From: Xanthobacteraceae bacterium
GTDB taxonomy: Bacteria > Pseudomonadota > Alphaproteobacteria > Rhizobiales > Xanthobacteraceae
Direction: 5' to 3'
NCBI GenBank assembly: GCA_023954195.1
Contig: JAMLIK010000003.1
Coordinates: forward strand, 310,001-374,000
Length of the DNA stretch: 64,000 nt
In this document: piece after piece, positions 1 to 64,000 of the stretch
Numbering within the stretch: position 1 is the stretch's first letter
How the letters are laid out: each line of letters starts with the position of its first letter
Program-made: the position numbers and the translations under genes
The notes under the pieces: generated by a model
Told to the model about the DNA's origin: nothing
Database searches by the model: none
What the model saw: only the letters and a program-made list of their open reading frames with translations

Positions 1-17
1 GACGCCTTTCAACGTAT

Positions 18-932
18 TCAAGTTTCCCGCGCCTCGCGCATCGGCTCCGCCATCACCGACGCGATCAGCTTGCCGAACTCGGTGAAATGGCGCGCGCGCG
101 GCGAACTGCGCCGCCACGCCAGGCCGATGGTGCGGCTCGGTTGCGGTTCGACGAAGCGCATCAGGCGGATGTCGCTGCGGCGGCATTCCAGCTGGATGCT
201 CATTTCCGGCAGTAGCGTCATTCCGAGGCCGTTCGACACCATCTGCACGATGGTCGAAAGGTTCGAGGCGCCGAAGGTGTCGATGTTGTCGGCGCGGCGC
301 AGGTTGCAGAACGCCAGCGCCTGGTCGCGCAGGCAGTGGCCTTCCTCAAGCAGCAGCAGCCGGTCCTGTTCCAGCAGTTCCGGAGTGGCGTGAATGCGAT
401 GGGTGATCTGCCGCGAGCCCGGCATCGCCAGCAGGAAGCGATCGTCGAACAGCGCCAGCGTCGCGATCTCGGGGGCGTCCACCGGCAGCGCCATCAGCAA
501 CAGGTCGAGCCCGCCGTCGTCGAGTTCGCCGATCAGATGGCGGGTCCGGGTCTCGCGCAGGTGCAGGTCGAGATCGGGATGGCGGTCGCGGATCACCGGC
601 AGCAGCACCGGCAACACATAAGGCGCCACCGAGGGAATCACCCCGAGACGCAGCGGGCCGGCCAGCGTGTCGCCCTGGGCGCGCGCCGCATCGACGATGT
701 CGCGGGCGCCGGCGAGGACGCCGGCCCCCCGCGCGGCGATATCGAGCCCGGCCTTGGTCAGCATCACCCGGCCGCGGCTGCGCTCGATCAGCTTAACGCC
801 GAGCGTCCGCTCCAGCTCCTGTATTTGCATTGACAGGGCCGGCTGGGTCACGGCGCATTGCTCGGCGGCCTTGCCGAAATGGCGGGTGCGCGCCACCGCG
901 TCGAAATAACGCAATTGTTTCAAGGACAGCAT
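18..932 (-). CDS. oxyR: Hydrogen peroxide-sensing LysR-family activator OxyR
   Basis: LysR-type regulator of about 304 residues, divergent from katG. The N-terminal helix-turn-helix (about residues 5-62, LKQLRYFDAVA...) is followed by a substrate/redox domain. The OxyR hallmark is visible: two cysteines nine residues apart in EEGHCLRDQALAFC (about Cys200 and Cys209), matching the E. coli Cys199/Cys208 switch spacing. In the family, peroxide forms a disulfide here and turns on catalase genes. I chose the ATG at 932 (MLSLKQLRYF). A TTG three codons upstream is in frame, but the LysR family usually starts this close to the LKQLRYF segment. Its position beside katG supports the assignment. Confidence 0.93.
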   Translation of the reverse strand: MLSLKQLRYFDAVARTRHFGKAAEQCAVTQPALSMQIQELERTLGVKLIERSRGRVMLTKAGLDIAARGAGVLAGARDIVDAARAQGDTLAGPLRLGVIPSVAPYVLPVLLPVIRDRHPDLDLHLRETRTRHLIGELDDGGLDLLLMALPVDAPEIATLALFDDRFLLAMPGSRQITHRIHATPELLEQDRLLLLEEGHCLRDQALAFCNLRRADNIDTFGASNLSTIVQMVSNGLGMTLLPEMSIQLECRRSDIRLMRFVEPQPSRTIGLAWRRSSPRARHFTEFGKLIASVMAEPMREARET

Positions 933-3518
<2,586 letters not shown>

Positions 3519-3543
3519 TCGATCCTCGGGATTTTGCGACCGA

Positions 3544-3577
3544 AGCCGCGGTGGGTCCCCCCGCCGCGGCTTTTTTT
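3544..3577 (+). terminator. Rho-independent terminator of katG
   Basis: AGCCGCGG and CCGCGGCT arms form an eight-base-pair GC-rich stem, directly followed by a run of seven T residues, 25 bases after the katG stop. Confidence 0.88.
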
Positions 3578-3788
3578 GCCGGCATCCCGCGCACGCGGCT
3601 CTGCCAAGCGCCGGGCAGCCTTCCAAAACACGCCGCGAGGGCGTATTCTATCGGTATGACAGTGGAATCTTGATTGGGCGGCGGGCTTCTGCCGGCCGCG
3701 ACACTCTGCTAGGTTCCTGAACCGTACCCAACCGCAGCCAATGCCACCATCATCTGGTTTCGGGAGCGCCCGCAACCACGGAGGACCG

Positions 3789-4796
3789 ATGACCGCCGCC
3801 ATCACCAAAGCGCAACAATCCGGGCCCGCGCCCACCGGCATTCCCGACATGAAGGTCTCGGTTCGGCAGGTCTTCGGCATCGACAGCGATCTCGAAGTTC
3901 CGGCTTTCTCCGAAACCGACCCGCATGTGCCGGACGTCGATCCGGATTACCGCTTCGACCGGCCGACCACGATGGCCATTCTCGCCGGCTTCGCCCACAA
4001 CCGCCGCGTCATGATTACCGGCTATCACGGCACCGGCAAGTCGACCCACATCGAGCAGGTGGCGGCGCGGCTGAACTGGCCCTGCGTCCGCGTCAACCTC
4101 GACAGCCACATCAGCCGGATCGATCTGGTCGGCAAGGATGCCATCGTCATCAAGGACGGCAAGCAGGTCACCGAGTTTCGCGACGGCATCCTGCCATGGG
4201 CGCTCCAGCACAACGTCGCCTTGGTGTTCGACGAATACGACGCTGGCCGCCCCGACGTGATGTTCGTGATCCAGCGCGTGCTGGAAGTCTCCGGCCGCCT
4301 GACGCTGCTCGACCAGAACAAGGTGATCCGGCCGCATCCCTCGTTCCGGCTGTTCGCCACCGCCAACACCGTCGGCCTCGGCGACACCTCCGGCCTCTAT
4401 CACGGCACCCAGCAGATCAACCAGGGTCAGATGGACCGCTGGTCGATCGTCACCACGCTGAACTATCTGGCGCATGACGAGGAAGTCGAGATCGTGCTGG
4501 CCAAGGCCAAGCATTATCGCACGGCGGAGGGCCGCGACATCGTCAACAAGATGGTGCGGCTCGCCGATCTCACCCGCAACGCCTTCGCCAACGGCGATCT
4601 CTCCACGGTGATGAGCCCGCGCACGGTGATTACATGGGCCGAGAACGCGGAGATCTTCGGCGATCAGGCGTTCGCGTTCCGCGTCACCTTCCTCAACAAG
4701 TGCGACGAGCTGGAGCGGCCGCTGGTGGCCGAGTTCTATCAGCGCTGCTTCAACGTCGAGCTGTCGGAATCGTCGCTTAACGTGGCGCTGAGCTGA
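3789..4796 (+). CDS. cobS: Cobaltochelatase AAA+ subunit CobS
   Basis: AAA+ ATPase of 335 residues that works with CobT and CobN to insert cobalt into hydrogenobyrinate diamide in aerobic cobalamin synthesis. Walker A is GYHGTGKST (residues 78-86) and Walker B is LVFDEYD. The N-terminal [18 protein letters not shown] segment is typical of CobS. The ATG at 3789 is preceded by GGAGG at the right distance; an upstream in-frame ATG at 3741 lacks such a site. cobT follows on the same strand after about 160 bases that contain a dyad repeat. No cobalamin riboswitch core was recognisable upstream. Confidence 0.95.
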
Positions 4797-4810
4797 AGTC
4801 GCATGCACGG

Positions 4811-4943
4811 CGTCGTCGCCGCGCGGGCGGGGACCCAGACTCCCGAACGCTGCGGGTAAGAGTTGGCGTTGAGGCAGGCGACCGGGAGATTTCGGATAAA
4901 ACGACCGTTGGTGGTTATGGGTCCCCGCCTGCGCGGGGACGAC
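4811..4943. repeat. Dyad repeat family A, copy 1 (within cobS-cobT)
   Basis: The left arm begins CGTCGTCGCCGCGC and ends GGGGACCCA. The right arm reads TATGGGTCCCCGCC and ends GGGGACGAC, so the whole is a large inverted repeat filling the cobS-cobT gap. Related copies lie at 6882-6996, 16137-16393 and 58651-58785. It may act as an RNA hairpin between the two genes. Confidence 0.75.
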
Positions 4944-4959
4944 CCGCGGAAAGGCTGCG

Positions 4960-6876
4960 ATGAGCACACCACCGAGCAACAAATTCCGCACCGGGCCGAA
5001 GGAGGCTCCCGCCGAGCCGTTCAAGCGCGCGGTCGCCTCCTGCCTGCGCGCCATCGCCAAAACGCCAGAGCTTGAGGTGACGTTCGCGGCCGAGCGGCCC
5101 GGCGTCGCGCCCGGCAAGGCGCGGTTGCCGGAGCCCTCGCGAAAACTGTCGAAGCGCGACGCCGCCATCGTGCGCGGCCACGCCGACGCCGTCGCGCTGA
5201 AACTCGCCTGTCACGACCCCAAGGTGCATCGCAAGCTGATGCCGGGCAATCCGCAGGCGCGCGGCGTGTTCGATGCGATGGAGCAAGCCCGCGTCGAGGC
5301 GATCGGCGCGCGGCGCATGGCGGGGGTGGCGAGGAACCTGACCGCGATGCTCGACGATCACTTCCATCGCGGCAAGTTCGACGAGATCACCGACCGCGCC
5401 GACGCGCCGCTGGCGGATGCGCTGGCGATGCTGGTGCGCGAGCGCCTCACCGGCCTGCCGCCGCCCGAGGCCGCGCGCAAGGTGGTCGATCTGTGGCGGC
5501 CGCTGCTGGAGGACAAGATCGGCGCGCGGCTCGACCGGCTCGATCGCCTCACCGAGGATCAGGCTCGGTTCGGCGACGCGGTGCACGACCTGCTGCACGA
5601 TCTCGATCTCGGCGACGACCGCGATGCCGACGCCGAGGAAGACGAGAACCAGGACGAGAACAAGGAGGGCGAGAACGACCAGTCCGGCTCGGACGGCGCG
5701 CCCGACAGCGACTCCGCGCAGGAGATGAGCGCCGAGCAGGCGGAAGCCTCGACCGACGAGATGTCCGACGCCGCGATGGAGAGCGCGCAGGCGTCCGCCA
5801 GCGACTCGTTCGATGACGAGGAACTGGGCGACGACGAGACGCCGGGGGAAGCGACGCGGCCACAGGGGCGCGGCGGCAACGAGCCGCGCGGCCCGGAATA
5901 TCACGCCTTCGCGCCGAAGTTCGACGAGGTGGTGGCGGCGGAAGATCTCTGCGACCACGACGAACTGGAGCGGCTGCGCAGCTACCTCGACAAGCAGCTC
6001 GCGCATTTGCAGGGCATCGTCGCGCGGCTCGCCAACCGCCTGCAACGCCGCCTGATGGCGCAGCAGAACCGCGCCTGGGAGTTCGACCTCGAGGAAGGCA
6101 TTCTCGATCCGGCGCGGCTGTCGCGCGTGGTCACCGATCCGCACCAGCCGCTGTCGTTCAAGCATGAGAAGGACGCCACCTTCCGCGACACCGTGGTGAC
6201 CTTGCTGCTCGACAATTCCGGCTCGATGCGCGGCCGGCCGATCACCGTGGCGGCGACCTGCGCCGATATTTTGGCGCGCACGCTGGAGCGCTGCGGCGTC
6301 AAGGTGGAAATCCTCGGCTTCACCACGCGGGCGTGGAAGGGCGGGCAATCGCGCGAGGCGTGGCTCGCCGCCGGCAAGCCAGCCAATCCCGGCCGCCTCA
6401 ACGACCTGCGCCACATCATCTACAAGTCGGCGGATGCACCGTGGCGGCGCGCGCGCAAAAATCTCGGGCTGATGATGCGCGAGGGCTTGTTGAAGGAGAA
6501 CATCGACGGCGAGGCGCTGGATTGGGCGCACAAGCGGCTGCTCGGGCGGCCCGAACAGCGCAAGATCCTGATGATGATTTCGGACGGCGCGCCGGTGGAC
6601 GACTCGACGCTGTCGGTCAACGCCGGCAATTATCTCGAACGGCACCTGCGCTTTATCATCGAGGAGATCGAGACGCGCTCGCCGGTCGAACTGATCGCCA
6701 TCGGCATCGGCCACGACGTGACGCGCTACTACCGCCGCGCGGTGACCATCGTCGACGCGGAGGAACTCGGCGGCGCGATCACCGAAAAACTCGCCGAACT
6801 GTTCAGCGAAACCCACGACGCCCCCGCGCCGTCGCACGGCCGTGGCGCGCGTTCGCGCCGCCGGCTGCATTCGTAG
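4960..6876 (+). CDS. cobT: Cobaltochelatase subunit CobT
   Basis: Protein of 638 residues, second chelatase subunit forming a ring complex with CobS. The N-terminal part (1-210) is helical and basic. A long acidic linker (about 220-300) is rich in Asp, Glu and Ser. The C-terminal von Willebrand A domain carries the metal-binding MIDAS motif DNSGS at 418-422. The length and order match CobT of aerobic cobalamin producers. A GGAAAGG stretch lies just before the ATG. It shares its strand and function with cobS; cobN is not in the window. Confidence 0.95.
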
Positions 6877-6881
6877 CCATT

Positions 6882-6996
6882 CGTCGTCCCTGCGCAGGCA
6901 GGGACCCATACGCCGCAGCTTTTCGAGAAGCACTGGAGCCGTCGGCATCAATCATGAAAGTCGGTGGCTATGGGCCCCTGCCTGCGCAGGGGCGAC
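6882..6996. repeat. Dyad repeat family A, copy 2
   Basis: The left arm CGTCGTCCCTGCGC...GGGACCCATA and the right arm TATGGGCCCCTGCC...GGGGCGAC form a long inverted repeat directly after cobT. It overlaps the first codons of the next gene if the ATG at 6954 is used, which makes that start less certain. Confidence 0.75.
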
Positions 6997-8075
6997 CCGA
7001 GAAACAGGTCTTGCATCGTCGCGGCGCGGATGCGGGCGGGCGTGAGCCTTGGTTTCGTATATGGCGTCGCCATGTCGTTGCCATTGCCGCCGTGTTGCTA
7101 TTCGCCGCCCCTGCAGCCGCGCAAACGCTCAAATCCGCCACCGACAATCATCCGGTCTCGATCGATGTCCATGCCCTGCCGCTGGGCGGCTTCGATCTGC
7201 GCGATCGCTCGCATGTCCGGTTCGGCCGGTTGCGATTCCGTTCCGGCCTGGTGCTGACGTCGCCCTATGGCCGCTTTGGCGGGCTGTCGAGCCTGCGGCT
7301 CGACGCCGGCGGCGAGCGCTTCGTCGCCGCCAGCGACAAGGCCCGCTGGTTCACCGGGCGCATCGTCTATCGCGGCAAGGAAATGACTGGCCTTGCCGAC
7401 GTCGAAACCGTGCCGATGCTGGGCCCCGACGGCCGCACCTTGGCGGCGCATGGCTGGTACGACACCGAGTCGATGGCGCGCGCCGGCGACTGGATCTACG
7501 TCGGCATCGAGCGCGCCAACCGCATCGTGCGGTTCGATTTCGGCCGCTACGGCCTGCGCGCCCGCGCCGAGACGGTGCCGGCGCCCGCCGACATTCGCAA
7601 GCTGCCCTACAACGCCGGCCTTGAGGCGCTGGTGGCGGTGCCGAAGGGCCTGCCGCTCGCCGGCAGTCTGATCGCGATTTCGGAACGCGGCCTCGACGCC
7701 GCCGGCGACATCAAGGCGTATCTGATCGGCGGGCCGTCGCCGGGGCCGTTTTCGGTGCGCCGCACCGGTTCGTTCGACGTCAGCGACGCGGCGCTGCTGC
7801 CGGGTGGCGATCTGCTGCTGCTGGAGCGCAAGTTCACGCTGTTGTCCGGCATCGGCATCCGCATTCGCCGCATTCCGCTATTCGCCATTACCCCCGGCGC
7901 GACGGTCGACGGTCCCTCGATCTTCGATGCCGACCTCGGCCAGGAAATCGATAATTTCGAGGGGCTCGACGTTCATGTCACCGCCGAGGGCGAGACCGTG
8001 CTGACGCTGGTGTCCGACGATAATTTCCTGGCGATCCAGCGCACGCTGCTGCTGCAATTCACCCTGATCGAATGA
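6954..8075 (+). CDS. Secreted esterase-like activity of phytase family protein
   Basis: The C-terminal 320 residues match the bacterial 'esterase-like activity of phytase' family (PF13449 type). The repeated strand-rich segments (GLSSLRLD, DVETVPMLG, NFEGLDV, LTLVSDDNF) fit a beta-propeller fold. A hydrophobic signal-like segment RRHVVAIAAVLLFAAPAAAQ points to export. The start is uncertain: ATG at 6954 lies inside a repeat, and TTG at 7011 would give a more normal signal-peptide length. The substrate is unknown. It probably stands alone, since cobT upstream is functionally unrelated. Confidence 0.75.
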   Translation: MKVGGYGPLPAQGRPEKQVLHRRGADAGGREPWFRIWRRHVVAIAAVLLFAAPAAAQTLKSATDNHPVSIDVHALPLGGFDLRDRSHVRFGRLRFRSGLVLTSPYGRFGGLSSLRLDAGGERFVAASDKARWFTGRIVYRGKEMTGLADVETVPMLGPDGRTLAAHGWYDTESMARAGDWIYVGIERANRIVRFDFGRYGLRARAETVPAPADIRKLPYNAGLEALVAVPKGLPLAGSLIAISERGLDAAGDIKAYLIGGPSPGPFSVRRTGSFDVSDAALLPGGDLLLLERKFTLLSGIGIRIRRIPLFAITPGATVDGPSIFDADLGQEIDNFEGLDVHVTAEGETVLTLVSDDNFLAIQRTLLLQFTLIE

Positions 8076-8153
8076 TCGCGCCCGACCTCGGCTGGCCATC
8101 GCGCCGACGCCGGCTTATCTATTCTCTTGCTTGAATCTCATTATCGCAGGCCC

Positions 8154-9419
8154 ATGCTCATGAATTCCGTTTCCAGCAATGTTTCCGCCGCCGTCGATCC
8201 GGTGAAGCTCGATCGGCTCGCCGAAGTCGCCATCAAGGTCGGCTTGCAGCTCCAGCCGGGGCAGGACCTGTTCCTCACCGCGCCGGCGAGCGCGCTGCCG
8301 CTGGTGCGGCGTATCGTCGAGCACGCCTACAAGGCCGGCGCGGGACTGGTGACGCCGATGCTGTCGGACGAGGAGGTGACGCTGGCGCGCTATCGTTTCG
8401 CGCGCGACGACAGTTTCGACCGCGCGCCGGGTTGGCTCTATGACGGCGTCGCCAAGGCGTTCGACGCCAACACCGCGCGGCTCGCCGTGGTCGGCGACGA
8501 TCCGATGCTGTTGTCGGGCGAGGATCCGGCCAAGGTGGCGCGCGCCAGCAAGGCCAACGCGATGGCCTATCAGCCGGCGCTGTCGCGGATCACCGGTTTC
8601 GACGTCAACTGGAACATTGTCGCCTATCCGGGTGCGTCATGGGCGAAGCTGGTGTTTCCGAACGACGATGAGGCCACGGCGGTCGGCAAGCTGGCCGACG
8701 CCATCTTCAAGGCGTCGCGGGTCGATAGCCCCGATCCGGTCGTGGCCTGGGCCGCGCACAACGCCGCGCTGAAAACCCGCACCGACTGGCTCAACGGCCA
8801 GCGCTTCCATGCGCTGCATTACTCAGGCCCCGGCACCGACCTGACCATCGGGCTTGCGGACGGCCACGAATGGGTCGGCGGCGCCTCCATCGCCAAGAAC
8901 GGCATCGTCTGCAACCCGAACATTCCGACCGAGGAGGTGTTCACCACGCCGCACGCGCTGCGCGTCGAGGGCCGGGTGCGCAGCACCAAGCCGCTGTCCC
9001 ACCAAGGCACTTTGATCGAGGACATCGCGGTGCGGTTCGAGGGCGGCCGCATCACCGAGGCCACCGCCTCGCGCGGCGCCGAGGTGCTGAACAAGGTGCT
9101 CGACACCGACGAGGGCGCGCGGCGGCTCGGCGAGGTGGCCCTGGTGCCGCATTCGTCGCCGATCTCGGCCAGCAACATCCTGTTCTACAACACATTATTT
9201 GATGAGAACGCCTCCTGCCACATCGCCCTCGGCCAGTGCTATTCGAAGTGTTTCGTCGACGGCGACAAGCTGACGCCGGAGCAGATCGCCGCCCAGGGCG
9301 GCAACAAGAGCTTCATCCATATCGACTGGATGATCGGCTCCGGCCAGATCGACATCGACGGCCTCCACGCCGACGGCCGCCGGGTGCCGGTGTTCCGCAA
9401 GGGCGAGTGGGCGGCCTGA
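8154..9419 (+). CDS. M29-family (AmpS/PepS-type) metalloaminopeptidase
   Basis: Protein of about 421 residues resembling thermophilic aminopeptidase T/AmpS (peptidase family M29). These enzymes use two metal ions to remove N-terminal residues from peptides in the cytoplasm. Conserved segments visible are GTDLTIGLADGHEW, NIPTEEVFTTP, the metal-site stretches ending EVALVPHSSPIS and ENASCHIALGQCY, and FIHIDWMIGSG near the C terminus. No signal peptide is seen. The start could be ATG 8154 or ATG 8160 two codons later. Confidence 0.9.
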   Translation: MLMNSVSSNVSAAVDPVKLDRLAEVAIKVGLQLQPGQDLFLTAPASALPLVRRIVEHAYKAGAGLVTPMLSDEEVTLARYRFARDDSFDRAPGWLYDGVAKAFDANTARLAVVGDDPMLLSGEDPAKVARASKANAMAYQPALSRITGFDVNWNIVAYPGASWAKLVFPNDDEATAVGKLADAIFKASRVDSPDPVVAWAAHNAALKTRTDWLNGQRFHALHYSGPGTDLTIGLADGHEWVGGASIAKNGIVCNPNIPTEEVFTTPHALRVEGRVRSTKPLSHQGTLIEDIAVRFEGGRITEATASRGAEVLNKVLDTDEGARRLGEVALVPHSSPISASNILFYNTLFDENASCHIALGQCYSKCFVDGDKLTPEQIAAQGGNKSFIHIDWMIGSGQIDIDGLHADGRRVPVFRKGEWAA

Positions 9420-9641
9420 CCTTCGCCTGCCGGAAGAATTTGGAGTTTAATCCGCGTTTAACCAAAGTCCGCCTTAATAAAGCTCTCCTCGCCCTGTCGG
9501 ATGGCAAGCGCCGGGAGCGCGGCGTTTGCGGTCATTGGGGTTCTCAAGGGGACCGCCGGACTAGGCGAACCCGGCGAAATTTGGTAAACAGGACCCAGCT
9601 TGGTTCGGGGTCCGATTGGAACCAGACTGGAATCGGGGCGG

Positions 9642-11066
9642 ATGAAGGATCAGAACGGCAGGCAAGCCTCGCCCGTGGGCATGCGGCGCGAGCCTTCCCG
9701 GCAGGACCGTGCGGGACAACTCCCGTCGCGGCGTTTGTCGGCGCCAAATTCGTTGCTATCAGGTTCGCCGGCATCGGGTTCTCCGGCATCAGGTTCTCCG
9801 GTGCCGAGGCATGATTTCGTCGAGCGTGCATTCGCCGATCGCGCGCCGCCGCGCCGGCCGGCATCTTCGCCCGCTTCATTGCCGCACTCCGCGCAGCGGC
9901 ACGCTTCGCCGAAATCCGTCCGTTCTCACGAAGTCAGATCTCACGAGATCCCCGCTCGCGAAGTTTCGTCGCGGCAGGCTTCGACATCTCAGGCGGGCAA
10001 GGCCCAAGCGCCGGCTCGCAACGGGGCGGTCCGTAAAGCCCCCGCGCGCAAGGCCCCCGCGCCGAAATTTTCTGCGAAGGTTGTCGGGCATACCGCGTTC
10101 GTGGGATGCGCGCTGGCGTTTTTCGGCTTTGCCCTGGTCCATCAGTCCGGCGCCGATGCCAGCGTCGCCACCCCTCAAACCGCAGGCGCGGAAACCACGA
10201 GTGTCGAGGCGGCCGCACCGCGCCACGACCGGCGCGGCAGCGGCTACGCCGCCATGCTCGATCCTGGCTATTCGCTCGGCGGACAGCCTTCGACCTTCTC
10301 CGACGCCGCGCCGCGCGGCGCGCGGCTGCAACTCGCCAGCCTGAGCGTTCCGGAGGCGCCGCCGGCGGTGGCTCCGGTCGAGCCGATGTTGCCGCCGCCG
10401 CAAGCCGCCGTGCCAGCGCCGCATCCCGAGACGCCGCCAGTCGCCAGCGTGCCGCTGCCGATGCCGCGTCCGGCCGCGGCAAAGACCGCCGGGGCCAGCG
10501 GCCCGTCGGCCGATGAGGTCGCCCAGCCCAACCGCTCGGTGGCGCTCGCCACGCCGGCCACCGGCGAGGATTCGATCTTCAAGAAGCTGTTCGGCGTGCT
10601 TCAGGGCAAGGGCACGACGCTGGCCTTCGCCTCTCCCGACGGCGGCGTGCTGAGCGACGGCAGCGCCATCACGCCCGGCAAGTACGACCGCTACACCGCC
10701 GTCTATGACATTTCCGCCAAGACCGTCTACATGCCGGACGGCCGCAAGCTGGAGGCCCATTCCGGCCTCGGCAACCGTCTCGACGACCCGCGCTTCGTGC
10801 ACGAGCGGATGCGCGGCGCGACGCCGCCGCACCTTTACGACCTGACCTGGCGCGAAAAACTGTTCCACGGCGTGCGCGCCATCCGCCTGACGCCGGTGGG
10901 CGGCAACGGCAGCATCTACGGCCGCACCGGCCTGCTGGCGCATACCTACATGCTCGGCCCCAACGGCGATTCCAACGGCTGCGTGTCGTTCAAGGACTAC
11001 AACGCTTTCATCAAGGCGTTCGAGAGCGGGCAGATCAAGCGCCTGGCGGTGGTCGCCAAGCTCTGA
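9642..11066 (+). CDS. DUF2778 (Tlde1-like) L,D-transpeptidase-fold protein with repetitive N-terminus
   Basis: Protein of about 474 residues. The last 150 residues form a DUF2778/Tlde1-type domain with His434 and Cys447 in HTYMLGPNGDSNGCV, the His/Cys pair used by L,D-transpeptidase folds on peptidoglycan. In front are a single membrane segment (VVGHTAFVGCALAFFGFALV, about residue 150) and a Pro/Ala-rich periplasmic stalk. The first 130 residues are low complexity, with short repeats such as SGSPASGSPASGSP and KAPARKAPAPK. This suggests a membrane-anchored cell-wall enzyme rather than a free secreted effector. No type VI genes are nearby. The ATG at 9642 follows a GGGGCGG stretch. Confidence 0.8.
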   Translation: MKDQNGRQASPVGMRREPSRQDRAGQLPSRRLSAPNSLLSGSPASGSPASGSPVPRHDFVERAFADRAPPRRPASSPASLPHSAQRHASPKSVRSHEVRSHEIPAREVSSRQASTSQAGKAQAPARNGAVRKAPARKAPAPKFSAKVVGHTAFVGCALAFFGFALVHQSGADASVATPQTAGAETTSVEAAAPRHDRRGSGYAAMLDPGYSLGGQPSTFSDAAPRGARLQLASLSVPEAPPAVAPVEPMLPPPQAAVPAPHPETPPVASVPLPMPRPAAAKTAGASGPSADEVAQPNRSVALATPATGEDSIFKKLFGVLQGKGTTLAFASPDGGVLSDGSAITPGKYDRYTAVYDISAKTVYMPDGRKLEAHSGLGNRLDDPRFVHERMRGATPPHLYDLTWREKLFHGVRAIRLTPVGGNGSIYGRTGLLAHTYMLGPNGDSNGCVSFKDYNAFIKAFESGQIKRLAVVAKL

Positions 11067-11090
11067 TCCGTTTCAGGGCCGGGCTGACTT

Positions 11091-11123
11091 TTGATGGATG
11101 CGCGGATCAAGTCCGCGCAGGAC
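11091..11123. repeat. Half copy of dyad repeat family B
   Basis: Contains TGGATGCGCGGATCAAG and TCCGCGCAGGAC, one half of the repeat seen complete at 19546-19622, 24620-24719 and 62427-62514. It lies between two convergent genes. Confidence 0.6.
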
Positions 11124-11160
11124 GCTTGTTGATGATGTTCTGTCAAAGGCGAAAAAACCT

Positions 11161-11841
11161 CTAACGACACCGCGCGGCGGCGATGGCGTGCATGCGGCTG
11201 TCGCCGAGGACATGCGCGGTGAAGGCGAGCGACTGGAAGATCGCGGCGAACGCCAGATCGCGAATGCTCAATCCGCCGGTATAAGCGCCGAACGCCGGCA
11301 TCACCGCGCGTGCGCCGTCGCAGGCGAAGCAGCGCCGCTCCACCGAGCGGCCGCGCCGCGACACCCGCGCCTTCGGATGCAGATGGCCGGCGATCTCGCC
11401 GACGGCGCCGGTCGGCTCATGGCGAAACACCAGCGCGCCGATGGCGACCTCGCTGGCGACGCAGCCGCCGAGGTCGTCCGGCAGGTCGGGGTCGTGATTG
11501 CCGACGATCCAGATCCAGTCCCGCCCGCTTTGCAGTCTCGCGAGGGCGGCGCGATGATCGGACGACAGCCGTTGATGCGCATCGCGATCGTGAAAACTGT
11601 CACCGAGCGCGATCACCGCGCGCGGCTGGTAGCGTGCGATCACCGCATCGAGCCGCGCCAGGGTTTCGGTCGTGTCGTAGGGCGGCAGCAGCACGCCGCG
11701 CAAGGCGAAGCTGGAGCCCTTTTCCAGATGCAGGTCGGACACCACCAGCAGGCGCTCGGCGTCCCAATACAGCGCGCCCGAAAGATCGGCGGTCAGGCTT
11801 TCGCCGGCGACGCTCATGTCAGCGATGTGCGTCCCGTTCAC
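11161..11841 (-). CDS. pdeM: Ligase-associated DNA damage response endonuclease PdeM
   Basis: Calcineurin-like metallophosphoesterase of 226 residues. The metal-binding motifs appear in order: SDLHLEKG, GDSFHD, GNHD and GHLHPKA. Members of this family sit next to Lhr-type helicases and act as DNA repair nucleases. The GTG start at 11841 overlaps the TGA stop of lhr (GTGA), indicating translational coupling in an lhr-pdeM operon. The DNA ligase and exonuclease often found with this pair are not present here. Confidence 0.9.
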   Translation of the reverse strand: MNGTHIADMSVAGESLTADLSGALYWDAERLLVVSDLHLEKGSSFALRGVLLPPYDTTETLARLDAVIARYQPRAVIALGDSFHDRDAHQRLSSDHRAALARLQSGRDWIWIVGNHDPDLPDDLGGCVASEVAIGALVFRHEPTGAVGEIAGHLHPKARVSRRGRSVERRCFACDGARAVMPAFGAYTGGLSIRDLAFAAIFQSLAFTAHVLGDSRMHAIAAARCR

Positions 11842-14402
11842 GTTCCCGTCGCCTCGCGCACCAGATCCTCGGCGGCTTCCGCCAGCAGTTCATCGGAGGC
11901 TTCGCCGTAAACCGCCTCGCGGCCGATTTCCAGCATCACCGGCACCGCCAGCGGCGAAATCCGCGTCAGCGCCTTGTGGGTGATTCGCCCCGAAATCCGC
12001 GCCAGCATATCACCGAGGCGGCGCAGGTCGAGCAGGCCGGCGGCGGCGTCGGCGCGCGCGGCGCGCAGCAGAACGTGGTCCGGCTGGTGCTTGCGCAGCA
12101 CGTCATAGACCAGATCGGTCGAGAACAGCACCTGGCGGCGGCTCTTGTCCTCGGAGGTCGTGCGGCGCGCGATCAATCCGGAAATGATCGCGTCATTGCG
12201 GAACGTGCGCTTCATCAGCGCCGATTCCGCGAGCCAGGCTTCGAGGTCGTCGCCCAGCATGTCGGAATCGAACAGCGCGTCGAGATCGAGCCGGCCCTGC
12301 CGGATCATCGCGGACAGATCGCCCAGGCCCCACACCGCGAGCGCGTATTCGTTGGCGACGAAGCCGAGCGGCCGCGCGCGGGCGCGTTCCAGCCGCCGCG
12401 TCAACAGCATGCCGAGCGTCTGGTGCGCCAGCCGCCCCTCGAACGGGTAGCAGACGAGATAGTGCTTGTCGGCGCGCGGAAAGGTTTCCACCACCATCTC
12501 GCGCGCCGCCGGCACGCGCGAGTGACGCGCCTGCAACGCCAGCCACTCGCGCACCTGATCGGGCAGGCCCGCCCAGGCGCGCCGGTCGGCCAGCAACAGC
12601 CGCACGCGCTCGGCGAGATAGGTCGAGAGCGGAAACTTGCCGCCCATGTAGGACGGCACCTTGGCGTCGGCGTCATGGGCGCGCGAGACATAGACCTCGT
12701 CTTCCAGCAACGCCTCGTAGCGCACGATCTCGCCGCCGAACACGAAGGTGTCGCCCGGCGTCAGCCCCTCGATGAAATATTCCTCGATCTGGCCGAGCAT
12801 GCGGCCGCCGCGCGCGATCGCGCCGGTCGAGCCGCCGCTCTTGCCGCCTTGACGCGAGCGCACCAGCCGCACCTTCAGCATCGATTCCTCGACGATGGTG
12901 CCGACGTTCAGCCGATAGGTCTGCCGCACCTTCGGATTGGCGACGCGCCAGCGGCCCTGCTTGTCCTGCTTGATGCGCGCGAAGCGCTCGTAGCCCTTCA
13001 GCGCGTAGCCGCCGGTGGCGACGAAATCGACCACGTCGTCGAAGTCCGCGCGCGACAGGTCCGCATAAGGCGCGGCGGTGCGCACCTCGTCATAAAGTTC
13101 ATCGGAGAAAAACGGTTCGCCGCAGGCGCGGCCGAGCACGTGCTGCGCCAGCACGTCGAGCGCGCCGGCGCGCAGCGGCGGGGTGTCCTGCGCGTTCGCG
13201 TTCACCGCGTCGATGGCGGTGCGGCATTCCAGCACCTCGAAGCGGTTGGCCGGCACCAGCACCGCGCGCGAGGCTTCGTCGAGCCGATGGTTGGCGCGGC
13301 CGATGCGCTGCATCAGCCGCGACGCACCTTTCGGTGCGCCGACATTGACGACGAGATCGACGTCGCCCCAGTCGACGCCGAGATCGAGCGACGAGGTGCA
13401 GACCACGCCGCGCAGCCGGCCCTGCGTCATCGCATCCTCGACCTTGCGGCGCTGGCCGACATCGAGCGAGCCGTGATGCAACGCGATGGCAAGATTGTCG
13501 TCGTTGACGCGCCACAGATCCTGAAACAGCATCTCGGCCTGGCTGCGGGTGTTGACGAACACCAGCGTGGTCCTGTTGCGCCTGATGAGGTCGTAGATTT
13601 CGCCGAGCGCATGGCGCGCCGAATGCCCCGCCCACGGCAGCCGCTCGCTGGTGTCGAGCATCTCCACCACCGGCGCGGCCGCGCCGCCGGCGACCACGAT
13701 GTCGGCGGCGCTTTCCCTCGCCACCGTTGCGGCATCTTCTCCCCTCCCTCCCCGCCGCTTCGCGGGGGGAGGGGAGGCGATCTGCGGCACCAGAAACCGC
13801 GCCAGCGATTCCGGCTCCGCCACCGTCGCGGACAGGCCGATGGCGCGGACCTGCGGCGCGATCTTCCACAACCGGGCGAGCCCCAGCGACAACAGGTCGC
13901 CGCGCTTCGAGGTCACCAGCGCGTGCAACTCGTCGAGCACGATCCGCCGGAGCGAGGCGAACAGATAGGGCGCGTCGTCGGAGGCGAGCAGCAGCGCCAG
14001 TTGCTCCGGCGTCGTCAGCAGGATGTCGGGCGGATAGCGCCGCTGCCGCTGCCGCCGCGACGCCGGAGTGTCGCCGGTGCGGGTCTCGATCCGGATCGGC
14101 AGGCGCATTTCGGCGACCGGCGCTTGCAGATTGCGCGCAATGTCCACCGCCAGCGCCTTCAAGGGGGAGATGTACAGCGTATGCAGGCCCTTCGACCTGT
14201 CGCCACCGTTCAGCTCCACCAGCGTCGGCAGGAAGCCGGCCAGCGTCTTGCCGGCGCCGGTGGGCGCGATCAGCAGCGTTGAGCGATCCGCCCGTGCCTT
14301 GGCCAGCAATTCGAGCTGATGCGGACGCGGCGACCAACCCCGCGCCGCGAACCAGCGCAGGATACTTTCGGGCAGCGGATGATGCGGCGCGGCGGCGGTC
14401 AC
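11838..14402 (-). CDS. Ligase-associated DEXH-box helicase (Lhr-like)
   Basis: Superfamily 2 helicase of 854 residues. Walker A is IAPTGAGKTLAGF (about residues 45-57) and the DEXH box is VLDELHAL. The RecA2 motif TSSLDLGVDWGDVD and the arginine-finger motif QRIGRANHR follow, with the Lhr winged-helix/DUF4145-like C-terminal part after about residue 450. It begins with GTG. Between motif III and the second RecA domain is a Pro/Arg/Gly insertion (about residues 208-222, SPPPAKRRGGRGED) encoded by an inserted dyad repeat. It is coupled to pdeM by an overlapping stop and start. Confidence 0.93.
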   Translation of the reverse strand: MTAAAPHHPLPESILRWFAARGWSPRPHQLELLAKARADRSTLLIAPTGAGKTLAGFLPTLVELNGGDRSKGLHTLYISPLKALAVDIARNLQAPVAEMRLPIRIETRTGDTPASRRQRQRRYPPDILLTTPEQLALLLASDDAPYLFASLRRIVLDELHALVTSKRGDLLSLGLARLWKIAPQVRAIGLSATVAEPESLARFLVPQIASPPPAKRRGGRGEDAATVARESAADIVVAGGAAAPVVEMLDTSERLPWAGHSARHALGEIYDLIRRNRTTLVFVNTRSQAEMLFQDLWRVNDDNLAIALHHGSLDVGQRRKVEDAMTQGRLRGVVCTSSLDLGVDWGDVDLVVNVGAPKGASRLMQRIGRANHRLDEASRAVLVPANRFEVLECRTAIDAVNANAQDTPPLRAGALDVLAQHVLGRACGEPFFSDELYDEVRTAAPYADLSRADFDDVVDFVATGGYALKGYERFARIKQDKQGRWRVANPKVRQTYRLNVGTIVEESMLKVRLVRSRQGGKSGGSTGAIARGGRMLGQIEEYFIEGLTPGDTFVFGGEIVRYEALLEDEVYVSRAHDADAKVPSYMGGKFPLSTYLAERVRLLLADRRAWAGLPDQVREWLALQARHSRVPAAREMVVETFPRADKHYLVCYPFEGRLAHQTLGMLLTRRLERARARPLGFVANEYALAVWGLGDLSAMIRQGRLDLDALFDSDMLGDDLEAWLAESALMKRTFRNDAIISGLIARRTTSEDKSRRQVLFSTDLVYDVLRKHQPDHVLLRAARADAAAGLLDLRRLGDMLARISGRITHKALTRISPLAVPVMLEIGREAVYGEASDELLAEAAEDLVREATGT
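13738..13778. repeat. Dyad repeat inside the lhr coding sequence
   Basis: CTCCCCTCCCTCCCCGCC and its complement on the other arm make a hairpin-forming repeat related to the C/T-rich repeat at 47516-47632. It keeps the helicase frame open and adds about 14 residues to the protein. Confidence 0.6.
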
Positions 14403-14592
14403 GGGCCGGCGCCCCCTGTACGCCGGTATTGGCCGCGCGATAGTTGGGGCGAGTAGAAAGAATGCAGCTTTTTCATATGCTTAACAATCATTAAGGATTT
14501 CGATTCTGGCCATCTGTGGCAGCGGCGCTACAGTCGGGACGGTTCGACTCCTGTAGGGTGGAAGCTGGGATTCCAGAGCTTATTGGGGCGTC

Positions 14593-15999
14593 ATGAAAAA
14601 GATCGTTGTTGCGGCGGTTGCAGTGATGGGAAGCGCGGCGGCTGCGCAGGCCGCCGACATGGCCGTCAAGGCGCCGGTTTACAAGGCGCCGGTGATGCAG
14701 GTCTATGACTGGACCGGCTTCTATCTCGGCGCCAATGCCGGGCTCGGGTTCGGCCGCAGCTCCACCGCGATCACCAGCCTGCGGAGCGGCAACGAAGCGA
14801 TGCGGACCGGCGGCCTCGGCGCGCTCGGCGGCGTGCAGGCCGGTTACAACTGGCAGGCCGGCAGCGTGCTGGGCTTCAACAACGTCGTGTTCGGCGTCGA
14901 GGCCGATATCCAGGGCGCCGGCTTCGACGACAATTACTCCTGCGGCTACAACTGCGGCGTCAACGGCTTCGCCTATCAGCAGAAGCTCGACTGGTTCGGC
15001 ACCGTGCGCGGTCGCATCGGTCTCGCCACCGGCCCGGTGCTGAGCTATGTCACCGGCGGTTTCGCCTATGGCAACGTCAAGACCGGCATCGCCTACTTCG
15101 ATGCACCGGCGGCCTCGATGACGGTCAGCAGCACCCGCACCGGCTGGACCGTCGGCAGCGGCGTCGAAGCCGCGCTCGGCGGCAACTGGACCGCCAAGGT
15201 CGAATATCTCTATCTCGACCTCGGCAATCAGGGCGGCGTCAGCCCCGGCGGCCTGTATGCCTTCAACTCGGACATCCGCGAGCATATCTTCCGCGCCGGC
15301 GTGAACTACCGGTTCGGCGGCAACAGCGCCTACACCGCGCCCACCGCCAACTGGGCCGGCTTCTACCTGGGCGGTAACTTCGGCGGCGCCACCGCGCTCA
15401 ACCGCAGCAGCGTCGTGGTCCCGGCCGGCGGCATCTGGGACAACTTCAACCTGAGCCCCGACGGCATCATGGGCGGCGTGCTGGCCGGCTACAATTTCCA
15501 GGCGGGCAATTTCGTCTACGGTCTTGAGGCCGACTTCCAAGGTTCGAGCCAGAAGGACGACAAGAACTGCCTGTTCGGCTGCGTCGGGACCAGCTTCGCC
15601 AATTTCAATCAGAAACTGCAATGGTTCGGCACCGTGCGCGGCCGTGCCGGCTTCACCGTCGGCGCGACGCTGTTCTACGCCACCGGCGGTCTCGCCTACG
15701 GCAACGTCAAGACCAACGTGCAAGGACTGGCCGGCGGCACGCCGTTCGACGTCACCTTCGACCATAACCGGACCGGTTACGCGGTCGGCGGCGGCATCGA
15801 AACGCCGTTCGAGTTCCTCGGCCTGTTCGGACCGAACTGGACCTCGAAGTCGGAATATCTCTACGTCAATCTCGGCAACACCACCGATGCGTTCACCGTG
15901 GCCGGCACCCCCGCGACTTTCAGCACCAGGGTCGAGCAGCACATGCTCCGCACCAGCCTGAGCTATCACTTCAACGCCCCGGTGGTGGCGAAGTACTGA
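14593..15999 (+). CDS. Outer membrane beta-barrel protein with duplicated Omp25/RopB domain
   Basis: Protein of 468 residues with a clear signal peptide (MKKIVVAAVAVMGSAAAAQA). It contains two copies of an Omp25/RopB-like barrel. Copy 1 starts DWTGFYLGANAGLGFG and copy 2 starts NWAGFYLGGNFGGAT. Each copy has its own KLDWFGTVRGRIG / KLQWFGTVRGRAG and YVTGGFAYGNVKT / YATGGLAYGNVKT strands. Usual members carry one barrel of 200-250 residues, so this is a tandem fusion. It ends in an aromatic-containing segment (SYHFNAPVVAKY). A strong terminator follows, so it is probably monocistronic. Confidence 0.92.
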   Translation: MKKIVVAAVAVMGSAAAAQAADMAVKAPVYKAPVMQVYDWTGFYLGANAGLGFGRSSTAITSLRSGNEAMRTGGLGALGGVQAGYNWQAGSVLGFNNVVFGVEADIQGAGFDDNYSCGYNCGVNGFAYQQKLDWFGTVRGRIGLATGPVLSYVTGGFAYGNVKTGIAYFDAPAASMTVSSTRTGWTVGSGVEAALGGNWTAKVEYLYLDLGNQGGVSPGGLYAFNSDIREHIFRAGVNYRFGGNSAYTAPTANWAGFYLGGNFGGATALNRSSVVVPAGGIWDNFNLSPDGIMGGVLAGYNFQAGNFVYGLEADFQGSSQKDDKNCLFGCVGTSFANFNQKLQWFGTVRGRAGFTVGATLFYATGGLAYGNVKTNVQGLAGGTPFDVTFDHNRTGYAVGGGIETPFEFLGLFGPNWTSKSEYLYVNLGNTTDAFTVAGTPATFSTRVEQHMLRTSLSYHFNAPVVAKY

Positions 16000-16034
16000 T
16001 CGCCACGACCTGAGCCGGCCGAGCGGCCGAATCG

Positions 16035-16066
16035 AAAAGCCCCGGCGGGAACACCGCCGGGGCTTT
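16035..16066 (+). terminator. Rho-independent terminator after the porin gene
   Basis: AAAAGCCCCGGCGG and CCGCCGGGGCTTTT arms form a long stem with a small AACA-type loop, 36 bases after the stop. The A/T tails make it usable in both directions. Confidence 0.9.
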
Positions 16067-16136
16067 TGCTTTGCGCGCCATGCTTTTCTGCGAAGTCTGA
16101 CTCGAAATGTCGCACTTCGGGCCCAGCCAACCTCGG

Positions 16137-16393
16137 CGTCGTCCTCGCGCAGGCGAGGACCCATAACCCCTGGCGTTAGAGCATTTTTCGATCAGTGTGA
16201 ATCGCCGTCATCGCGAGCGAAGCAATCCAGATTTTTCCTTGCGATAACTGGATTGCTTCGTCGCTTCGCTCCTCGCGATGACGATCCGGTTAGACCGGAT
16301 TCTGCTCCAGGGGATGATCCCGGAAAATGGAAACCTCGGTCGCTACAGCCGAACCGCTGCGGCGTATAGGTCCCCGCTTGCGCGGGGACGACG
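16137..16393. repeat. Cluster of family A and family D dyad repeats
   Basis: The 456-base gap between the porin and the binding-protein gene holds, after the terminator, a family A arm (16137-16166), a family D inverted repeat (16206-16283; arms CGTCATCGCGAGCGAAGC and GCTTCGCTCCTCGCGATGACG-like), and the opposite family A arm (16365-16393). Family D thus looks nested inside a family A pair. No protein-coding signal is seen here. Confidence 0.65.
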
Positions 16394-16455
16394 ATTTTCG
16401 TGTTGCGCATCGGTGCGAAACACGAGTTTCCGGTCCGGCCCAAAACCGCCGCGGC

Positions 16456-17676
16456 TCACTCCGTGTAGGGCTTTCCGACGATGTCCCAGTCCTTGCCGTT
16501 GAAGATCGAGATGTAGAGCGTCTTCATCGGGGTGTAATCGGTCGGCGTGTAGGAATAGGTGACGCCGTCCAGCATATAAGGCGTCTGGAATCCGTTCAGG
16601 CCGATCGCCTGCTTCAACACGTTCTCGCGGGTGAGATCGTCGCCGCAGCGGCGCAGGATTTCGCCCATGGCCACCGCCTGCCCGTAACCGGCGAAGGCGA
16701 TGGTGTTATCGCGGTCGACGTTCGGCAGATATTTCTGGCGGAAAGCCTCGAACGCCTTCACCGCCGGATCGTTCTCGAACTGCGGCACGCCGACTTCCTT
16801 GGCGTAGCGGATGGCGACGATGCCCTTGGCGTTCTCAAGGCCGCCGGCGTGCAGGATCGAGCGGCCGGTTGAGCCCGCCGACAAAAGTTGCAGCGGCTTC
16901 CAGCCGAGTTCGGCGACCTTGCGGATCGATTGCGACGACGCCTTGCCGGTGGTGATGTTGTAGAACACGTCCGCGCCCGACTTCGACAGGTTGATGATCT
17001 GCGAGTCGATGGTCGGGTCGGTCAGGTCGTAGGTCGCCTCCGCGACCACCTTGGCCTTGCCGCCGGCCTTGGCCAGTTCGTCCTTGAACGGCCCGAGGAA
17101 GTCGCGGCCGAAATCGTCGTTCTGATAGAGGATGGCGACCTTGGCCTCCGGCTTCACGCTGAGCACGTGCTTGGCGAGAATGCGCGCTTCCGTCGGATAG
17201 AGCGGCAGGCCCGCCATGGTCCACTTGAATTCCTTCGGGTTGTTCCACTTGGACGCGCCGGTGTTGAGCAGAAGCTGCGGCACGCCCTTGCTGTTGAGGT
17301 ATTTGTGCACGGCGGTCTGCGGCGCGGTGCCGAGCGAACCGTACAGCGCCAGCACCTCCTCCTGTTCGACCAGACGCCGGGTCTGCTCCACCGCCTTCGG
17401 CGCGGAATAGGCGTCGTCGGCGGAGATGAACTTGATCTTGCGGCCGTTGATGCCGCCTTGATCGTTGAGCATCTGGAAATAGGCTTCGCCGACCCGGCCC
17501 AGCACGCCATAAAGCGACCCCGGCCCCGAATGCGGCACGGTCTGGCCGATCTTGATCTCGGTGTCGCTGGCGCCGGGACTGTATTTTTTGTCGGCGGCGT
17601 GAGCTTGGCTCGCGATGAGCAATGCCGCCCCGGCGATGGCGACGCGCGGCAGCCGGAACGATGAACCTCGATCCAT
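16456..17676 (-). CDS. Branched-chain amino acid-type ABC transporter substrate-binding protein
   Basis: Periplasmic binding protein of 406 residues (LivK-like, type 1 fold). The signal peptide is LPRVAIAGAALLIASQAHAA. The mature start TEIKIGQTVPHSGPGSLYG matches the family's ligand-entry segment. GINGRKIKFISADDAYSAPKAVEQTRRLVEQE is a typical LivK stretch. No permease or ATPase genes lie alongside, so it is either an orphan receptor or uses distant partners. The ligand is unknown; relatives bind amino acids or aromatic acids. A purine-rich GGGGAGA site precedes the ATG. Confidence 0.9.
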   Translation of the reverse strand: MDRGSSFRLPRVAIAGAALLIASQAHAADKKYSPGASDTEIKIGQTVPHSGPGSLYGVLGRVGEAYFQMLNDQGGINGRKIKFISADDAYSAPKAVEQTRRLVEQEEVLALYGSLGTAPQTAVHKYLNSKGVPQLLLNTGASKWNNPKEFKWTMAGLPLYPTEARILAKHVLSVKPEAKVAILYQNDDFGRDFLGPFKDELAKAGGKAKVVAEATYDLTDPTIDSQIINLSKSGADVFYNITTGKASSQSIRKVAELGWKPLQLLSAGSTGRSILHAGGLENAKGIVAIRYAKEVGVPQFENDPAVKAFEAFRQKYLPNVDRDNTIAFAGYGQAVAMGEILRRCGDDLTRENVLKQAIGLNGFQTPYMLDGVTYSYTPTDYTPMKTLYISIFNGKDWDIVGKPYTE

Positions 17677-17854
17677 GATCTGATGATCTCCCCGTTGTTT
17701 TAGTTAATTGTTTAACTAGGGAAGCCTAGCACAGCTGGATTCCGCCACAAGATCATTGCGGCCGTTCTGTTGTCGCAGCCGCATTGGTCCCCCATCTTCG
17801 AGGCGGTATAGTGCGGGAATCGATCCCGGAAGGGATCCCGAGGGAGACCGAGCC

Positions 17855-18157
17855 ATGCCGAACGAGACCCGCGAATTGCCGGCGCGCAACGACGGCCTGT
17901 CGCGCTTTCTCGGCGGCACGCCACTGGCGGTGGCGTTTCGCCTGGTGTTGTTGTCGATCCTGGTCGGCGTGGTGCTGGCGGCGATCGGCCTCGACCCGTG
18001 GAACATCGTCCACTCGATCCGCCTGCTGCTGTTTCGCATCTGGGATCTCGGCTTCGACGCCATCAGCGGATTGTGGCGCTATTTCCTGCTCGGCGCCGTG
18101 ATCGTGGTCCCGATCTGGCTGATCGCGCGTCTGGTCAACGCGCCGCGCGGGCGCTGA
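17855..18157 (+). CDS. DUF6460 small membrane protein
   Basis: Protein of 100 residues with two hydrophobic spans (about 23-45, LAVAFRLVLLSILVGVVLAAIG, and 72-92, YFLLGAVIVVPIWLIARLV). The sequence FLGGTPLAVAFRL...DPWNI...LWRYFLLGAVIV matches a family common in Bradyrhizobium relatives and listed as DUF6460. The ATG at 17855 follows GGGAGACC at good spacing. Function unknown. It lies just upstream of a MATE exporter on the same strand, with 18 bases between. Confidence 0.75.
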   Translation: MPNETRELPARNDGLSRFLGGTPLAVAFRLVLLSILVGVVLAAIGLDPWNIVHSIRLLLFRIWDLGFDAISGLWRYFLLGAVIVVPIWLIARLVNAPRGR

Positions 18158-18175
18158 CGACCGCGACCCCCGATC

Positions 18176-19501
18176 GTGCTGACCGATCCGACGCAAAACG
18201 TCGATAGCCGCCGCGTGTTCGTCATCGCCGGTCCGGCGATGCTCGCCAACCTGACCACGCCGCTGCTCGGCGTGGTTTCGACCGGAGCCATCGGCCAGCT
18301 CGGCGACCCCGCGCTGCTCGGCGGCGTGGCGCTGGCGGCGGTGGCGTTCGACTGCGTGTTCTGGCTGTTCAGCTTCCTGCGGGCGGCGACGGTGGCGTTC
18401 ACCGCGCAAGCGCTCGGCGCCGGCGACGGCGTTGAGATCCGCGCGGTGCTGATCCGCGCGCTGTGGCTCGCCGCCCTGATCGGCGCGCTGCTGATCGCGC
18501 TGCGCGCGCCGCTGGCCGCGCTGATTTTCAACTTGATGGGCGGCAGCGAGGCGGCGACGACCGCCGCGAAAAGCTATTTCCATATCCGGCTGTGGTCGGC
18601 CGCCTTCATGCTCGGCAATTATGTCATCCTCGGCTGGCTGGTGGGGCTGGCGCGCACCGGCATCGCGCTGGGCATCCAGGTCGGCGTCAACCTGCTCAAC
18701 ATGGTGCTGACCGTCGTGTTCGTGCTGTGGCTGCGCTGGGGCATCGAAGGCGCGGCCTATGCCACGGTGATCGCGGAGACCGTCGGATTCGGCGGCGGCC
18801 TCGGTGTCGCCCGCGCGCTGCTCGGCCGGGATCATCGCGTGCCCCGCGCGCAACTGCTCGACCGCGCGCGGTGGCGGCAGATGCTCGTCGTCAATCGCGA
18901 CATCATGATTCGCACCGCGGCGCTGATCGGCGCGTTCCTGTTCTTTACCGCGCAAGGCGCCCGCGCCGGCGACCAGGTGCTCGCCGCCAACGCGGTGCTG
19001 TACAATTTCCTGATGATCGGTTCGTTCTTTCTCGACGGTCTCGCCAACGCTGCCGAACAACTTTGCGGCCAGACCTTCGGCGCCCGCGACCGCGCGCGGT
19101 TCGCGCAGGCGGTGCGGCTGGTGCTGGCGTGGAGCGTGGGCTTCGGCGTCGCGGTGTCGCTGATCTTCCTCGCCGCCGGCGATCGCCTAATCGACATCAT
19201 CACCACCAGCCCGGAGGTGCGGCTCGCCGCGCGCCAGTTCATGTGGCTGGCGGCGCTGGCGCCGGCCTGCGGCGTGCTCGCCTATTGCTTCGACGGCGTG
19301 TTCATCGGCGCGTCGTGGGCGCGCGACATGCGCAACCTGATGGTGACGGCCTTCGCCGTCTACATCGCGGCCTGGTACGCGCTGGCGCCGTGGGGCAATG
19401 CCGGATTGTGGATCGCGTTCCTGATCTTCCTGCTGGCGCGCGGGTTCTTGCAGGCGATCCGCTATCCGGTATTGCTGCGCGCAACGTTCGCACCGGGATG
19501 A
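18176..19501 (+). CDS. MATE-family multidrug/sodium antiporter (DinF-like)
   Basis: Integral membrane protein of 441 residues with about 12 predicted helices. The N-terminal FVIAGPAMLANLTTPLLGVVSTGAIGQLG, with repeated QALGAG and CGQTFGA segments in the two halves, is typical of the MATE fold with DinF-like branch features. Such proteins export cationic drugs or metabolites in exchange for ions. It uses a GTG start at 18176 and follows the DUF6460 gene closely, so the two are probably co-transcribed. Confidence 0.9.
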   Translation: MLTDPTQNVDSRRVFVIAGPAMLANLTTPLLGVVSTGAIGQLGDPALLGGVALAAVAFDCVFWLFSFLRAATVAFTAQALGAGDGVEIRAVLIRALWLAALIGALLIALRAPLAALIFNLMGGSEAATTAAKSYFHIRLWSAAFMLGNYVILGWLVGLARTGIALGIQVGVNLLNMVLTVVFVLWLRWGIEGAAYATVIAETVGFGGGLGVARALLGRDHRVPRAQLLDRARWRQMLVVNRDIMIRTAALIGAFLFFTAQGARAGDQVLAANAVLYNFLMIGSFFLDGLANAAEQLCGQTFGARDRARFAQAVRLVLAWSVGFGVAVSLIFLAAGDRLIDIITTSPEVRLAARQFMWLAALAPACGVLAYCFDGVFIGASWARDMRNLMVTAFAVYIAAWYALAPWGNAGLWIAFLIFLLARGFLQAIRYPVLLRATFAPG

Positions 19502-19545
19502 GACGCCATCGCGCGAAGTGAAGTAATTGACGGAATGCCACGGGG

Positions 19546-19622
19546 CGTCATTGCCGGGCTTGACCCGGCAATCCATCATTCTTCAAGAAGATGGATGCGC
19601 GGTTCAAGTCCGCGCATGACGG
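19546..19622. repeat. Dyad repeat family B, complete copy
   Basis: Starts CGTCATTGCCGGGCTTGACC, passes through CAATCCATC and GATGGATGCGCGG, and ends CCGCGCATGACGG. Two stem modules are arranged as an inverted pair between the convergent MATE and pyrD genes. Confidence 0.7.
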
Positions 19623-19652
19623 TGGACAATATCGTCAAGAGCGGGAGCTTCT

Positions 19653-20744
19653 CTAAACCGGCCAGTCTTCCGCGGTGATGGCGGCGGCGTCGGCGCCGAC
19701 GATTTCCGACAGCGAGTCGCGTCCGGTGCGCAGCATCGTCGCCACCAGATCGCGCTTGATCTCGTCGATCAGGCCGAGGCCCTTGTAGATCAGCGCCGAA
19801 TAGATCTGGATCAGGCTGGCGCCGGCGCGGATCTTGGTCAGCGCCGCGCCGCCGCGATCGATGCCGCCGACGCCGATCAGCGGAAACGCACCCTCGGCGC
19901 GCACGTAGGTCTCCGCCACCATGCGCGTCGAGAGCCGGAACAACGGCCGCCCCGACAGCCCGCCTTGCTCCTTTGCGCGCGCGGTCTCGCGCAGGCTCTC
20001 GGGCCGCGACAGGGTGGTGTTGCCGACGATCATGCCGTCGACGCGGCGCGAGCGCGCGACATGCACCACGTCGTCGAGTTCGCCGAGCGAGAGATCCGGG
20101 GCGATCTTCAACAGCACGGGGGTATCGCCGGCGTTACGTTGGACGCGGTCGCGCGCGTCGATCACCCGCGCCAGCAGATCATCGAGCGCGTCCGCCTGTT
20201 GCAGGTTGCGCAGGCCCGGCGTGTTCGGCGACGAGACGTTGATGGTGAAGTAGCTCGCCACCGGCGCGAAGGTTTCGATCAGCCGCACGTAGTCCTCGGT
20301 GCGATCCGGCGAATCCTTGTTGGCGCCGAGGTTGACGCCGACGATGCCGGGCTGCTGGGCGCGGCTCGCCAGCCGCCGCAACACCGCCTCGGCGCCGTCG
20401 TTGTTGAAGCCCATGCGATTGATGACCGCCTCGTCGCGCTCCAGGCGGAACAGGCGCGGACGTGGATTGCCGCCTTGCGGCCGCGGCGTCACCGAACCGA
20501 TCTCGACGAAGCCGAAACCGAGCCGCAGCAGCGCGTCCGGCACCTCGGCGCTCTTGTCGAAGCCCGCGGCGAGGCCGATCGGGTTGCGGAAGTTGAGGCC
20601 GAACGCACGCATCGCCAGTTTCGGGTCATCCGCGCGCGGCCGCGTCAGCGGCAGCAGGCGCAGACCGGAGATCGCCATGCGATGCGCGTCTTCAGGGTCG
20701 AACAGCCGCAGCAGCGGCAGCGAGAAGGCGTCGAAGGCGCGCAT
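19653..20744 (-). CDS. pyrD: Quinone-dependent dihydroorotate dehydrogenase (class 2)
   Basis: Protein of 363 residues catalysing the fourth step of pyrimidine synthesis at the inner membrane. The N-terminal membrane-associating helices, FRNPIGLAAGFDKSAEVPDALLRLGFGFVEIGSVTPRPQ, VINRMGFNNDG and the active-site TINVSSPNTPGLRNLQ segment with its serine are all present, as is IGVGGI for FMN phosphate. The start is taken as ATG 20744, which overlaps the TGA of the upstream DUF952 gene; GTG 20747 is possible. The two genes form an overlapping operon. Confidence 0.95.
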   Translation of the reverse strand: MRAFDAFSLPLLRLFDPEDAHRMAISGLRLLPLTRPRADDPKLAMRAFGLNFRNPIGLAAGFDKSAEVPDALLRLGFGFVEIGSVTPRPQGGNPRPRLFRLERDEAVINRMGFNNDGAEAVLRRLASRAQQPGIVGVNLGANKDSPDRTEDYVRLIETFAPVASYFTINVSSPNTPGLRNLQQADALDDLLARVIDARDRVQRNAGDTPVLLKIAPDLSLGELDDVVHVARSRRVDGMIVGNTTLSRPESLRETARAKEQGGLSGRPLFRLSTRMVAETYVRAEGAFPLIGVGGIDRGGAALTKIRAGASLIQIYSALIYKGLGLIDEIKRDLVATMLRTGRDSLSEIVGADAAAITAEDWPV

Positions 20745-21088
20745 CACGGCGATAACTCCGGAATGTCATGGTCGCCGTCGGCGCGCGCCGGCAGATCCAG
20801 CACCGCGGTCACCGCGCCGAGATCGAGCGGACCATGGAGATGCGGAAACAGGTCGCCACCGCGCGACGGCTCCCAGCGCAGCGCCTCGCCCAGCGCGCCG
20901 GCATCGACCGCGATCAGCAACAGCCCGGTCTGGCCGTGAAAATGCTTGCGCGCGGTCCCGGCCAATTGCGCGGCGGTGGAGAAATGGATGAAACCGTCGC
21001 GGGCATCGTCGGCGCTGCCGTCATAGCGGCCCTGGCGCTCGGCCTGGCGCCATGCCGGGGCAGGACAGATCTTGTAGATGATGCGCAC
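20744..21088 (-). CDS. DUF952 domain protein
   Basis: Protein of 114 residues. The MRIIYKICPAPAWRQAE start, GFIHFSTAAQLAGTARKHF and LLIAVDAGALG segments define DUF952, a family distantly like ADP-ribosyltransferase folds in shape. Function unproven. The stop overlaps the pyrD start, so it is the first gene of a two-gene operon. Confidence 0.88.
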   Translation of the reverse strand: MRIIYKICPAPAWRQAERQGRYDGSADDARDGFIHFSTAAQLAGTARKHFHGQTGLLLIAVDAGALGEALRWEPSRGGDLFPHLHGPLDLGAVTAVLDLPARADGDHDIPELSP

Positions 21089-21287
21089 CCGGCCCGGCCT
21101 CTTTCATGATTGAATTCGCTTCGGAATTAAGCCCAAGCGCCCGCCCGCGCGAACCCTTGGCGAACCGTATCGGCAGCCCCGCCGCGCCGCAAGGGCGGCA
21201 TGCGGACACAACACAATTGCGGATAAACGGAAAAAGAGGTAATAATTCCTAAGTGGTGCAATTCCCGGATCCCGCGACGGACGCCCG

Positions 21288-21914
21288 ATGCTGACCCATC
21301 ATCAAATCTGGACCGCGCTCGATCGGCTTGCCGAACATGCCGGTCTGTCGCCGTCGGGCCTCGCCAAGCGCGCCGGGCTGGATCCCACCACCTTCAACAA
21401 ATCCAAGCGCGTCACCAGCGACGGCCGCGAGCGCTGGCCCTCCACCGAATCGGTGGCCAAGGCGCTGGCCGCCACCAACACCGCCATCGACGCCTTCGTG
21501 CAACTGATCGAGGACACCGCGCGCGGCTCGCCGTCGGTGCCGCTGCTCGGTTTCGCGGAAGCCGGCGCCGGCGGCTATTTCGACGACGGCGGCTTTCCGG
21601 TCGGCAAGGGCTGGGACGAGGTCGGGTTGCCGGCGGTCAATGACAAGCATGCCTACGCGCTGGAAATCTCCGGCGATTCGATGAAGCCCGCCTATCGCGA
21701 CGGCGACGTCATCATCGTCTCGCCCGGCACGCCGATCCGGCGCGGCGATCGCGTGGTGGTCAAGACCCGCGACGGCGAGGTGATGGTGAAGGAGTTGAAG
21801 CGGCGCACCGCCAAGACGCTGGAGTTGCAGTCGCTCAATCCGGCGCATGCGCACCGCACGCTGTCGCCCGACGAGGTGGAATGGATCGCGCGCATCGTCT
21901 GGGCGAGCCAGTAG
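21288..21914 (+). CDS. S24-family (LexA/CI-like) repressor-peptidase
   Basis: Protein of 208 residues. The N-terminal helix-turn-helix (about 8-65, including LAKRAGLDPTTFNKSKR) recognises DNA. The C-terminal S24 domain has the catalytic pair Ser131 (SGDSMKPAYRDGD) and Lys168 (GEVMVKEL), with the self-cleavage-type EAGAGG near 91-96. Such proteins repress genes until they cleave themselves. No prophage genes surround it, so it is probably a resident chromosomal regulator. Confidence 0.88.
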   Translation: MLTHHQIWTALDRLAEHAGLSPSGLAKRAGLDPTTFNKSKRVTSDGRERWPSTESVAKALAATNTAIDAFVQLIEDTARGSPSVPLLGFAEAGAGGYFDDGGFPVGKGWDEVGLPAVNDKHAYALEISGDSMKPAYRDGDVIIVSPGTPIRRGDRVVVKTRDGEVMVKELKRRTAKTLELQSLNPAHAHRTLSPDEVEWIARIVWASQ

Positions 21915-22006
21915 GCGGCGACTTCGACGGTTGCCAAGCGCGCCCTCCCGGTTTACAGCCCGACCGACGAGTTCGACGCGCCCCCCCCAACAGCGGGATT
22001 TGCTCC

Positions 22007-22858
22007 ATGATCGCCGGACTGCCCATGACGGAGGTGGCGTGGCTGGCCATCGCGCTGCTGATCGCCGGCGGCTTCACCGGCTTTCTCGCCGGCCTGTTCG
22101 GCGTCGGCGGCGGCGCCGTGCTGGTGCCGGCGCTTTACGAGCTGTTCCGCTTCGTCGATGTGCCGGATGCCGTGCGGATGCCGCTATGCGTGGGCACGTC
22201 GCTGGCCATCATCATCCCGACTTCAATCCGCTCCTACTACGCGCATCGGGCGACCAGCGCGGTCGATACCAGCGTGTTGCGCAACTGGGCGGTGCCGGTG
22301 GTGGTCGGCGTGGTGGCCGGCAGCTTCATCGCGCGCTACGCGCCGGCGCAACTGTTCAAGATCGTGTTCGTGGCGATCGCCGGCATATCGGCCCTGCGGC
22401 TGCTGTTCGGCAAGGATAGCTGGCGCTTTGCCGACGACATGCCGAAGGGCCTGTTCCTGCGCGGCTACGGCGTGGCGATCGGCGTGCTGTCGACGCTGAT
22501 GGGCATCGGCGGCGGTCAGTTGTCGAATTTGTTCATGACGTTCTACGGCCGCCCGATCCATCAGGCGATCGCGACCTCCTCCGGGCTTGGCGTGCTGATC
22601 TCGATCCCCGGCGCGCTCGGCTACATTTACGCCGGCTGGCCGGCGGCGGCGGCCAATCCCGGCGTGCTGGCGCTGCAACCGCCGTTCGCGCTGGGTTATG
22701 TTTCGCTGATCGCGACGATCATCGTGGCGCCGACCAGCGTGCTGACCGCGCCGCTCGGCGCCCGGCTGGCGCACGCCCTGCCGAAGCGCGCGCTGGAAAT
22801 CTCCTTCGGGATTTTCCTGCTTCTGGTCTGCGCGCGCTTCTTCGTCAGCCTGCTCTGA
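22007..22858 (+). CDS. TauE/SafE-family sulfite exporter-type permease
   Basis: Membrane protein of 283 residues with seven to eight hydrophobic helices. The two family repeats are visible: GFLAGLFGVGGGAVLVPAL in the first half and TLMGIGGGQLSNLFM in the second. Members export sulfite or organosulfonates, but the substrate here cannot be told. The ATG at 22007 is preceded by a GGGA stretch; ATG 22025 is an alternative. A second paralogue lies at 48419-49345. Confidence 0.88.
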   Translation: MIAGLPMTEVAWLAIALLIAGGFTGFLAGLFGVGGGAVLVPALYELFRFVDVPDAVRMPLCVGTSLAIIIPTSIRSYYAHRATSAVDTSVLRNWAVPVVVGVVAGSFIARYAPAQLFKIVFVAIAGISALRLLFGKDSWRFADDMPKGLFLRGYGVAIGVLSTLMGIGGGQLSNLFMTFYGRPIHQAIATSSGLGVLISIPGALGYIYAGWPAAAANPGVLALQPPFALGYVSLIATIIVAPTSVLTAPLGARLAHALPKRALEISFGIFLLLVCARFFVSLL

Positions 22859-22888
22859 CCGCCGCCGCATGGAAGCGCCGCGGCCCGC

Positions 22889-24520
22889 TCACGCGCTGCG
22901 CGCCAGCGCGCCGTCGATCATCGCCACCGCGTTACCGATGCCGTAGACCGCGACGAACGAGCCGAAGCGCGGGCCTTTCTCCTGTCCGAGCAGCACCTGA
23001 TAGAGCATGTTGAACCACTCCAGCGACACGCCGGGGCGGCCGTCCTTGCCGGTCTTCTTGTGGTCGAGGAACGGCTCGCGGCGGCCGATCTCGTAGACCA
23101 CGTTCTGGATGTCCTCGGCGCTGGCACTTTCTGGTAATTGCGACAGCGCATCACGCAGGTCGGACAGCGCGGCGCGCTCCGCCTCGTCCGGCGCGCGGAA
23201 CTGCTTCGCCGGCGCGACGAAATCGCGATAGTAGTTGATGGCGTAGCCGACCAGCGCGTCGAGTGCGGGATGAGTCTGCGGCGTCACGCCGGGGCGATAG
23301 CGCCCGATGAAGCCCCACAGCGTCCCGGCGTTCTCGGCGTTCGACGACGACACCAGCGTCAGCAACAGCTGGAACGTTACCGGCATGTCCGCTTTCGGCG
23401 GATTTCCGGCATGGATGTGCCAGACCGGATTGGCGAGGCGCTGCTTCATGTCCTGCCGGGCGTAGCCGTCGAGGAATTGCTGATAGTCGTCGACGTTGCG
23501 CGGGATCACGTCGAAATAGAGCCGCTTCGCCGCCTTCGGCTCGCGATACATGAACAGCGACAGCGATTCCGGGGAGGCGTAGCGCAGCCATTCGTCGATG
23601 GTCAGCCCGTTGCCCTTCGACTTGGAAATCTTCTGGCCCTTGTCGTCGAGGAACAGCTCATAGTTGAAGCCGGCCGGCGGCGTGCCGCCGATCGCCGCGC
23701 AGATCTTGCCCGACAGCTTCACCGAATCGATCAGGTCCTTGCCGGCCATCTCATAGTCGACGCCAAGCGCGGTCCAGCGCATCGCCCAGTCCGGCTTCCA
23801 TTGCAGCTTGCAGTGCCCGCCGGTGACCGGAACGGTGACGCGCTCGTTTGTCTCCGGATCGTCGTAGGACACCGTGCCGGCCTTGGCGTCATGGGCGACG
23901 ATCGGCACCTGCAACACCGCGCCGGTGCGCGGGCAGATCGGCAGAAACGGCGAATAGCTGGCGGCGCGTTCCTCGCGCAGGCTGGGCAGCATGATCGCCA
24001 TCACCTTGTCGATCTTCTCCAGCATCTTCAGCAAGGTCGCGTCGAACCGGCCGGACTTGTAGTACTGCGTCGAGGAGGCGAACTCGTAGTCGAAGCCGAA
24101 GGCGTCGAGGAAGGCGCGCAGCCGCGCGTTGTTGTGCTCGCCGAAGCTCGGATGGGTGCCGAACGGATCGCGGACCTGCGTCAGCGGCTTGCCCAGATCC
24201 TGTTGCAGGATCTCCTTGTTCGGCACGTTGTCCGGCACCTTGCGCAAGCCGTCCATGTCGTCGGAGAAGGCGAGCAGGCGGGTCTTGACCTTGTCCTCGG
24301 TCAGGACGCGAAAAGCGTGGCGGACCATGGTGGTGCGCGCCACCTCGCCGAAGGTGCCGATATGCGGCAGGCCCGACGGTCCGTAGCCGGTCTCGAACAG
24401 CACCTCGTCCTTCGGCTTGGTTTTCAGCCGCGCCACGATCTGCTTCGCCTGCTCGAACGGCCAAGCGTTGGATTGTTCGGCCAGCGCGCGCAGATCGGAC
24501 GCGGTCATTTCATTGGACAT
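22889..24520 (-). CDS. lysS: Lysyl-tRNA synthetase, class I
   Basis: Protein of 543 residues joining lysine to tRNA-Lys. This is the class I (archaeal-type, LysK) enzyme usual in alphaproteobacteria. The class I signatures are [11 protein letters not shown] (HIGH-like, about residue 47-57) and KISKSKGNG (KMSKS-like). The C-terminal helical anticodon-binding part is complete. Nothing adjacent suggests an operon; the convergent permease ends 30 bases from its stop. Confidence 0.96.
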
Positions 24521-24619
24521 TCAATTGCTCCACGCGGCGCGAGGCGTAAGTGTCGCCCGGCGTCGCGCTCCTTTTCCAGCAAGATATTGTCCGCTTTTGG
24601 CGGATCATTCACTCATCCA

Positions 24620-24719
24620 CCGTCATGCCCGGACTTGATCCGGGCATCCATCTTCTTCTTGAAAAAGGATGTTCTTCTTGAAAAAGGATGGATTGCCGGG
24701 TCAAGCCCGGCAATGACGT
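24620..24719. repeat. Dyad repeat family B with internal tandem duplication
   Basis: CCGTCATGCCCGGACTTGA...CGGGCATCCATC, then GATGGATTGCCGGGTCAAG...CGGCAATGACG. The loop contains CTTCTTGAAAAAGGATG twice in a row, an expansion not seen in the other copies. Confidence 0.7.
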
Positions 24720-24740
24720 TTTCGTCAAACAAAAAACGCG

Positions 24741-25652
24741 CTAAAACGGGTTTACCGGAAAATAGCGCAGCCACAAGTCGCTGTAGAGCCCTTTTTCCCA
24801 GATGCGGAACAGCGCCCAGTTCAGCGCCTGCCGCAGCACGTCGTTGCCTTTCTTGACGGCGATGCCGACGCCCTCGCCGAAATAGCGGCTCTCGATGAAC
24901 GGCCCGCCGCTGAAGGCGCAGCAATTGTCCGAATCGCTGCCGTTGATCCAGAACGCCAGCGAGATGGCGTCGCCGAAGATCAGTTCGACCTCGCCCTGCT
25001 TCAGCGCCTGCCGCAGCGCCTCGTCGCTCGGATAGGGATGCAGTTCGGCGCCGGTGAACATCGCCTTCAGATAGGCTTCGTGACTCGACCCGGCGATGAC
25101 GCCGACCTTCTTGCCGTCGAGGGTTTCCGGGCGAACCTCGTGTGACGCCGCGTCGCGGCGCGCGGCGAACCGCGCCGGCGTCCGGTAGTACAGATCGCTG
25201 AAGTCGGCCCGCTTGCGCAATTCCGGTGTGACGCCAAGCGAGGCGATCACGGCGTCGCCGCGATTGCCGGCGAGGGCGTCGAGCAGCGTATCGAAGCGCC
25301 GCATCTGGATGGTGCAGGGGACTTTGATCTCATCGCAGATCAGCCGCGCCAGATCGACGTTGAAGCCGGCTGGATTGCCGTCCGGCCCGGTGAAATTGAA
25401 CGGCGGATAGTCGGTTTCGGTCATGAAGCGGATGACGGTGAGGCGCGACAGGTCGGGCCGGTCGGGCCGCCGCCGCGGATCCCAGAATCCGGGGACCGCC
25501 TGGGCGGTCGATGTCGAGCCTGCCTCGGCGGGAGCCGCGTCCGCCGGAACTCCGAAGCCGCACAGCCATCCGGCGACGGCGAGCGCGAGCAGGCCGCCGA
25601 CGGCGCGGGGGAACATAAATCCGTTGAAGCGCCTGTCTGTCTGTGTTTGCAT
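24741..25652 (-). CDS. Polar amino acid-type transporter substrate-binding protein
   Basis: Periplasmic binding protein of 303 residues (type 2 fold, SBP_bac_3). A signal segment GGLLALAVAGWLCGFGVPADAA is followed by the family core: IRFMTETDYPPFNFTGPDGNPAGFNVDLARLICDEI, then VIASLGVTPELRKRADFSDLYY and KVGVIAGSSHEAYL. The ligand is probably an amino acid. No permease is adjacent. The gene is divergent from the broken glycosyltransferase. The start at 25652 lacks a strong ribosome site; ATG 25616 is a possible shorter start. Confidence 0.85.
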   Translation of the reverse strand: MQTQTDRRFNGFMFPRAVGGLLALAVAGWLCGFGVPADAAPAEAGSTSTAQAVPGFWDPRRRPDRPDLSRLTVIRFMTETDYPPFNFTGPDGNPAGFNVDLARLICDEIKVPCTIQMRRFDTLLDALAGNRGDAVIASLGVTPELRKRADFSDLYYRTPARFAARRDAASHEVRPETLDGKKVGVIAGSSHEAYLKAMFTGAELHPYPSDEALRQALKQGEVELIFGDAISLAFWINGSDSDNCCAFSGGPFIESRYFGEGVGIAVKKGNDVLRQALNWALFRIWEKGLYSDLWLRYFPVNPF

Positions 25653-25705
25653 GAAAGGGGGTTCCGCGTCGGCCGAACTTATAGACGATCTCGTGACAGA
25701 CGCGA

Positions 25706-27006
25706 GTGCCGTTTGCGTTATGGGGGCGTCGCGTGGGAGCGGAGAATCAGGCTCGGCGCGCCGGCGGAAAGCCGGCCCGGTGGCCGGGAGACCGGCGCGG
25801 GAATGCTTCATCGTCGCGCCCGCTGCCGGGTTTTCTGGAGCGGATGTACGGGATTCCGCGCGACGGCGGACGCGGCGCCTGGCGTCACGCGCCCGAAGCC
25901 GACATGCCCGCCGAACTCGACTGCCTGCGCGGCCATGTGGCGCCGGACCTGCTGCGGGCCGCCGGCCGTCGCAGCCGGCGGATCGGAACCGGCGCCGACC
26001 GCGTGCTGATCCACTGGGGCGTCCTCGACGAAATCGGCTACCTGAAACACCTGTCGGCCCATACCGGCGTGCCGATCGAGGCATCGCGGGATACCTCGCG
26101 CAGCGACATTCCGCTGCGCCGCGCGCATCTGCCGCGCATCGCCCAGCACGGTCTGTTGCCGCTGCGCCGCGACGGCGAGGACCTGCTCGGCATCGCCCCG
26201 CGCAGCCTGACGGCGCGGTGGCTCTGCCGGTTCGCGGCCGGATCGCCGGACATCGCCGGGCGGCTCCGCTTGCTGCCCGCCGCGCAACTGAACCAGACGC
26301 TGCTCACGCGCGGGCATGCCGCGCTGGCGCAAGAGGCCTCCGAGGGGCTCAATCAGCGGTTTCCGGGATTGACCGCGGCGCCGGCGGCGTCGCGCGGCCG
26401 CCCGCGATGGCGATCCTGGCTCGGTGTCGCCGGAATGACGGCGGCGGTCGCGACCCTGCTGGCGTCGTCGCCGGCGTTGCTGCATGTCGTGACCGGGCTG
26501 CTTGCGCTGTGGTTTCTGGCGTTCAGCGGCGCGCGGATTGCCGGCGCGCTGGCGCCGCGGCCGGCGCTGCCGCCGCGGCGGCTGCGGCATGACGACGAAC
26601 TGCCGGTCTACACCGTCATCGCCGCGCTATACCGCGAGGCCGCCTCGGTCGGACAATTGCTGCAGGCGATCGCCGCGCTGGACTACCCGAAGGAAAAGCT
26701 CGACGTCATCCTGGTGGTCGAGCCCGACGACGACGAGACCCGCGCCGCCATCGCGCGACTGGGGCCGATGCCGGCGCTTCAGGTGCTGGTCGCGCCGGCC
26801 ACCTCGCCGCGCACCAAGCCGAAGGCGCTGAACTGGGCGCTGCCGTTCGCGCGCGGCAGTTTCATCGTGATCTACGACGCCGAGGACATTCCCGAGCCGA
26901 ACCAGCTTCGCGCCGCGCTCGACGCCTTCCACGTCCACGGCGCGCGGACGGTGTGCGTTCAGGCCAGCCTGTGCATCGACAATCCGGCCGATGGCTGGCT
27001 GTCCGC
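25706..27006 (+). pseudogene. Glycosyltransferase family 2, N-terminal piece (disrupted)
   Basis: First of three pieces of one gene split by two transposons. It encodes about 430 residues: an N-terminal region resembling the MshEN/GspE-N type fold (LIHWGVLDEIGYLKHLSAHTGVPIE), a membrane span (about 240-285), and the donor-binding half of a GT2 domain (YTVIAALYREAASVGQLLQAI, VVEPDDDETRAA, and the D-x-D type motif YDAED). It ends at DGWLSA, where element 1 begins; translation would run 20 more codons into the transposon and stop at 27067. It lacks the acceptor-site QxxRW motif, so the product cannot be active. The start (GTG 25706, GTG 25733 or ATG 25844) is uncertain. Confidence 0.88.
26999..27006. 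repeat. Target site duplication, left copy, element 1
   Basis: CTGTCCGC, repeated exactly at 32699-32706 on the other side of element 1. The length of eight matches IS1595-family insertions. Confidence 0.93.
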
Positions 27007-27034
27007 CGGTATTATGGCGCAAACGCCACAAGAC
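27007..27034 (+). repeat. Left terminal inverted repeat, element 1
   Basis: 28 bases starting CGGTATTATGGCGC and ending GCCACAAGAC, the exact complement of 32671-32698. It contains an internal small dyad TGGCG...CGCCA. Confidence 0.95.
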
Positions 27035-27063
27035 ATTCGCCGCTCCGTTCTTAGATTGGCGGC

Positions 27064-27516
27064 ATGAATGAAAAAGGAAATCGCTACGCAATCCACGCCT
27101 TGAAGGATCGCCGCGCAACGCTGGCCGGTGAGATCCAGCAGTTTAAGCAAGGCATTCGCGACCGCGAGAATCAACTAGCGCACCTAGACGCCACGTTGCG
27201 GATTCTCGACCATGAATATCGGGCCGATACGGTTGCCCCGAAACGCCTTCGTCGCGTGAAACTGTTCGGCGGCGGTGAATTGAACCGCCTGATTACAGAT
27301 GCTCTGAGACGGTCGGAGGGCATCCCGCTAAGCTGTTCCGATATTGCAAAGGCAATTGTCGCCGCAAAAGGCTACGGCAAGGAATCGCTCCCAGCACTGA
27401 CACGCCGGGTCCGCGCCAACCTGTCCTACCTGCGTCGCGGCAACAGGGTTGTGAAGTCTGGCGATAGAACAACGGCGGCTTGGTCACTGCCGAACTCCCA
27501 TCTTCAGGTGTCCTGA
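27064..27516 (+). CDS. Coiled-coil/winged-helix accessory protein, element 1
   Basis: Protein of 150 residues with no family name I can give. Residues 8-55 form a charged coiled coil (LAGEIQQFKQGIRDRENQLAHLDATLRIL). Residues 75-145 look like a winged helix (FGGGELNRLITDALRRSEGIPLSCSDIAKAIVAAKGY, then a basic wing RGNRVVKSGD). It aligns with the gene at the same left-end position in element 2 (FGKGELTRAIYDELRMAESPMLSRDIARSIVAL). The shared place, shape and sequence imply a conserved job, perhaps DNA binding or control of the restriction gene; this is inference. Its 3' end overlaps the convergent enzyme gene by 13 bases. Confidence 0.8.
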   Translation: MNEKGNRYAIHALKDRRATLAGEIQQFKQGIRDRENQLAHLDATLRILDHEYRADTVAPKRLRRVKLFGGGELNRLITDALRRSEGIPLSCSDIAKAIVAAKGYGKESLPALTRRVRANLSYLRRGNRVVKSGDRTTAAWSLPNSHLQVS

Positions 27517-30356
27517 TTGGATAGTGGCCGCCTTCGTCTTTTCTTCGCCACAGCCGCAGATTCAATGGGAGCGGCCATCTTTTCATATAGACTAAAAAGA
27601 TGTTCCACGCGCTCCCGCTCGAACTGGAATCCCGAACGACGATAGAGGCGGTCGACTGCCTTATCTAAATTATCATGTGCGCGACGTAGATCGGGCGGCA
27701 TCGCGTCCGGGTCGTAGAGGTCGTCGAGGGTTAGGTTGCGGAATTGCAATCGTGCATCCAAGACGGCCTGCGCCAGCGTCTCGGTTTGTTGCACCTTAGC
27801 AGGTGTCATCTCCGGCCACGGGAATGAGTTGTAAATTGACGGCGAGTAGCTGTAGTCGCTTTTCAGGCGACCGCCAACCGTTCTCATCCAAGCCATGTGC
27901 ATGGCGGATGTAAGAATGCCGAAATACAAAAGAGGTGCACCAACTATGATCTGTAACTTGTTAGAGGCAACAACCTTGGCATCCAGCACGGCCATTGGAA
28001 TATACTCTCGCGTCTCCGATGACACTTCTGGCAGGGCTAAATAGGGCTCAGTTGGCTGACGATCTTGCGTGAAAAGGGTGGGATACTTCGCATATTCACG
28101 AACACTGTCGGTCGGACTCTGCAATCGTCCAGCACGGACACGATTCAATCGCTCCTGTACAGCGGCGGATTGGCGAATTTCGGCAGGATCAGCATCCTTC
28201 AACCACAAACACCATCGCCAACGTCCTGAAATCAATTCATCTCCGCCGACGTAGGGTCGCAACCATTTCTCCGCTTTCGGGCATGCGGCCAGCAGATCCG
28301 CGCGCTCACCGTCATCCAAAATAAGGTTGCTATAAGTGATGTAGCCTCCGCCCGGCTTCTTTAGCCTCGCCCCGTCGGTTGGCTGGCTACCTTTGTGCAA
28401 GGGCAATCTTCCAAAGGGCGGCTTCGATCTAGCCGGCACGGCGTGCTGCGCTCCCTCTATCAAATATCCATTTATTTGGCTTACTAGAGATGCGTGGGGA
28501 TCGCCGCGAAGATGCTCGTATTCGTAAATATGTTTAGAACTGTCAGACTTCTCAAATGTGAGTCCTACAATCACGCAATGGACGGCAGCGCTCCCACGCG
28601 CCTCGCTGTTCCATTGGAACGTCCGGTGCGCAAACCTGATTGTCGCACCGTTTGCGAACATATATGGCCAAAGAATCCCACATTGCTCTCCTTGGGTGAT
28701 TGAGTTCGTAGAGACAAAGGCTACGGCGATGGACTTGTTGTTCGCGGCGTATCGAACTGATTTGTTGAACCAGCACGTCACGTAGTCCAGTCGGTTAAAT
28801 TGGCCGCCACTTCCCCATACCCGCTTCATATCGGCCTGTTGCGCCTCGTCGCGCCATTGATGCCCAATGAATGGAGGATTCCCGAGGACGTAAGAGCACC
28901 GCGTGGCCTTAAGAACGGTATCCCACTCTATGTCGATTGCGTTGCCGACCACGATATGCGGTGACTTCTTCAGCGGAATACGAGCATACGAGGTGTTGAA
29001 CGCGAGACTAAAACGATTGTTCATGATGTGGTCCATCATCCACATCGCGACTTCGGCGATCCGGGCTGGGAATTCCTCCATCTCGATACCGTAAAACTGA
29101 TCGACGTCAATTACGGATACTCCGGATGCGCCGCTACGAAGCAATGTTTCAATACGGCTTTCACCCATCATTTTGACAGAGCTTCTTAGGATTGCCTCGA
29201 TCACATCCATTTCCAGCAGGCGCATCTCCCGGTAGGCAATAATGAGAAAGTTGCCACAGCCGCAGGCTGGGTCAAAGAAAGTGAGCTTCCCGAGTCGCTG
29301 GCGAAAGGCTTCAAGTTCGCTCTTGCGGCGATTGTCTTTGCGGGCATTAATCCGTGCGAATTCGGCCCTCAAGTCATCGAGAAACAGTGGCCCGATGACC
29401 TTCATTATATTTTTCTCGGTAGTGTAATGAGCGCCTTTCTTTCGGCGTTCATCCTTGTCCATCACGGACTGGAATAAAGAGCCGAAAATTGCGGGAGAGA
29501 CAGCGGACCAATTGAATTGACATGCCTTAAGTAGCGTGGCGCGCATCTTCGCATTAAAGTCAGCAACTCTCAGACGCGCGGCAAAGAGATCACCATTTAC
29601 ATACTGAAACTTCGCGAGGTCCGCGTCGAGGTTCTTTTGGCGCTCATGATCTGGCGTATTCAATACTTCAAACAGGAGATGTAACCATAAACCAACATCG
29701 GAGCCGTCGTCCCTGGTCCGGCTTTCAATCAAATCAAGCAGAATATCGCGAGGATCGAATATGCCTGTATCATCGGCAAACAGAATGAAAAGAAGCCGAA
29801 CGAGATAGCGTTCGAGATCGTGGCCCTTGTAGCCCGACTCTTCAAGTGCATCGTGAATAGCACCCATCAATTCGGAAGCTTTGATATTTACGGGGTCTTG
29901 ATCGCGGAAGCTCCGCCGCTCGATGCCGAGAATAAACGCAAATCGCTCAATATTTTTTGGCAAGTCAGCTAGTTTGAAAGGCCACGTTTCGCGCGTATCG
30001 CGGTCCAATATCTCAAAATTCTGGAAATCGCAGAGTAATTGCCAGCGAGGCTTTTCCGAGTCCTTGAGAGCGTCGAAGTATTCTCCTGCTTGCTCCGCAG
30101 CATCGGTCAGACTCCGGCCCGCGCTTTTCTGCTCAACGAGAAGAACCTTCGGCCAAAATAGATCAATGAACCCGTAGCGGTTGTTCAATTTCTTGATATG
30201 CTCTTCGTAGCGAGCTACGCGGCGGCGCTCGACCCCGAAAATTTCAAAAAATTCATTGTAGAAGGTTTGCGTCTCACCTTTTTCATAGTGCGCGTCTTTC
30301 CATTTTTCCGCAAAAGCGGCAGCACGCAATCGTATGTCATTCCACGAACGACGCAT
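27504..30356 (-). CDS. MmeI-like (type IIL) single-chain restriction-modification enzyme
   Basis: About 950 residues combining nuclease, methyltransferase and target recognition. The N-terminal PD-(D/E)xK site is Asp65...Glu75-x-Lys77 in FIDLFWPKVLLVEQKSAGR, closely matching MmeI (Asp70, Glu80, Lys82). A helical spacer follows. The N6-adenine methyltransferase part has motif I FDPACGCGNFL (about 360) and motif IV LGNPPFIG (about 490). The last 400 residues hold the recognition and C-terminal helical domains. The ATG at 30356 follows GGGG at seven bases; longer in-frame starts run into the transposase gene. It lies 62 bases after the transposase on the same strand. In the family such enzymes cut about 20 bases from their site and protect it by modifying one strand. 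Confidence 0.92.
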   Translation of the reverse strand: MRRSWNDIRLRAAAFAEKWKDAHYEKGETQTFYNEFFEIFGVERRRVARYEEHIKKLNNRYGFIDLFWPKVLLVEQKSAGRSLTDAAEQAGEYFDALKDSEKPRWQLLCDFQNFEILDRDTRETWPFKLADLPKNIERFAFILGIERRSFRDQDPVNIKASELMGAIHDALEESGYKGHDLERYLVRLLFILFADDTGIFDPRDILLDLIESRTRDDGSDVGLWLHLLFEVLNTPDHERQKNLDADLAKFQYVNGDLFAARLRVADFNAKMRATLLKACQFNWSAVSPAIFGSLFQSVMDKDERRKKGAHYTTEKNIMKVIGPLFLDDLRAEFARINARKDNRRKSELEAFRQRLGKLTFFDPACGCGNFLIIAYREMRLLEMDVIEAILRSSVKMMGESRIETLLRSGASGVSVIDVDQFYGIEMEEFPARIAEVAMWMMDHIMNNRFSLAFNTSYARIPLKKSPHIVVGNAIDIEWDTVLKATRCSYVLGNPPFIGHQWRDEAQQADMKRVWGSGGQFNRLDYVTCWFNKSVRYAANNKSIAVAFVSTNSITQGEQCGILWPYMFANGATIRFAHRTFQWNSEARGSAAVHCVIVGLTFEKSDSSKHIYEYEHLRGDPHASLVSQINGYLIEGAQHAVPARSKPPFGRLPLHKGSQPTDGARLKKPGGGYITYSNLILDDGERADLLAACPKAEKWLRPYVGGDELISGRWRWCLWLKDADPAEIRQSAAVQERLNRVRAGRLQSPTDSVREYAKYPTLFTQDRQPTEPYLALPEVSSETREYIPMAVLDAKVVASNKLQIIVGAPLLYFGILTSAMHMAWMRTVGGRLKSDYSYSPSIYNSFPWPEMTPAKVQQTETLAQAVLDARLQFRNLTLDDLYDPDAMPPDLRRAHDNLDKAVDRLYRRSGFQFERERVEHLFSLYEKMAAPIESAAVAKKRRRRPLSNQDT

Positions 30357-30418
30357 AAACAAGCCCCATGTAATTCTCTGACCGTCACTCAGCGATGGCG
30401 AGCATGTCGGAACGATAC

Positions 30419-31399
30419 CTATACGCAATGGCGCTGCCAATAGCCCGTGAAGTCCACAGACTTCCCCCGCTTCATCGCCAGCGCGGCTAGGCGGCTCACC
30501 TGTTCGCCATTCGACTGGCGGCGGTTATCTTCCCGCCAAGAGGATTCCTGAGCGTAGCGGAGCAAGTAGGCTCCCGCGATATGGTGATGGATACCGGTCT
30601 CGGCACGACGGAGCCGGGAGAAGTATTCTTCCGCTTGGTTCGTGCAGGCACCATCAAGACTATAGGCTTCCTGATGGTTGATCCGCTTCATTTCGAACCG
30701 CTCATGCAGGTTGTCCCATGAGGCGGCTTCGTCGGCATGGACCGTGGTGCCCTTGGCGATACGGGAGCGGATGAAAGATGCCGCCGCGCTTTCCGACCCG
30801 AAAACAGCCGGGACCGACATGCCGCCGCGCTCCCGAACAATTACGACGACCTTGCGCTTGCCGTTCTGATTGCGGGCAAGGCGACGGTCCCGACGATCTT
30901 CTTTCTTATTGGCGGGCTTGATGTATCCGCCGAAATAGCCGCCATCGACCTCAGCGGTTTTGCCTTCACCGCCGACGACGCGACCCTTCATTTCCTCTGC
31001 CATGGCTTCCCGCAGCTTATGCAGCAGGACGAATGCGGACTTGTAAGAAAGCCCCAGATCGCGGCTCAGCGCCAAGGCGCTCTTGCCCTTAACCTCGTTG
31101 CAGAACACAGCAATGGCCGCCAGATAGCCCCGCAGCGGCAACTTATGGCTAGCAAACAGCGTCCCGCTGGTGACGGTGAAGTCCTTTTTACAACCCTTGC
31201 AGCGGAAGCGGAGCGCGCCATTCGGACGACGGCATTCATACGCTTCAACCGATCCACAGGATGGGCAAACCGGGGTGCCATTCGTATCCACCCAACGGAT
31301 ATTCCGAAACATCGTCTCGGCTTCCAAGTCAGACAAGCGGAACACCTGAGCGAGGCTCAGGGTCTTTGCCGCTTTGCTGAGAAGGAAGTGTTGGGCCAT
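30419..31399 (-). CDS. IS1595-family ISXO2-like transposase, element 1
   Basis: 326 residues. The N-terminal zinc ribbon has Cys45-x2-Cys48 and Cys67-x2-Cys70 (CPSC...CKGC), followed by FTVTSGTLFASHKLPL. The catalytic triad of the ISXO2/IS1595 type appears as Asp152 (EVDGGYFGG), Asp223 (VHADEAASW) and Asn254 (CTNQAEEYFSRLRR), that is DDN rather than DDE. The ATG at 31399 aligns with the MAQHFLLS start of the element 2 transposase. It appears intact, with no frameshift, so the element may be active. Confidence 0.95.
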   Translation of the reverse strand: MAQHFLLSKAAKTLSLAQVFRLSDLEAETMFRNIRWVDTNGTPVCPSCGSVEAYECRRPNGALRFRCKGCKKDFTVTSGTLFASHKLPLRGYLAAIAVFCNEVKGKSALALSRDLGLSYKSAFVLLHKLREAMAEEMKGRVVGGEGKTAEVDGGYFGGYIKPANKKEDRRDRRLARNQNGKRKVVVIVRERGGMSVPAVFGSESAAASFIRSRIAKGTTVHADEAASWDNLHERFEMKRINHQEAYSLDGACTNQAEEYFSRLRRAETGIHHHIAGAYLLRYAQESSWREDNRRQSNGEQVSRLAALAMKRGKSVDFTGYWQRHCV

Positions 31400-31410
31400 C
31401 TGTCCTGTCA

Positions 31411-31510
31411 AAATCTAACACATTCGATAGATAACGAATATGATAGATTTGACAGAGCGTCAATAGAAAACTATCGTTTATGTTATGTCACGTAAACGAT
31501 AGGATTCACC
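31411..31510. promoter_or_regulatory. Divergent transposase/DUF6471 control region, element 1
   Basis: About 100 AT-rich bases with several dyads: ATTCG...CGAAT near 31430, outer arms TCAAAATCTA and TAGATTTGA around it, and a perfect 10-base inverted repeat CTATCGTTTA (31471-31480) / TAAACGATAG (31493-31502) just before the DUF6471 ATG. The motif AAACGATA also occurs before the DUF6471 gene of element 2, which suggests a shared operator. Confidence 0.55.
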
Positions 31511-31750
31511 ATGGCTCTAGCCAAGACAAAGGATGAATGGGGCGAACGCGCCAGCGCCTTTCTGAAAGCGAAGCTAAAGGAAAAGGAAGTCACTTACGTC
31601 GAACTAGTCAAGCGGTTGAAAAAGCACGGCTTTAAGGAAACGGAAGCCTCGCTCACCATGAAATTAAAGCGTGGGACGTTCTCCGCTACGTTCTTTCTCG
31701 CCTGTCTTGCGGCAATGGAACTTGAGGGAGTAGTTTTGGAGGAAATATAG
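31511..31750 (+). CDS. DUF6471 small protein, element 1
   Basis: 79 residues: a helical protein with WGERASAFLKAKLKEKEVTYVELVKRLKKHGFKETEASLTMKLKRGTFSATFFLACLAAM. The pattern resembles a minimal helix-turn-helix (TYVELVKRL then TEASLTMKLKRG). A homologue sits at the same position in element 2 (TYAQLVERLAAIG...KLSRGKFTAAFLLQCLSAV). It is divergent from the transposase, and an inverted repeat lies right at its promoter. This fits a small repressor of transposase and of itself, but no function is proven for the family. Confidence 0.8.
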   Translation: MALAKTKDEWGERASAFLKAKLKEKEVTYVELVKRLKKHGFKETEASLTMKLKRGTFSATFFLACLAAMELEGVVLEEI

Positions 31751-31767
31751 CAAGAATACATGCACGA

Positions 31768-32577
31768 TCATGCAAGGTCATGCGGCATTACAACTATGGG
31801 TGGGGTTGCTGGATTGTCGGCCGCGTAAAGTAGCAGCATTGGAAACTTCTGCTCGGCCCCGCTGGCATCAATGAAAACGAACGTTACACGTTCTTTGCCT
31901 CGGACTGAGCATGGACGGGTCCCAGAAGGCTTCCCATTGGGGTCTACTATTTTCCAAAGCCACCCTCTTAGCTCGGCTGGTGTCGCGCTCTCGTGGTCCC
32001 GATCCATAATGGCCACTGAGAAGCGGTGACCGGCAGCGCGAAGCTGGATTTCTCCTAAGTATAACCTCTCTGGTTTCGGCCAGCCCCAAGCATCCAAGTT
32101 GCCGCCAGAGCGATGGTGGGCAATGTCCACGAAGAGTCCAACTGCCACTCCTCCGCGCTTAGGGGTTATTACCAGCACCATTTCGCCGCCCGAAGGCCCA
32201 AACTGGATGTCCGCTATATTCTGAACAGCGGTCTCATGGCTTAACTCAGAGGCGGCTCCAGTTAGGCGGCTAAGCCGTTCTATTTCAACCTTAAGTCTTC
32301 TGTTGATTCTGGCTGGGGCAAGGAAAAGCCTCCCTAAAAGTACGGCAATCCAGGTTGATCCAAGAAACGCCAAAACGAATAGCAGCGCGTAACCGTCGAG
32401 CTTGTCAGGGAGGGTCAATGTTTGACCTCCCAACCATGCGCCAAACCAAACAAGGGGCGGACCCCAAAGGCCCGCCCAAGCGTTAGCCAAGCTAAACGAT
32501 CCCCGCCAAGCCTCTCGAATACACGTCCAATAAAAGCAGGCGGCTTGATGCAAAAGCGAATCCCCCTTTGATACCAT
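31768..32577 (-). CDS. Two-helix membrane protein of unknown function, element 1
   Basis: About 269 residues. Two hydrophobic spans lie at about 30-50 (WAGLWGPPLVWFGAWLGG) and 62-87 (ALLFVLAFLGSTWIAVLLGRLFLA). A short coiled coil follows (INRRLKVEIERLSRL) and then a soluble beta-rich domain (residues 115-269). No family recognised. It is the last gene before the right end of element 1 and points inward, the same position and direction as the membrane protein of element 2. ATG 32577 has a GAGGG very close by; a GTG at 32649 would add 24 residues. A defence effector role is possible but only inferred from context. Confidence 0.65.
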   Translation of the reverse strand: MVSKGDSLLHQAACFYWTCIREAWRGSFSLANAWAGLWGPPLVWFGAWLGGQTLTLPDKLDGYALLFVLAFLGSTWIAVLLGRLFLAPARINRRLKVEIERLSRLTGAASELSHETAVQNIADIQFGPSGGEMVLVITPKRGGVAVGLFVDIAHHRSGGNLDAWGWPKPERLYLGEIQLRAAGHRFSVAIMDRDHESATPAELRGWLWKIVDPNGKPSGTRPCSVRGKERVTFVFIDASGAEQKFPMLLLYAADNPATPPIVVMPHDLA

Positions 32578-32670
32578 ACCCTCGGGGTGGGAGATTCTAA
32601 ATATCCTGATACTGCCAAAGCCGCGCGCCCTGTCATAGCGCTGCCCCACGTGGGGATGCCTGGCGATTTA

Positions 32671-32698
32671 GTCTTGTGGCGTTTGCGCCATAATACCG
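32671..32698 (-). repeat. Right terminal inverted repeat, element 1
   Basis: 28 bases starting GTCTTGTGGC and ending CCATAATACCG, the perfect complement of 27007-27034. Confidence 0.95.
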
Positions 32699-32808
32699 CT
32701 GTCCGCCATGTTCGCGGCCGAATATGCCGGGCAGTTCGACGTCGTTCTGCCCGGTCTCGCCGCGCTCGGCCTGCCGTTGCCGCTCGGCGGCTCGTCAAAT
32801 CATTTTCG
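32699..32808 (+). pseudogene. Glycosyltransferase family 2, middle piece between the two transposons
   Basis: A 110-base host island that reads in the original frame LSAMFAAEYAGQFDVVLPGL and then AALGLPLPLGGSSNHF. It joins DGWLSA of the left piece to HFRTAELREIGGWDAY of the right piece when one copy of each 8-base duplication is removed. Its high GC content also marks it as host. Too short to be expressed as a protein. It shows that two separate insertions took place rather than one large one. Confidence 0.93.
32801..32808. repeat. Target site duplication, left copy, element 2
   Basis: CATTTTCG, repeated exactly at 39432-39439. The right copy of the element 1 duplication lies about 95 bases upstream at 32699-32706. 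Confidence 0.93.
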
Positions 32809-32834
32809 CGGCCTTAGGTAGCAGATGCACCAAA
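32809..32834 (+). repeat. Left terminal inverted repeat, element 2
   Basis: CGGCCTTAGGTAGCA then GATGCACCAAA. It pairs with 39406-39431 with one mismatch at position 16. Confidence 0.93.
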
Positions 32835-32841
32835 CTCAACG

Positions 32842-33336
32842 ATGGTGCTGGAAAGTCTGACACGGCATTTTCAGCGCATGTCGGATACCATCAAACGATC
32901 CAGAACAGAGACTTTTGAGCACACGATCAGCGGGTTGCTGACTAAGAGAGCCGATCTATTCAACGAAGCCGAGCGCATCCGAGACCGCATGGCTGAGATC
33001 AAGAACGATATCGGAGCGATAGACCGGGTACTCGGCACCCTTGGTTATACCGGCGACCTAGACGCCGAAATGCCGCGCCAGAAACGGGAAGTCCTTTTCG
33101 GCAAGGGCGAATTGACGCGAGCCATCTACGATGAATTACGAATGGCAGAATCCCCAATGCTCAGCAGGGACATTGCCAGAAGCATTGTGGCCCTAAGAGG
33201 CGAAGATGCGCGGGATCGCAAATATCTATCCGACCTAACCAAGCGCGTGAGTAAAGCTCTGCGGGCAATGCGAGAGTCAGGGGAAGTGCGGAGTATGGCA
33301 GACATAAAGGGGAACGTGGCGTGGGAGCGGCGCTAA
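32842..33336 (+). CDS. Coiled-coil/winged-helix accessory protein, element 2 (left end)
   Basis: 164 residues if ATG 32842 is used; ATG 32878 (MSDTIKRSRTE) is equally plausible, as neither has a clear ribosome site. A coiled coil (about 25-65, KRADLFNEAERIRDRMAEIKNDIGAID) precedes a winged-helix-like region (KREVLFGKGELTRAIYDELRMAESPMLSRDIARSIVALRG, then LTKRVSKALRAMRESGEVRS). It is homologous to the 27064-27516 product and lies at the same distance from the left end. Unknown function. Confidence 0.78.
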   Translation: MVLESLTRHFQRMSDTIKRSRTETFEHTISGLLTKRADLFNEAERIRDRMAEIKNDIGAIDRVLGTLGYTGDLDAEMPRQKREVLFGKGELTRAIYDELRMAESPMLSRDIARSIVALRGEDARDRKYLSDLTKRVSKALRAMRESGEVRSMADIKGNVAWERR

Positions 33337-33420
33337 CAAACTAAACGCTTGATTTTGATTCGGAATTTCACCCACTTCTTTGGATTTGACATATGAATCA
33401 ATAAGTTGTACTTAGATTAC

Positions 33421-33513
33421 TGGGTGGAGCGATTGGACTCGAACCAATTCCTCATCGGGTGGCGTGAAGCACTTAGAGAACCCGATGCGTGCTATCCATT
33501 ACACTACGCTCCT
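33421..33513 (-). tRNA. tRNA-like sequence with enlarged anticodon loop (function uncertain)
   Basis: 93 bases that fold like a tRNA. The acceptor arm AGGAGCG pairs with CGCTCCA except at the first pair. T8-A9 follows, then the D arm GTGT-AATGGATA-GCAC with the GG pair, and a perfect T arm ATTGG-TTCGAGT-CCAAT. A genomically encoded CCA closes the 3' end. The anticodon arm is abnormal: CATCGGGT pairs with ACCCGATG (eight pairs) around a 19-base loop TCTCTAAGTGCTTCACGCC, so no standard anticodon can be read. It may be a degenerate tRNA, a tRNA with a small insertion, or a tRNA mimic. Its first ten bases overlap the end of the upstream gene, whose TAG stop is T8-A9-G10. Confidence 0.55.
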
Positions 33514-33947
33514 TTAGGGTCAGTAACGCCGGTTGCTGGCCCTAATTCTTTTGACGCCGCTTGACCCCCTTCATCGGGGAGATGGAACTTGTCGCCGCGT
33601 TTGACTATCCGTCCCTCTTTTACAAATCGATAGACGCTTGGCATAATTTGCTGGCTCACGAGACCGGGCCAATATCTCGTCCGAATTTTTCCACTAAGCC
33701 CTTGGCTGTTAAGACCTTCTCCACCAGCGTCTCTCAACGAATATACCACCATATCAAACAATGTCGGGAGGCCATCCGGCCTCGGAGCGCCAGATTTGGG
33801 CTCATCTTCATCGCCCCCACTTGAGGGTGCGTATTTTTCGATCACTTGAAGCGCGATCTCAATGTGGTCGGCTTCAGATCGCAGAGAGGCAACCTCTCTA
33901 TCGATCTCCATCAGCCGCGCTCGCAATATCTCGACCTGAGAGTCCAT
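33504..33947 (-). CDS. Second coiled-coil/winged-helix protein, element 2
   Basis: 147 residues from ATG 33947 (MDSQVEILRARL). An N-terminal coiled coil (VEILRARLMEIDREVASLRSEADHIEIALQVIEKY) and an acidic linker precede a winged-helix-like domain (LPTLFDMVVYSLRDAGGEGLNSQGLSGKIRTRYWPG...VKEGRIVKRGDKFHLP). It shares shape with the 27064 and 32842 products but is more distant in sequence. The stop codon lies inside the tRNA-like sequence, so its mRNA would carry that structure at the 3' end. It sits 32 bases after the transposase gene and may be co-transcribed with it. An upstream in-frame start at 34007 is less likely. Confidence 0.75.
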   Translation of the reverse strand: MDSQVEILRARLMEIDREVASLRSEADHIEIALQVIEKYAPSSGGDEDEPKSGAPRPDGLPTLFDMVVYSLRDAGGEGLNSQGLSGKIRTRYWPGLVSQQIMPSVYRFVKEGRIVKRGDKFHLPDEGGQAASKELGPATGVTDPKGA

Positions 33948-34039
33948 AGTATGTGTGATACACCTGCATTCACGGAGATGCAATATCCATATTATGGGTG
34001 TCCTCAATGAATTTCATGATGGGTGAGAACAAATGTAAA

Positions 34040-34999
34040 TTAGCGGGAACGCTGCCAATATCCCTTCCAATTACGGCTAACCTTCTGCGCCAGCGCCAAT
34101 CCAAGCGCCCGGTTCGCCAGCGCCCCGTTGTCGAGACGGCGGTTATCCTCAATCCATGCCGCATGGTTGGCATACTGATAGAGGTACTGCGGCGAAACCG
34201 TATGATGCTGACCGTCCACCATGCGACGGAGCCGCGAGAAGAACGATTCCGCCCAGTTGGTGCAGGAGTCGCCGGTACAGTACGCTTCCGAATGGTTGAT
34301 CCGATGGACTTGCCAACCGGCGTGTAAGGCATCCCAATGAGCGGCTTCATCAGCGTGCATGATGGCGGTACGGCTTACGATCCGTTTCGCGATATCAACG
34401 CCCTCGCTTTCGTGGCGACCAACGAATGTACGGGTGCGGCCTTTCCGCTGCCGCAGAGCAATTACGACACGGCGCTTGCCGGTCTGGTTACGTGCCAACC
34501 GCCGATCAATCCGGTTCGCCGCTTCGTTGGCGGGGCGGACATGGCCGTGAAAGTAGGCACCATCAATCTCGACTTCGCCGTCTAGCATCGTGTCCTTGGT
34601 TTCAGCCGCCATCGCCTCGCGCAGTTTATGAGCAAGGACGAAAGCCGTTTTGTGCTGGCAGTCGAGATCGCGGGACAACTGCAACGCACTGATGCCCTTC
34701 GCCGCATTCACGATGATGCAGATCGCGGCCAGCAGATCGACAAACGACATCTTGCGCGAGGCGAAGATCGTCCCGGACGTAACCGAAAACTGGCGCAGAC
34801 ATGCCTTGCACTTGAAGCGACGGCGCGTCGTGATCCGATAGGCGTCCAACCCACCACAATGCGGGCAAACCGGCTCGCCATCCGTGGCAGGCCAGCGGAG
34901 CTTGCAGAACGTCTCGTATGCCTTGTCCTCGCCAACCGAATAGATCGCTTTAAGAGAAAGCGTCCTTGCCTTGGCTGAAAGAAGGAAATGTTGGGCCAT
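34040..34999 (-). CDS. IS1595-family ISXO2-like transposase, element 2
   Basis: 319 residues, intact. Zinc ribbon Cys45-x2-Cys48 and Cys64-x2-Cys67, then FSVTSGTIFASRKMSF. Catalytic Asp146 (EIDGAYFHG), Asp217 (MHADEAAHW) and Asn248 (CTNWAESFFSRLRR). It is clearly homologous to the element 1 transposase over its whole length, ending KGYWQRS in this one and TGYWQRH in the other, but many positions differ. The two elements therefore diverged long before both inserted here. Confidence 0.95.
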   Translation of the reverse strand: MAQHFLLSAKARTLSLKAIYSVGEDKAYETFCKLRWPATDGEPVCPHCGGLDAYRITTRRRFKCKACLRQFSVTSGTIFASRKMSFVDLLAAICIIVNAAKGISALQLSRDLDCQHKTAFVLAHKLREAMAAETKDTMLDGEVEIDGAYFHGHVRPANEAANRIDRRLARNQTGKRRVVIALRQRKGRTRTFVGRHESEGVDIAKRIVSRTAIMHADEAAHWDALHAGWQVHRINHSEAYCTGDSCTNWAESFFSRLRRMVDGQHHTVSPQYLYQYANHAAWIEDNRRLDNGALANRALGLALAQKVSRNWKGYWQRSR

Positions 35000-35098
35000 T
35001 TGTCACTATATCCGTTACGTATGTAACGAATGTAGTGCATTGACGTATCGGATGCAAGGGCTTATGTAACGAAAACGATACTTTTCTTACTGAAAGCG
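35000..35098. promoter_or_regulatory. Divergent transposase/DUF6471 control region, element 2
   Basis: About 100 bases with an inverted repeat CGTTAC-GTAT-GTAACG (35013-35028), a second TGTAACGAAAACGATAC stretch (35065-35081), and the AAACGATA motif (35073-35080) shared with element 1. Likely contains the promoters of both divergent genes and the binding sites of a small regulator. Confidence 0.5.
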
Positions 35099-35329
35099 AT
35101 GCCTATGGCCGAAAAGACAGACTACGAGATGATGGCCGCCAACCTCCTGAAGGCGGAATTGAAACGAAAAGGCGTGACCTACGCCCAATTGGTAGAGCGG
35201 CTGGCCGCAATCGGCGTTGACGAGAAGGAAGTGAACATCCGTAATAAGCTCTCTCGGGGCAAATTCACGGCAGCGTTTTTACTTCAATGTCTTTCAGCAG
35301 TCGGAGCCAACACGCTCCGATTTGACTGA
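35099..35329 (+). CDS. DUF6471 small protein, element 2
   Basis: 76 residues (ATG 35099; ATG 35105 also possible). MMAANLLKAELKRKGVTYAQLVERLAAIGVDEKEVNIRNKLSRGKFTAAFLLQCLSAVG aligns with the element 1 protein along its whole length. It has the same divergent position next to the transposase and is followed after 30 bases by the restriction enzyme gene, so it may be the first gene of a two-gene unit and could control the enzyme. A role is not proven. Confidence 0.8.
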   Translation: MPMAEKTDYEMMAANLLKAELKRKGVTYAQLVERLAAIGVDEKEVNIRNKLSRGKFTAAFLLQCLSAVGANTLRFD

Positions 35330-35359
35330 ATGCGCTATCTGGCGGACCGGGTGTGCTGA

Positions 35360-38300
35360 ATGCACCTTTTCAATCCTAAAACTATTGGTCGATACATTCT
35401 CACAAACTCCACGATCCCGCCTTCTCATTTTGAGCACCTGAGAGAATGGCGGGAGTTGATTGTCTCAGAGCGTATCGAAGGCATCAAAGAAACTTCCCTC
35501 CATGCCGACTTCAAGTCGAAAATAATTGAGGCGGTACTGGGCTATGTGAGCGCCGCCAAAAGTGCGGACCATACCGTCACGTCTGAGCAATCAATCTTGC
35601 GAGGGTCCGTTGACCTTGCCCTCGGCCAATTCGGCAAAGGTCGCTCGCAGATAATCGCTCCATTTGAGTTGAAGGGTGCAAATACAAAGAACCTCGACGC
35701 GATCATGCCAGGACGCAAAAAGAGTCCTGTTCAGCAAGCGTGGGGATATGCCATCAACGCCCCAGGTGTGAAGTGGGTTCTTGTCTCCAACATGGTTGAG
35801 ATCAGACTCTACGGCTTCGGAGAGGGTACGCAGGCGTATGAAAGATTCTATCTCGTCAGATTAGTTGAGCCGGACGAGTACGCGCGCTTTCAACTTCTGC
35901 TGAGTTCGGAGAATCTGCTCTCCGGGCGAACGGCCGACCTCCTGAACGAAAGTCGCCGTGAAGATAAGAAAATCACGCACAATCTCTATAGTGAATACAA
36001 GAGATTGAGACTGGATCTAATCGCGGCGGTCGAAGGGGCTACAACTATCTCTCCTATGCACGCTATCACGGTCGCGCAGCGGATTCTTGATCGGGTATTA
36101 TTCATCGCCTTCTCCGAAGACACCGGACTTCTACCCAAAGGCACCCTGGTCAAAGCGTTTACCACCAGAGACAATTACAACCCGCGCCCCGTATGGGACA
36201 ATTTCAAAGGGCTCTTCAACGCTATAGATAATGGCAGCGATGCACTGAACATCTCCCGTTACAATGGCGGCCTCTTCCATCCTGACGAGACGATCAATGC
36301 GCTGGTCCTGTCCGACGATGTCTGTGAGGGATTCAAGGCCCTTGGTGAGTATGATTTCGGATCCGAGGTTTCCGTCACCGTTCTGGGACACATCTTCGAG
36401 CAGTCCATCACCGACGTTGAGCGTCTTCAGGCGCAGGCGCGGGGCGAGGAGGTCGAGGAAGAACGCGCCTCCGGCACCACCGGCCGGCGCAAGCGTGACG
36501 GTGTTGTCTACACTCCCGATTACATCGCCCGTTTCATCGTGGCGGAAACCTTGGGCATCCATCTTGATGAAATCTTCACCGACATTCTGCGCGCCCATGC
36601 CAAGGCAGGGGCCGATCTGTCCGATTACGCCGCCATTTCATGGCGCCGGAAATCTGCCGAGCTTGATACTTGGAAAGCCTACCGGGAACGGCTGAAGTCT
36701 CTGCGTATCGTTGACCCTGCCTGCGGATCCGGCGTCTTTCTCATCATGGCCTTCGATTTCATGAAGGCCGAGCTAATCCGCGTCAACGACAAGATCAAGG
36801 ATCTTTCGCCGAAGGCGGAGCACTACGGCGATTTGTTGAGCTTTGTTCCGGACAGCGATATTTTGACGAATAACCTGTTCGGCGTCGACGTGAATGTCGA
36901 GAGCATCGAAATCGCCAAACTGTCGCTATGGATCAAGACCGCCCGGCGCGGAAAGGTGCTTGACAGCCTGGATGCGAACCTGCGCGTTGGTGACAGCTTG
37001 ATCGAAGACAGCAACTTCGCCTATCTCGAACATGGCTTTACGTGGGAAACCGCCTTTCCGCAGGTCTTCGCGGAGGGCGGCTTTGACGTCGTTCTGGGCA
37101 ACCCGCCTTATGTGCGCATGGAGTTCCTGAAGGCGCTGAAGCCCTATCTAGAAACCCGCTATGAAGTGGTTTCCGACCGGGCCGACCTGTACTGCTATTT
37201 CTACGAGCGCGGACTGCGTCTTTTGAAGCTAGGCGGGCGCTTGGGTTACATTTCCTCGAACACCTTCTTCAAGACCGGATCGGGCAGGCCGCTGCGCGAA
37301 TACCTGCTACGCGAGGCGACAATTGAGGCTGTGGTCGATTTTGGCGACCTCCAGGTCTTCGAGGGAGTCACCACCTACCCCGCCATTCTGACCATGAAAC
37401 GGGGGGCTGCGCCCGCCGGGCATGAATTGCGCTTCCGGAAGATCGAGGCGGTGCCGGAGGATAACTTTCAGGCAACATGGGAAAAGGCGGCCGGGCCCTA
37501 TCCGCAGGCTGCCCTCGGAAGCGGTTCATGGGAACTGGAAAACGCCGCCCTGCGCGCCCTGCGCGATAAAATTAGAACGGGCAGGAAGACTCTGAAGGAC
37601 GTTTATGGATCGCCGCTCTACGGCATCAAGACCGGGTTGAACGCTGCCTTCGTGATCGACGACGCCACCAAGGAGCGCCTGTGTGCGCAGGATCCGCGTT
37701 CCGGCGAGTTGCTGAAACCCTTTCTGGAAGGGAAGGATCTGAAACGCTGGCGCGCAGAGTCGCGAGGACTCTGGCTTATCTACATCCCGCAACGTCGTAT
37801 CAATATTGAAAACTATCCGGCTATCCGCGACTGGCTATTGCCATTCAAAGACAAACTAGAAAAGCGGGCCACGAAACAAGAATGGTTTGAACTACAGCAA
37901 GCGCAAGAAGCCTATGCGCCACATTTTCATCCATCCAAAATTGCCTATGGCCATTTCCAAGATCAGCCGATCTACTCCATGGAAACGACTGGGGCATATT
38001 CTAACAACAAAACCTACTTCATCCCAAACGGTGGCTGGGACTTACTGGCTGTTCTGAACTCAAAAGTTATCTGGTTTGATTTCTGTTCAAGGACCACGGC
38101 CGTTCGAGGTGGATGGCGCGAAGCAACCGCGCAGCATGTGGAAAAGCTCCCTATGCCTATCATCCCAGATAATGCCAGCGCCGAACTTTCTCGTCTGGCC
38201 AACGTGGCGCAAAAGTCTGCTGAAAATCGCCTCGCTCTGCAAACGGCCCTGATGCGGCGGATCCCCGACCTCTGCCCGTCTGGCCGCGACCCCAAACTAA

Positions 38301-38551
38301 CAAATCGACTTCAGGAGTGGTGGATATTACCTGACTTCGCGGCCTTCCGGCGCGAGGTGAAGAAGGCATTCAAAACCGACATTCCCTTGGGCGAGCGTTC
38401 GGCATGGGAGGATTGGATCACTCGCGACAAGAGAGAGATATCTCGCCTAACCGCCGAGATTGAAGCAAGCGAACGCAGGATCGACCAGATTGTCTATGGC
38501 CTCTTCGATCTAACGCAGGAGGAAATCGATCTATTGGAAGCGAATATCTGA
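35360..38551 (+). CDS. Eco57I/type IIG-like single-chain restriction-modification enzyme
   Basis: 1063 residues. A nuclease-like N-terminal domain has Asp85 (GSVDLAL) and Glu103-x-Lys105 (APFELKGA), the PD-(D/E)xK layout. The N6-adenine methyltransferase core has motif I IVDPACGSGVFLI (about 451-462) and motif IV VVLGNPPYVRME (about 577-588). A long C-terminal specificity region (from about 700, including KPFLEGKDLKRW, typical of TaqI/Eco57I-type recognition domains) ends with a coiled coil (ITRDKREISRLTAEIEASERRIDQIVYGLFDLTQEEI). It both cuts and modifies DNA. The start at 35360 lies 30 bases after DUF6471. The central third is more GC-rich than both ends, which suggests a patchwork origin. 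Confidence 0.92.
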   Translation: MHLFNPKTIGRYILTNSTIPPSHFEHLREWRELIVSERIEGIKETSLHADFKSKIIEAVLGYVSAAKSADHTVTSEQSILRGSVDLALGQFGKGRSQIIAPFELKGANTKNLDAIMPGRKKSPVQQAWGYAINAPGVKWVLVSNMVEIRLYGFGEGTQAYERFYLVRLVEPDEYARFQLLLSSENLLSGRTADLLNESRREDKKITHNLYSEYKRLRLDLIAAVEGATTISPMHAITVAQRILDRVLFIAFSEDTGLLPKGTLVKAFTTRDNYNPRPVWDNFKGLFNAIDNGSDALNISRYNGGLFHPDETINALVLSDDVCEGFKALGEYDFGSEVSVTVLGHIFEQSITDVERLQAQARGEEVEEERASGTTGRRKRDGVVYTPDYIARFIVAETLGIHLDEIFTDILRAHAKAGADLSDYAAISWRRKSAELDTWKAYRERLKSLRIVDPACGSGVFLIMAFDFMKAELIRVNDKIKDLSPKAEHYGDLLSFVPDSDILTNNLFGVDVNVESIEIAKLSLWIKTARRGKVLDSLDANLRVGDSLIEDSNFAYLEHGFTWETAFPQVFAEGGFDVVLGNPPYVRMEFLKALKPYLETRYEVVSDRADLYCYFYERGLRLLKLGGRLGYISSNTFFKTGSGRPLREYLLREATIEAVVDFGDLQVFEGVTTYPAILTMKRGAAPAGHELRFRKIEAVPEDNFQATWEKAAGPYPQAALGSGSWELENAALRALRDKIRTGRKTLKDVYGSPLYGIKTGLNAAFVIDDATKERLCAQDPRSGELLKPFLEGKDLKRWRAESRGLWLIYIPQRRINIENYPAIRDWLLPFKDKLEKRATKQEWFELQQAQEAYAPHFHPSKIAYGHFQDQPIYSMETTGAYSNNKTYFIPNGGWDLLAVLNSKVIWFDFCSRTTAVRGGWREATAQHVEKLPMPIIPDNASAELSRLANVAQKSAENRLALQTALMRRIPDLCPSGRDPKLTNRLQEWWILPDFAAFRREVKKAFKTDIPLGERSAWEDWITRDKREISRLTAEIEASERRIDQIVYGLFDLTQEEIDLLEANI

Positions 38552-38565
38552 ACGATGATCGCTCA

Positions 38566-39318
38566 TCATGATTGACCAATCGTCCGGTCCATATCGCGAA
38601 AGCCATCAAGTAGCTTCTGCCTCTGATTGATGAGGTTTCGTTCAGCCTCGGCCTTTTCGTTCTGCAAGAATGCGATAGACTTGACGTACTGAGCATTCGC
38701 GATTGCCCATTTTCTCATTAGGAGAGGATCAATCTCGATCGGGCGCTCTCCTATTGGCGTCGCCTCCATCTTCTGATCCGCCGATTGCTCGGCCAGTTTC
38801 ATTGCAAGGTCGTACCTTTCCCTCCGGTCCGACCCGAACTCTAGGCCGCCGCGCACAATAGCGACAAAACCATTCATGTCGGCGGCTGACTGGCTGATGC
38901 TCTCTTTGGATGTCGGTATGATCTGCGGGAACCCCGTTGGGGCCCTTCCCAAAAGATCATCCATCATGAGTATCGTGGTCTGGCAGATCATCGCATAGGT
39001 GATATTCAAGAGATGCAGATCAGGTCTGGCATTGACAGGTTGAATGCCTGCTGGGCCAGAGACGTCGCTTCTCTGTGACATCGCGCCAGGCAAATAGGAG
39101 AGGATAACATAAGTCCCAACGGCTACCATTAAGGCCATTGGAAACCACGACTCCGAGAACCACGTCCACACGCCTAGCACCCCGCCGATCGCGGACTTGA
39201 CGAGTGGTATCTGGACGTACTCGATGTACTGCTGTCTAAGGGACGTGTAGGACTCGACCGTCTTGAGAAGCCAATCGACGCCCCTGAGTTTTCGCAAACT
39301 TTGAAGAAGGTTGCCCAT
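38566..39318 (-). CDS. Membrane protein of unknown function, element 2
   Basis: 250 residues. A hydrophobic region at about 37-80 (SAIGGVLGVWTWF, then FPMALMVAVGTYVILSYL) forms one or two membrane spans. The rest is soluble, with a C-terminal coiled coil (AIANAQYVKSIAFLQNEKAEAERNLINQRQKLL). No family recognised and no clear sequence match to the element 1 membrane protein, yet both sit last before the right end and point inward. Shared placement suggests a shared class of role, for example an abortive-infection effector, which remains conjecture. Confidence 0.65.
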   Translation of the reverse strand: MGNLLQSLRKLRGVDWLLKTVESYTSLRQQYIEYVQIPLVKSAIGGVLGVWTWFSESWFPMALMVAVGTYVILSYLPGAMSQRSDVSGPAGIQPVNARPDLHLLNITYAMICQTTILMMDDLLGRAPTGFPQIIPTSKESISQSAADMNGFVAIVRGGLEFGSDRRERYDLAMKLAEQSADQKMEATPIGERPIEIDPLLMRKWAIANAQYVKSIAFLQNEKAEAERNLINQRQKLLDGFRDMDRTIGQS

Positions 39319-39405
39319 ACTGGAACTCTACCAGCCTGCAACTTCAAGGCGAAACTAGATTTAGTCGTTTTCCGCATGTTTCGGACCCTATCTTGTGGTC
39401 CGGCC

Positions 39406-39431
39406 TTTGGTGCATTTGCTACCTAAGGCCG
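39406..39431 (-). repeat. Right terminal inverted repeat, element 2
   Basis: TTTGGTGCATTTGC then TACCTAAGGCCG, the complement of 32809-32834 with one mismatch. The right target duplication CATTTTCG follows at 39432-39439. Confidence 0.93.
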
Positions 39432-40091
39432 CATTTTCGGACGGCGGAGTTGCGCGAAATCGGCGGCTGGGACGCCTACAACGTCACCGAGGACGCCGAT
39501 CTCGGGTTGCGGCTGGCGCGCTTCGGCTATCGCGCCGCCACTTTCGCCTCGACCACCTTCGAGGAAGCGCCGACCCATCTGGGCGGCTGGCTGCGTCAAC
39601 GCACGCGCTGGATGAAGGGCTGGATGCAGACCTGGGGCGTGCATATGCGCAGCCCGCGCCGGCTGTGGCGGGAGACCGGCGCGAAAGGCTTTGTCACGCT
39701 CAATTTTCTGATCGGCGGCAATGTCCTGACCACGCTCGCGGTCCCTGTGCTGCTGGTCGAACTCGCGATCCATCTCGTGCTCATTCTCGGCATGGGCCGG
39801 TCCAGCACCCTGTTCACCGGCCCGCTGATGGGATTGCACGTCGCGGCCATCGTCGCCGGTTACGCCTCGACCATCATTGTCGGCCTGATGGGGCTGAGGC
39901 GGCGCGGCCGGTTGCGCGACGGCTGGGTGCTGGCGCTGACCCCGATCTACTGGATGCTGCTGTCGGCCGCATCCTGGCGCGCGCTGTACCAGTTGTTCAA
40001 GGAACCCTATCGCTGGGAAAAGACCGAGCACGGCCTCGCACGGCGGCGAACCGCGCGGACCGGACCCCGAAAAGTCATGCGTCAGAGATAG
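39432..40091 (+). pseudogene. Glycosyltransferase family 2, C-terminal piece (disrupted)
   Basis: Continues the host frame from HFRTAELREIGGWDAYNVTEDADLGLRLARFGYR. It carries the catalytic TED motif and the acceptor-site RQRTRW (QxxRW) motif, then three to four membrane helices and a basic tail. Together with the other two pieces it makes a 684-residue processive-type GT2 protein, probably for a cell-surface or periplasmic glucan. It now lacks a start and the donor half. The stop at 40091 overlaps the convergent SCO gene by ten bases. Confidence 0.9.
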
Positions 40092-40678
40092 CGCTTAAGA
40101 TCGGCGGCGGCGGCTTCCGGGGTCTGCTTCAGGTTGAACGGCGCGACGAAATGGCCGTTCTTGTCCATCAGGTAGATCAGCGCGGTGTGATCCATGGTGT
40201 AGTCGTCGCCGTCCTTCGACGGCACTTTCTTGGCGTAGACGCGAAACTCCGACAGCACCTTGGCGATCATCGCCGGGTCGCCGGTCAGCCCCTTCAGGCG
40301 CGGGTCGAAGCTGGACAGGTAATCCTTCATCACCGCCACGGTGTCGCGCTCCGGGTCGACCGAGATGAAGTAGGCGTTGACGCGGTCGGCGTCCTTGCCC
40401 ATGGCCCGCAGCACCTCCGACATCTCGAACAGCGAGGTGGGGCAGACGTCGGGGCAATGCGTATAGCCGAAGAAGATAATGCTCGGGCGGCCTTGCAGGC
40501 TTTGCTCGGTGACGGTCTGGCCGGACTGGTCGGTGAGGCTGAACGCGCCGCCGATCGCCGCCGGCGGCGCGACGCGGCGCAAGCCGCCCGACAGCCACAG
40601 CACCGCCGCCAGGCCGATGGCGAGGCTGACGGCGAAAGCCGCGATAATCACCAGCGGCCGGGCGGCGGGATTGCTCAT
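40082..40678 (-). CDS. SCO1/SenC-family copper chaperone
   Basis: 198 residues with one N-terminal membrane anchor (LVIIAAFAVSLAIGLAAVLWLSGG) and a thioredoxin-like domain outside the membrane. The copper-binding residues are Cys75 and Cys79 (HCPDVC) and His164 (MDHTALIYL). Such proteins deliver copper to the CuA site of cytochrome oxidase or act as thiol reductants. ATG 40678 follows AAAGGA at good spacing. No oxidase genes are adjacent. Confidence 0.95.
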   Translation of the reverse strand: MSNPAARPLVIIAAFAVSLAIGLAAVLWLSGGLRRVAPPAAIGGAFSLTDQSGQTVTEQSLQGRPSIIFFGYTHCPDVCPTSLFEMSEVLRAMGKDADRVNAYFISVDPERDTVAVMKDYLSSFDPRLKGLTGDPAMIAKVLSEFRVYAKKVPSKDGDDYTMDHTALIYLMDKNGHFVAPFNLKQTPEAAAADLKRYL

Positions 40679-40871
40679 CGAATGTCCTTTATTCCCATGC
40701 CGTCCGGACATGCCGGCGGCGCGGCGGTCGATCGTCGGGTTCCTGATAGAGGGTGGGGTGCGGCGGGGCAAGCTCCGCGCGCCGTTCCCGGTTCACGTCC
40801 TGCTGAACGCGCGGAACCGGTCCTCGGCACGAGGCTACGGGACCTGGCGGGAGAGGGCTCTTAAAATGGCT

Positions 40872-41000
40872 CCGTGCCCGGACGCGGTGCGGCATGAAAT
40901 GCCGCTCCGCAGAGCCGGGGCCGTTCCAATCGTCATGTTCGCGACGATCCGGTTCAGCGACGCGGCGTTACACGCTGCATTGCTGAACCGGGACACGGCA
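40872..41000. repeat. Dyad repeat family C, degenerate copy
   Basis: The 327-base gap before the next gene contains CGTGCCCGGACGCGGTGCGG...CAGAGCCGGGGCCG and the opposing GATCCGGTTCAGCG...GAACCGGGACACGG. It is a diverged relative of the copies at 43368-43500 and 56227-56352. Nothing else is recognised in this gap. Confidence 0.6.
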
Positions 41001-41005
41001 ACCTG

Positions 41006-41464
41006 CTAACGCGAGGCCGCCTCGGCATTCATCATGTAGCAGGGCCGGTACATGCTTTGAAGTTGCGCGCCGCGCAGGAAGATCATGTGCCGGGTCAGCC
41101 CGCCGTGCCGCGCGATCCAGCGCCGCACCCGCGTTGGATAGAGCGCGTATAGCATCCGCGTCGCCTCGCGATTGGTGACGGGGCGGCCGTCGCCGCCGAC
41201 ATCCCATGCGGCGTGGAAGCCCAGCGCCGCGCGCGGCGTCACGCAGATGCGGTTCGCAGGCACCGCGCCGAGGATGATGGTGCAGGCCGACGCGCACAAG
41301 CCGTCGATCATCACCTGCTCGCCGGAGCTGCGCAGCGACTCGTATTTATCGACATAGGTTCCGATCCGGCCGCCGCGATCCTCGGCGATCCGTACCGCCG
41401 CGTGGCTGGCGGCGATCCCCGCGAGCAGAACGGCGGCCGAGAGCAGCAGCGTTGCGATCTTCAT
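41006..41464 (-). CDS. Small secreted protein with a ClpP-like (COG3904-type) core
   Basis: 152 residues with a signal peptide (MKIATLLLSAAVLLAGIAASHA). The core GLCASACTIILGAVPANRICVTPRAALGFHAAW has a serine in an ASAC turn and a histidine in GFHA, an arrangement like that of ClpP/crotonase-fold periplasmic proteins of COG3904. Conserved cysteines suggest disulfides. Possibly a periplasmic peptidase, but activity is not shown. No partner gene is apparent. Confidence 0.7.
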   Translation of the reverse strand: MKIATLLLSAAVLLAGIAASHAAVRIAEDRGGRIGTYVDKYESLRSSGEQVMIDGLCASACTIILGAVPANRICVTPRAALGFHAAWDVGGDGRPVTNREATRMLYALYPTRVRRWIARHGGLTRHMIFLRGAQLQSMYRPCYMMNAEAASR

Positions 41465-41701
41465 GTCCCGGCCTCAACATCGTGCTTAGCGGCGCGAACC
41501 CTTGCGATCGACACCGTGTTGCCGGACGGTGTTTTTGTCCAGACGGCAACGGGGTTGCGCACCGGATTCAAACGCGGTGTTGCGCGGAGGATGCAGTCGC
41601 CCGCACCATGCGAAGGGTCGCGCAACTTCGTAAACAGTCGGTGTCACGGTTGACCGCGCGCCGCTCGACGCGCTTTGATCGCGCGGGGCAGGGAATTTGC
41701 A

Positions 41702-43360
41702 ATGGCACTGGATGCGGACGTCATCGTCGTCGGCGCGGGACTGGCGGGGCTGGTGGCGGCGACGGAAATCGCCGACGCCGGCAAGCGTGTCATCGTGGTC
41801 GAGCAGGAAGGCGAGCAAAGCCTCGGCGGCCAGGCGTTCTGGTCGTTCGGCGGCCTGTTCCTGGTCGATTCGCCGGAGCAGCGGCGGCTCGGCATCAGGG
41901 ACAGCATCGATCTGGCGATGCAGGACTGGATCGGGACCGCCGGCTTCGACCGCGACGAAGACCATTGGCCGCGGCGCTGGGCCGAAGCCTATGTCGCCTT
42001 CGCCGGCGGCGAGAAACGTGACTGGCTGCGCGCCATGGGCCACCGGATTTTTCCCGTGGTCGGCTGGGCCGAGCGCGGCGGCTACGACGCCATGGGACAC
42101 GGCAATTCGGTGCCGCGCTTTCATGTCACCTGGGGCACCGGCCCCGGCATCGTCGCGCCGTTCGAACGGCGGGCGCGCGAGGCGCGGGCGGCGGGCCGGC
42201 TGGAATTTCGCTTCCGCCATCGCGTCGATGCGCTGACCTCGACCGCCGGGGCGATCGACGGCGTGCGCGGCGCGGTGCTGCAACCGACCACCGCCGAGCG
42301 CGGAGCCAGCAGCTCGCGCGCCGTCGCCGGCGAGTTCGAATTGCGGGCGCAAGCGGTGATCGTCGCCTCCGGCGGCATCGGCGGCAACCATGACCTGGTG
42401 CGCCAAAACTGGCCGCAACGGCTGGGCCAGCCGCCGCGCCGCATGATCTCCGGCGTGCCGGACTACGTCGATGGCCGGATGATCGAAATCACCGAGGCCG
42501 TCGGCGCGCGGCTCATCAACCGTGACCGCATGTGGCATTATGTCGAGGGCATCCAGAACTGGGCCCCGATCTGGCCGCGCCACGGCATCCGTATCTTGCC
42601 GGGGCCGTCGTCGATGTGGTTCGACGCCGCCGGCAAGCGGCTGCCCGCGCCGCTGTTCCCCGGCTCCGACACGCTGGGGCAACTCGCCTACATCATGTCC
42701 ACCGGCTACGATTATTCGTGGTTCATTCTGACCCAGAGCATCATCAAGAAGGAATTCGCGCTGTCGGGCTCCGAGCAAAACCCGGATCTCACCGGCAAAA
42801 GCTGGTTGATGACGGCGCGGCGCGCCACCAACAAGGGCGCGCCGGCGCCGGTGGAAGCCTTCAAGCAGAAGGGCGCGGATTTTCTGGTGCGCGACAATCT
42901 CGATGATCTTGTCGATGCGATGAATGCGCTCTCCGGCGACAACCTGTTGCGCGTGGCCGATATCCGCGCGCAGATCGAGGCGCGCGACCGCGAGATCGCC
43001 AATCCGTTCGCCAAGGACGCCCAGATCATCAACCTGCACAACGCGCGGCGCTATATCGGCGACAAGCTGATCCGCACCGCGCGGCCGCATCGTATTCTCG
43101 ATCCGGCGCACGGTCCCTTGATCGCGGTGCGCCTCAACATCCTGACGCGCAAGACGCTCGGCGGCTTCGAGACCGATCTCGACGCGCGGGTGTTCGGTTC
43201 AGGCGGCGCGATCATTTCCGGCCTTTACGCGGTCGGCGAGGCGGCCGGCTTCGGCGGCGGCGGAATGCACGGCTACCGCGCGCTGGAAGGCACCTTCCTC
43301 GGCGGCTGCCTGTTCTCAGGGCGCAACGCCGGCCGCGCGGCGGCGAGGGCGGTGGGGTGA
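41702..43360 (+). CDS. FAD-binding dehydrogenase, KstD/fumarate-reductase type
   Basis: 552 residues. The N-terminal dinucleotide motif is VIVVGAGLAGLVAATEIADAG, followed by EGEQSLGGQAFWSFGG. The C-terminal GLYAVGEAAGFGGGGMHGYRALEGTFLGGCLFSGRNAG is the second FAD contact. This resembles the 3-ketosteroid dehydrogenase-like flavoproteins annotated as FAD-binding dehydrogenases. The substrate is unknown. ATG 41702 follows CAGGGA. The neighbouring ene-reductase and Baeyer-Villiger enzyme suggest ketone or steroid-like substrates. Confidence 0.9.
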   Translation: MALDADVIVVGAGLAGLVAATEIADAGKRVIVVEQEGEQSLGGQAFWSFGGLFLVDSPEQRRLGIRDSIDLAMQDWIGTAGFDRDEDHWPRRWAEAYVAFAGGEKRDWLRAMGHRIFPVVGWAERGGYDAMGHGNSVPRFHVTWGTGPGIVAPFERRAREARAAGRLEFRFRHRVDALTSTAGAIDGVRGAVLQPTTAERGASSSRAVAGEFELRAQAVIVASGGIGGNHDLVRQNWPQRLGQPPRRMISGVPDYVDGRMIEITEAVGARLINRDRMWHYVEGIQNWAPIWPRHGIRILPGPSSMWFDAAGKRLPAPLFPGSDTLGQLAYIMSTGYDYSWFILTQSIIKKEFALSGSEQNPDLTGKSWLMTARRATNKGAPAPVEAFKQKGADFLVRDNLDDLVDAMNALSGDNLLRVADIRAQIEARDREIANPFAKDAQIINLHNARRYIGDKLIRTARPHRILDPAHGPLIAVRLNILTRKTLGGFETDLDARVFGSGGAIISGLYAVGEAAGFGGGGMHGYRALEGTFLGGCLFSGRNAGRAAARAVG

Positions 43361-43367
43361 GGGCGTC

Positions 43368-43500
43368 CGTGTCCCGGACGCGATGCGGCATCCTTCAGGC
43401 CGCGTCGCAGAGACGGGACCGTAACGGACGCTGTCTTCGGGACGGTCCCGGATCAGCGCCGCACCGCTGACGCGCTGCGTCGCATCCGGGACACAGGTCC
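43368..43500. repeat. Dyad repeat family C
   Basis: CGTGTCCCGGACGCGATGCG and AGACGGGACCGTAACGG, then the inverse GACGGTCCCGGATCAGCG and GCATCCGGGACAC. Four stem modules form a large inverted repeat between two convergent genes. Confidence 0.7.
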
Positions 43501-43525
43501 GCGAACGACTTCGCCAGAGATGCGC

Positions 43526-44692
43526 TCACTCCCGACGGAACGGCAGCGCCGGGCCTTGAAGTTTGCGCAGGCCCGGCTCGCGTCGCTCCAGCCACCAGCC
43601 ATATTGCTGCGGCCAGTCGCCGAACGCCTCGCCGCTTCCCCCGGTGAGCGCGAGGCGGGCGTGCAGCGGCCAGTTCGGGTCGAACAGCGCCTCGCGGCCG
43701 ATGGCGATCAGATCGGCCTGGCCTCGCGCCAGCACGTCCTCCGCCTGCTGCGGGTGCAGGATCAGGCCCACCGCCATGGTGGCGATCTCCGCCTCGCGCC
43801 GGATCGTCTCGGCGTAGGGCACCTGAAAGCCGTAGCCGCGCGGAATCCGCGCCGCCGTCGCCGAGCCCATCAGGCCGCCCGACGAGCAATCGATGACGTC
43901 GACGCCGCGTGTCTTGGCCTCGCGCGCGAACGCGACCGAGTCGGCGATCTCGACGCCGCCGTCGATGCCGTCCACCGAGGAAATCCGCACCGACAGCGGC
44001 AGGTTCGCGGGCCAGGCCGCGCGCACCGTCTCGATGATTTCCAGCGGATAGCGCATCCGTCCGGCGCGGTCGCCGCCATAGGCGTCGTCGCGCCTGTTGG
44101 ACAGCGGCGACAGGAACTCGTGCAGCAGGTAGCCGTGGGCGCAATGCACTTCGAGAAATTCGAAACCGGCGGCGACGCTGCGCAGCGTGGCCTGCCGCCA
44201 TGCCTCGCGCAGCGCCGTCATGTCCGCGATGCTGAGCGCGTGCGGCATCAGCCAGCCGTCCTCCATCGGAATCGCGCTCGGCGCCACGATCCGCCATGGC
44301 TCGTCGCCGCGCGCGCGGTCCTCCGCGGTGAGCGCGGCGTTGCCGTACCACGGCCGCTGCATGCTGGCCTTGCGTCCGGCATGGGCGAGCTGGATCGCCG
44401 GCACCGCGCCCTGGCCGCGCACGAAGGCGGCGATGCGCGCCAGGGCCGCCTGCTGGGCGTCGTTCCACAGTCCGAGGTCGCCATGGGTGATGCGGCCCTC
44501 GGGGACCACGGCGGTCGCCTCCGCCATGACCACGCCGGCGCCGCCTTGCGCAAACTTGCCGAGATGGACGAAATGCCAGTCGTTGGCGACGCCGTCGATG
44601 GCGGAATACTGGCACATCGGCGAGAGCACGACGCGGTTCGGCAAGGTGACGCCGCGCAGCGTCAGCGGTTGAAACAGGTGAGGTTGCGACAT
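43526..44692 (-). CDS. NADH:flavin oxidoreductase (old yellow enzyme, YqjM-like)
   Basis: 388 residues, a TIM-barrel FMN enzyme that reduces carbon-carbon double bonds of enones. LTLPNRVV-type start (LRGVTLPNRVVLSPMCQYSA), the active-site HAGRKAS segment, EVHCAHGYLLHEFLSPLSN with catalytic His pair, and the phosphate-binding GREALFDPNW are visible. Cysteine in SPMCQYS is the YqjM-type flavin-tuning residue. ATG 44692 was chosen because upstream codons do not match the family. Confidence 0.93.
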   Translation of the reverse strand: MSQPHLFQPLTLRGVTLPNRVVLSPMCQYSAIDGVANDWHFVHLGKFAQGGAGVVMAEATAVVPEGRITHGDLGLWNDAQQAALARIAAFVRGQGAVPAIQLAHAGRKASMQRPWYGNAALTAEDRARGDEPWRIVAPSAIPMEDGWLMPHALSIADMTALREAWRQATLRSVAAGFEFLEVHCAHGYLLHEFLSPLSNRRDDAYGGDRAGRMRYPLEIIETVRAAWPANLPLSVRISSVDGIDGGVEIADSVAFAREAKTRGVDVIDCSSGGLMGSATAARIPRGYGFQVPYAETIRREAEIATMAVGLILHPQQAEDVLARGQADLIAIGREALFDPNWPLHARLALTGGSGEAFGDWPQQYGWWLERREPGLRKLQGPALPFRRE

Positions 44693-44807
44693 CGGGTTCT
44701 TTGCTGTTGCTGTGTTGTGGAAAACGGCAGGCGCGGCGAGCACGCGGCTACACCTGAGTGCCTGACCGGAATTTGTGTTTTGATGAAGAATAAGCAACAC
44801 AAAAGTC

Positions 44808-44910
44808 GTCATGCTCCGCGAAGGCGGAGCATCCAGTGCTCTGTGTCGGGTCAGATTGTCTCATTGGTGCGCACGGATTACTGGATCGTCCGCCTTCGCG
44901 GACGATGACG
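44808..44910. repeat. Dyad repeat family E
   Basis: CGTCATGCTCCGCGAAGGCG...GCATCCAGTG and the opposing ACTGGATCGTCCGCC...GGACGATGACG. A two-module inverted repeat in a 230-base gap that holds no other recognised feature. Confidence 0.65.
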
Positions 44911-44922
44911 CCTCGTTTCCGG

Positions 44923-45678
44923 TCACGCCCTGAGAAAATTCTCGATCGAGGTCGCCAGCGCCACCGGGGTCTCGTCCATCGGGTAATGGCCGGCATTGGC
45001 CATCACTTCGAGTTCGGCGTTGGGATACCAGGCGAGATAGGTCGCCTTCATCACGTCGGCGTTCAGCGCCGGATCGTGGGCGCCGACGATGACCTTGACC
45101 GGCGTGGTCTTGCCTTGAATCTCGGCATGGAAGTCGGTCTTGGCCCAGGCTTGCAGATAGCCGGCGAAGGCAGCGCGGTCGGAGGTCTCCTCGGAATAGC
45201 GCGCGACGTGGTCGATCCAGCTTTTCGACAGCCGGTTGCCGGTGGTGAAATCGATGATGCCGCGGCGATTGTCGAGGCTCTGCGCCGCGCCGTCGAACAA
45301 CGCCCAGCCGTCGGGATCGAACGGCACGCCCGACGCCGGCACCGGCGTCACCGCCACCAGCTTGCGCACCCGCCGCGGCGCGTCGGCCAGCACGCGCTGC
45401 ACCGCCATGCCGCCCATCGAGTGGCCGATCAGGCTGAACTCGTTCCATCCCAGTTCATCCGCCAGCGCACGAACGTCGGCGGAGATTTCCGCCATGGTGT
45501 AGTTGCCGGGGATCTTTCGCGACAGGCCGTAGCCGCGATAGGCCACGGTCGCATAAGTGAACTCGTCGAGACTGAGCGCGTCGCGCATCGGGCGGAACGT
45601 GGTGTGATCGCCGAACCAGCCGTGCAGCACCAGCACCTTGTGCGGGCCCTGGCCGATGGTCTCATATCCGATGGTCAT
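44923..45678 (-). CDS. Alpha/beta-fold hydrolase (esterase-like)
   Basis: 251 residues. The oxyanion-hole VLVLHGWFGDHTTF, the nucleophile Ser87 in GHSMGG, a C-terminal Asp (VGAHDPALNAD) and the catalytic His in NAGHYPMDE are all present. It lies 26 bases after the Baeyer-Villiger monooxygenase on the same strand. Because that enzyme makes esters or lactones, this hydrolase is a good candidate to open them; this is inferred from order only. Confidence 0.9.
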   Translation of the reverse strand: MTIGYETIGQGPHKVLVLHGWFGDHTTFRPMRDALSLDEFTYATVAYRGYGLSRKIPGNYTMAEISADVRALADELGWNEFSLIGHSMGGMAVQRVLADAPRRVRKLVAVTPVPASGVPFDPDGWALFDGAAQSLDNRRGIIDFTTGNRLSKSWIDHVARYSEETSDRAAFAGYLQAWAKTDFHAEIQGKTTPVKVIVGAHDPALNADVMKATYLAWYPNAELEVMANAGHYPMDETPVALATSIENFLRA

Positions 45679-45704
45679 GATTTTTCCTCCCCCGCAAGCG
45701 TGGA

Positions 45705-47384
45705 TTACGATGTCGCCGACGCGCGGGCCGCCGCCGGCTCATCGCCGATGTCGCCGCGCGAAAATGCGATCTCCGGATAGTCGCGCGCGGCGACGTCGTT
45801 TATGATGCTGACGAATTTGGGGGTGCCGCCATTATAGACGATATGGCGCACCTTGCCCGCCTCGTGCCCGGCGACATTGGAATTGTAGCCGGTGAACCAG
45901 CCCTTGGCTTTGCGCAACAGCATCATCTCGTACATCTTGGCGACATGCTCGGTCCATCGCGCTTGCGCCTCGCGCGTGGCCTCGACGCGGGTCGCGCCGC
46001 GGCGGCGCGCATACAGCATCAGGTCCGTGCACCAGTTGACGCCGTTCTCGATGCCGCGTGGAAAGTTGGTCGAGGCGGAGGCGCTTTGCGGGCCGGTCGG
46101 CATCAGCAGGTTCGGAAAGCCGTGAACCAGCATGCCGAGGAAGGTGGAGGGGCCGTCCTTCCACAGGTCGGCGAGCTTCTCGCCGTTGCGGCCCTCGATA
46201 TCGATCCGGTCATAGGCACCGGTGATGGCGTCGAATCCGGTGGCATAGACGATGATGTCGAATTCGAAATCGCGCGCGGTGGTGCGCAGGCCGGTCTCGG
46301 TGACGCGGACGAGCGGGGTCTCGCCGAGGTCCACCAGATGCACGTTATCGCGGTTGTAAGCCTCGAAATACCGGGTCTCCAGCGGCAGCCGCTGCACGCC
46401 GAAACCGTGATCCCTCGGAATCAGCTTTTCCGCGATCGCGGGATCGTTGACACGGCGGCGGATGCGCTCGGCGATATAGTCCGAGAACTCGGCGTTGGCG
46501 GCTTCGTCCGTGAAGATCTCGCGGAAGTTGGACAGCCAGATGCCGAAGCCGGGCTCGTCGTAAAGCCTGTCCCATAACTTCACCCGCTCCTCGCGCGTCA
46601 CCTCGTAGAAGCCGCGCGGATCGGGTTCGTGCAGGAACGCGCCCGGCGTCCGGGCGCAGGCGGCGAAGATCTGGTCGTAGCGCGCGCGGATGTCGTCCAT
46701 CTCGGCATCGGAAATCGCGCTGTTGTTGAGCGGCGCGCTCCAGTTCGGGCGGCGCTGGAACACGGTGAGGTCGTCGACCTTGTCGGCGATCTCGCCGATT
46801 AATTGGATGGCGGTGGCGCCGGTGCCGATGACGGCCACTTTCTTCCCGGCCAGATCGACCGGCTCGCGCGGCCAATAATAAGTGTGGAACGAGCGTCCCT
46901 TGAAGTCCGCGATGCCTTCGAGCCGTGGCATGGTCGGCGCCGACAACAGGCCGATCGCCAGCACCACGAAGCGGCAGCTCAGTTCGCGGCCGTCGTCGGT
47001 GCGCACATGCCACAGATCGCGCGCCGGGTCGAAGCGCATGGCCTCGACCTGACAGTTGAACTGCATGTGCTTGCGCAGGTCGAACTTGTCGGCGACGTAA
47101 TTGAGGTAGCGCAGGTTCTCGGGCTGGCTGGAAAACCGCTCCTTCCAGTGCCATTCGTCGAGCAACTCGCGCGAGAACGAGAAGCCGTAGGTGTAGCTCT
47201 CGGAATCGAAGCGGCAGCCGGGATAGCGGTTCCAGTACCAGGTGCCGCCGAGATCGCCCGCCGAATCGAGTACGGTGGCGTCGATGCCGAGATCGACCAG
47301 CCGCTTGATCTGGTAGATTCCGGCGACGCCCGCGCCGATCACGATCACCTCGTAATGGCTCTTGGCCTCGGTCCTCGCATCCAT
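45705..47384 (-). CDS. Baeyer-Villiger monooxygenase (flavin-containing)
   Basis: 559 residues. Two dinucleotide motifs bind FAD (GAGVAG, residues 17-22) and NADPH (GTGATA, 187-192). Between them is the class fingerprint FKGRSFHTYYWP (161-172; FxGxxxHxxxWP). These enzymes insert oxygen next to a ketone to make an ester or lactone. ATG 47384 follows GGGA at eight bases; the upstream in-frame region has no homology. Co-oriented with the hydrolase, probably as an operon. Confidence 0.95.
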   Translation of the reverse strand: MDARTEAKSHYEVIVIGAGVAGIYQIKRLVDLGIDATVLDSAGDLGGTWYWNRYPGCRFDSESYTYGFSFSRELLDEWHWKERFSSQPENLRYLNYVADKFDLRKHMQFNCQVEAMRFDPARDLWHVRTDDGRELSCRFVVLAIGLLSAPTMPRLEGIADFKGRSFHTYYWPREPVDLAGKKVAVIGTGATAIQLIGEIADKVDDLTVFQRRPNWSAPLNNSAISDAEMDDIRARYDQIFAACARTPGAFLHEPDPRGFYEVTREERVKLWDRLYDEPGFGIWLSNFREIFTDEAANAEFSDYIAERIRRRVNDPAIAEKLIPRDHGFGVQRLPLETRYFEAYNRDNVHLVDLGETPLVRVTETGLRTTARDFEFDIIVYATGFDAITGAYDRIDIEGRNGEKLADLWKDGPSTFLGMLVHGFPNLLMPTGPQSASASTNFPRGIENGVNWCTDLMLYARRRGATRVEATREAQARWTEHVAKMYEMMLLRKAKGWFTGYNSNVAGHEAGKVRHIVYNGGTPKFVSIINDVAARDYPEIAFSRGDIGDEPAAARASATS

Positions 47385-47515
47385 TTGTCGTTCCCGTCGT
47401 GTTCTTGCGGTTTCGCGCCCTGCGCATTCTGAACAGGTCGGGAGCGACAATTCAATCGCGATTGCCGGCTGGAGCGTTTCATATTTTGATGGAGACACGA
47501 GCCAGGAAACGATGC

Positions 47516-47632
47516 GTGCTCCCTCTCCCATGGGGAGAGGGTTGGGGTGAGGGGAAGGGCCTGTCGATAGGTCCGTTCCCCCTCACCCGGAGCCTTCGGC
47601 TCCGACCTCTCCCTGATGGGGAGAGGTGAGAT
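47516..47632. repeat. C/T-rich dyad repeat family F
   Basis: CCCTCTCCCATGGGGAGAGG and GGTGAGGGGAAGGG, then CCCCTCACCCGGAGCC...ACCTCTCCCTGATGGGGAGAGG. A shorter relative is built into the lhr coding sequence at 13738-13778. It fills most of the 264-base gap between two genes. Confidence 0.7.
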
Positions 47633-47648
47633 CCCGCCTGATGTGTGC

Positions 47649-48422
47649 TCAGTCCCTTCGGAACACGATGGAGGCCATCCATCCGGTCATCAGGGCCATC
47701 AGGGCGGTGGCGAGGCCGTAGGCGAGGCCGTGCTGGTGGGCGGCGGTGGCGATGAACTGCTCGAAGCCGACCTTGACGATCTCGAACGCGGTCTGGGTGC
47801 CGCCGACCAGCGCGCCGTCGGCGAACAGCTTGATGTCGACGTCGTAGGTCCCGGTCGGCACCTCGGCCGGCAGCTTGATGCCGGTGCGGAACAGCGTCGG
47901 CGTCAGGAAGGTGACGCCGTCGGCGGATTGCCGATACAGCCCGCGCTCGCCCCGCAGCCGCACGAAGGCTTGCCGGAACGGGTCGCTCGCCACCACGTCG
48001 GCGTAGTCGGGGCCGACCCGCTGGGTCAACAGGATGTTGTCGATGCCCAATTGCTGCCGCCGTCGCACGTCGGCGCCCGCGATGGCGTCGATCGGCCGGT
48101 TCGAGGACACCGCGAGATAGAGCGGCACGTTGAGGAACTGGCGCGAGTCGGCGTTGACCCAGATGCCGAATTTGCGCTCCTTGCGGCGCGTCACCAGGTC
48201 GGCGCGGGGACCTGCCACTGTCACCACCATGTCGTAGGCCCCATGCCGCGCCGGCGTCTTCGCGTCGCGCTCGACCGAGCCGAACAGCACCAGTTCCTCG
48301 CCGGAATAGCTCGACGTCACCGTGACGCGGTGGTTGGAGATCGAGACGATCAGCCGTTCCGCCCGCGCCGACGCGGGCGCGAGGGCGGCGAGCGCCAGCA
48401 GAATGGCGGCGAGGCGGCTCAT
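47649..48422 (-). CDS. Alph_Pro_TM / TIGR02186 membrane-anchored periplasmic protein
   Basis: 257 residues: a signal peptide (MSRLAAILLALAALAPASARA), a beta-rich periplasmic region (VSISNHRVTVTSSYSGEELVLFGSVERDAKT, VVVAGPRADLVTRRKERKFGIWVNADSRQFLNVPLYLAV-like blocks) and one C-terminal membrane span (YGLATALMALMTGWMASIVF). It matches the alphaproteobacterial family TIGR02186/PF09608, always found near a TauE-type permease. The ATG overlaps the stop of that permease by four bases. Function unknown, presumably a partner of the permease. Confidence 0.88.
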   Translation of the reverse strand: MSRLAAILLALAALAPASARAERLIVSISNHRVTVTSSYSGEELVLFGSVERDAKTPARHGAYDMVVTVAGPRADLVTRRKERKFGIWVNADSRQFLNVPLYLAVSSNRPIDAIAGADVRRRQQLGIDNILLTQRVGPDYADVVASDPFRQAFVRLRGERGLYRQSADGVTFLTPTLFRTGIKLPAEVPTGTYDVDIKLFADGALVGGTQTAFEIVKVGFEQFIATAAHQHGLAYGLATALMALMTGWMASIVFRRD

Positions 48423-49345
48423 GCGTCGCCTCCGCTGGCGCGGATGGTGTAGATCTCGTCGGGCTTGATGCCGAGTTCGACGGCGAAGCGGACGCCGACC
48501 GCGAGGATCAGGAGCCCCAGCAGCAGCCGCAGGTGTTCGCTGCGAATGCGGTGGCCGGCCTGCGCGCCGAACTGCGCGCCGGTGACGCCGCCGATCATCA
48601 GGATCAGGGCCAGCACCGCGTCGACCTGATGGTTGGTCACCGCGTGCAGCACGGTGGCGATCACCATGGTCACCAGCGTCAGCGCCATCGAGGTGCCGAT
48701 CACCGTCGAGGTCGGAATCCGCAGCACGTAGATCAGGATCGGGATCAGGATGAAGCTGCCGCCCACCCCCATGATGGCGCCGAGGAAGCCGATCAGCAGG
48801 CCGATAATATTGACCGGGATCACCGACAGATAGATCTTGGAGCGCTTGAAGCGCATCTTTAGCGGCAGGCCGTGGATCCAGGTGTGCGCGCCCGGCCGCC
48901 GCAAGGTTGGGTTGCCGCCGCGCCGGGCGCGGCGGATCGCGCGCAGGCCCTCGTAGCACATCGCGCCGCCGACCCCGGTGAGCAGCACCACGTAGGACAG
49001 CGCGATCACCAGGTCGAGCTGGCCGTGGGCGCGCAGCAGCGTGAACAGCCAGACGCCGAGAAAGGTGCCGATGACGCTGCCGCCGAGCAACACCAGCGCC
49101 AAGGTCGTGTCGATCGCGCGCTTGCGCCAGTACGACAGCGCCCCCGACAGCGACGACGCCGCGATATGCGTCGACACCGAGGCCACCGCCACCGCCGGCG
49201 CGATGCCGATGAAGATCAGCAGCGGCGTCAGCAGGAAGCCGCCGCCGATCCCGAACATCCCCGACACGAACCCCACCGCCGCCCCCATCGCCAGGATGAG
49301 AAACACGTTGACCGGAATATCCGCGATCGGAAGATAGAGTTGCAC
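48419..49345 (-). CDS. TauE/SafE-family permease (second paralogue)
   Basis: 308 residues and about eight helices. The repeat motifs are VGFVSGMFGIGGGFLLTPLLIF and GFLGAIMGVGGSFILIPILIY. A long cytoplasmic loop (RRARRGGNPTLRRPGAHTW) is larger than in the 22007-22858 paralogue. Stop and start overlap with the Alph_Pro_TM gene, a pairing known across alphaproteobacteria. It may export sulfite or a related sulfur compound. Confidence 0.9.
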   Translation of the reverse strand: MQLYLPIADIPVNVFLILAMGAAVGFVSGMFGIGGGFLLTPLLIFIGIAPAVAVASVSTHIAASSLSGALSYWRKRAIDTTLALVLLGGSVIGTFLGVWLFTLLRAHGQLDLVIALSYVVLLTGVGGAMCYEGLRAIRRARRGGNPTLRRPGAHTWIHGLPLKMRFKRSKIYLSVIPVNIIGLLIGFLGAIMGVGGSFILIPILIYVLRIPTSTVIGTSMALTLVTMVIATVLHAVTNHQVDAVLALILMIGGVTGAQFGAQAGHRIRSEHLRLLLGLLILAVGVRFAVELGIKPDEIYTIRASGGDA

Positions 49346-49534
49346 AAGCGTTCGTTTCGGTGATCGCCGCGAGCCGGGCCAAACCGTTCACGGCATGGTG
49401 TTGAAGCGCGGCGGAAGCGAGCGCCATGCTCCTGCATAGCCGAAATCGAACCAAAGGGGAGTTAAAGAATCCGGCGGAGGCGGCTTTCGCGCCTCACGAT
49501 CGTGTTTCAGTGTCGGGTTGGTGAAGATTTCACC

Positions 49535-52500
49535 TTAACGGACGGCCCGCGCCGATCGCGGCGCGGGTTTCGCCGACGCCGTCTTGGCGAGCGCGCTATC
49601 CCAGCCGTTGGGCGGCGTGGCGACGGTGATCGCGTCGTCCGGCTGGCTTTCCGGCGTGAAGCTCGTCACCGCCAGCTTGGCGGCGGCGAGCGATTGCGCG
49701 TCGAGGCGCTTGGCGACATCGTCGCGCTTGCGGGCGGCGTCGGCGTCTCCCTGGGCGGCCGCGAGGCTGAACCATTTGAACGATTCGGCGAGGTTCTGCT
49801 CGACACCGATTCCGCGCGCATAGAGGATGCCGAGATTGAACTGGCTGTCGGCGACGCCGCGCATCGCCGCCTTGTGGAACCAGGCCGACGCGCTGCGATA
49901 GTTGGCGCCGTTGCCGCCGCCGTCGGCCTCCAGCACAGCGAGGTTGTGCATCGCCTTGGCGTTGCCGCGCTCGGCGGCCATGGTGTAGTAGCGCCGCGCC
50001 GTGTCGACGTTCTTGGTGACGCCGGTGCCCTTCTCGTAGAACGTGCCGAGCCGGAACATCGCCGGCACCACACCCCCCTGGGCGGCGCGCTCGTACCATT
50101 TCGCCGCTTCCGGAAGGCTCGCCGCGATGCCCTTGCCCTCGGCGTAGCGCAGCGCCACCTCGTGGGCCGCCGCCGGATCGCCCTTGAGCGCCGCGCCGCG
50201 CAGCAGCGGGCCGCCGATCGCCTCGGGCAGTTTTTCCGCTGCGGGAATCTTCACCGGGGTCAGCCGGCCGGTGCTTGCGGCCGGCGCTGCCGGCGCTGGC
50301 GCGTTGCGGACAGCGGCCAGGCTGCCGGTTTCATCGCTCACGTGAGCCGCGACCGGAGACGGCGCGGGCGTTTCCGTCGCCGCGGCGCGCGGCGCCGGCG
50401 CGAGGCGGTCGGTTTGCGTGGCGGCATCGGTGGCCTGGCCGTCGGCTTTCGGCGGATGGCTGGCCGGCATCTGGAGCGATTGGCGATCGATCGGCGTCGG
50501 TGACGTCAACGACGGCGCATCCGCCGGCGGCGGCGCGATCGCCGGAGCCTTCCGTGAAACACCGTTCTGCGCCATCGGCGTCGATTGGCTGTCAAGGAAG
50601 GTCATCGCCACCTTGAACGCGCCGAGCACGATCACCACCACGCTGGCGCCGATCAGCAGCGCGCGAATTTTCGAGCCGACGACGCCGTCCTTGGCGGCGG
50701 CGCGGATCGAATCGTTGAGCTTGGCGGCGCGGCTTGTCCGCTCGCCCGGCGCGGGCGCGGCGGCCGCGGCGGCCTGGGCGGCGCGGCGCGCGGCGGCGAT
50801 GAAGCTCGATGTGCGCGCCGGTTCGCCCGACGCCAGCGCCGGGGCGATTTCGCTGAGCACATCCTCCGACGCGGCGATGCGTTCGGAGGACGACATCGCG
50901 CGGTCGGCCGGGCGGGTGCCCGGTTCGAGCGGATGATCCGGGGGCAGGTCGAGGCTGAGCGGGGTCCGGGCCGGCTCGCGGCGTGTTTCGACCACCGGCG
51001 GCGGCGCGATCGGAACCGGCTCCGGACGCGGGCGCAGGATATCCCGGATGGCGCTCGGCTCGGGCGGCAGGCCCGGCATCGCGGCCGACGCCACGAACGG
51101 CGGCTTCTCGCCCTGCGCCGGATTGGGCAATTCCGGACGTTTCGGCATGGCCGCCGGCGCCCGCATCGGTGCGGGGGCCGCGACGTCGGCAATGGTCGGC
51201 GCGGCCTGCGCGACACGAAGATCGTTCTCGATGACGGTGAGGCGATCGACCACCAGGGTCAGCGTGTTGTGGACCGCCTCCAGGGTGTCCTGGGTGGCGC
51301 GGCTGGATTCCGACTGGCTGTAGCGGATGTCCGACAATTCGCGCCGGAACGTATCGACCACGGCATCGTCCATCGCCGCTGCGGCGGGCGGATGGCTCAG
51401 CGCCGCGAAGCCGGCCTGTTGCTGCTCCAGGTGAAGCAGGATGTCCTGCAATCCCCGCTCGACACGGTCGAGGCCGCCCGCGCGGTGGTCGGCGGAGGCT
51501 TCCAGCCGTTCGAGCAGGTAGGAAACCCGCTGCTCCAGATGCGCCAGCGCCGCCGGGGCGTCATGGTCGACCGGAGCGGCCGGAATGCGGTCGAGCCGTT
51601 CCGTCAGCGCGCGCAAGGCGCCCTCGATCTGCTCGGAGCGATCGTCGACGATGCGCTGGGGACGATTTTCCAGCGCCGAGGTCAGCGTCGCGATGCGCGC
51701 TTCCAGCGCCGCGAACGAATCGGAATGGATGTCGGCGCGGGCCACGCGGTCGACCTTCGACGCCAGCGCCTGAACGTGCTCGGCGAGTTGCGCCAGCGTG
51801 TCGTTGGAGGCGACGTTGGCGACGATGCCGCGCAGCGCGGCCATGTCCTTTTCGAGCCGCCGGATCGTTTCCGGCTCGCCGCCGCTGCGGACGACGGTGT
51901 CGAGTTTCGCGCCGAGGTCACGGATCGCGCTGTCGAAGCCGGCCAGTTGCTCGGCCGGCGTCAGCGCGTGGAGCGCCTGCCGGATGTCCTTGAGCGCGCG
52001 TTCGACGCCCGCCATCGCCTGGCCGTTGCCGGCGTTGTCGCGGCTATCTTCGATGCGCCGCGCCAGCATTTTGACCTCGCGCTCGATCGACTCGATCGCC
52101 TGTCGCGGCATGGCCTCGTTGACGGCGCGGTGAATGTCGCGCAGTTCGCCGCGGAACGAGGCGATCGCATGCTCGGTCTGCGCCGGCTGATGCAGCGCCT
52201 CGATGCCGCTGGTGATCCGTGCAAGCTGTTGTTCGAGCGCCGCCATCTCGACCGGCCTCGTCCACTCCCCTGCCGGTTCTTTCGCCGGCTCCGGCGCGGT
52301 CCGCGCGGCTTCCAGCTCGTTTTGGCGGGCGAGGATTTCCGAGATCGCGGAATCCAGCGCCGGCGGCCGGCCCGGCGCGGCGGCGGTAGCCGGCCGTTCG
52401 GCGGGGCCGGGTTGGACGAAGGCCGGCTGCGGCGGCTGGTGCGGCGCGGCCTGCGGCTTCGGCGCGGTAATCCGCGACAACCGCTCGTCGAGCCGGGAAA

Positions 52501-52786
52501 TGGCCTCGTTCAACTGGCGTGCGACCGGCGGCTGGTCGCGCCCGGTCGGCTGTGAAATGGTTTCGATCTGGCGCGCGATGGTATCGAGCCGCTGGTGGAT
52601 CCCGGTGACTTCCGGCGCCGGTTGCGCCGGCGCCTGCGGTCGCGCCGCGGCGCCCGGATCCGATTCGCCGATCGAGGAATCCAGCCAATCGGCCAGCGAC
52701 AGGCCGGCGCGGCGAGCCGCCGCCGCCGCGCGTTCGCGAACCGATGGGTCGATGTCTTCAACGTTCCATGATCCGCGCGAGTTCAT
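49535..52786 (-). CDS. PodJ-like polar protein with coiled coils and Sel1 repeats
   Basis: 1083 residues. The start MNSRGSWNVEDIDPSVRERAAAAARRAGLSLADWLDS is typical of PodJ-type proteins. Long coiled coils follow (about 60-560), then a proline-rich stretch, one membrane span (ALLIGASVVVIVLGAFKVAM, about 707-727) and at least three Sel1/TPR-like repeats at the C-terminal end (AAKWYERAAQGGVVPAMFRLG, ARRYYTMAAERGNAKAMHNLA, SASWFHKAAMRG...QFNLGILYARGIG). PodJ marks the new cell pole in Caulobacter; the same role here is inferred from architecture. Confidence 0.82.
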   Translation of the reverse strand: MNSRGSWNVEDIDPSVRERAAAAARRAGLSLADWLDSSIGESDPGAAARPQAPAQPAPEVTGIHQRLDTIARQIETISQPTGRDQPPVARQLNEAISRLDERLSRITAPKPQAAPHQPPQPAFVQPGPAERPATAAAPGRPPALDSAISEILARQNELEAARTAPEPAKEPAGEWTRPVEMAALEQQLARITSGIEALHQPAQTEHAIASFRGELRDIHRAVNEAMPRQAIESIEREVKMLARRIEDSRDNAGNGQAMAGVERALKDIRQALHALTPAEQLAGFDSAIRDLGAKLDTVVRSGGEPETIRRLEKDMAALRGIVANVASNDTLAQLAEHVQALASKVDRVARADIHSDSFAALEARIATLTSALENRPQRIVDDRSEQIEGALRALTERLDRIPAAPVDHDAPAALAHLEQRVSYLLERLEASADHRAGGLDRVERGLQDILLHLEQQQAGFAALSHPPAAAAMDDAVVDTFRRELSDIRYSQSESSRATQDTLEAVHNTLTLVVDRLTVIENDLRVAQAAPTIADVAAPAPMRAPAAMPKRPELPNPAQGEKPPFVASAAMPGLPPEPSAIRDILRPRPEPVPIAPPPVVETRREPARTPLSLDLPPDHPLEPGTRPADRAMSSSERIAASEDVLSEIAPALASGEPARTSSFIAAARRAAQAAAAAAPAPGERTSRAAKLNDSIRAAAKDGVVGSKIRALLIGASVVVIVLGAFKVAMTFLDSQSTPMAQNGVSRKAPAIAPPPADAPSLTSPTPIDRQSLQMPASHPPKADGQATDAATQTDRLAPAPRAAATETPAPSPVAAHVSDETGSLAAVRNAPAPAAPAASTGRLTPVKIPAAEKLPEAIGGPLLRGAALKGDPAAAHEVALRYAEGKGIAASLPEAAKWYERAAQGGVVPAMFRLGTFYEKGTGVTKNVDTARRYYTMAAERGNAKAMHNLAVLEADGGGNGANYRSASAWFHKAAMRGVADSQFNLGILYARGIGVEQNLAESFKWFSLAAAQGDADAARKRDDVAKRLDAQSLAAAKLAVTSFTPESQPDDAITVATPPNGWDSALAKTASAKPAPRSARAVR

Positions 52787-52950
52787 GCTGTGGTCCGGTA
52801 TCCGATCTGGCGGCGGTCGCCATGCCCCGTTTGGTTAAAATGATCCTCACGGCTGGCGCGGGTATGCCTCTGAACCGAACTTTTCCGTGTTAGGGTAAAC
52901 AACTCGTTAAGGATCGGCCGGCCTGCGCGGAAAAGTTAACGGCGAGGGAA

Positions 52951-52969
52951 GAATATTAGGAAAATATTC
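52951..52969. promoter_or_regulatory. AT-rich inverted repeat upstream of the acyl-CoA dehydrogenase gene
   Basis: GAATATT and AATATTC arms with a five-base spacer, in the 278-base gap between two divergent genes. A possible operator for the fatty-acid genes or for the polar protein gene. Confidence 0.35.
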
Positions 52970-53064
52970 CAGGGCCGACGGAAGTCTGCGGCAACAGGCT
53001 CGTTGCTGCGGTGCAAGAGTTCTTGCTAGAACGGGTTCCAACAACGCCCGCGCGGAGAAACGAC

Positions 53065-54855
53065 ATGCCGAGCTACAAAGCGCCCATCGACGACGTCAGT
53101 TTTCTGCTCAACGACGTCTTTCAGTTCGACCGTTACGACAATCTTCCCGGCTTCAGCGACGCGTCCCGCGACGTGCGCGGCGCGATCCTGGAAGAATCCG
53201 CCAAATTCGCCGAGGAAGTGCTTCAGCCGCTGAACCTGCCCGGCGATCAGCAAGGCTGCACCCGCCACGACGACGGCCGCGTCACCACCCCAACGGGTTT
53301 CAAGGAAGCCTTCCGGCAATATGCCGAGGGCGGCTGGCTCGGCCTTTCCGCGCCGGCCGAATACGGCGGCCAGGGCCTGCCGGTGACGCTGACGCAGATG
53401 ATGTCTGAATTTCTCACCTCCGCGAACATGGCGTTCGGGATGTATCCGGGCCTGACCAAGGGCGCGATGGCCGCGCTTCTGGTCCATGGCAGCGACGCGC
53501 AGAAGCAATTGTTCGTCCCCAAGATGATCGCCGGCGAATGGACCGGCACCATGAACCTGACCGAGCCGCAATGCGGCACCGACCTCGGGCTGTTGCGCAC
53601 CAAGGCGGTGAAGCAGGCCGACGGCAGCTACAAGATCACCGGCACCAAGATCTTCATCTCGGCCGGCGAGCACGACCTCGCCGACAACATCATCCATCTG
53701 GTGCTGGCCCGCATCGAGGGGGCGCCCGCCGGCATCAAGGGCATCTCGCTGTTCGTGGTGCCGAAGCTCGCGATCAACGCCGACGGCTCGCTCGGCGCGC
53801 CGAACGGCGTGTCGTGCGGCTCGATCGAGCACAAGATGGGCATCCACGCCAATTCCACCTGCGTGATGAACTACGACAATGCCACCGGCTGGCTGGTCGG
53901 CGAGGAAAACAAGGGCATGCAGGGCATGTTCGTGATGATGAACGAGGCGCGGCTCGGCGTCGGCATTCAGGGCCTGGCGATGTCGGAGGTGGCCTATCAG
54001 AACGCCGCCGCCTATGCGCGCGAGCGGTTGCAGGGCCGCGCCCTGACCGGGCCGCAGGCGCCCGACAAGCCGGCCGATCCGATCATCGTGCACCCCGACA
54101 TCCGGCGCACGTTGTTGTCGATCCGCGCCTTCAACGAGGCGGCGCGCGCCATGGTGGTGTGGACCGCGTTGAAGAACGACGTCGCCCATCGTTCCGACGA
54201 CGCCAAGGACCGCGAGGCGGCCGACGAACTCCTCGGCCTGATGACGCCGGTGCTGAAGGGCGTCCTGACCGACGGCGGCTTCGCCAACGCGGTGCAGGCG
54301 CAGCAGGTGTTCGGCGGTCACGGCTACATCGTCGAGCACGGCATGGAGCAGTTCGTCCGCGACGCCCGCATTTCCATGATCTACGAGGGCGCCAACGGCA
54401 TCCAGGCGCTCGACCTGGTCGGCCGCAAGCTGCCGCGCCAGGGCGGCCGCGCCGCGATGGCGTTCTTCGCCGAGGTCAGCGCCTTCGCCAAGGAAAACGA
54501 TGGCAGCGAGGCGATGAAGCCGTTCGTCGCGCCATTGTCCGCCGCGCTCGGCCATCTGCAACAGGCGACGATGTGGCTGATGCAGAACGCGCTCGCCAAG
54601 CCGGACAACGCCGGCGCCGCCGCCACCGACTACATGAAACTGTTCGGCCTGGTGGTCTTCGGCTACATGTGGGCGCGGATGGCGAAAGTCGCGCAGGACA
54701 AGATTGCGGCCGGCGACGGCTCCGCCTATCTCAAGACCAAGCTGGTCACCGGCCGCTTCTTCATGGAGCGGATGCTGCCGGAAACGGCGATCCACCTCAC
54801 GCGCGTCCAGTCCGGCAGCGCGACCATGATGGAGCTGCCGGCGGAGGCATTCTGA
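53065..54855 (+). CDS. Acyl-CoA dehydrogenase (FadE/DmdC-type)
   Basis: 596 residues, the large form with a C-terminal extension. First step of beta-oxidation. Flavin and substrate segments include MNLTEPQCGTDLGLLRTKA, ITGTKIFISAGEHD and QVFGGHGYIVEHGMEQFVRDARI. The catalytic base is probably Glu441 in IYEGANGIQALDLVG. ATG 53065 follows GGAG. It begins a three-gene set with a thiolase and a FadB-type enzyme on the same strand, separated by repeats. Confidence 0.94.
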   Translation: MPSYKAPIDDVSFLLNDVFQFDRYDNLPGFSDASRDVRGAILEESAKFAEEVLQPLNLPGDQQGCTRHDDGRVTTPTGFKEAFRQYAEGGWLGLSAPAEYGGQGLPVTLTQMMSEFLTSANMAFGMYPGLTKGAMAALLVHGSDAQKQLFVPKMIAGEWTGTMNLTEPQCGTDLGLLRTKAVKQADGSYKITGTKIFISAGEHDLADNIIHLVLARIEGAPAGIKGISLFVVPKLAINADGSLGAPNGVSCGSIEHKMGIHANSTCVMNYDNATGWLVGEENKGMQGMFVMMNEARLGVGIQGLAMSEVAYQNAAAYARERLQGRALTGPQAPDKPADPIIVHPDIRRTLLSIRAFNEAARAMVVWTALKNDVAHRSDDAKDREAADELLGLMTPVLKGVLTDGGFANAVQAQQVFGGHGYIVEHGMEQFVRDARISMIYEGANGIQALDLVGRKLPRQGGRAAMAFFAEVSAFAKENDGSEAMKPFVAPLSAALGHLQQATMWLMQNALAKPDNAGAAATDYMKLFGLVVFGYMWARMAKVAQDKIAAGDGSAYLKTKLVTGRFFMERMLPETAIHLTRVQSGSATMMELPAEAF

Positions 54856-54860
54856 AAACC

Positions 54861-54942
54861 GTCGTCATCGCGGGCGAAGCGACCCGGAAACTGACAAGCG
54901 AATGCCGGATTGCTTTATCGCAAACGCGCCGCGCAATGACGC
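54861..54942. repeat. Dyad repeat family D, degenerate copy
   Basis: GTCATCGCGGGCGAAGC at the left and CGCCGCGCAATGACG at the right form a diverged relative of the repeat at 16206-16283. Confidence 0.5.
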
Positions 54943-55013
54943 CCTATAGTTGGATCGGCACTTAGAAGAGTCATCTCGCTCGCGAAAGACCGGGACTGAC
55001 ACGGGAGAAAGCA

Positions 55014-56222
<1,209 letters not shown>

Positions 56223-56226
56223 GCTT

Positions 56227-56352
56227 CTGTGTCCCGGACGCGATGCGATACGCAGTATCGCTTCGCAGAGCCGGGACCGTAACGAAGACGGGACTTGCGA
56301 CGGTCCCGGCTCAGCGACGCGGCATGAAGAATGCCGCATCGCGTCCGGGACA
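56227..56352. repeat. Dyad repeat family C
   Basis: CTGTGTCCCGGACGCGATGCG ... CAGAGCCGGGACCGTAACG, then GACGGTCCCGGCTCAGCG ... GCATCGCGTCCGGGACA. Closely matches the copy at 43368-43500 and separates two beta-oxidation genes. Confidence 0.7.
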
Positions 56353-56427
56353 TGAGACCCCTGCGAGGGGATGGCGATCAACATCCGCCGCGCTGGACCG
56401 GCAGCGGCATTTCCATTGGGAGCGAAC

Positions 56428-58641
56428 ATGAGCTTCAACAACTTCAAAGTCGAAACCGACGCCGACGGCATCGCGCTGGTGACGTGGGACATTCCCGGCA
56501 AATCGATGAACGTGCTGGATACCGCGACCATCGAGGAACTCGGCAAGATCGTCGAACAGACGACGAGCGACGCGGCGGTGAAGGGTGTCGTCATCACCTC
56601 GGGCAAGGAGGCGTTCTCGGCCGGCGCCGACCTCTCGATGCTGGAAGGCATGAACCGCACCTACGCGGCCATGCTGAAGGAGAAGGGCGAGGAAGCCGCC
56701 AACCGGATGCTGTTCGACGAGAGCCGCAAGCTGTCGCAGACGCTGCGGACCATCGAGACCTGCGGCAAGCCGTGGGTCGCGGCGATCAACGGGCTCGCGC
56801 TCGGCGGCGCCTTCGAACTGACCTTGGCGTGCCATTATCGCGTCGCCGCCGACAATCCGAAGACCCGGCTCGGCCTGCCGGAAGTCAAGGTCGGCCTGTT
56901 CCCCGGCGGCGGCGGCACGCAACGTCTGCCACGCATGATGCCGGCGGCCGACGCGCTGCAACTGCTGCTCAAGGGCGATCCGATGACGCTCGCCAAGGCC
57001 AAGGCCGCGGGCATCGTCGGCGCCATCGTGCCGCCCGCCGATCTGATCGCGGCCGCCAAGGACTGGATCAAGGCCGGCGGCAAGCCGGTGCAGCCGTGGG
57101 ACGTCAAGGGCTTCAAGCTGCCGGGCGGCGCGGTTTATTCCGCCGCCGGCATGAATGTGTTCCCGCCGGCCAACGCGCTCTATCGCAGCCAGACCTACGA
57201 CAACTATCCGGCCGCGCGCGCCATCATGAGCTGCGTCTATGAGGGGCTCTTGGTCAACATCGACAACGGCCTGCGCATCGAGTCGCGCTACTTCGCGAAG
57301 ATCCTGCGCAGCAAGGAGGCGGCGGCGATGATCCGCAGCCTGTTCCTGTCGATGCAGGAGCTGAACAAGGGCGCGCGCCGCCCGGCCAACGTGCCGCCGA
57401 CCCGCGTGAAGAAGCTCGCGGTGATCGGCGCCGGCTTCATGGGCGCCAGCATCGGCTATGTCTCGGCCAAGGCCGGCATCGAGGTGGTGCTGATAGACCG
57501 CGATCAGGAGAGCGCCGACAAGGGCAAGGCGCATGCCCAGTCGGTGATCGACGGCCTCGTCGCCAAGGGCCGCGCCAAGGCGGCGGATCGCGACGCATTG
57601 CTCGGGCGCATCACCGCGACCGCCGATTATGCCGCCATCAGCGATTGCGATCTCGTCATCGAGGCGGTGTTCGAGGATCGCAAGGTCAAGTCGGAGACCT
57701 TCGCCAAGGCGCAAAAATATCTGCGCAAGGATGCGATCTTCGCCTCCAACACCTCGACCTTGCCGATCAATTCGCTGGCCGAGGAATGGCCCGATCAATC
57801 GCGCTTCATCGGCATTCATTTCTTCTCGCCGGTGGAGAAGATGATGCTGGTGGAAGTGATCCTCGGCAAGAACACCGGCGACGTCGCGCTCGCCACCGCG
57901 CTCGATTACGTGCGGCAGATAGCCAAGACGCCGATTGTCGTGAATGACTCGCGCGGCTTCTTCGCCAACCGCTGCGTGTTGCGCTTCACCGCCGAGGGGC
58001 TGGAGATGCTGATGGAGGGCGTGCCGGCGGCGATGATCGAGAACACCGCGCGGATGGCCGGCATGCCGGTCGGGCCGCTGTCGTTGTCCGATGAGGTCGC
58101 GCTCGATCTGGTGCTCAAGATCATGAAGGCGACCGAAGCCGATCTCGGCCCCAACGCCGTCGATCAGCAGCAGAAAAAGCTGATGGTCGAAATGGTCGAG
58201 AAGGACGGCCGCTTCGGCCGCAAGAACGGCAAGGGCTTCTACGACTATCCGGAAAAGGGCAAGGGCCAGAAATCGCTGTGGTCGGGGATCGCGGCGTTGC
58301 AGCCGAAACACCTCGATCCCGATACGCTCGATGTCGAGGAATTGAAGCAGCGCTTCCTGGTGGTGCAGGCGGTGGAAGCCGCGCGCACCGTGGAGGATCA
58401 CGTCATCGTCGATCCGCGCGAGGCCGATGTCGGCTCGATCCTCGGCTTCGGCTTCGCGCCGTTCACCGGCGGCGCGCTGTCCTATATCGACTTCATGGGG
58501 ACGAAGAATTTCGTCGCGCTGTGCCACAGGCTGGAGGCGAAATACGGCTCGCGCTTCACGCCGCCGAAGCTGCTGGAGGACATGGCCGCCAAGGGCGAAA
58601 CCTTCTACGGCCGCTTCCCGCCGAAGAAGGCGGCGGCGTGA
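56428..58641 (+). CDS. Multifunctional enoyl-CoA hydratase/3-hydroxyacyl-CoA dehydrogenase (FadB/FadJ-type)
   Basis: 737 residues. The N-terminal crotonase domain has the oxyanion-hole segments SAGADLSMLEG and NGLALGGAFELTLACHYRVA with its catalytic glutamates. The NAD-binding domain starts at about 325 (KKLAVIGAGFMGASIGYVSA), with FASNTSTLPINSLAE and HFFSPVEKMMLVE. The C-terminal domain contains GKGFYDYPEKG. It does steps two and three of beta-oxidation. ATG 56428 follows GGGAG; an upstream ATG at 56371 lies in repeat sequence. Confidence 0.95.
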   Translation: MSFNNFKVETDADGIALVTWDIPGKSMNVLDTATIEELGKIVEQTTSDAAVKGVVITSGKEAFSAGADLSMLEGMNRTYAAMLKEKGEEAANRMLFDESRKLSQTLRTIETCGKPWVAAINGLALGGAFELTLACHYRVAADNPKTRLGLPEVKVGLFPGGGGTQRLPRMMPAADALQLLLKGDPMTLAKAKAAGIVGAIVPPADLIAAAKDWIKAGGKPVQPWDVKGFKLPGGAVYSAAGMNVFPPANALYRSQTYDNYPAARAIMSCVYEGLLVNIDNGLRIESRYFAKILRSKEAAAMIRSLFLSMQELNKGARRPANVPPTRVKKLAVIGAGFMGASIGYVSAKAGIEVVLIDRDQESADKGKAHAQSVIDGLVAKGRAKAADRDALLGRITATADYAAISDCDLVIEAVFEDRKVKSETFAKAQKYLRKDAIFASNTSTLPINSLAEEWPDQSRFIGIHFFSPVEKMMLVEVILGKNTGDVALATALDYVRQIAKTPIVVNDSRGFFANRCVLRFTAEGLEMLMEGVPAAMIENTARMAGMPVGPLSLSDEVALDLVLKIMKATEADLGPNAVDQQQKKLMVEMVEKDGRFGRKNGKGFYDYPEKGKGQKSLWSGIAALQPKHLDPDTLDVEELKQRFLVVQAVEAARTVEDHVIVDPREADVGSILGFGFAPFTGGALSYIDFMGTKNFVALCHRLEAKYGSRFTPPKLLEDMAAKGETFYGRFPPKKAAA

Positions 58642-58650
58642 GCTAACTAT

Positions 58651-58785
58651 CGTCGTCCCTGCGAAGGCAGGGACCCATACGCCGCGACGTTGCAAATCGC
58701 GGGATCGTTGAGACACCCGGTTGGAACGCCTCGGCGCAACGAGAGACGCTTGTGGCTATGGATCCCTGCCGTCGCAGGGACGACG
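58651..58785. repeat. Dyad repeat family A, copy 4
   Basis: CGTCGTCCCTGCGAAGG...GGGACCCATAC and the inverse CTATGGATCCCTGCC...CAGGGACGACG, between the convergent fadB-type and gst genes. Confidence 0.72.
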
Positions 58786-58787
58786 AA

Positions 58788-58824
58788 AGAAAAAATAAGG
58801 GGCCGGATCGTTGATCCGGCCCCT
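58788..58824 (-). terminator. Rho-independent terminator of the gst gene
   Basis: AGGGGCCGGATC and GATCCGGCCCCT arms form a 12-pair stem with a three-base loop. On the minus strand it is followed by TTATTTTTTC. Confidence 0.85.
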
Positions 58825-58853
58825 CCATTTGCAGCATATGATCTCGCGACGGC

Positions 58854-59459
58854 TTACGCCAGCCCCTCGCTCTTGAGCGCGGCCTGCACCTGCGGGCGCG
58901 CGGCGACGCGGGCCTTGTAGGCCATCAGGTTCTTGAGGTTAGAGAGGTCGAACTTCATGGCGTCGGCCCAGCGCAGCATGGTGTAGAGATAGCCGTCGGC
59001 CACTGTGAAGGTCTTGCCGGTCAGGTAGTCCTTGCCCGCCAACTGGCCGTCGAGATAGGCGAAGCGGTCGTTGAGCCGGCCACGGAAGAACGCCTTGGCC
59101 TCGTCGGCGAGCGCGGGCTGGAACAGCGGGCTGAAACCCTTGTGCAACTCGGCGGAGATGAAGTTCAGCCACTCCTGCAAGCGGTAACGTTCGGACGAGC
59201 CGCCGGCCGGCGCGAGGTTGCTGGCCGGCGCCTTGTCGGCGATCAACTGCACGATCACCGGGCCCTCGGTGAGGATTTCGCCGTCGCCGAGTTGCAGCGT
59301 CGGCACCTGTCCCTTGGGGTTGACCTTGAGGAAATCGCTGCCGTCGGCGAGCTTCTTGGCCTTGAGGTCGACCTTGACGGTCTCGTGCGGAATGCCGGCT
59401 TCGAGCAGCGCGATATGCGGCGACAGCGAGCAGGCGCCCGGCGAATAATACAATTTCAT
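58854..59459 (-). CDS. Glutathione S-transferase
   Basis: 201 residues with an N-terminal thioredoxin-like domain (MKLYYSPGACSLSPHIALLEAG; GQVPTLQLGDGEILTEGPVIVQLIAD) and an all-helical C-terminal domain (NDRFAYLDGQLAGKDYLTGKTFTVADGYLYTMLRWA). The SPGACSLSPH motif is the beta-class type, with cysteine in the glutathione site. Conjugates glutathione to electrophiles or acts as a thiol reductase. It is divergent from a MarR-type regulator, a common control pair, and gshA is nearby. Confidence 0.94.
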   Translation of the reverse strand: MKLYYSPGACSLSPHIALLEAGIPHETVKVDLKAKKLADGSDFLKVNPKGQVPTLQLGDGEILTEGPVIVQLIADKAPASNLAPAGGSSERYRLQEWLNFISAELHKGFSPLFQPALADEAKAFFRGRLNDRFAYLDGQLAGKDYLTGKTFTVADGYLYTMLRWADAMKFDLSNLKNLMAYKARVAARPQVQAALKSEGLA

Positions 59460-59536
59460 CGGAATTGTCCTTCCTGGGGATTGTCGGTATGGGAGATGAC
59501 TTGATTAAATGCGCCTGCATGGAATAGTCAAGAATG

Positions 59537-59548
59537 ATGCAAGTGCAT
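59537..59548. promoter_or_regulatory. Candidate MarR-type operator between gst and marR
   Basis: ATGCA-AG-TGCAT dyad in the roughly 110-base AT-rich gap between the two divergent genes. MarR proteins bind short dyads overlapping the promoters they share. Confidence 0.4.
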
Positions 59549-59570
59549 ATATGGCGGCGTGACCGGCACG

Positions 59571-60086
59571 ATGTTCGACCCGCACACGGTGGACCAGGGG
59601 ATGAAACGCAAACCATCGACGGAGGCGACCGCGGCGTGGATCCGGTTGATGCGCATCCAGAGCCGGGTGCTGGGCGCGGTCGAGCAGGACTTGAAGAAGG
59701 CGGGATTTCCGCCGCTCGCCTGGTATGACGCGCTGTTGGAATTGGCGCGGGCGCCCGGCGGCGAGTTGCGCCCGGTCGAGCTCGAAAAGCAGATGCTGAT
59801 CCCGCAATATTCGACGTCGCGCCTGATCGACCGGCTGGTCGAGGAAGGTCTTGCCGCGCGGCGCGAATGCAAGATGGACAAGCGCGGCCTGTTCGTCGAG
59901 ATCACCGAGGCCGGCCGCGACTTGCAGAAGCGGATGTGGAGCGCCTATTCGGCGGCGATCGAGCGCCACGTCGGCTCGAAGCTGTCGGATGCCGACGCCG
60001 CGAAATTGTGCTCGCTGCTGGACCGGCTCGGTTGCTCCTGCGACGAGGCGACGCCGGTTCCCCCCGCCGCGGCGGCGCCGCGATGA
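59571..60086 (+). CDS. MarR-family transcriptional regulator
   Basis: About 171 residues. Winged helix with LELARAPGGELRPVELEKQMLIPQYSTSRLIDRLVEEGLAARRECKMDKRGLFVEITEAGRDLQ, the typical recognition helix and DxR wing motif. The CSLLDRLGCSCDE tail holds two cysteines close together that could sense oxidants or electrophiles. The start may be GTG 59559, ATG 59571 or ATG 59601. Divergent from gst, which it probably controls. Confidence 0.88.
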   Translation: MFDPHTVDQGMKRKPSTEATAAWIRLMRIQSRVLGAVEQDLKKAGFPPLAWYDALLELARAPGGELRPVELEKQMLIPQYSTSRLIDRLVEEGLAARRECKMDKRGLFVEITEAGRDLQKRMWSAYSAAIERHVGSKLSDADAAKLCSLLDRLGCSCDEATPVPPAAAAPR

Positions 60087-60179
60087 ATATGACCGCATCA
60101 CCCGGTCGCGCGCCGTTCGGCCGCGACCTTGTCTCTTACCGCGCGGACACAGGTGTCGCGGTTCCTCCCCGGATTTTTC

Positions 60180-61550
60180 ATGGCGCGTGATCAGACCGAT
60201 ACAACGCCGCTGCGATCGCGCGACGAGTTGGTGGCGTGGTTCGAGGCCGGCAGCAAGCCGAAGTCTCAATTCCGGATCGGGACCGAGCACGAGAAGACGC
60301 CCTTCACCGTCAGCGGCCACCGTCCGGTGCCTTACGAAGGGCCGCGCGGCATCGGCGCGTTGCTGGAAGGCATGCGGCTCCTGCTCGGCTGGGACCCGAT
60401 CATGGAGGGGGGCAATATCATCGGATTGCACGACGTCACCGGCGGCGGCGCGATTTCGCTGGAGCCTGGCGGGCAGTTCGAATTGTCCGGCGCGCCGGTG
60501 GAGACCGTGCATCAGACCCAGTCCGAACTGATGGCGCATCTGGCGCAGGTCCACGAGATCGCGGAGCCGCTCGGCATCCGCTTTCTCGGCCTCGGCATGA
60601 CGCCGTCATGGTCGCGGGCGCAAATCCCTCCGATGCCCAAAGGGCGTTACAAGATCATGACCAACTACATGCCGAAGGTCGGCAAGTACGGTCTCGACAT
60701 GATGTACCGGACCTGCACGGTGCAGACCAATCTCGACTTCTCGTCCGAAGCCGACATGGTGAAGAAGCTGCGGGTGTCGCTGGCGCTGCAACCGGTGGCG
60801 ACGGCGCTGTTCGCCAATTCGCCGTTCACCGAAGGCAAGCCGAACGGCTATCTCTCGTTCCGCTCCGAAATCTGGCGCGATACCGACAATGCGCGGGCCG
60901 GCATGCTGCCATGGGCGTTCGAGGACGGCATGGGTTTCGAGCGCTGGGTGGATTACGCGCTCGACGTGCCGATGTACTTCGTCAAGCGCGGCGATGCTTA
61001 TATCGACGTCTCGGGAACCTCGTTCCGGGATTTCTTCGAGGGCAAGAATCCCCGGCTGCCCGGTGAACTCCCCACTTTGTCGGACTGGGCCAACCATCTC
61101 TCGACCATCTTCCCCGAGGTGCGGCTGAAGCGCTATCTCGAAATGCGCGGCGCCGACGGCGTGCCGTGGGGCCGGCTGCCGGCGCTGCCGGCGTTCTGGG
61201 TCGGGTTGCTTTACGACGACGTCAGCCTCGATGCGGCCTGGGATATCGCCAAACATTGGAATGCCCATGAGCGGCAGGCGTTGCGCGATGACGTGCCGCG
61301 CCTCGGCTTCCGGGCGCGCATCCGCGATCGCTATCTGTTCGAGGTCGCGAAGGAATGTCTGGCGCTGGCCCATGCCGGATTGCGCCGGCGCGGTCATGTC
61401 GACCATCTCGGCCGCGACGAGACGCGCCATTTGATCGCGCTGAACGAGATCGTCGAGTCCGGCCGCTCGCCGGCGGAGGAAATGCTCGAAAAATATCATG
61501 GCGCCTGGAACGGCTCGGTCGAACCGGTCTATGCCGAATACGCCTTCTGA
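60180..61550 (+). CDS. gshA: Glutamate-cysteine ligase (plant/alphaproteobacterial type)
   Basis: 456 residues. First step of glutathione synthesis, joining glutamate to cysteine with ATP. FRIGTEHEKTPF binds metal-ATP, and GGAISLEPGGQFELSG, GRYKIMTNYMPKVGKYGLDMMYRTCTVQTNLDF, and FANSPFTEGKPNGYLSFRSEIW are class signatures of the plant-type enzyme. ATG 60180 was chosen over an upstream ATG 17 codons earlier because it gives the family length. The gst and marR genes upstream fit a glutathione theme. Confidence 0.95.
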   Translation: MARDQTDTTPLRSRDELVAWFEAGSKPKSQFRIGTEHEKTPFTVSGHRPVPYEGPRGIGALLEGMRLLLGWDPIMEGGNIIGLHDVTGGGAISLEPGGQFELSGAPVETVHQTQSELMAHLAQVHEIAEPLGIRFLGLGMTPSWSRAQIPPMPKGRYKIMTNYMPKVGKYGLDMMYRTCTVQTNLDFSSEADMVKKLRVSLALQPVATALFANSPFTEGKPNGYLSFRSEIWRDTDNARAGMLPWAFEDGMGFERWVDYALDVPMYFVKRGDAYIDVSGTSFRDFFEGKNPRLPGELPTLSDWANHLSTIFPEVRLKRYLEMRGADGVPWGRLPALPAFWVGLLYDDVSLDAAWDIAKHWNAHERQALRDDVPRLGFRARIRDRYLFEVAKECLALAHAGLRRRGHVDHLGRDETRHLIALNEIVESGRSPAEEMLEKYHGAWNGSVEPVYAEYAF

Positions 61551-61841
61551 GATCGGGCGGGGTCCTGGAGTCCGGCCCGAAATTCGGTCTGCGCGAGGAC
61601 GCCGCTGAGGCTGTTTGATAGGGCCGCGCGAATGTGATCGCGATCCGCCGGCCTTGCCGCTCATCAACTCGTGAACTGCGCCCGCCGTTCATCCGCCGTA
61701 CAGGAATATGGCGATTAGATGAATTTCGCCGCGTCGCCCGCGAAAGCCGGCGCGCGACGTTTCATTTGTCGCGGCATCTGGTGGCGGTGGCATTGGCGAG
61801 ACCCCGGCAGCGTCGGCATGGCGAGAGACAAGGAGTTTGGA

Positions 61842-62402
61842 ATGACCGGCGCATCTTATGCCAGGATCGCTCTCGCCGCCGGGATGCTGCTGCTTGGCCT
61901 GTTGTCTCCGGCGTCGCTGTCGGGGGCGCGCGCGCAGGCGAATTTCGATCGGATCGGCGGCGACTATCTGCGCTCGCCGGTCGCCTCCGGCGATCCCGCG
62001 GAGTGCGCGATGATCTGCGAGCGCGACAGGCGTTGCCGGGCCTGGACCTTCAGCTATCCCACCCGCGCGGACGGGGCGTTCTGCTGGCTCAAGAGCAGCG
62101 TGCCGCAACGCAGCCGCAGCGATTGCTGCATTTCCGGCGTTCGCGGCGCCGGCGTGCTCGAACCCCATGTCAGGGGCCTCGAAATCTCCACCGACCGCAG
62201 CGGTGGCGACTATCGCACCTTCGAGGTCAAGGGCAAGGCGGGCGAGGAGCAATGCAAGGCCGCCTGCACCGCCGAGAACAAGTGCCGGGCCTGGACCTAC
62301 GCGCGGCCGGGCTATGCCGGCCACGAGGCGCGCTGTTTTCTCAAGAAAGAGATCAAGCCGCCGCGCCGCAGGCCGGGATTCATTTCCGGCGTGGTGCGGT
62401 AG
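61842..62402 (+). CDS. Secreted protein with two PAN/apple-like domains
   Basis: 186 residues with a signal peptide (IALAAGMLLLGLLSPASLSGARA). Two similar cysteine-rich units follow: NFDRIGGDYLRSPV...ECAMICERDRRCRAWTFSYPTR...CWLK and STDRSGGDYRTFEV...QCKAACTAENKCRAWTYARPG...CFLK, the PAN/apple pattern. PAN domains bind proteins or carbohydrates. ATG 61842 follows AAGGAG. Stands alone; ligand unknown. Confidence 0.88.
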   Translation: MTGASYARIALAAGMLLLGLLSPASLSGARAQANFDRIGGDYLRSPVASGDPAECAMICERDRRCRAWTFSYPTRADGAFCWLKSSVPQRSRSDCCISGVRGAGVLEPHVRGLEISTDRSGGDYRTFEVKGKAGEEQCKAACTAENKCRAWTYARPGYAGHEARCFLKKEIKPPRRRPGFISGVVR

Positions 62403-62426
62403 GGAAGCGTGGGCCTCTTGATGGAC

Positions 62427-62514
62427 CGTCATTGCCGGACTTGACCCGGCAATCCATCCTTTTGAAACGACTCATCCTTTTTGATGGATGCGCGGGTCAA
62501 GCCCGCGCATGACG
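62427..62514. repeat. Dyad repeat family B
   Basis: CCGTCATTGCCGGACTTGAC...CAATCCATCC and GATGGATGCGCGGGTCAAG...CGCATGACG, between convergent genes. Confidence 0.7.
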
Positions 62515-62532
62515 ATTCCATCCGAACCCGTC

Positions 62533-63306
62533 TCAATGCACCGATGAGAAGAACCGCTCGGGGCGGAAGCCGGACAGCCAGGTCCACACCGGCCGGTCGC
62601 GGATGCCGAGGTCCCACGAGCCGACGATGGCGTCGACGCGGCCGACCAGGTCCGTGACCGGCAACAGCCCGACGCCGCCCTCGGCGACCGGCACGCGGCT
62701 GTCGGAGGAATTGTCGCGGTTGTCGCCCATCACGAACAGCCGGTCGGGCGGCACCGTCACCTCCACGGTGTTGTCGAGCGGGTCGTTCATACGCAATTTG
62801 AAGATCGGATGCGCCACGCCGCCCGGTAGCGTCTCGATGTAGCGGTGCGCGGTTTCGCTGGTGCCGTTGTCGCGTTCGGCCGCGCCGAGCCCGTCGGCCT
62901 TCAGCGGCACCGGCTGTCCGTTGAGCCAGAGCCGGCCGCCGCGCATCTGCACATGGTCGCCGGGCAGGCCGACCACGCGCTTGACCCAGACCTGCGAGGT
63001 GTCGCCGGGCCAGCGGAACACCACGACGTCGCCGCGCTTCGGCAACTGTCCGAGAATCCGCCCGGTATCCGGCGCGGTGACGTGGATCGGCAGCGAGGCG
63101 GCGCTGTAGCCGTAGGGGAATTTCGAGGCGAGCAGCGCGTCGCCGATCAACAGCGTCGGCTCCATCGATGCCGACGGCACGTAGAACGGCTCGGCCAGCG
63201 CGCCCTTGGCGACGAACACCGCCAGCACGATGGCCGCGATCTGGCCGAGCGAGGACAGCCAGTGCTGCCTCGGCTTGGCGGCGGGGTTGGTGGTGTCGGT
63301 GCTCAT
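62533..63306 (-). CDS. lepB: Signal peptidase I
   Basis: 257 residues. A membrane anchor ([19 protein letters not shown]) precedes the catalytic Ser47 (PSASMEPTL) and Lys109 ([12 protein letters not shown]). The [11 protein letters not shown] box is also present. Cuts signal peptides from exported proteins on the outer face of the inner membrane. The ATG overlaps the tldD stop (ATGA), so the two are co-transcribed. A second LepB may exist elsewhere, because this copy lies outside the usual rnc-acpS cluster. Confidence 0.95.
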
Positions 63307-64000
63307 CCGCCGGTGCCTCCGACCGTGATGCGATCCATCCGCAGCGTCGGCTGGCCGACGCCGACCGGCACGCCCTGGCCCTGCTTGCCGCAGGTGCCGA
63401 TGCCGTCGTCGAGCGCGAGATCGTTGCCGATCATGCTGATGCGGTGCAGGTCGGTGGGGCCGTTGCCGATCAGCATCGCGCCCTTGAGCGGCGCGCCGAG
63501 CTTTCCGTTCTCGATTTTATAGGCTTCCGTGCACTGGAAGACATATTTGCCGGAGGTGATATCGACCTGACCGCCGCCGAAATTGGCGGCGTAGATGCCG
63601 TTCTTCACCGAGGCGAGAATCTCCGCCGGGTCGCGGCCGCCGGCCAGCATGTAGGTGTTGGTCATGCGCGGCATCGGCACATGGGCGTAGCTCTGGCGGC
63701 GGCCGTTGCCGGTCGGCTTCATGTTCATCAGCCGGGCGTTCTGGCGGTCCTGCATATAGCCGACCAGGATGCCGTCCTCGATCAGAACCGTGCGATTGGT
63801 CGGGGTGCCCTCGTCGTCGATCGATAGCGAACCGCGTCGCGCGGAGATGGTGCCGTCGTCGACCACGGTGACGCCTTTCGCGGCCACCTGCTGGCCCATC
63901 AGGCCGGCGAAGGCCGAGGTCCGCTTGCGGTTGAAGTCGCCCTCAAGCCCGTGGCCGACGGCCTCGTGCAGCATCACGCCCGGCCAGCCGGGGCCGAGCA
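63303..64000 (-). CDS. tldD: Metalloprotease TldD, C-terminal part (runs off the window)
   Basis: At least 232 residues of a TldD/PmbA zinc protease. The zinc motif [11 protein letters not shown] (HExxxH) is right at the window edge, and [31 protein letters not shown] with [21 protein letters not shown] follows. The stop lies at 63303, inside the lepB start. The N-terminal half is beyond position 64000. TldD with TldE processes modified peptides and degrades unfolded small proteins. Confidence 0.95.

What the first reader, a model, noticed from the sequence alone, without database searches (positions are those of the whole stretch)
33421..33513. tRNA-like structure with an oversized anticodon loop inside element 2
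All tRNA arms are present, including T8-A9, the D-loop GG, a perfect T arm with TTCGAGT, and an encoded CCA, but the anticodon arm has eight pairs and a 19-base loop. Host tRNAs do not look like this. It could be a dead tRNA picked up by the transposon, a tRNA with a small archaeal-style insertion, or a tRNA mimic used to attract processing enzymes. It overlaps a gene stop codon, which is unusual for a real tRNA.
Basis: partly seen in the sequence, partly recalled or inferred. Interest (0 to 1): 0.75.

Follow-up and report, generated by a model that had tools for sequence, protein, structure and literature searches.

The report
Transposon-borne tRNA-like RNA gene
A transposon in this bacterium carries a real but misshapen tRNA-like RNA gene, placed right after a small DNA-binding-type protein gene, and about a fifth of its relatives also carry odd tRNA genes, so it belongs to an apparently undescribed kind of transposon cargo rather than being a one-off oddity.

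Summary
The structure is real: minus strand, 33513 to 33421, RF00005 39.3 bits (gathering 29); 46.3 bits, E=7e-9, with an alphaproteobacterial tRNA model. The anticodon arm has 8 pairs and a 19-nt loop, the 1:72 pair is A×A, position 73 is C, and the TAG stop of a 167-aa gene is its T8-A9-G10. It resembles no host tRNA. It lies inside an IS1595-family transposon (32809-39431, 8-bp TSD).

It is not an isolated relic. Of 108 non-redundant TIR/TSD-bounded IS1595 elements, 22 carry tRNA-like genes, including all four in the window element's clade. Most canonical ones have body and anticodon from different amino acids (0 of 15 concordant; reference tRNAs 70 of 79). One Cys-bodied group covaries strongly. 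A second class is D-armless with CC(A) ends; nine of ten have G3·U70 and A73, the alanine signature. Relatives of the 167-aa coiled-coil/winged-helix gene are directly followed by a tRNA-like in 5 of 10 cases.

Best reading: a non-decoding tRNA mimic, element cargo paired with the winged-helix gene, acting through its acceptor/T half. Function is inferred; decay of this copy is the main rival. An archaeal-type intron is not supported.

The parts
33421..33513 (-). tRNA-like RNA: A1xA72, enlarged anticodon arm (8 bp, 19-nt loop), intact D and T arms, C73, encoded CCA
33453..33487 (-). enlarged anticodon arm CATCGGGT-(TCTCTAAGTGCTTCACGCC)-ACCCGATG; inner 3-bp helix GTG/CAC
33504..34007 (-). 167-aa gene: N-terminal long helix (coiled coil) + winged helix; its stop codon TAG (33506-33504) is T8-A9-G10 of the tRNA-like
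33514..33545 (.). hairpin TTAGGG...CCCTAA abutting the 5' end of the tRNA-like; followed by TTCTTTT on the + strand, so it reads as an intrinsic terminator for the convergent + strand gene
34040..34999 (-). IS1595-family transposase (zinc ribbon + ISXO2-like DDE domain)
   Evidence: PF12762 E=1.7e-36, PF12760 E=4e-15
32842..33336 (+). 164-aa protein gene convergent on the tRNA-like; no Pfam or PHROGs family; judged coiled coil + winged helix by eye only
32809..39431 (.). element E2: IS1595 transposon, TIR CGGCCTTAGGTAGCAGATGCACCAAA, TSD CATTTTCG on both sides
35360..38551 (+). cargo: Type IIG restriction enzyme-methyltransferase (Eco57I-type)

Best explanation
SHOWN: the feature is a genuine tRNA-derived RNA gene inside an IS1595 transposon. 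It belongs to a recurrent set of transposon-borne tRNA-like genes that sit (a) about 90-570 nt after the transposase or (b) directly after a coiled-coil/winged-helix cargo gene, often between outward-acting hairpin terminators; the window copy is type (b). INFERRED: it is co-transcribed with the winged-helix gene and matured by host tRNA enzymes (RNase P, 3'-end processing), and it works as a tRNA mimic through its acceptor/T half rather than as a decoder, because its anticodon loop cannot present a normal codon-reading triplet. In this copy RNase P cleavage at 33514/33513 would cut the mRNA just before the protein's own stop codon, so protein output and RNA maturation would be mutually exclusive: a built-in switch on the winged-helix protein.
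For: tRNA covariance scores. E2 bounded by TIR and 8-bp TSD. 22 of 108 bounded elements carry tRNA-likes, including all four of E2's transposase clade (support 94/72 for the four). Hairpin 5', RNA, terminator 3' in most; both terminators bracketing the RNA were called in 9 of 18, and a comparable 60-200 nt gap in 0 of 90 elements without a tRNA-like known at that point. Relatives of the 167-aa gene followed same-strand by a tRNA-like at -10, 5, 25, 39, 85 nt: 5 of 10, against 28 of 3000 other ORFs in the same loci. Winged-helix fold predicted. Relatives without a D arm are 100% paired in acceptor and T stems with 8 of 12 pairs changed on both sides and G3.U70 in 9 of 10 (A73 from the sequences). 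The Cys-bodied group has 12 of 20 pairs changed on both sides, 0 of 500 shuffles as high.
Against: No expression data. No sequence homologue of this copy, so selection on it is unmeasured. A1xA72 and C73 match no host tRNA identity and could be decay. No sense terminator downstream of this copy. Most other class members have well-formed 7-nt anticodon loops, which suggests decoding for them. The stop-codon overlap is unique to E2; relatives have gaps of 5-85 nt, so the switch is not a general feature. Five of ten relatives of the protein gene have no detectable tRNA-like downstream.
Confidence: 0.45

Rival explanations
1. Decayed remnant: a functional transposon-borne tRNA was acquired, then degenerated in this copy; the anticodon-arm insertion and the 1:72 mismatch are neutral damage.
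For: Enlarged anticodon loop, A1xA72, C73; no homologue found; no downstream terminator; nearly identical transposases L022 and L094 carry quite different tRNAs, so turnover is fast.
Against: D stem, T stem, T loop, T8-A9 and CCA are all intact; the 8-bp anticodon stem is perfectly paired, which random damage does not readily produce; the location after the winged-helix gene recurs in relatives with intact RNAs.
Confidence: 0.33
2. Mistranslating or suppressor tRNA: the class consists of chimeric tRNAs charged by their body identity and reading another amino acid's codons or a stop; the E2 copy would be a variant with a tolerated insertion.
For: 0 of 15 element tRNAs have body and anticodon concordant against 70 of 79 reference tRNAs; anticodon loops in most are well formed; Ser bodies with GGA/UCC acceptor and G73 carry UUA, GUU and CCU anticodons; the E2 loop contains CTCTAAG, reminiscent of a CUA anticodon. 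Precedents: tRNA-ProX (PMC10365949), allo-tRNAs (PMC7609411).
Against: A 19-nt loop should not decode; C73 and A1xA72 match no host identity; no charging or decoding data. The five Cys-bodied members are one lineage, so the discordance count is not 15 independent events; body assignment rests on a small reference.
Confidence: 0.12
3. Canonical tRNA interrupted by a small archaeal-style intron removed by splicing.
For: ARAGORN can model it as tRNA-Gly(gcc) or tRNA-Arg(tct) with a 16-nt insert.
Against: No bulge-helix-bulge motif in the fold; the two ARAGORN solutions disagree on identity; no splicing endonuclease is known in bacteria (general knowledge).
Confidence: 0.02
4. The tRNA-like acts only in cis, as a 3' end or processing signal limiting winged-helix or transposase expression, with no trans role.
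For: Position in the 3' region of the gene or transposase, flanking terminators.
Against: Conserved G3.U70/A73 in the mini class and Cys/Ser acceptor signatures suggest selection for aminoacylation, which pure processing does not need.
Confidence: 0.08

Closest known systems
allo-tRNAs (Mukai et al. 2017, as reviewed in PMC7609411)
   Same: Bacterial tRNAs with anticodons that do not match the body (ochre among them); [quoted passage not shown]
   Different: Allo-tRNAs are defined by an 8/4 or 9/3 acceptor/T branch; the ones here are 7/5, lie inside defined IS1595 elements, and include Cys- and Arg-like bodies and D-armless forms.
tRNA-ProX / ProRSx of Streptomyces (PMC10365949, PMC11415595)
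   Same: Chimeric body/anticodon tRNAs (Ala, Asn, Thr anticodons), shown there to mistranslate.
   Different: tRNA-Pro body with a partner synthetase and A33; here other bodies, mostly U33, no synthetase partner seen, transposon-borne.
tmRNA tRNA-like domain (RF00023)
   Same: The mini class is D-armless with G3.U70 and A73; L007 scores 42.8 bits to RF00023, below its cut-off of 47.
   Different: No mRNA-like domain or tag peptide; has an anticodon-like loop (usually NCC); six other mini-bearing loci gave no tmRNA hit. The window RNA is not of this class (C73, G3-C70, D arm present).
IS1595-family insertion sequences
   Same: E2 has the transposase domains, TIRs and 8-bp TSD of this family and carries passenger genes.
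   Different: tRNA-like passenger genes: no description found in the open-access library.

Membership tests
tRNA (RF00005) | score above the family's gathering cut-off | tested here: met
   39.3 bits against 29, with lax filters only
tRNA (RF00005) | 7-nt anticodon loop with U33 and a codon-reading triplet | tested here: not met
   19-nt loop; hence called tRNA-like, not a tRNA
tRNA (RF00005) | acceptor identity compatible with a host synthetase | tested here: inconclusive
   A1xA72 and C73 match none of the 40 host tRNAs compared; charging not measurable
IS1595 transposon (host element) | ISXO2-like DDE and zinc-ribbon transposase, TIRs, 8-bp TSD | tested here: met
allo-tRNA | 8/4 or 9/3 acceptor/T-stem branch | tested here: not met
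   window copy is 7/5 with one mismatch
tRNA with archaeal-type intron | bulge-helix-bulge motif at the junctions | tested here: not met
   fold
tmRNA or its tRNA-like domain | no D stem, G3.U70, A73 | tested here: not met
   window copy has a 4-bp D stem, G3-C70, C73; met by 9 of 10 mini-class relatives
IS1595-borne tRNA-like class (proposed here) | inside TIR/TSD bounds, tRNA-like, after transposase or winged-helix gene, 5' hairpin | tested here: met
IS1595-borne tRNA-like class (proposed here) | 3' intrinsic terminator (common, not universal in the class) | tested here: not met
   none found after the window copy
IS1595-borne tRNA-like class (proposed here) | expression as a discrete RNA | not testable with these tools
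   no RNA data available

The most novel reading that the evidence does not exclude
IS1595 transposons maintain their own aminoacylatable tRNA mimics (alanine type in the D-armless class, cysteine or serine type in others) paired with a coiled-coil/winged-helix protein as a two-part RNA-protein module that controls the element or perturbs host translation; the window copy is a non-decoding variant whose maturation destroys the stop codon of its partner's mRNA.
Probability: 0.3. Interest if true: 0.9.

Novelty: new variant of a known kind. Interest (0 to 1): 0.72.

Why it matters
tRNA genes are known as integration sites for mobile elements, not as a recurrent cargo of a small IS family. A transposon lineage repeatedly carrying chimeric or armless tRNA-like genes would supply the mobile-element home that was only guessed for odd allo-tRNAs, would be a possible route for spreading mistranslation or tRNA-mimic regulation between bacteria, and offers compact, testable RNA-protein pairs. 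It also warns that tRNA annotation inside IS elements (by anticodon) is misleading.

Tried and rejected
Direct DNA homologues of the window RNA: none beyond its own copy in 397 genomes of the order, plasmids or phages. Close relatives of the 167-aa protein by pattern search in genome contigs: none; profile search worked better. Plasmids hold no relative of the 167-aa or the L109 protein. Rfam with default filters finds nothing in the window, an effect of filtering. Archaeal intron: rejected on structure. Recent capture from the host: rejected, no close host tRNA. ARAGORN hits in L076, L082, L107 and L205, largely inside coding sequence, were discarded as chance. tmRNA membership of the mini class as a whole: not supported by Rfam.

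Full report
1. Observation. On the minus strand 33513->33421 the 93 nt read as a tRNA cloverleaf: AGGAGCG-TA-GTGT(AATGGATA)GCAC-G-CATCGGGT(TCTCTAAGTGCTTCACGCC)ACCCGATG-AGGA-ATTGG(TTCGAGT)CCAAT-CGCTCCA-C-CCA. The MFE fold gives exactly these arms. Rfam RF00005 gives 39.3 bits (gathering 29), a tRNA model built here 46.3 bits, E=6.7e-9 in about 1 Mb; the MFE z-score is only -1.4. Default ARAGORN and Rfam miss it. TAG of the upstream 167-aa gene is T8-A9-G10. The 40 host tRNAs compared are canonical and none is close; the D arm is nearest that of tRNA-Gln(CUG), judged by eye.

2. The element. The feature lies in an IS1595 transposon, 32809-39431, with TIR CGGCCTTAGGTAGCAGATGCACCAAA and TSD CATTTTCG on both sides, which together with neighbouring element E1 (27007-32698, TSD CTGTCCGC) interrupts a glycosyltransferase-like gene (judged from the flanking ORF translations). 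Order on the minus strand: transposase, 167-aa gene, hairpin, tRNA-like; a 164-aa gene converges from the other side. The hairpin 33514-33545 followed by TTCTTTT on the + strand reads as the terminator of that convergent gene. Both elements carry Type IIG restriction-modification genes.

3. Relatives. Transposase relatives were collected from genome and viral contigs; 108 non-redundant elements bounded by TIR and 8-bp TSD were extracted. Seventeen hold canonical-type tRNA-likes and five others a D-armless mini form; L109 holds both. A shuffle control on the first 68 elements gave scores of 24 or more in 11 elements against 0 of 204 shuffles. Flanking DNA holds 1.4 ARAGORN tRNAs per 100 kb; these are host or phage genes. 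On the transposase tree the label is clustered (1 of 500 shuffles as low) yet needs at least 10 changes; E2, L094, L022 and L011 all carry one. L022 and L094, with almost identical transposases, carry different tRNAs, so cargo turns over fast.

4. Architecture. In most cases a GC-rich hairpin with an upstream A-run (an antisense-strand terminator) sits just 5' and a strong sense-strand terminator 7-20 nt 3'. Both were called automatically in 9 of 18 tRNA-bearing elements; no element of the other 90 has such a pair with a 60-200 nt gap (counted from its table). E2 has the 5' hairpin only.

5. Canonical-type group. Five Cys-bodied members, 87-110 nt after the transposase stop, show 96% paired cells, 12 of 20 pairs changed on both sides and 0 of 500 shuffles as high: a maintained structure. 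By nearest neighbour with the anticodon masked, reference tRNAs agree with their anticodon in 70 of 79 cases; of 15 element tRNAs with a readable triplet none does (L186 is ambiguous and the five Cys-bodied ones are one lineage). Three Ser-bodied ones (L024 UUA, L060 GUU, L131 CCU) have over-long variable arms; L022 has an enlarged D loop; E2 an enlarged anticodon arm. Enlargement of one arm is thus recurrent. Because detection requires acceptor and T arms, their presence alone is not evidence of selection; the covariation is.

6. Mini class. Ten RNAs of about 71 nt lack a D stem; acceptor and T stems are 100% paired with 8 of 12 pairs changed on both sides (the alignment was fitted to the model, which leans to the structure). 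G3.U70 occurs in 9 of 10 while neighbouring pairs swap, and the same nine have A73: the alanine-tRNA signature, shared with tmRNA (established knowledge). L007 matches the tmRNA model below its cut-off; six other loci give no tmRNA hit.

7. Link to the window. The 167-aa protein is predicted as a 39-residue helix plus winged helix (best PDB matches are winged helices such as linker histone H5 and Z-alpha, none below E=0.001). Profile relatives are followed on the same strand by a tRNA-like in E2 (-10 nt), L109 (5), L212 (25), L007 (39) and L090 (85): 5 of 10 against 28 of 3000 ORFs in the same loci. A further relative, L300, has a weaker candidate after its stop and a hairpin. The window RNA is therefore the E2 version of a recurrent protein-gene/tRNA-like pair, though its body is unlike the mini RNAs of the others.

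8. Function. Shown: tRNA-derived, element-borne, recurrent placement. Inferred: co-transcription, RNase P and 3' maturation, action through the acceptor/T half. In E2 a cut at the 5' end would remove the partner's stop codon, making RNA and protein alternative products. For the class, charging identities at the acceptor end (Ala, Cys, Ser) with swapped anticodons make mistranslation a serious rival, with precedents in tRNA-ProX (PMC10365949) and allo-tRNAs (PMC7609411). Decay of this single copy cannot be excluded.

9. Limits. Open-access literature only; no expression data; draft and metagenomic contigs for many relatives; isotype calls from mainly two genomes; homology among the different element tRNAs is not established beyond the Cys-bodied and mini groups.

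Noticed in passing
L007:2011-2081, L019:4573-4643, L038:3983-4054, L073:4088-4160, L090:684-753, L109:5454-5525, L116:5592-5662, L151:4900-4972, L174:10069-10140, L212:3578-3649: D-armless mini tRNA-like RNAs, nine of ten with G3.U70 and A73, mostly an NCC anticodon-like loop; several lie 340-480 nt upstream of the transposase on its strand. Six of the loci gave no matching Rfam family for them.
   Followed up: partly
L039:10962 (element end 10954); L156:7480 (TIR end about 7472): IS1595 elements inserted about 8 nt downstream of host tRNA-Gln(CUG) genes: a possible insertion preference and a route for capturing tRNAs.
   Followed up: partly
L006 and L299, just after the coiled-coil/winged-helix gene: A conserved tiny ORF (about 26 aa, M.EYPSFGVIRTG.P.PG.VP.L) with a Shine-Dalgarno-like GGAG takes the place of the tRNA-like.
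   Followed up: no
window 27007-32698 and 32809-39431: Two IS1595 elements 110 bp apart interrupt one glycosyltransferase-like gene, and each carries a Type IIG restriction-modification gene (MmeI-like and Eco57I-like).
   Followed up: partly
L022 versus L094: Nearly identical transposases but different tRNA-like cargo on the opposite strand: fast exchange of the RNA unit.
   Followed up: no
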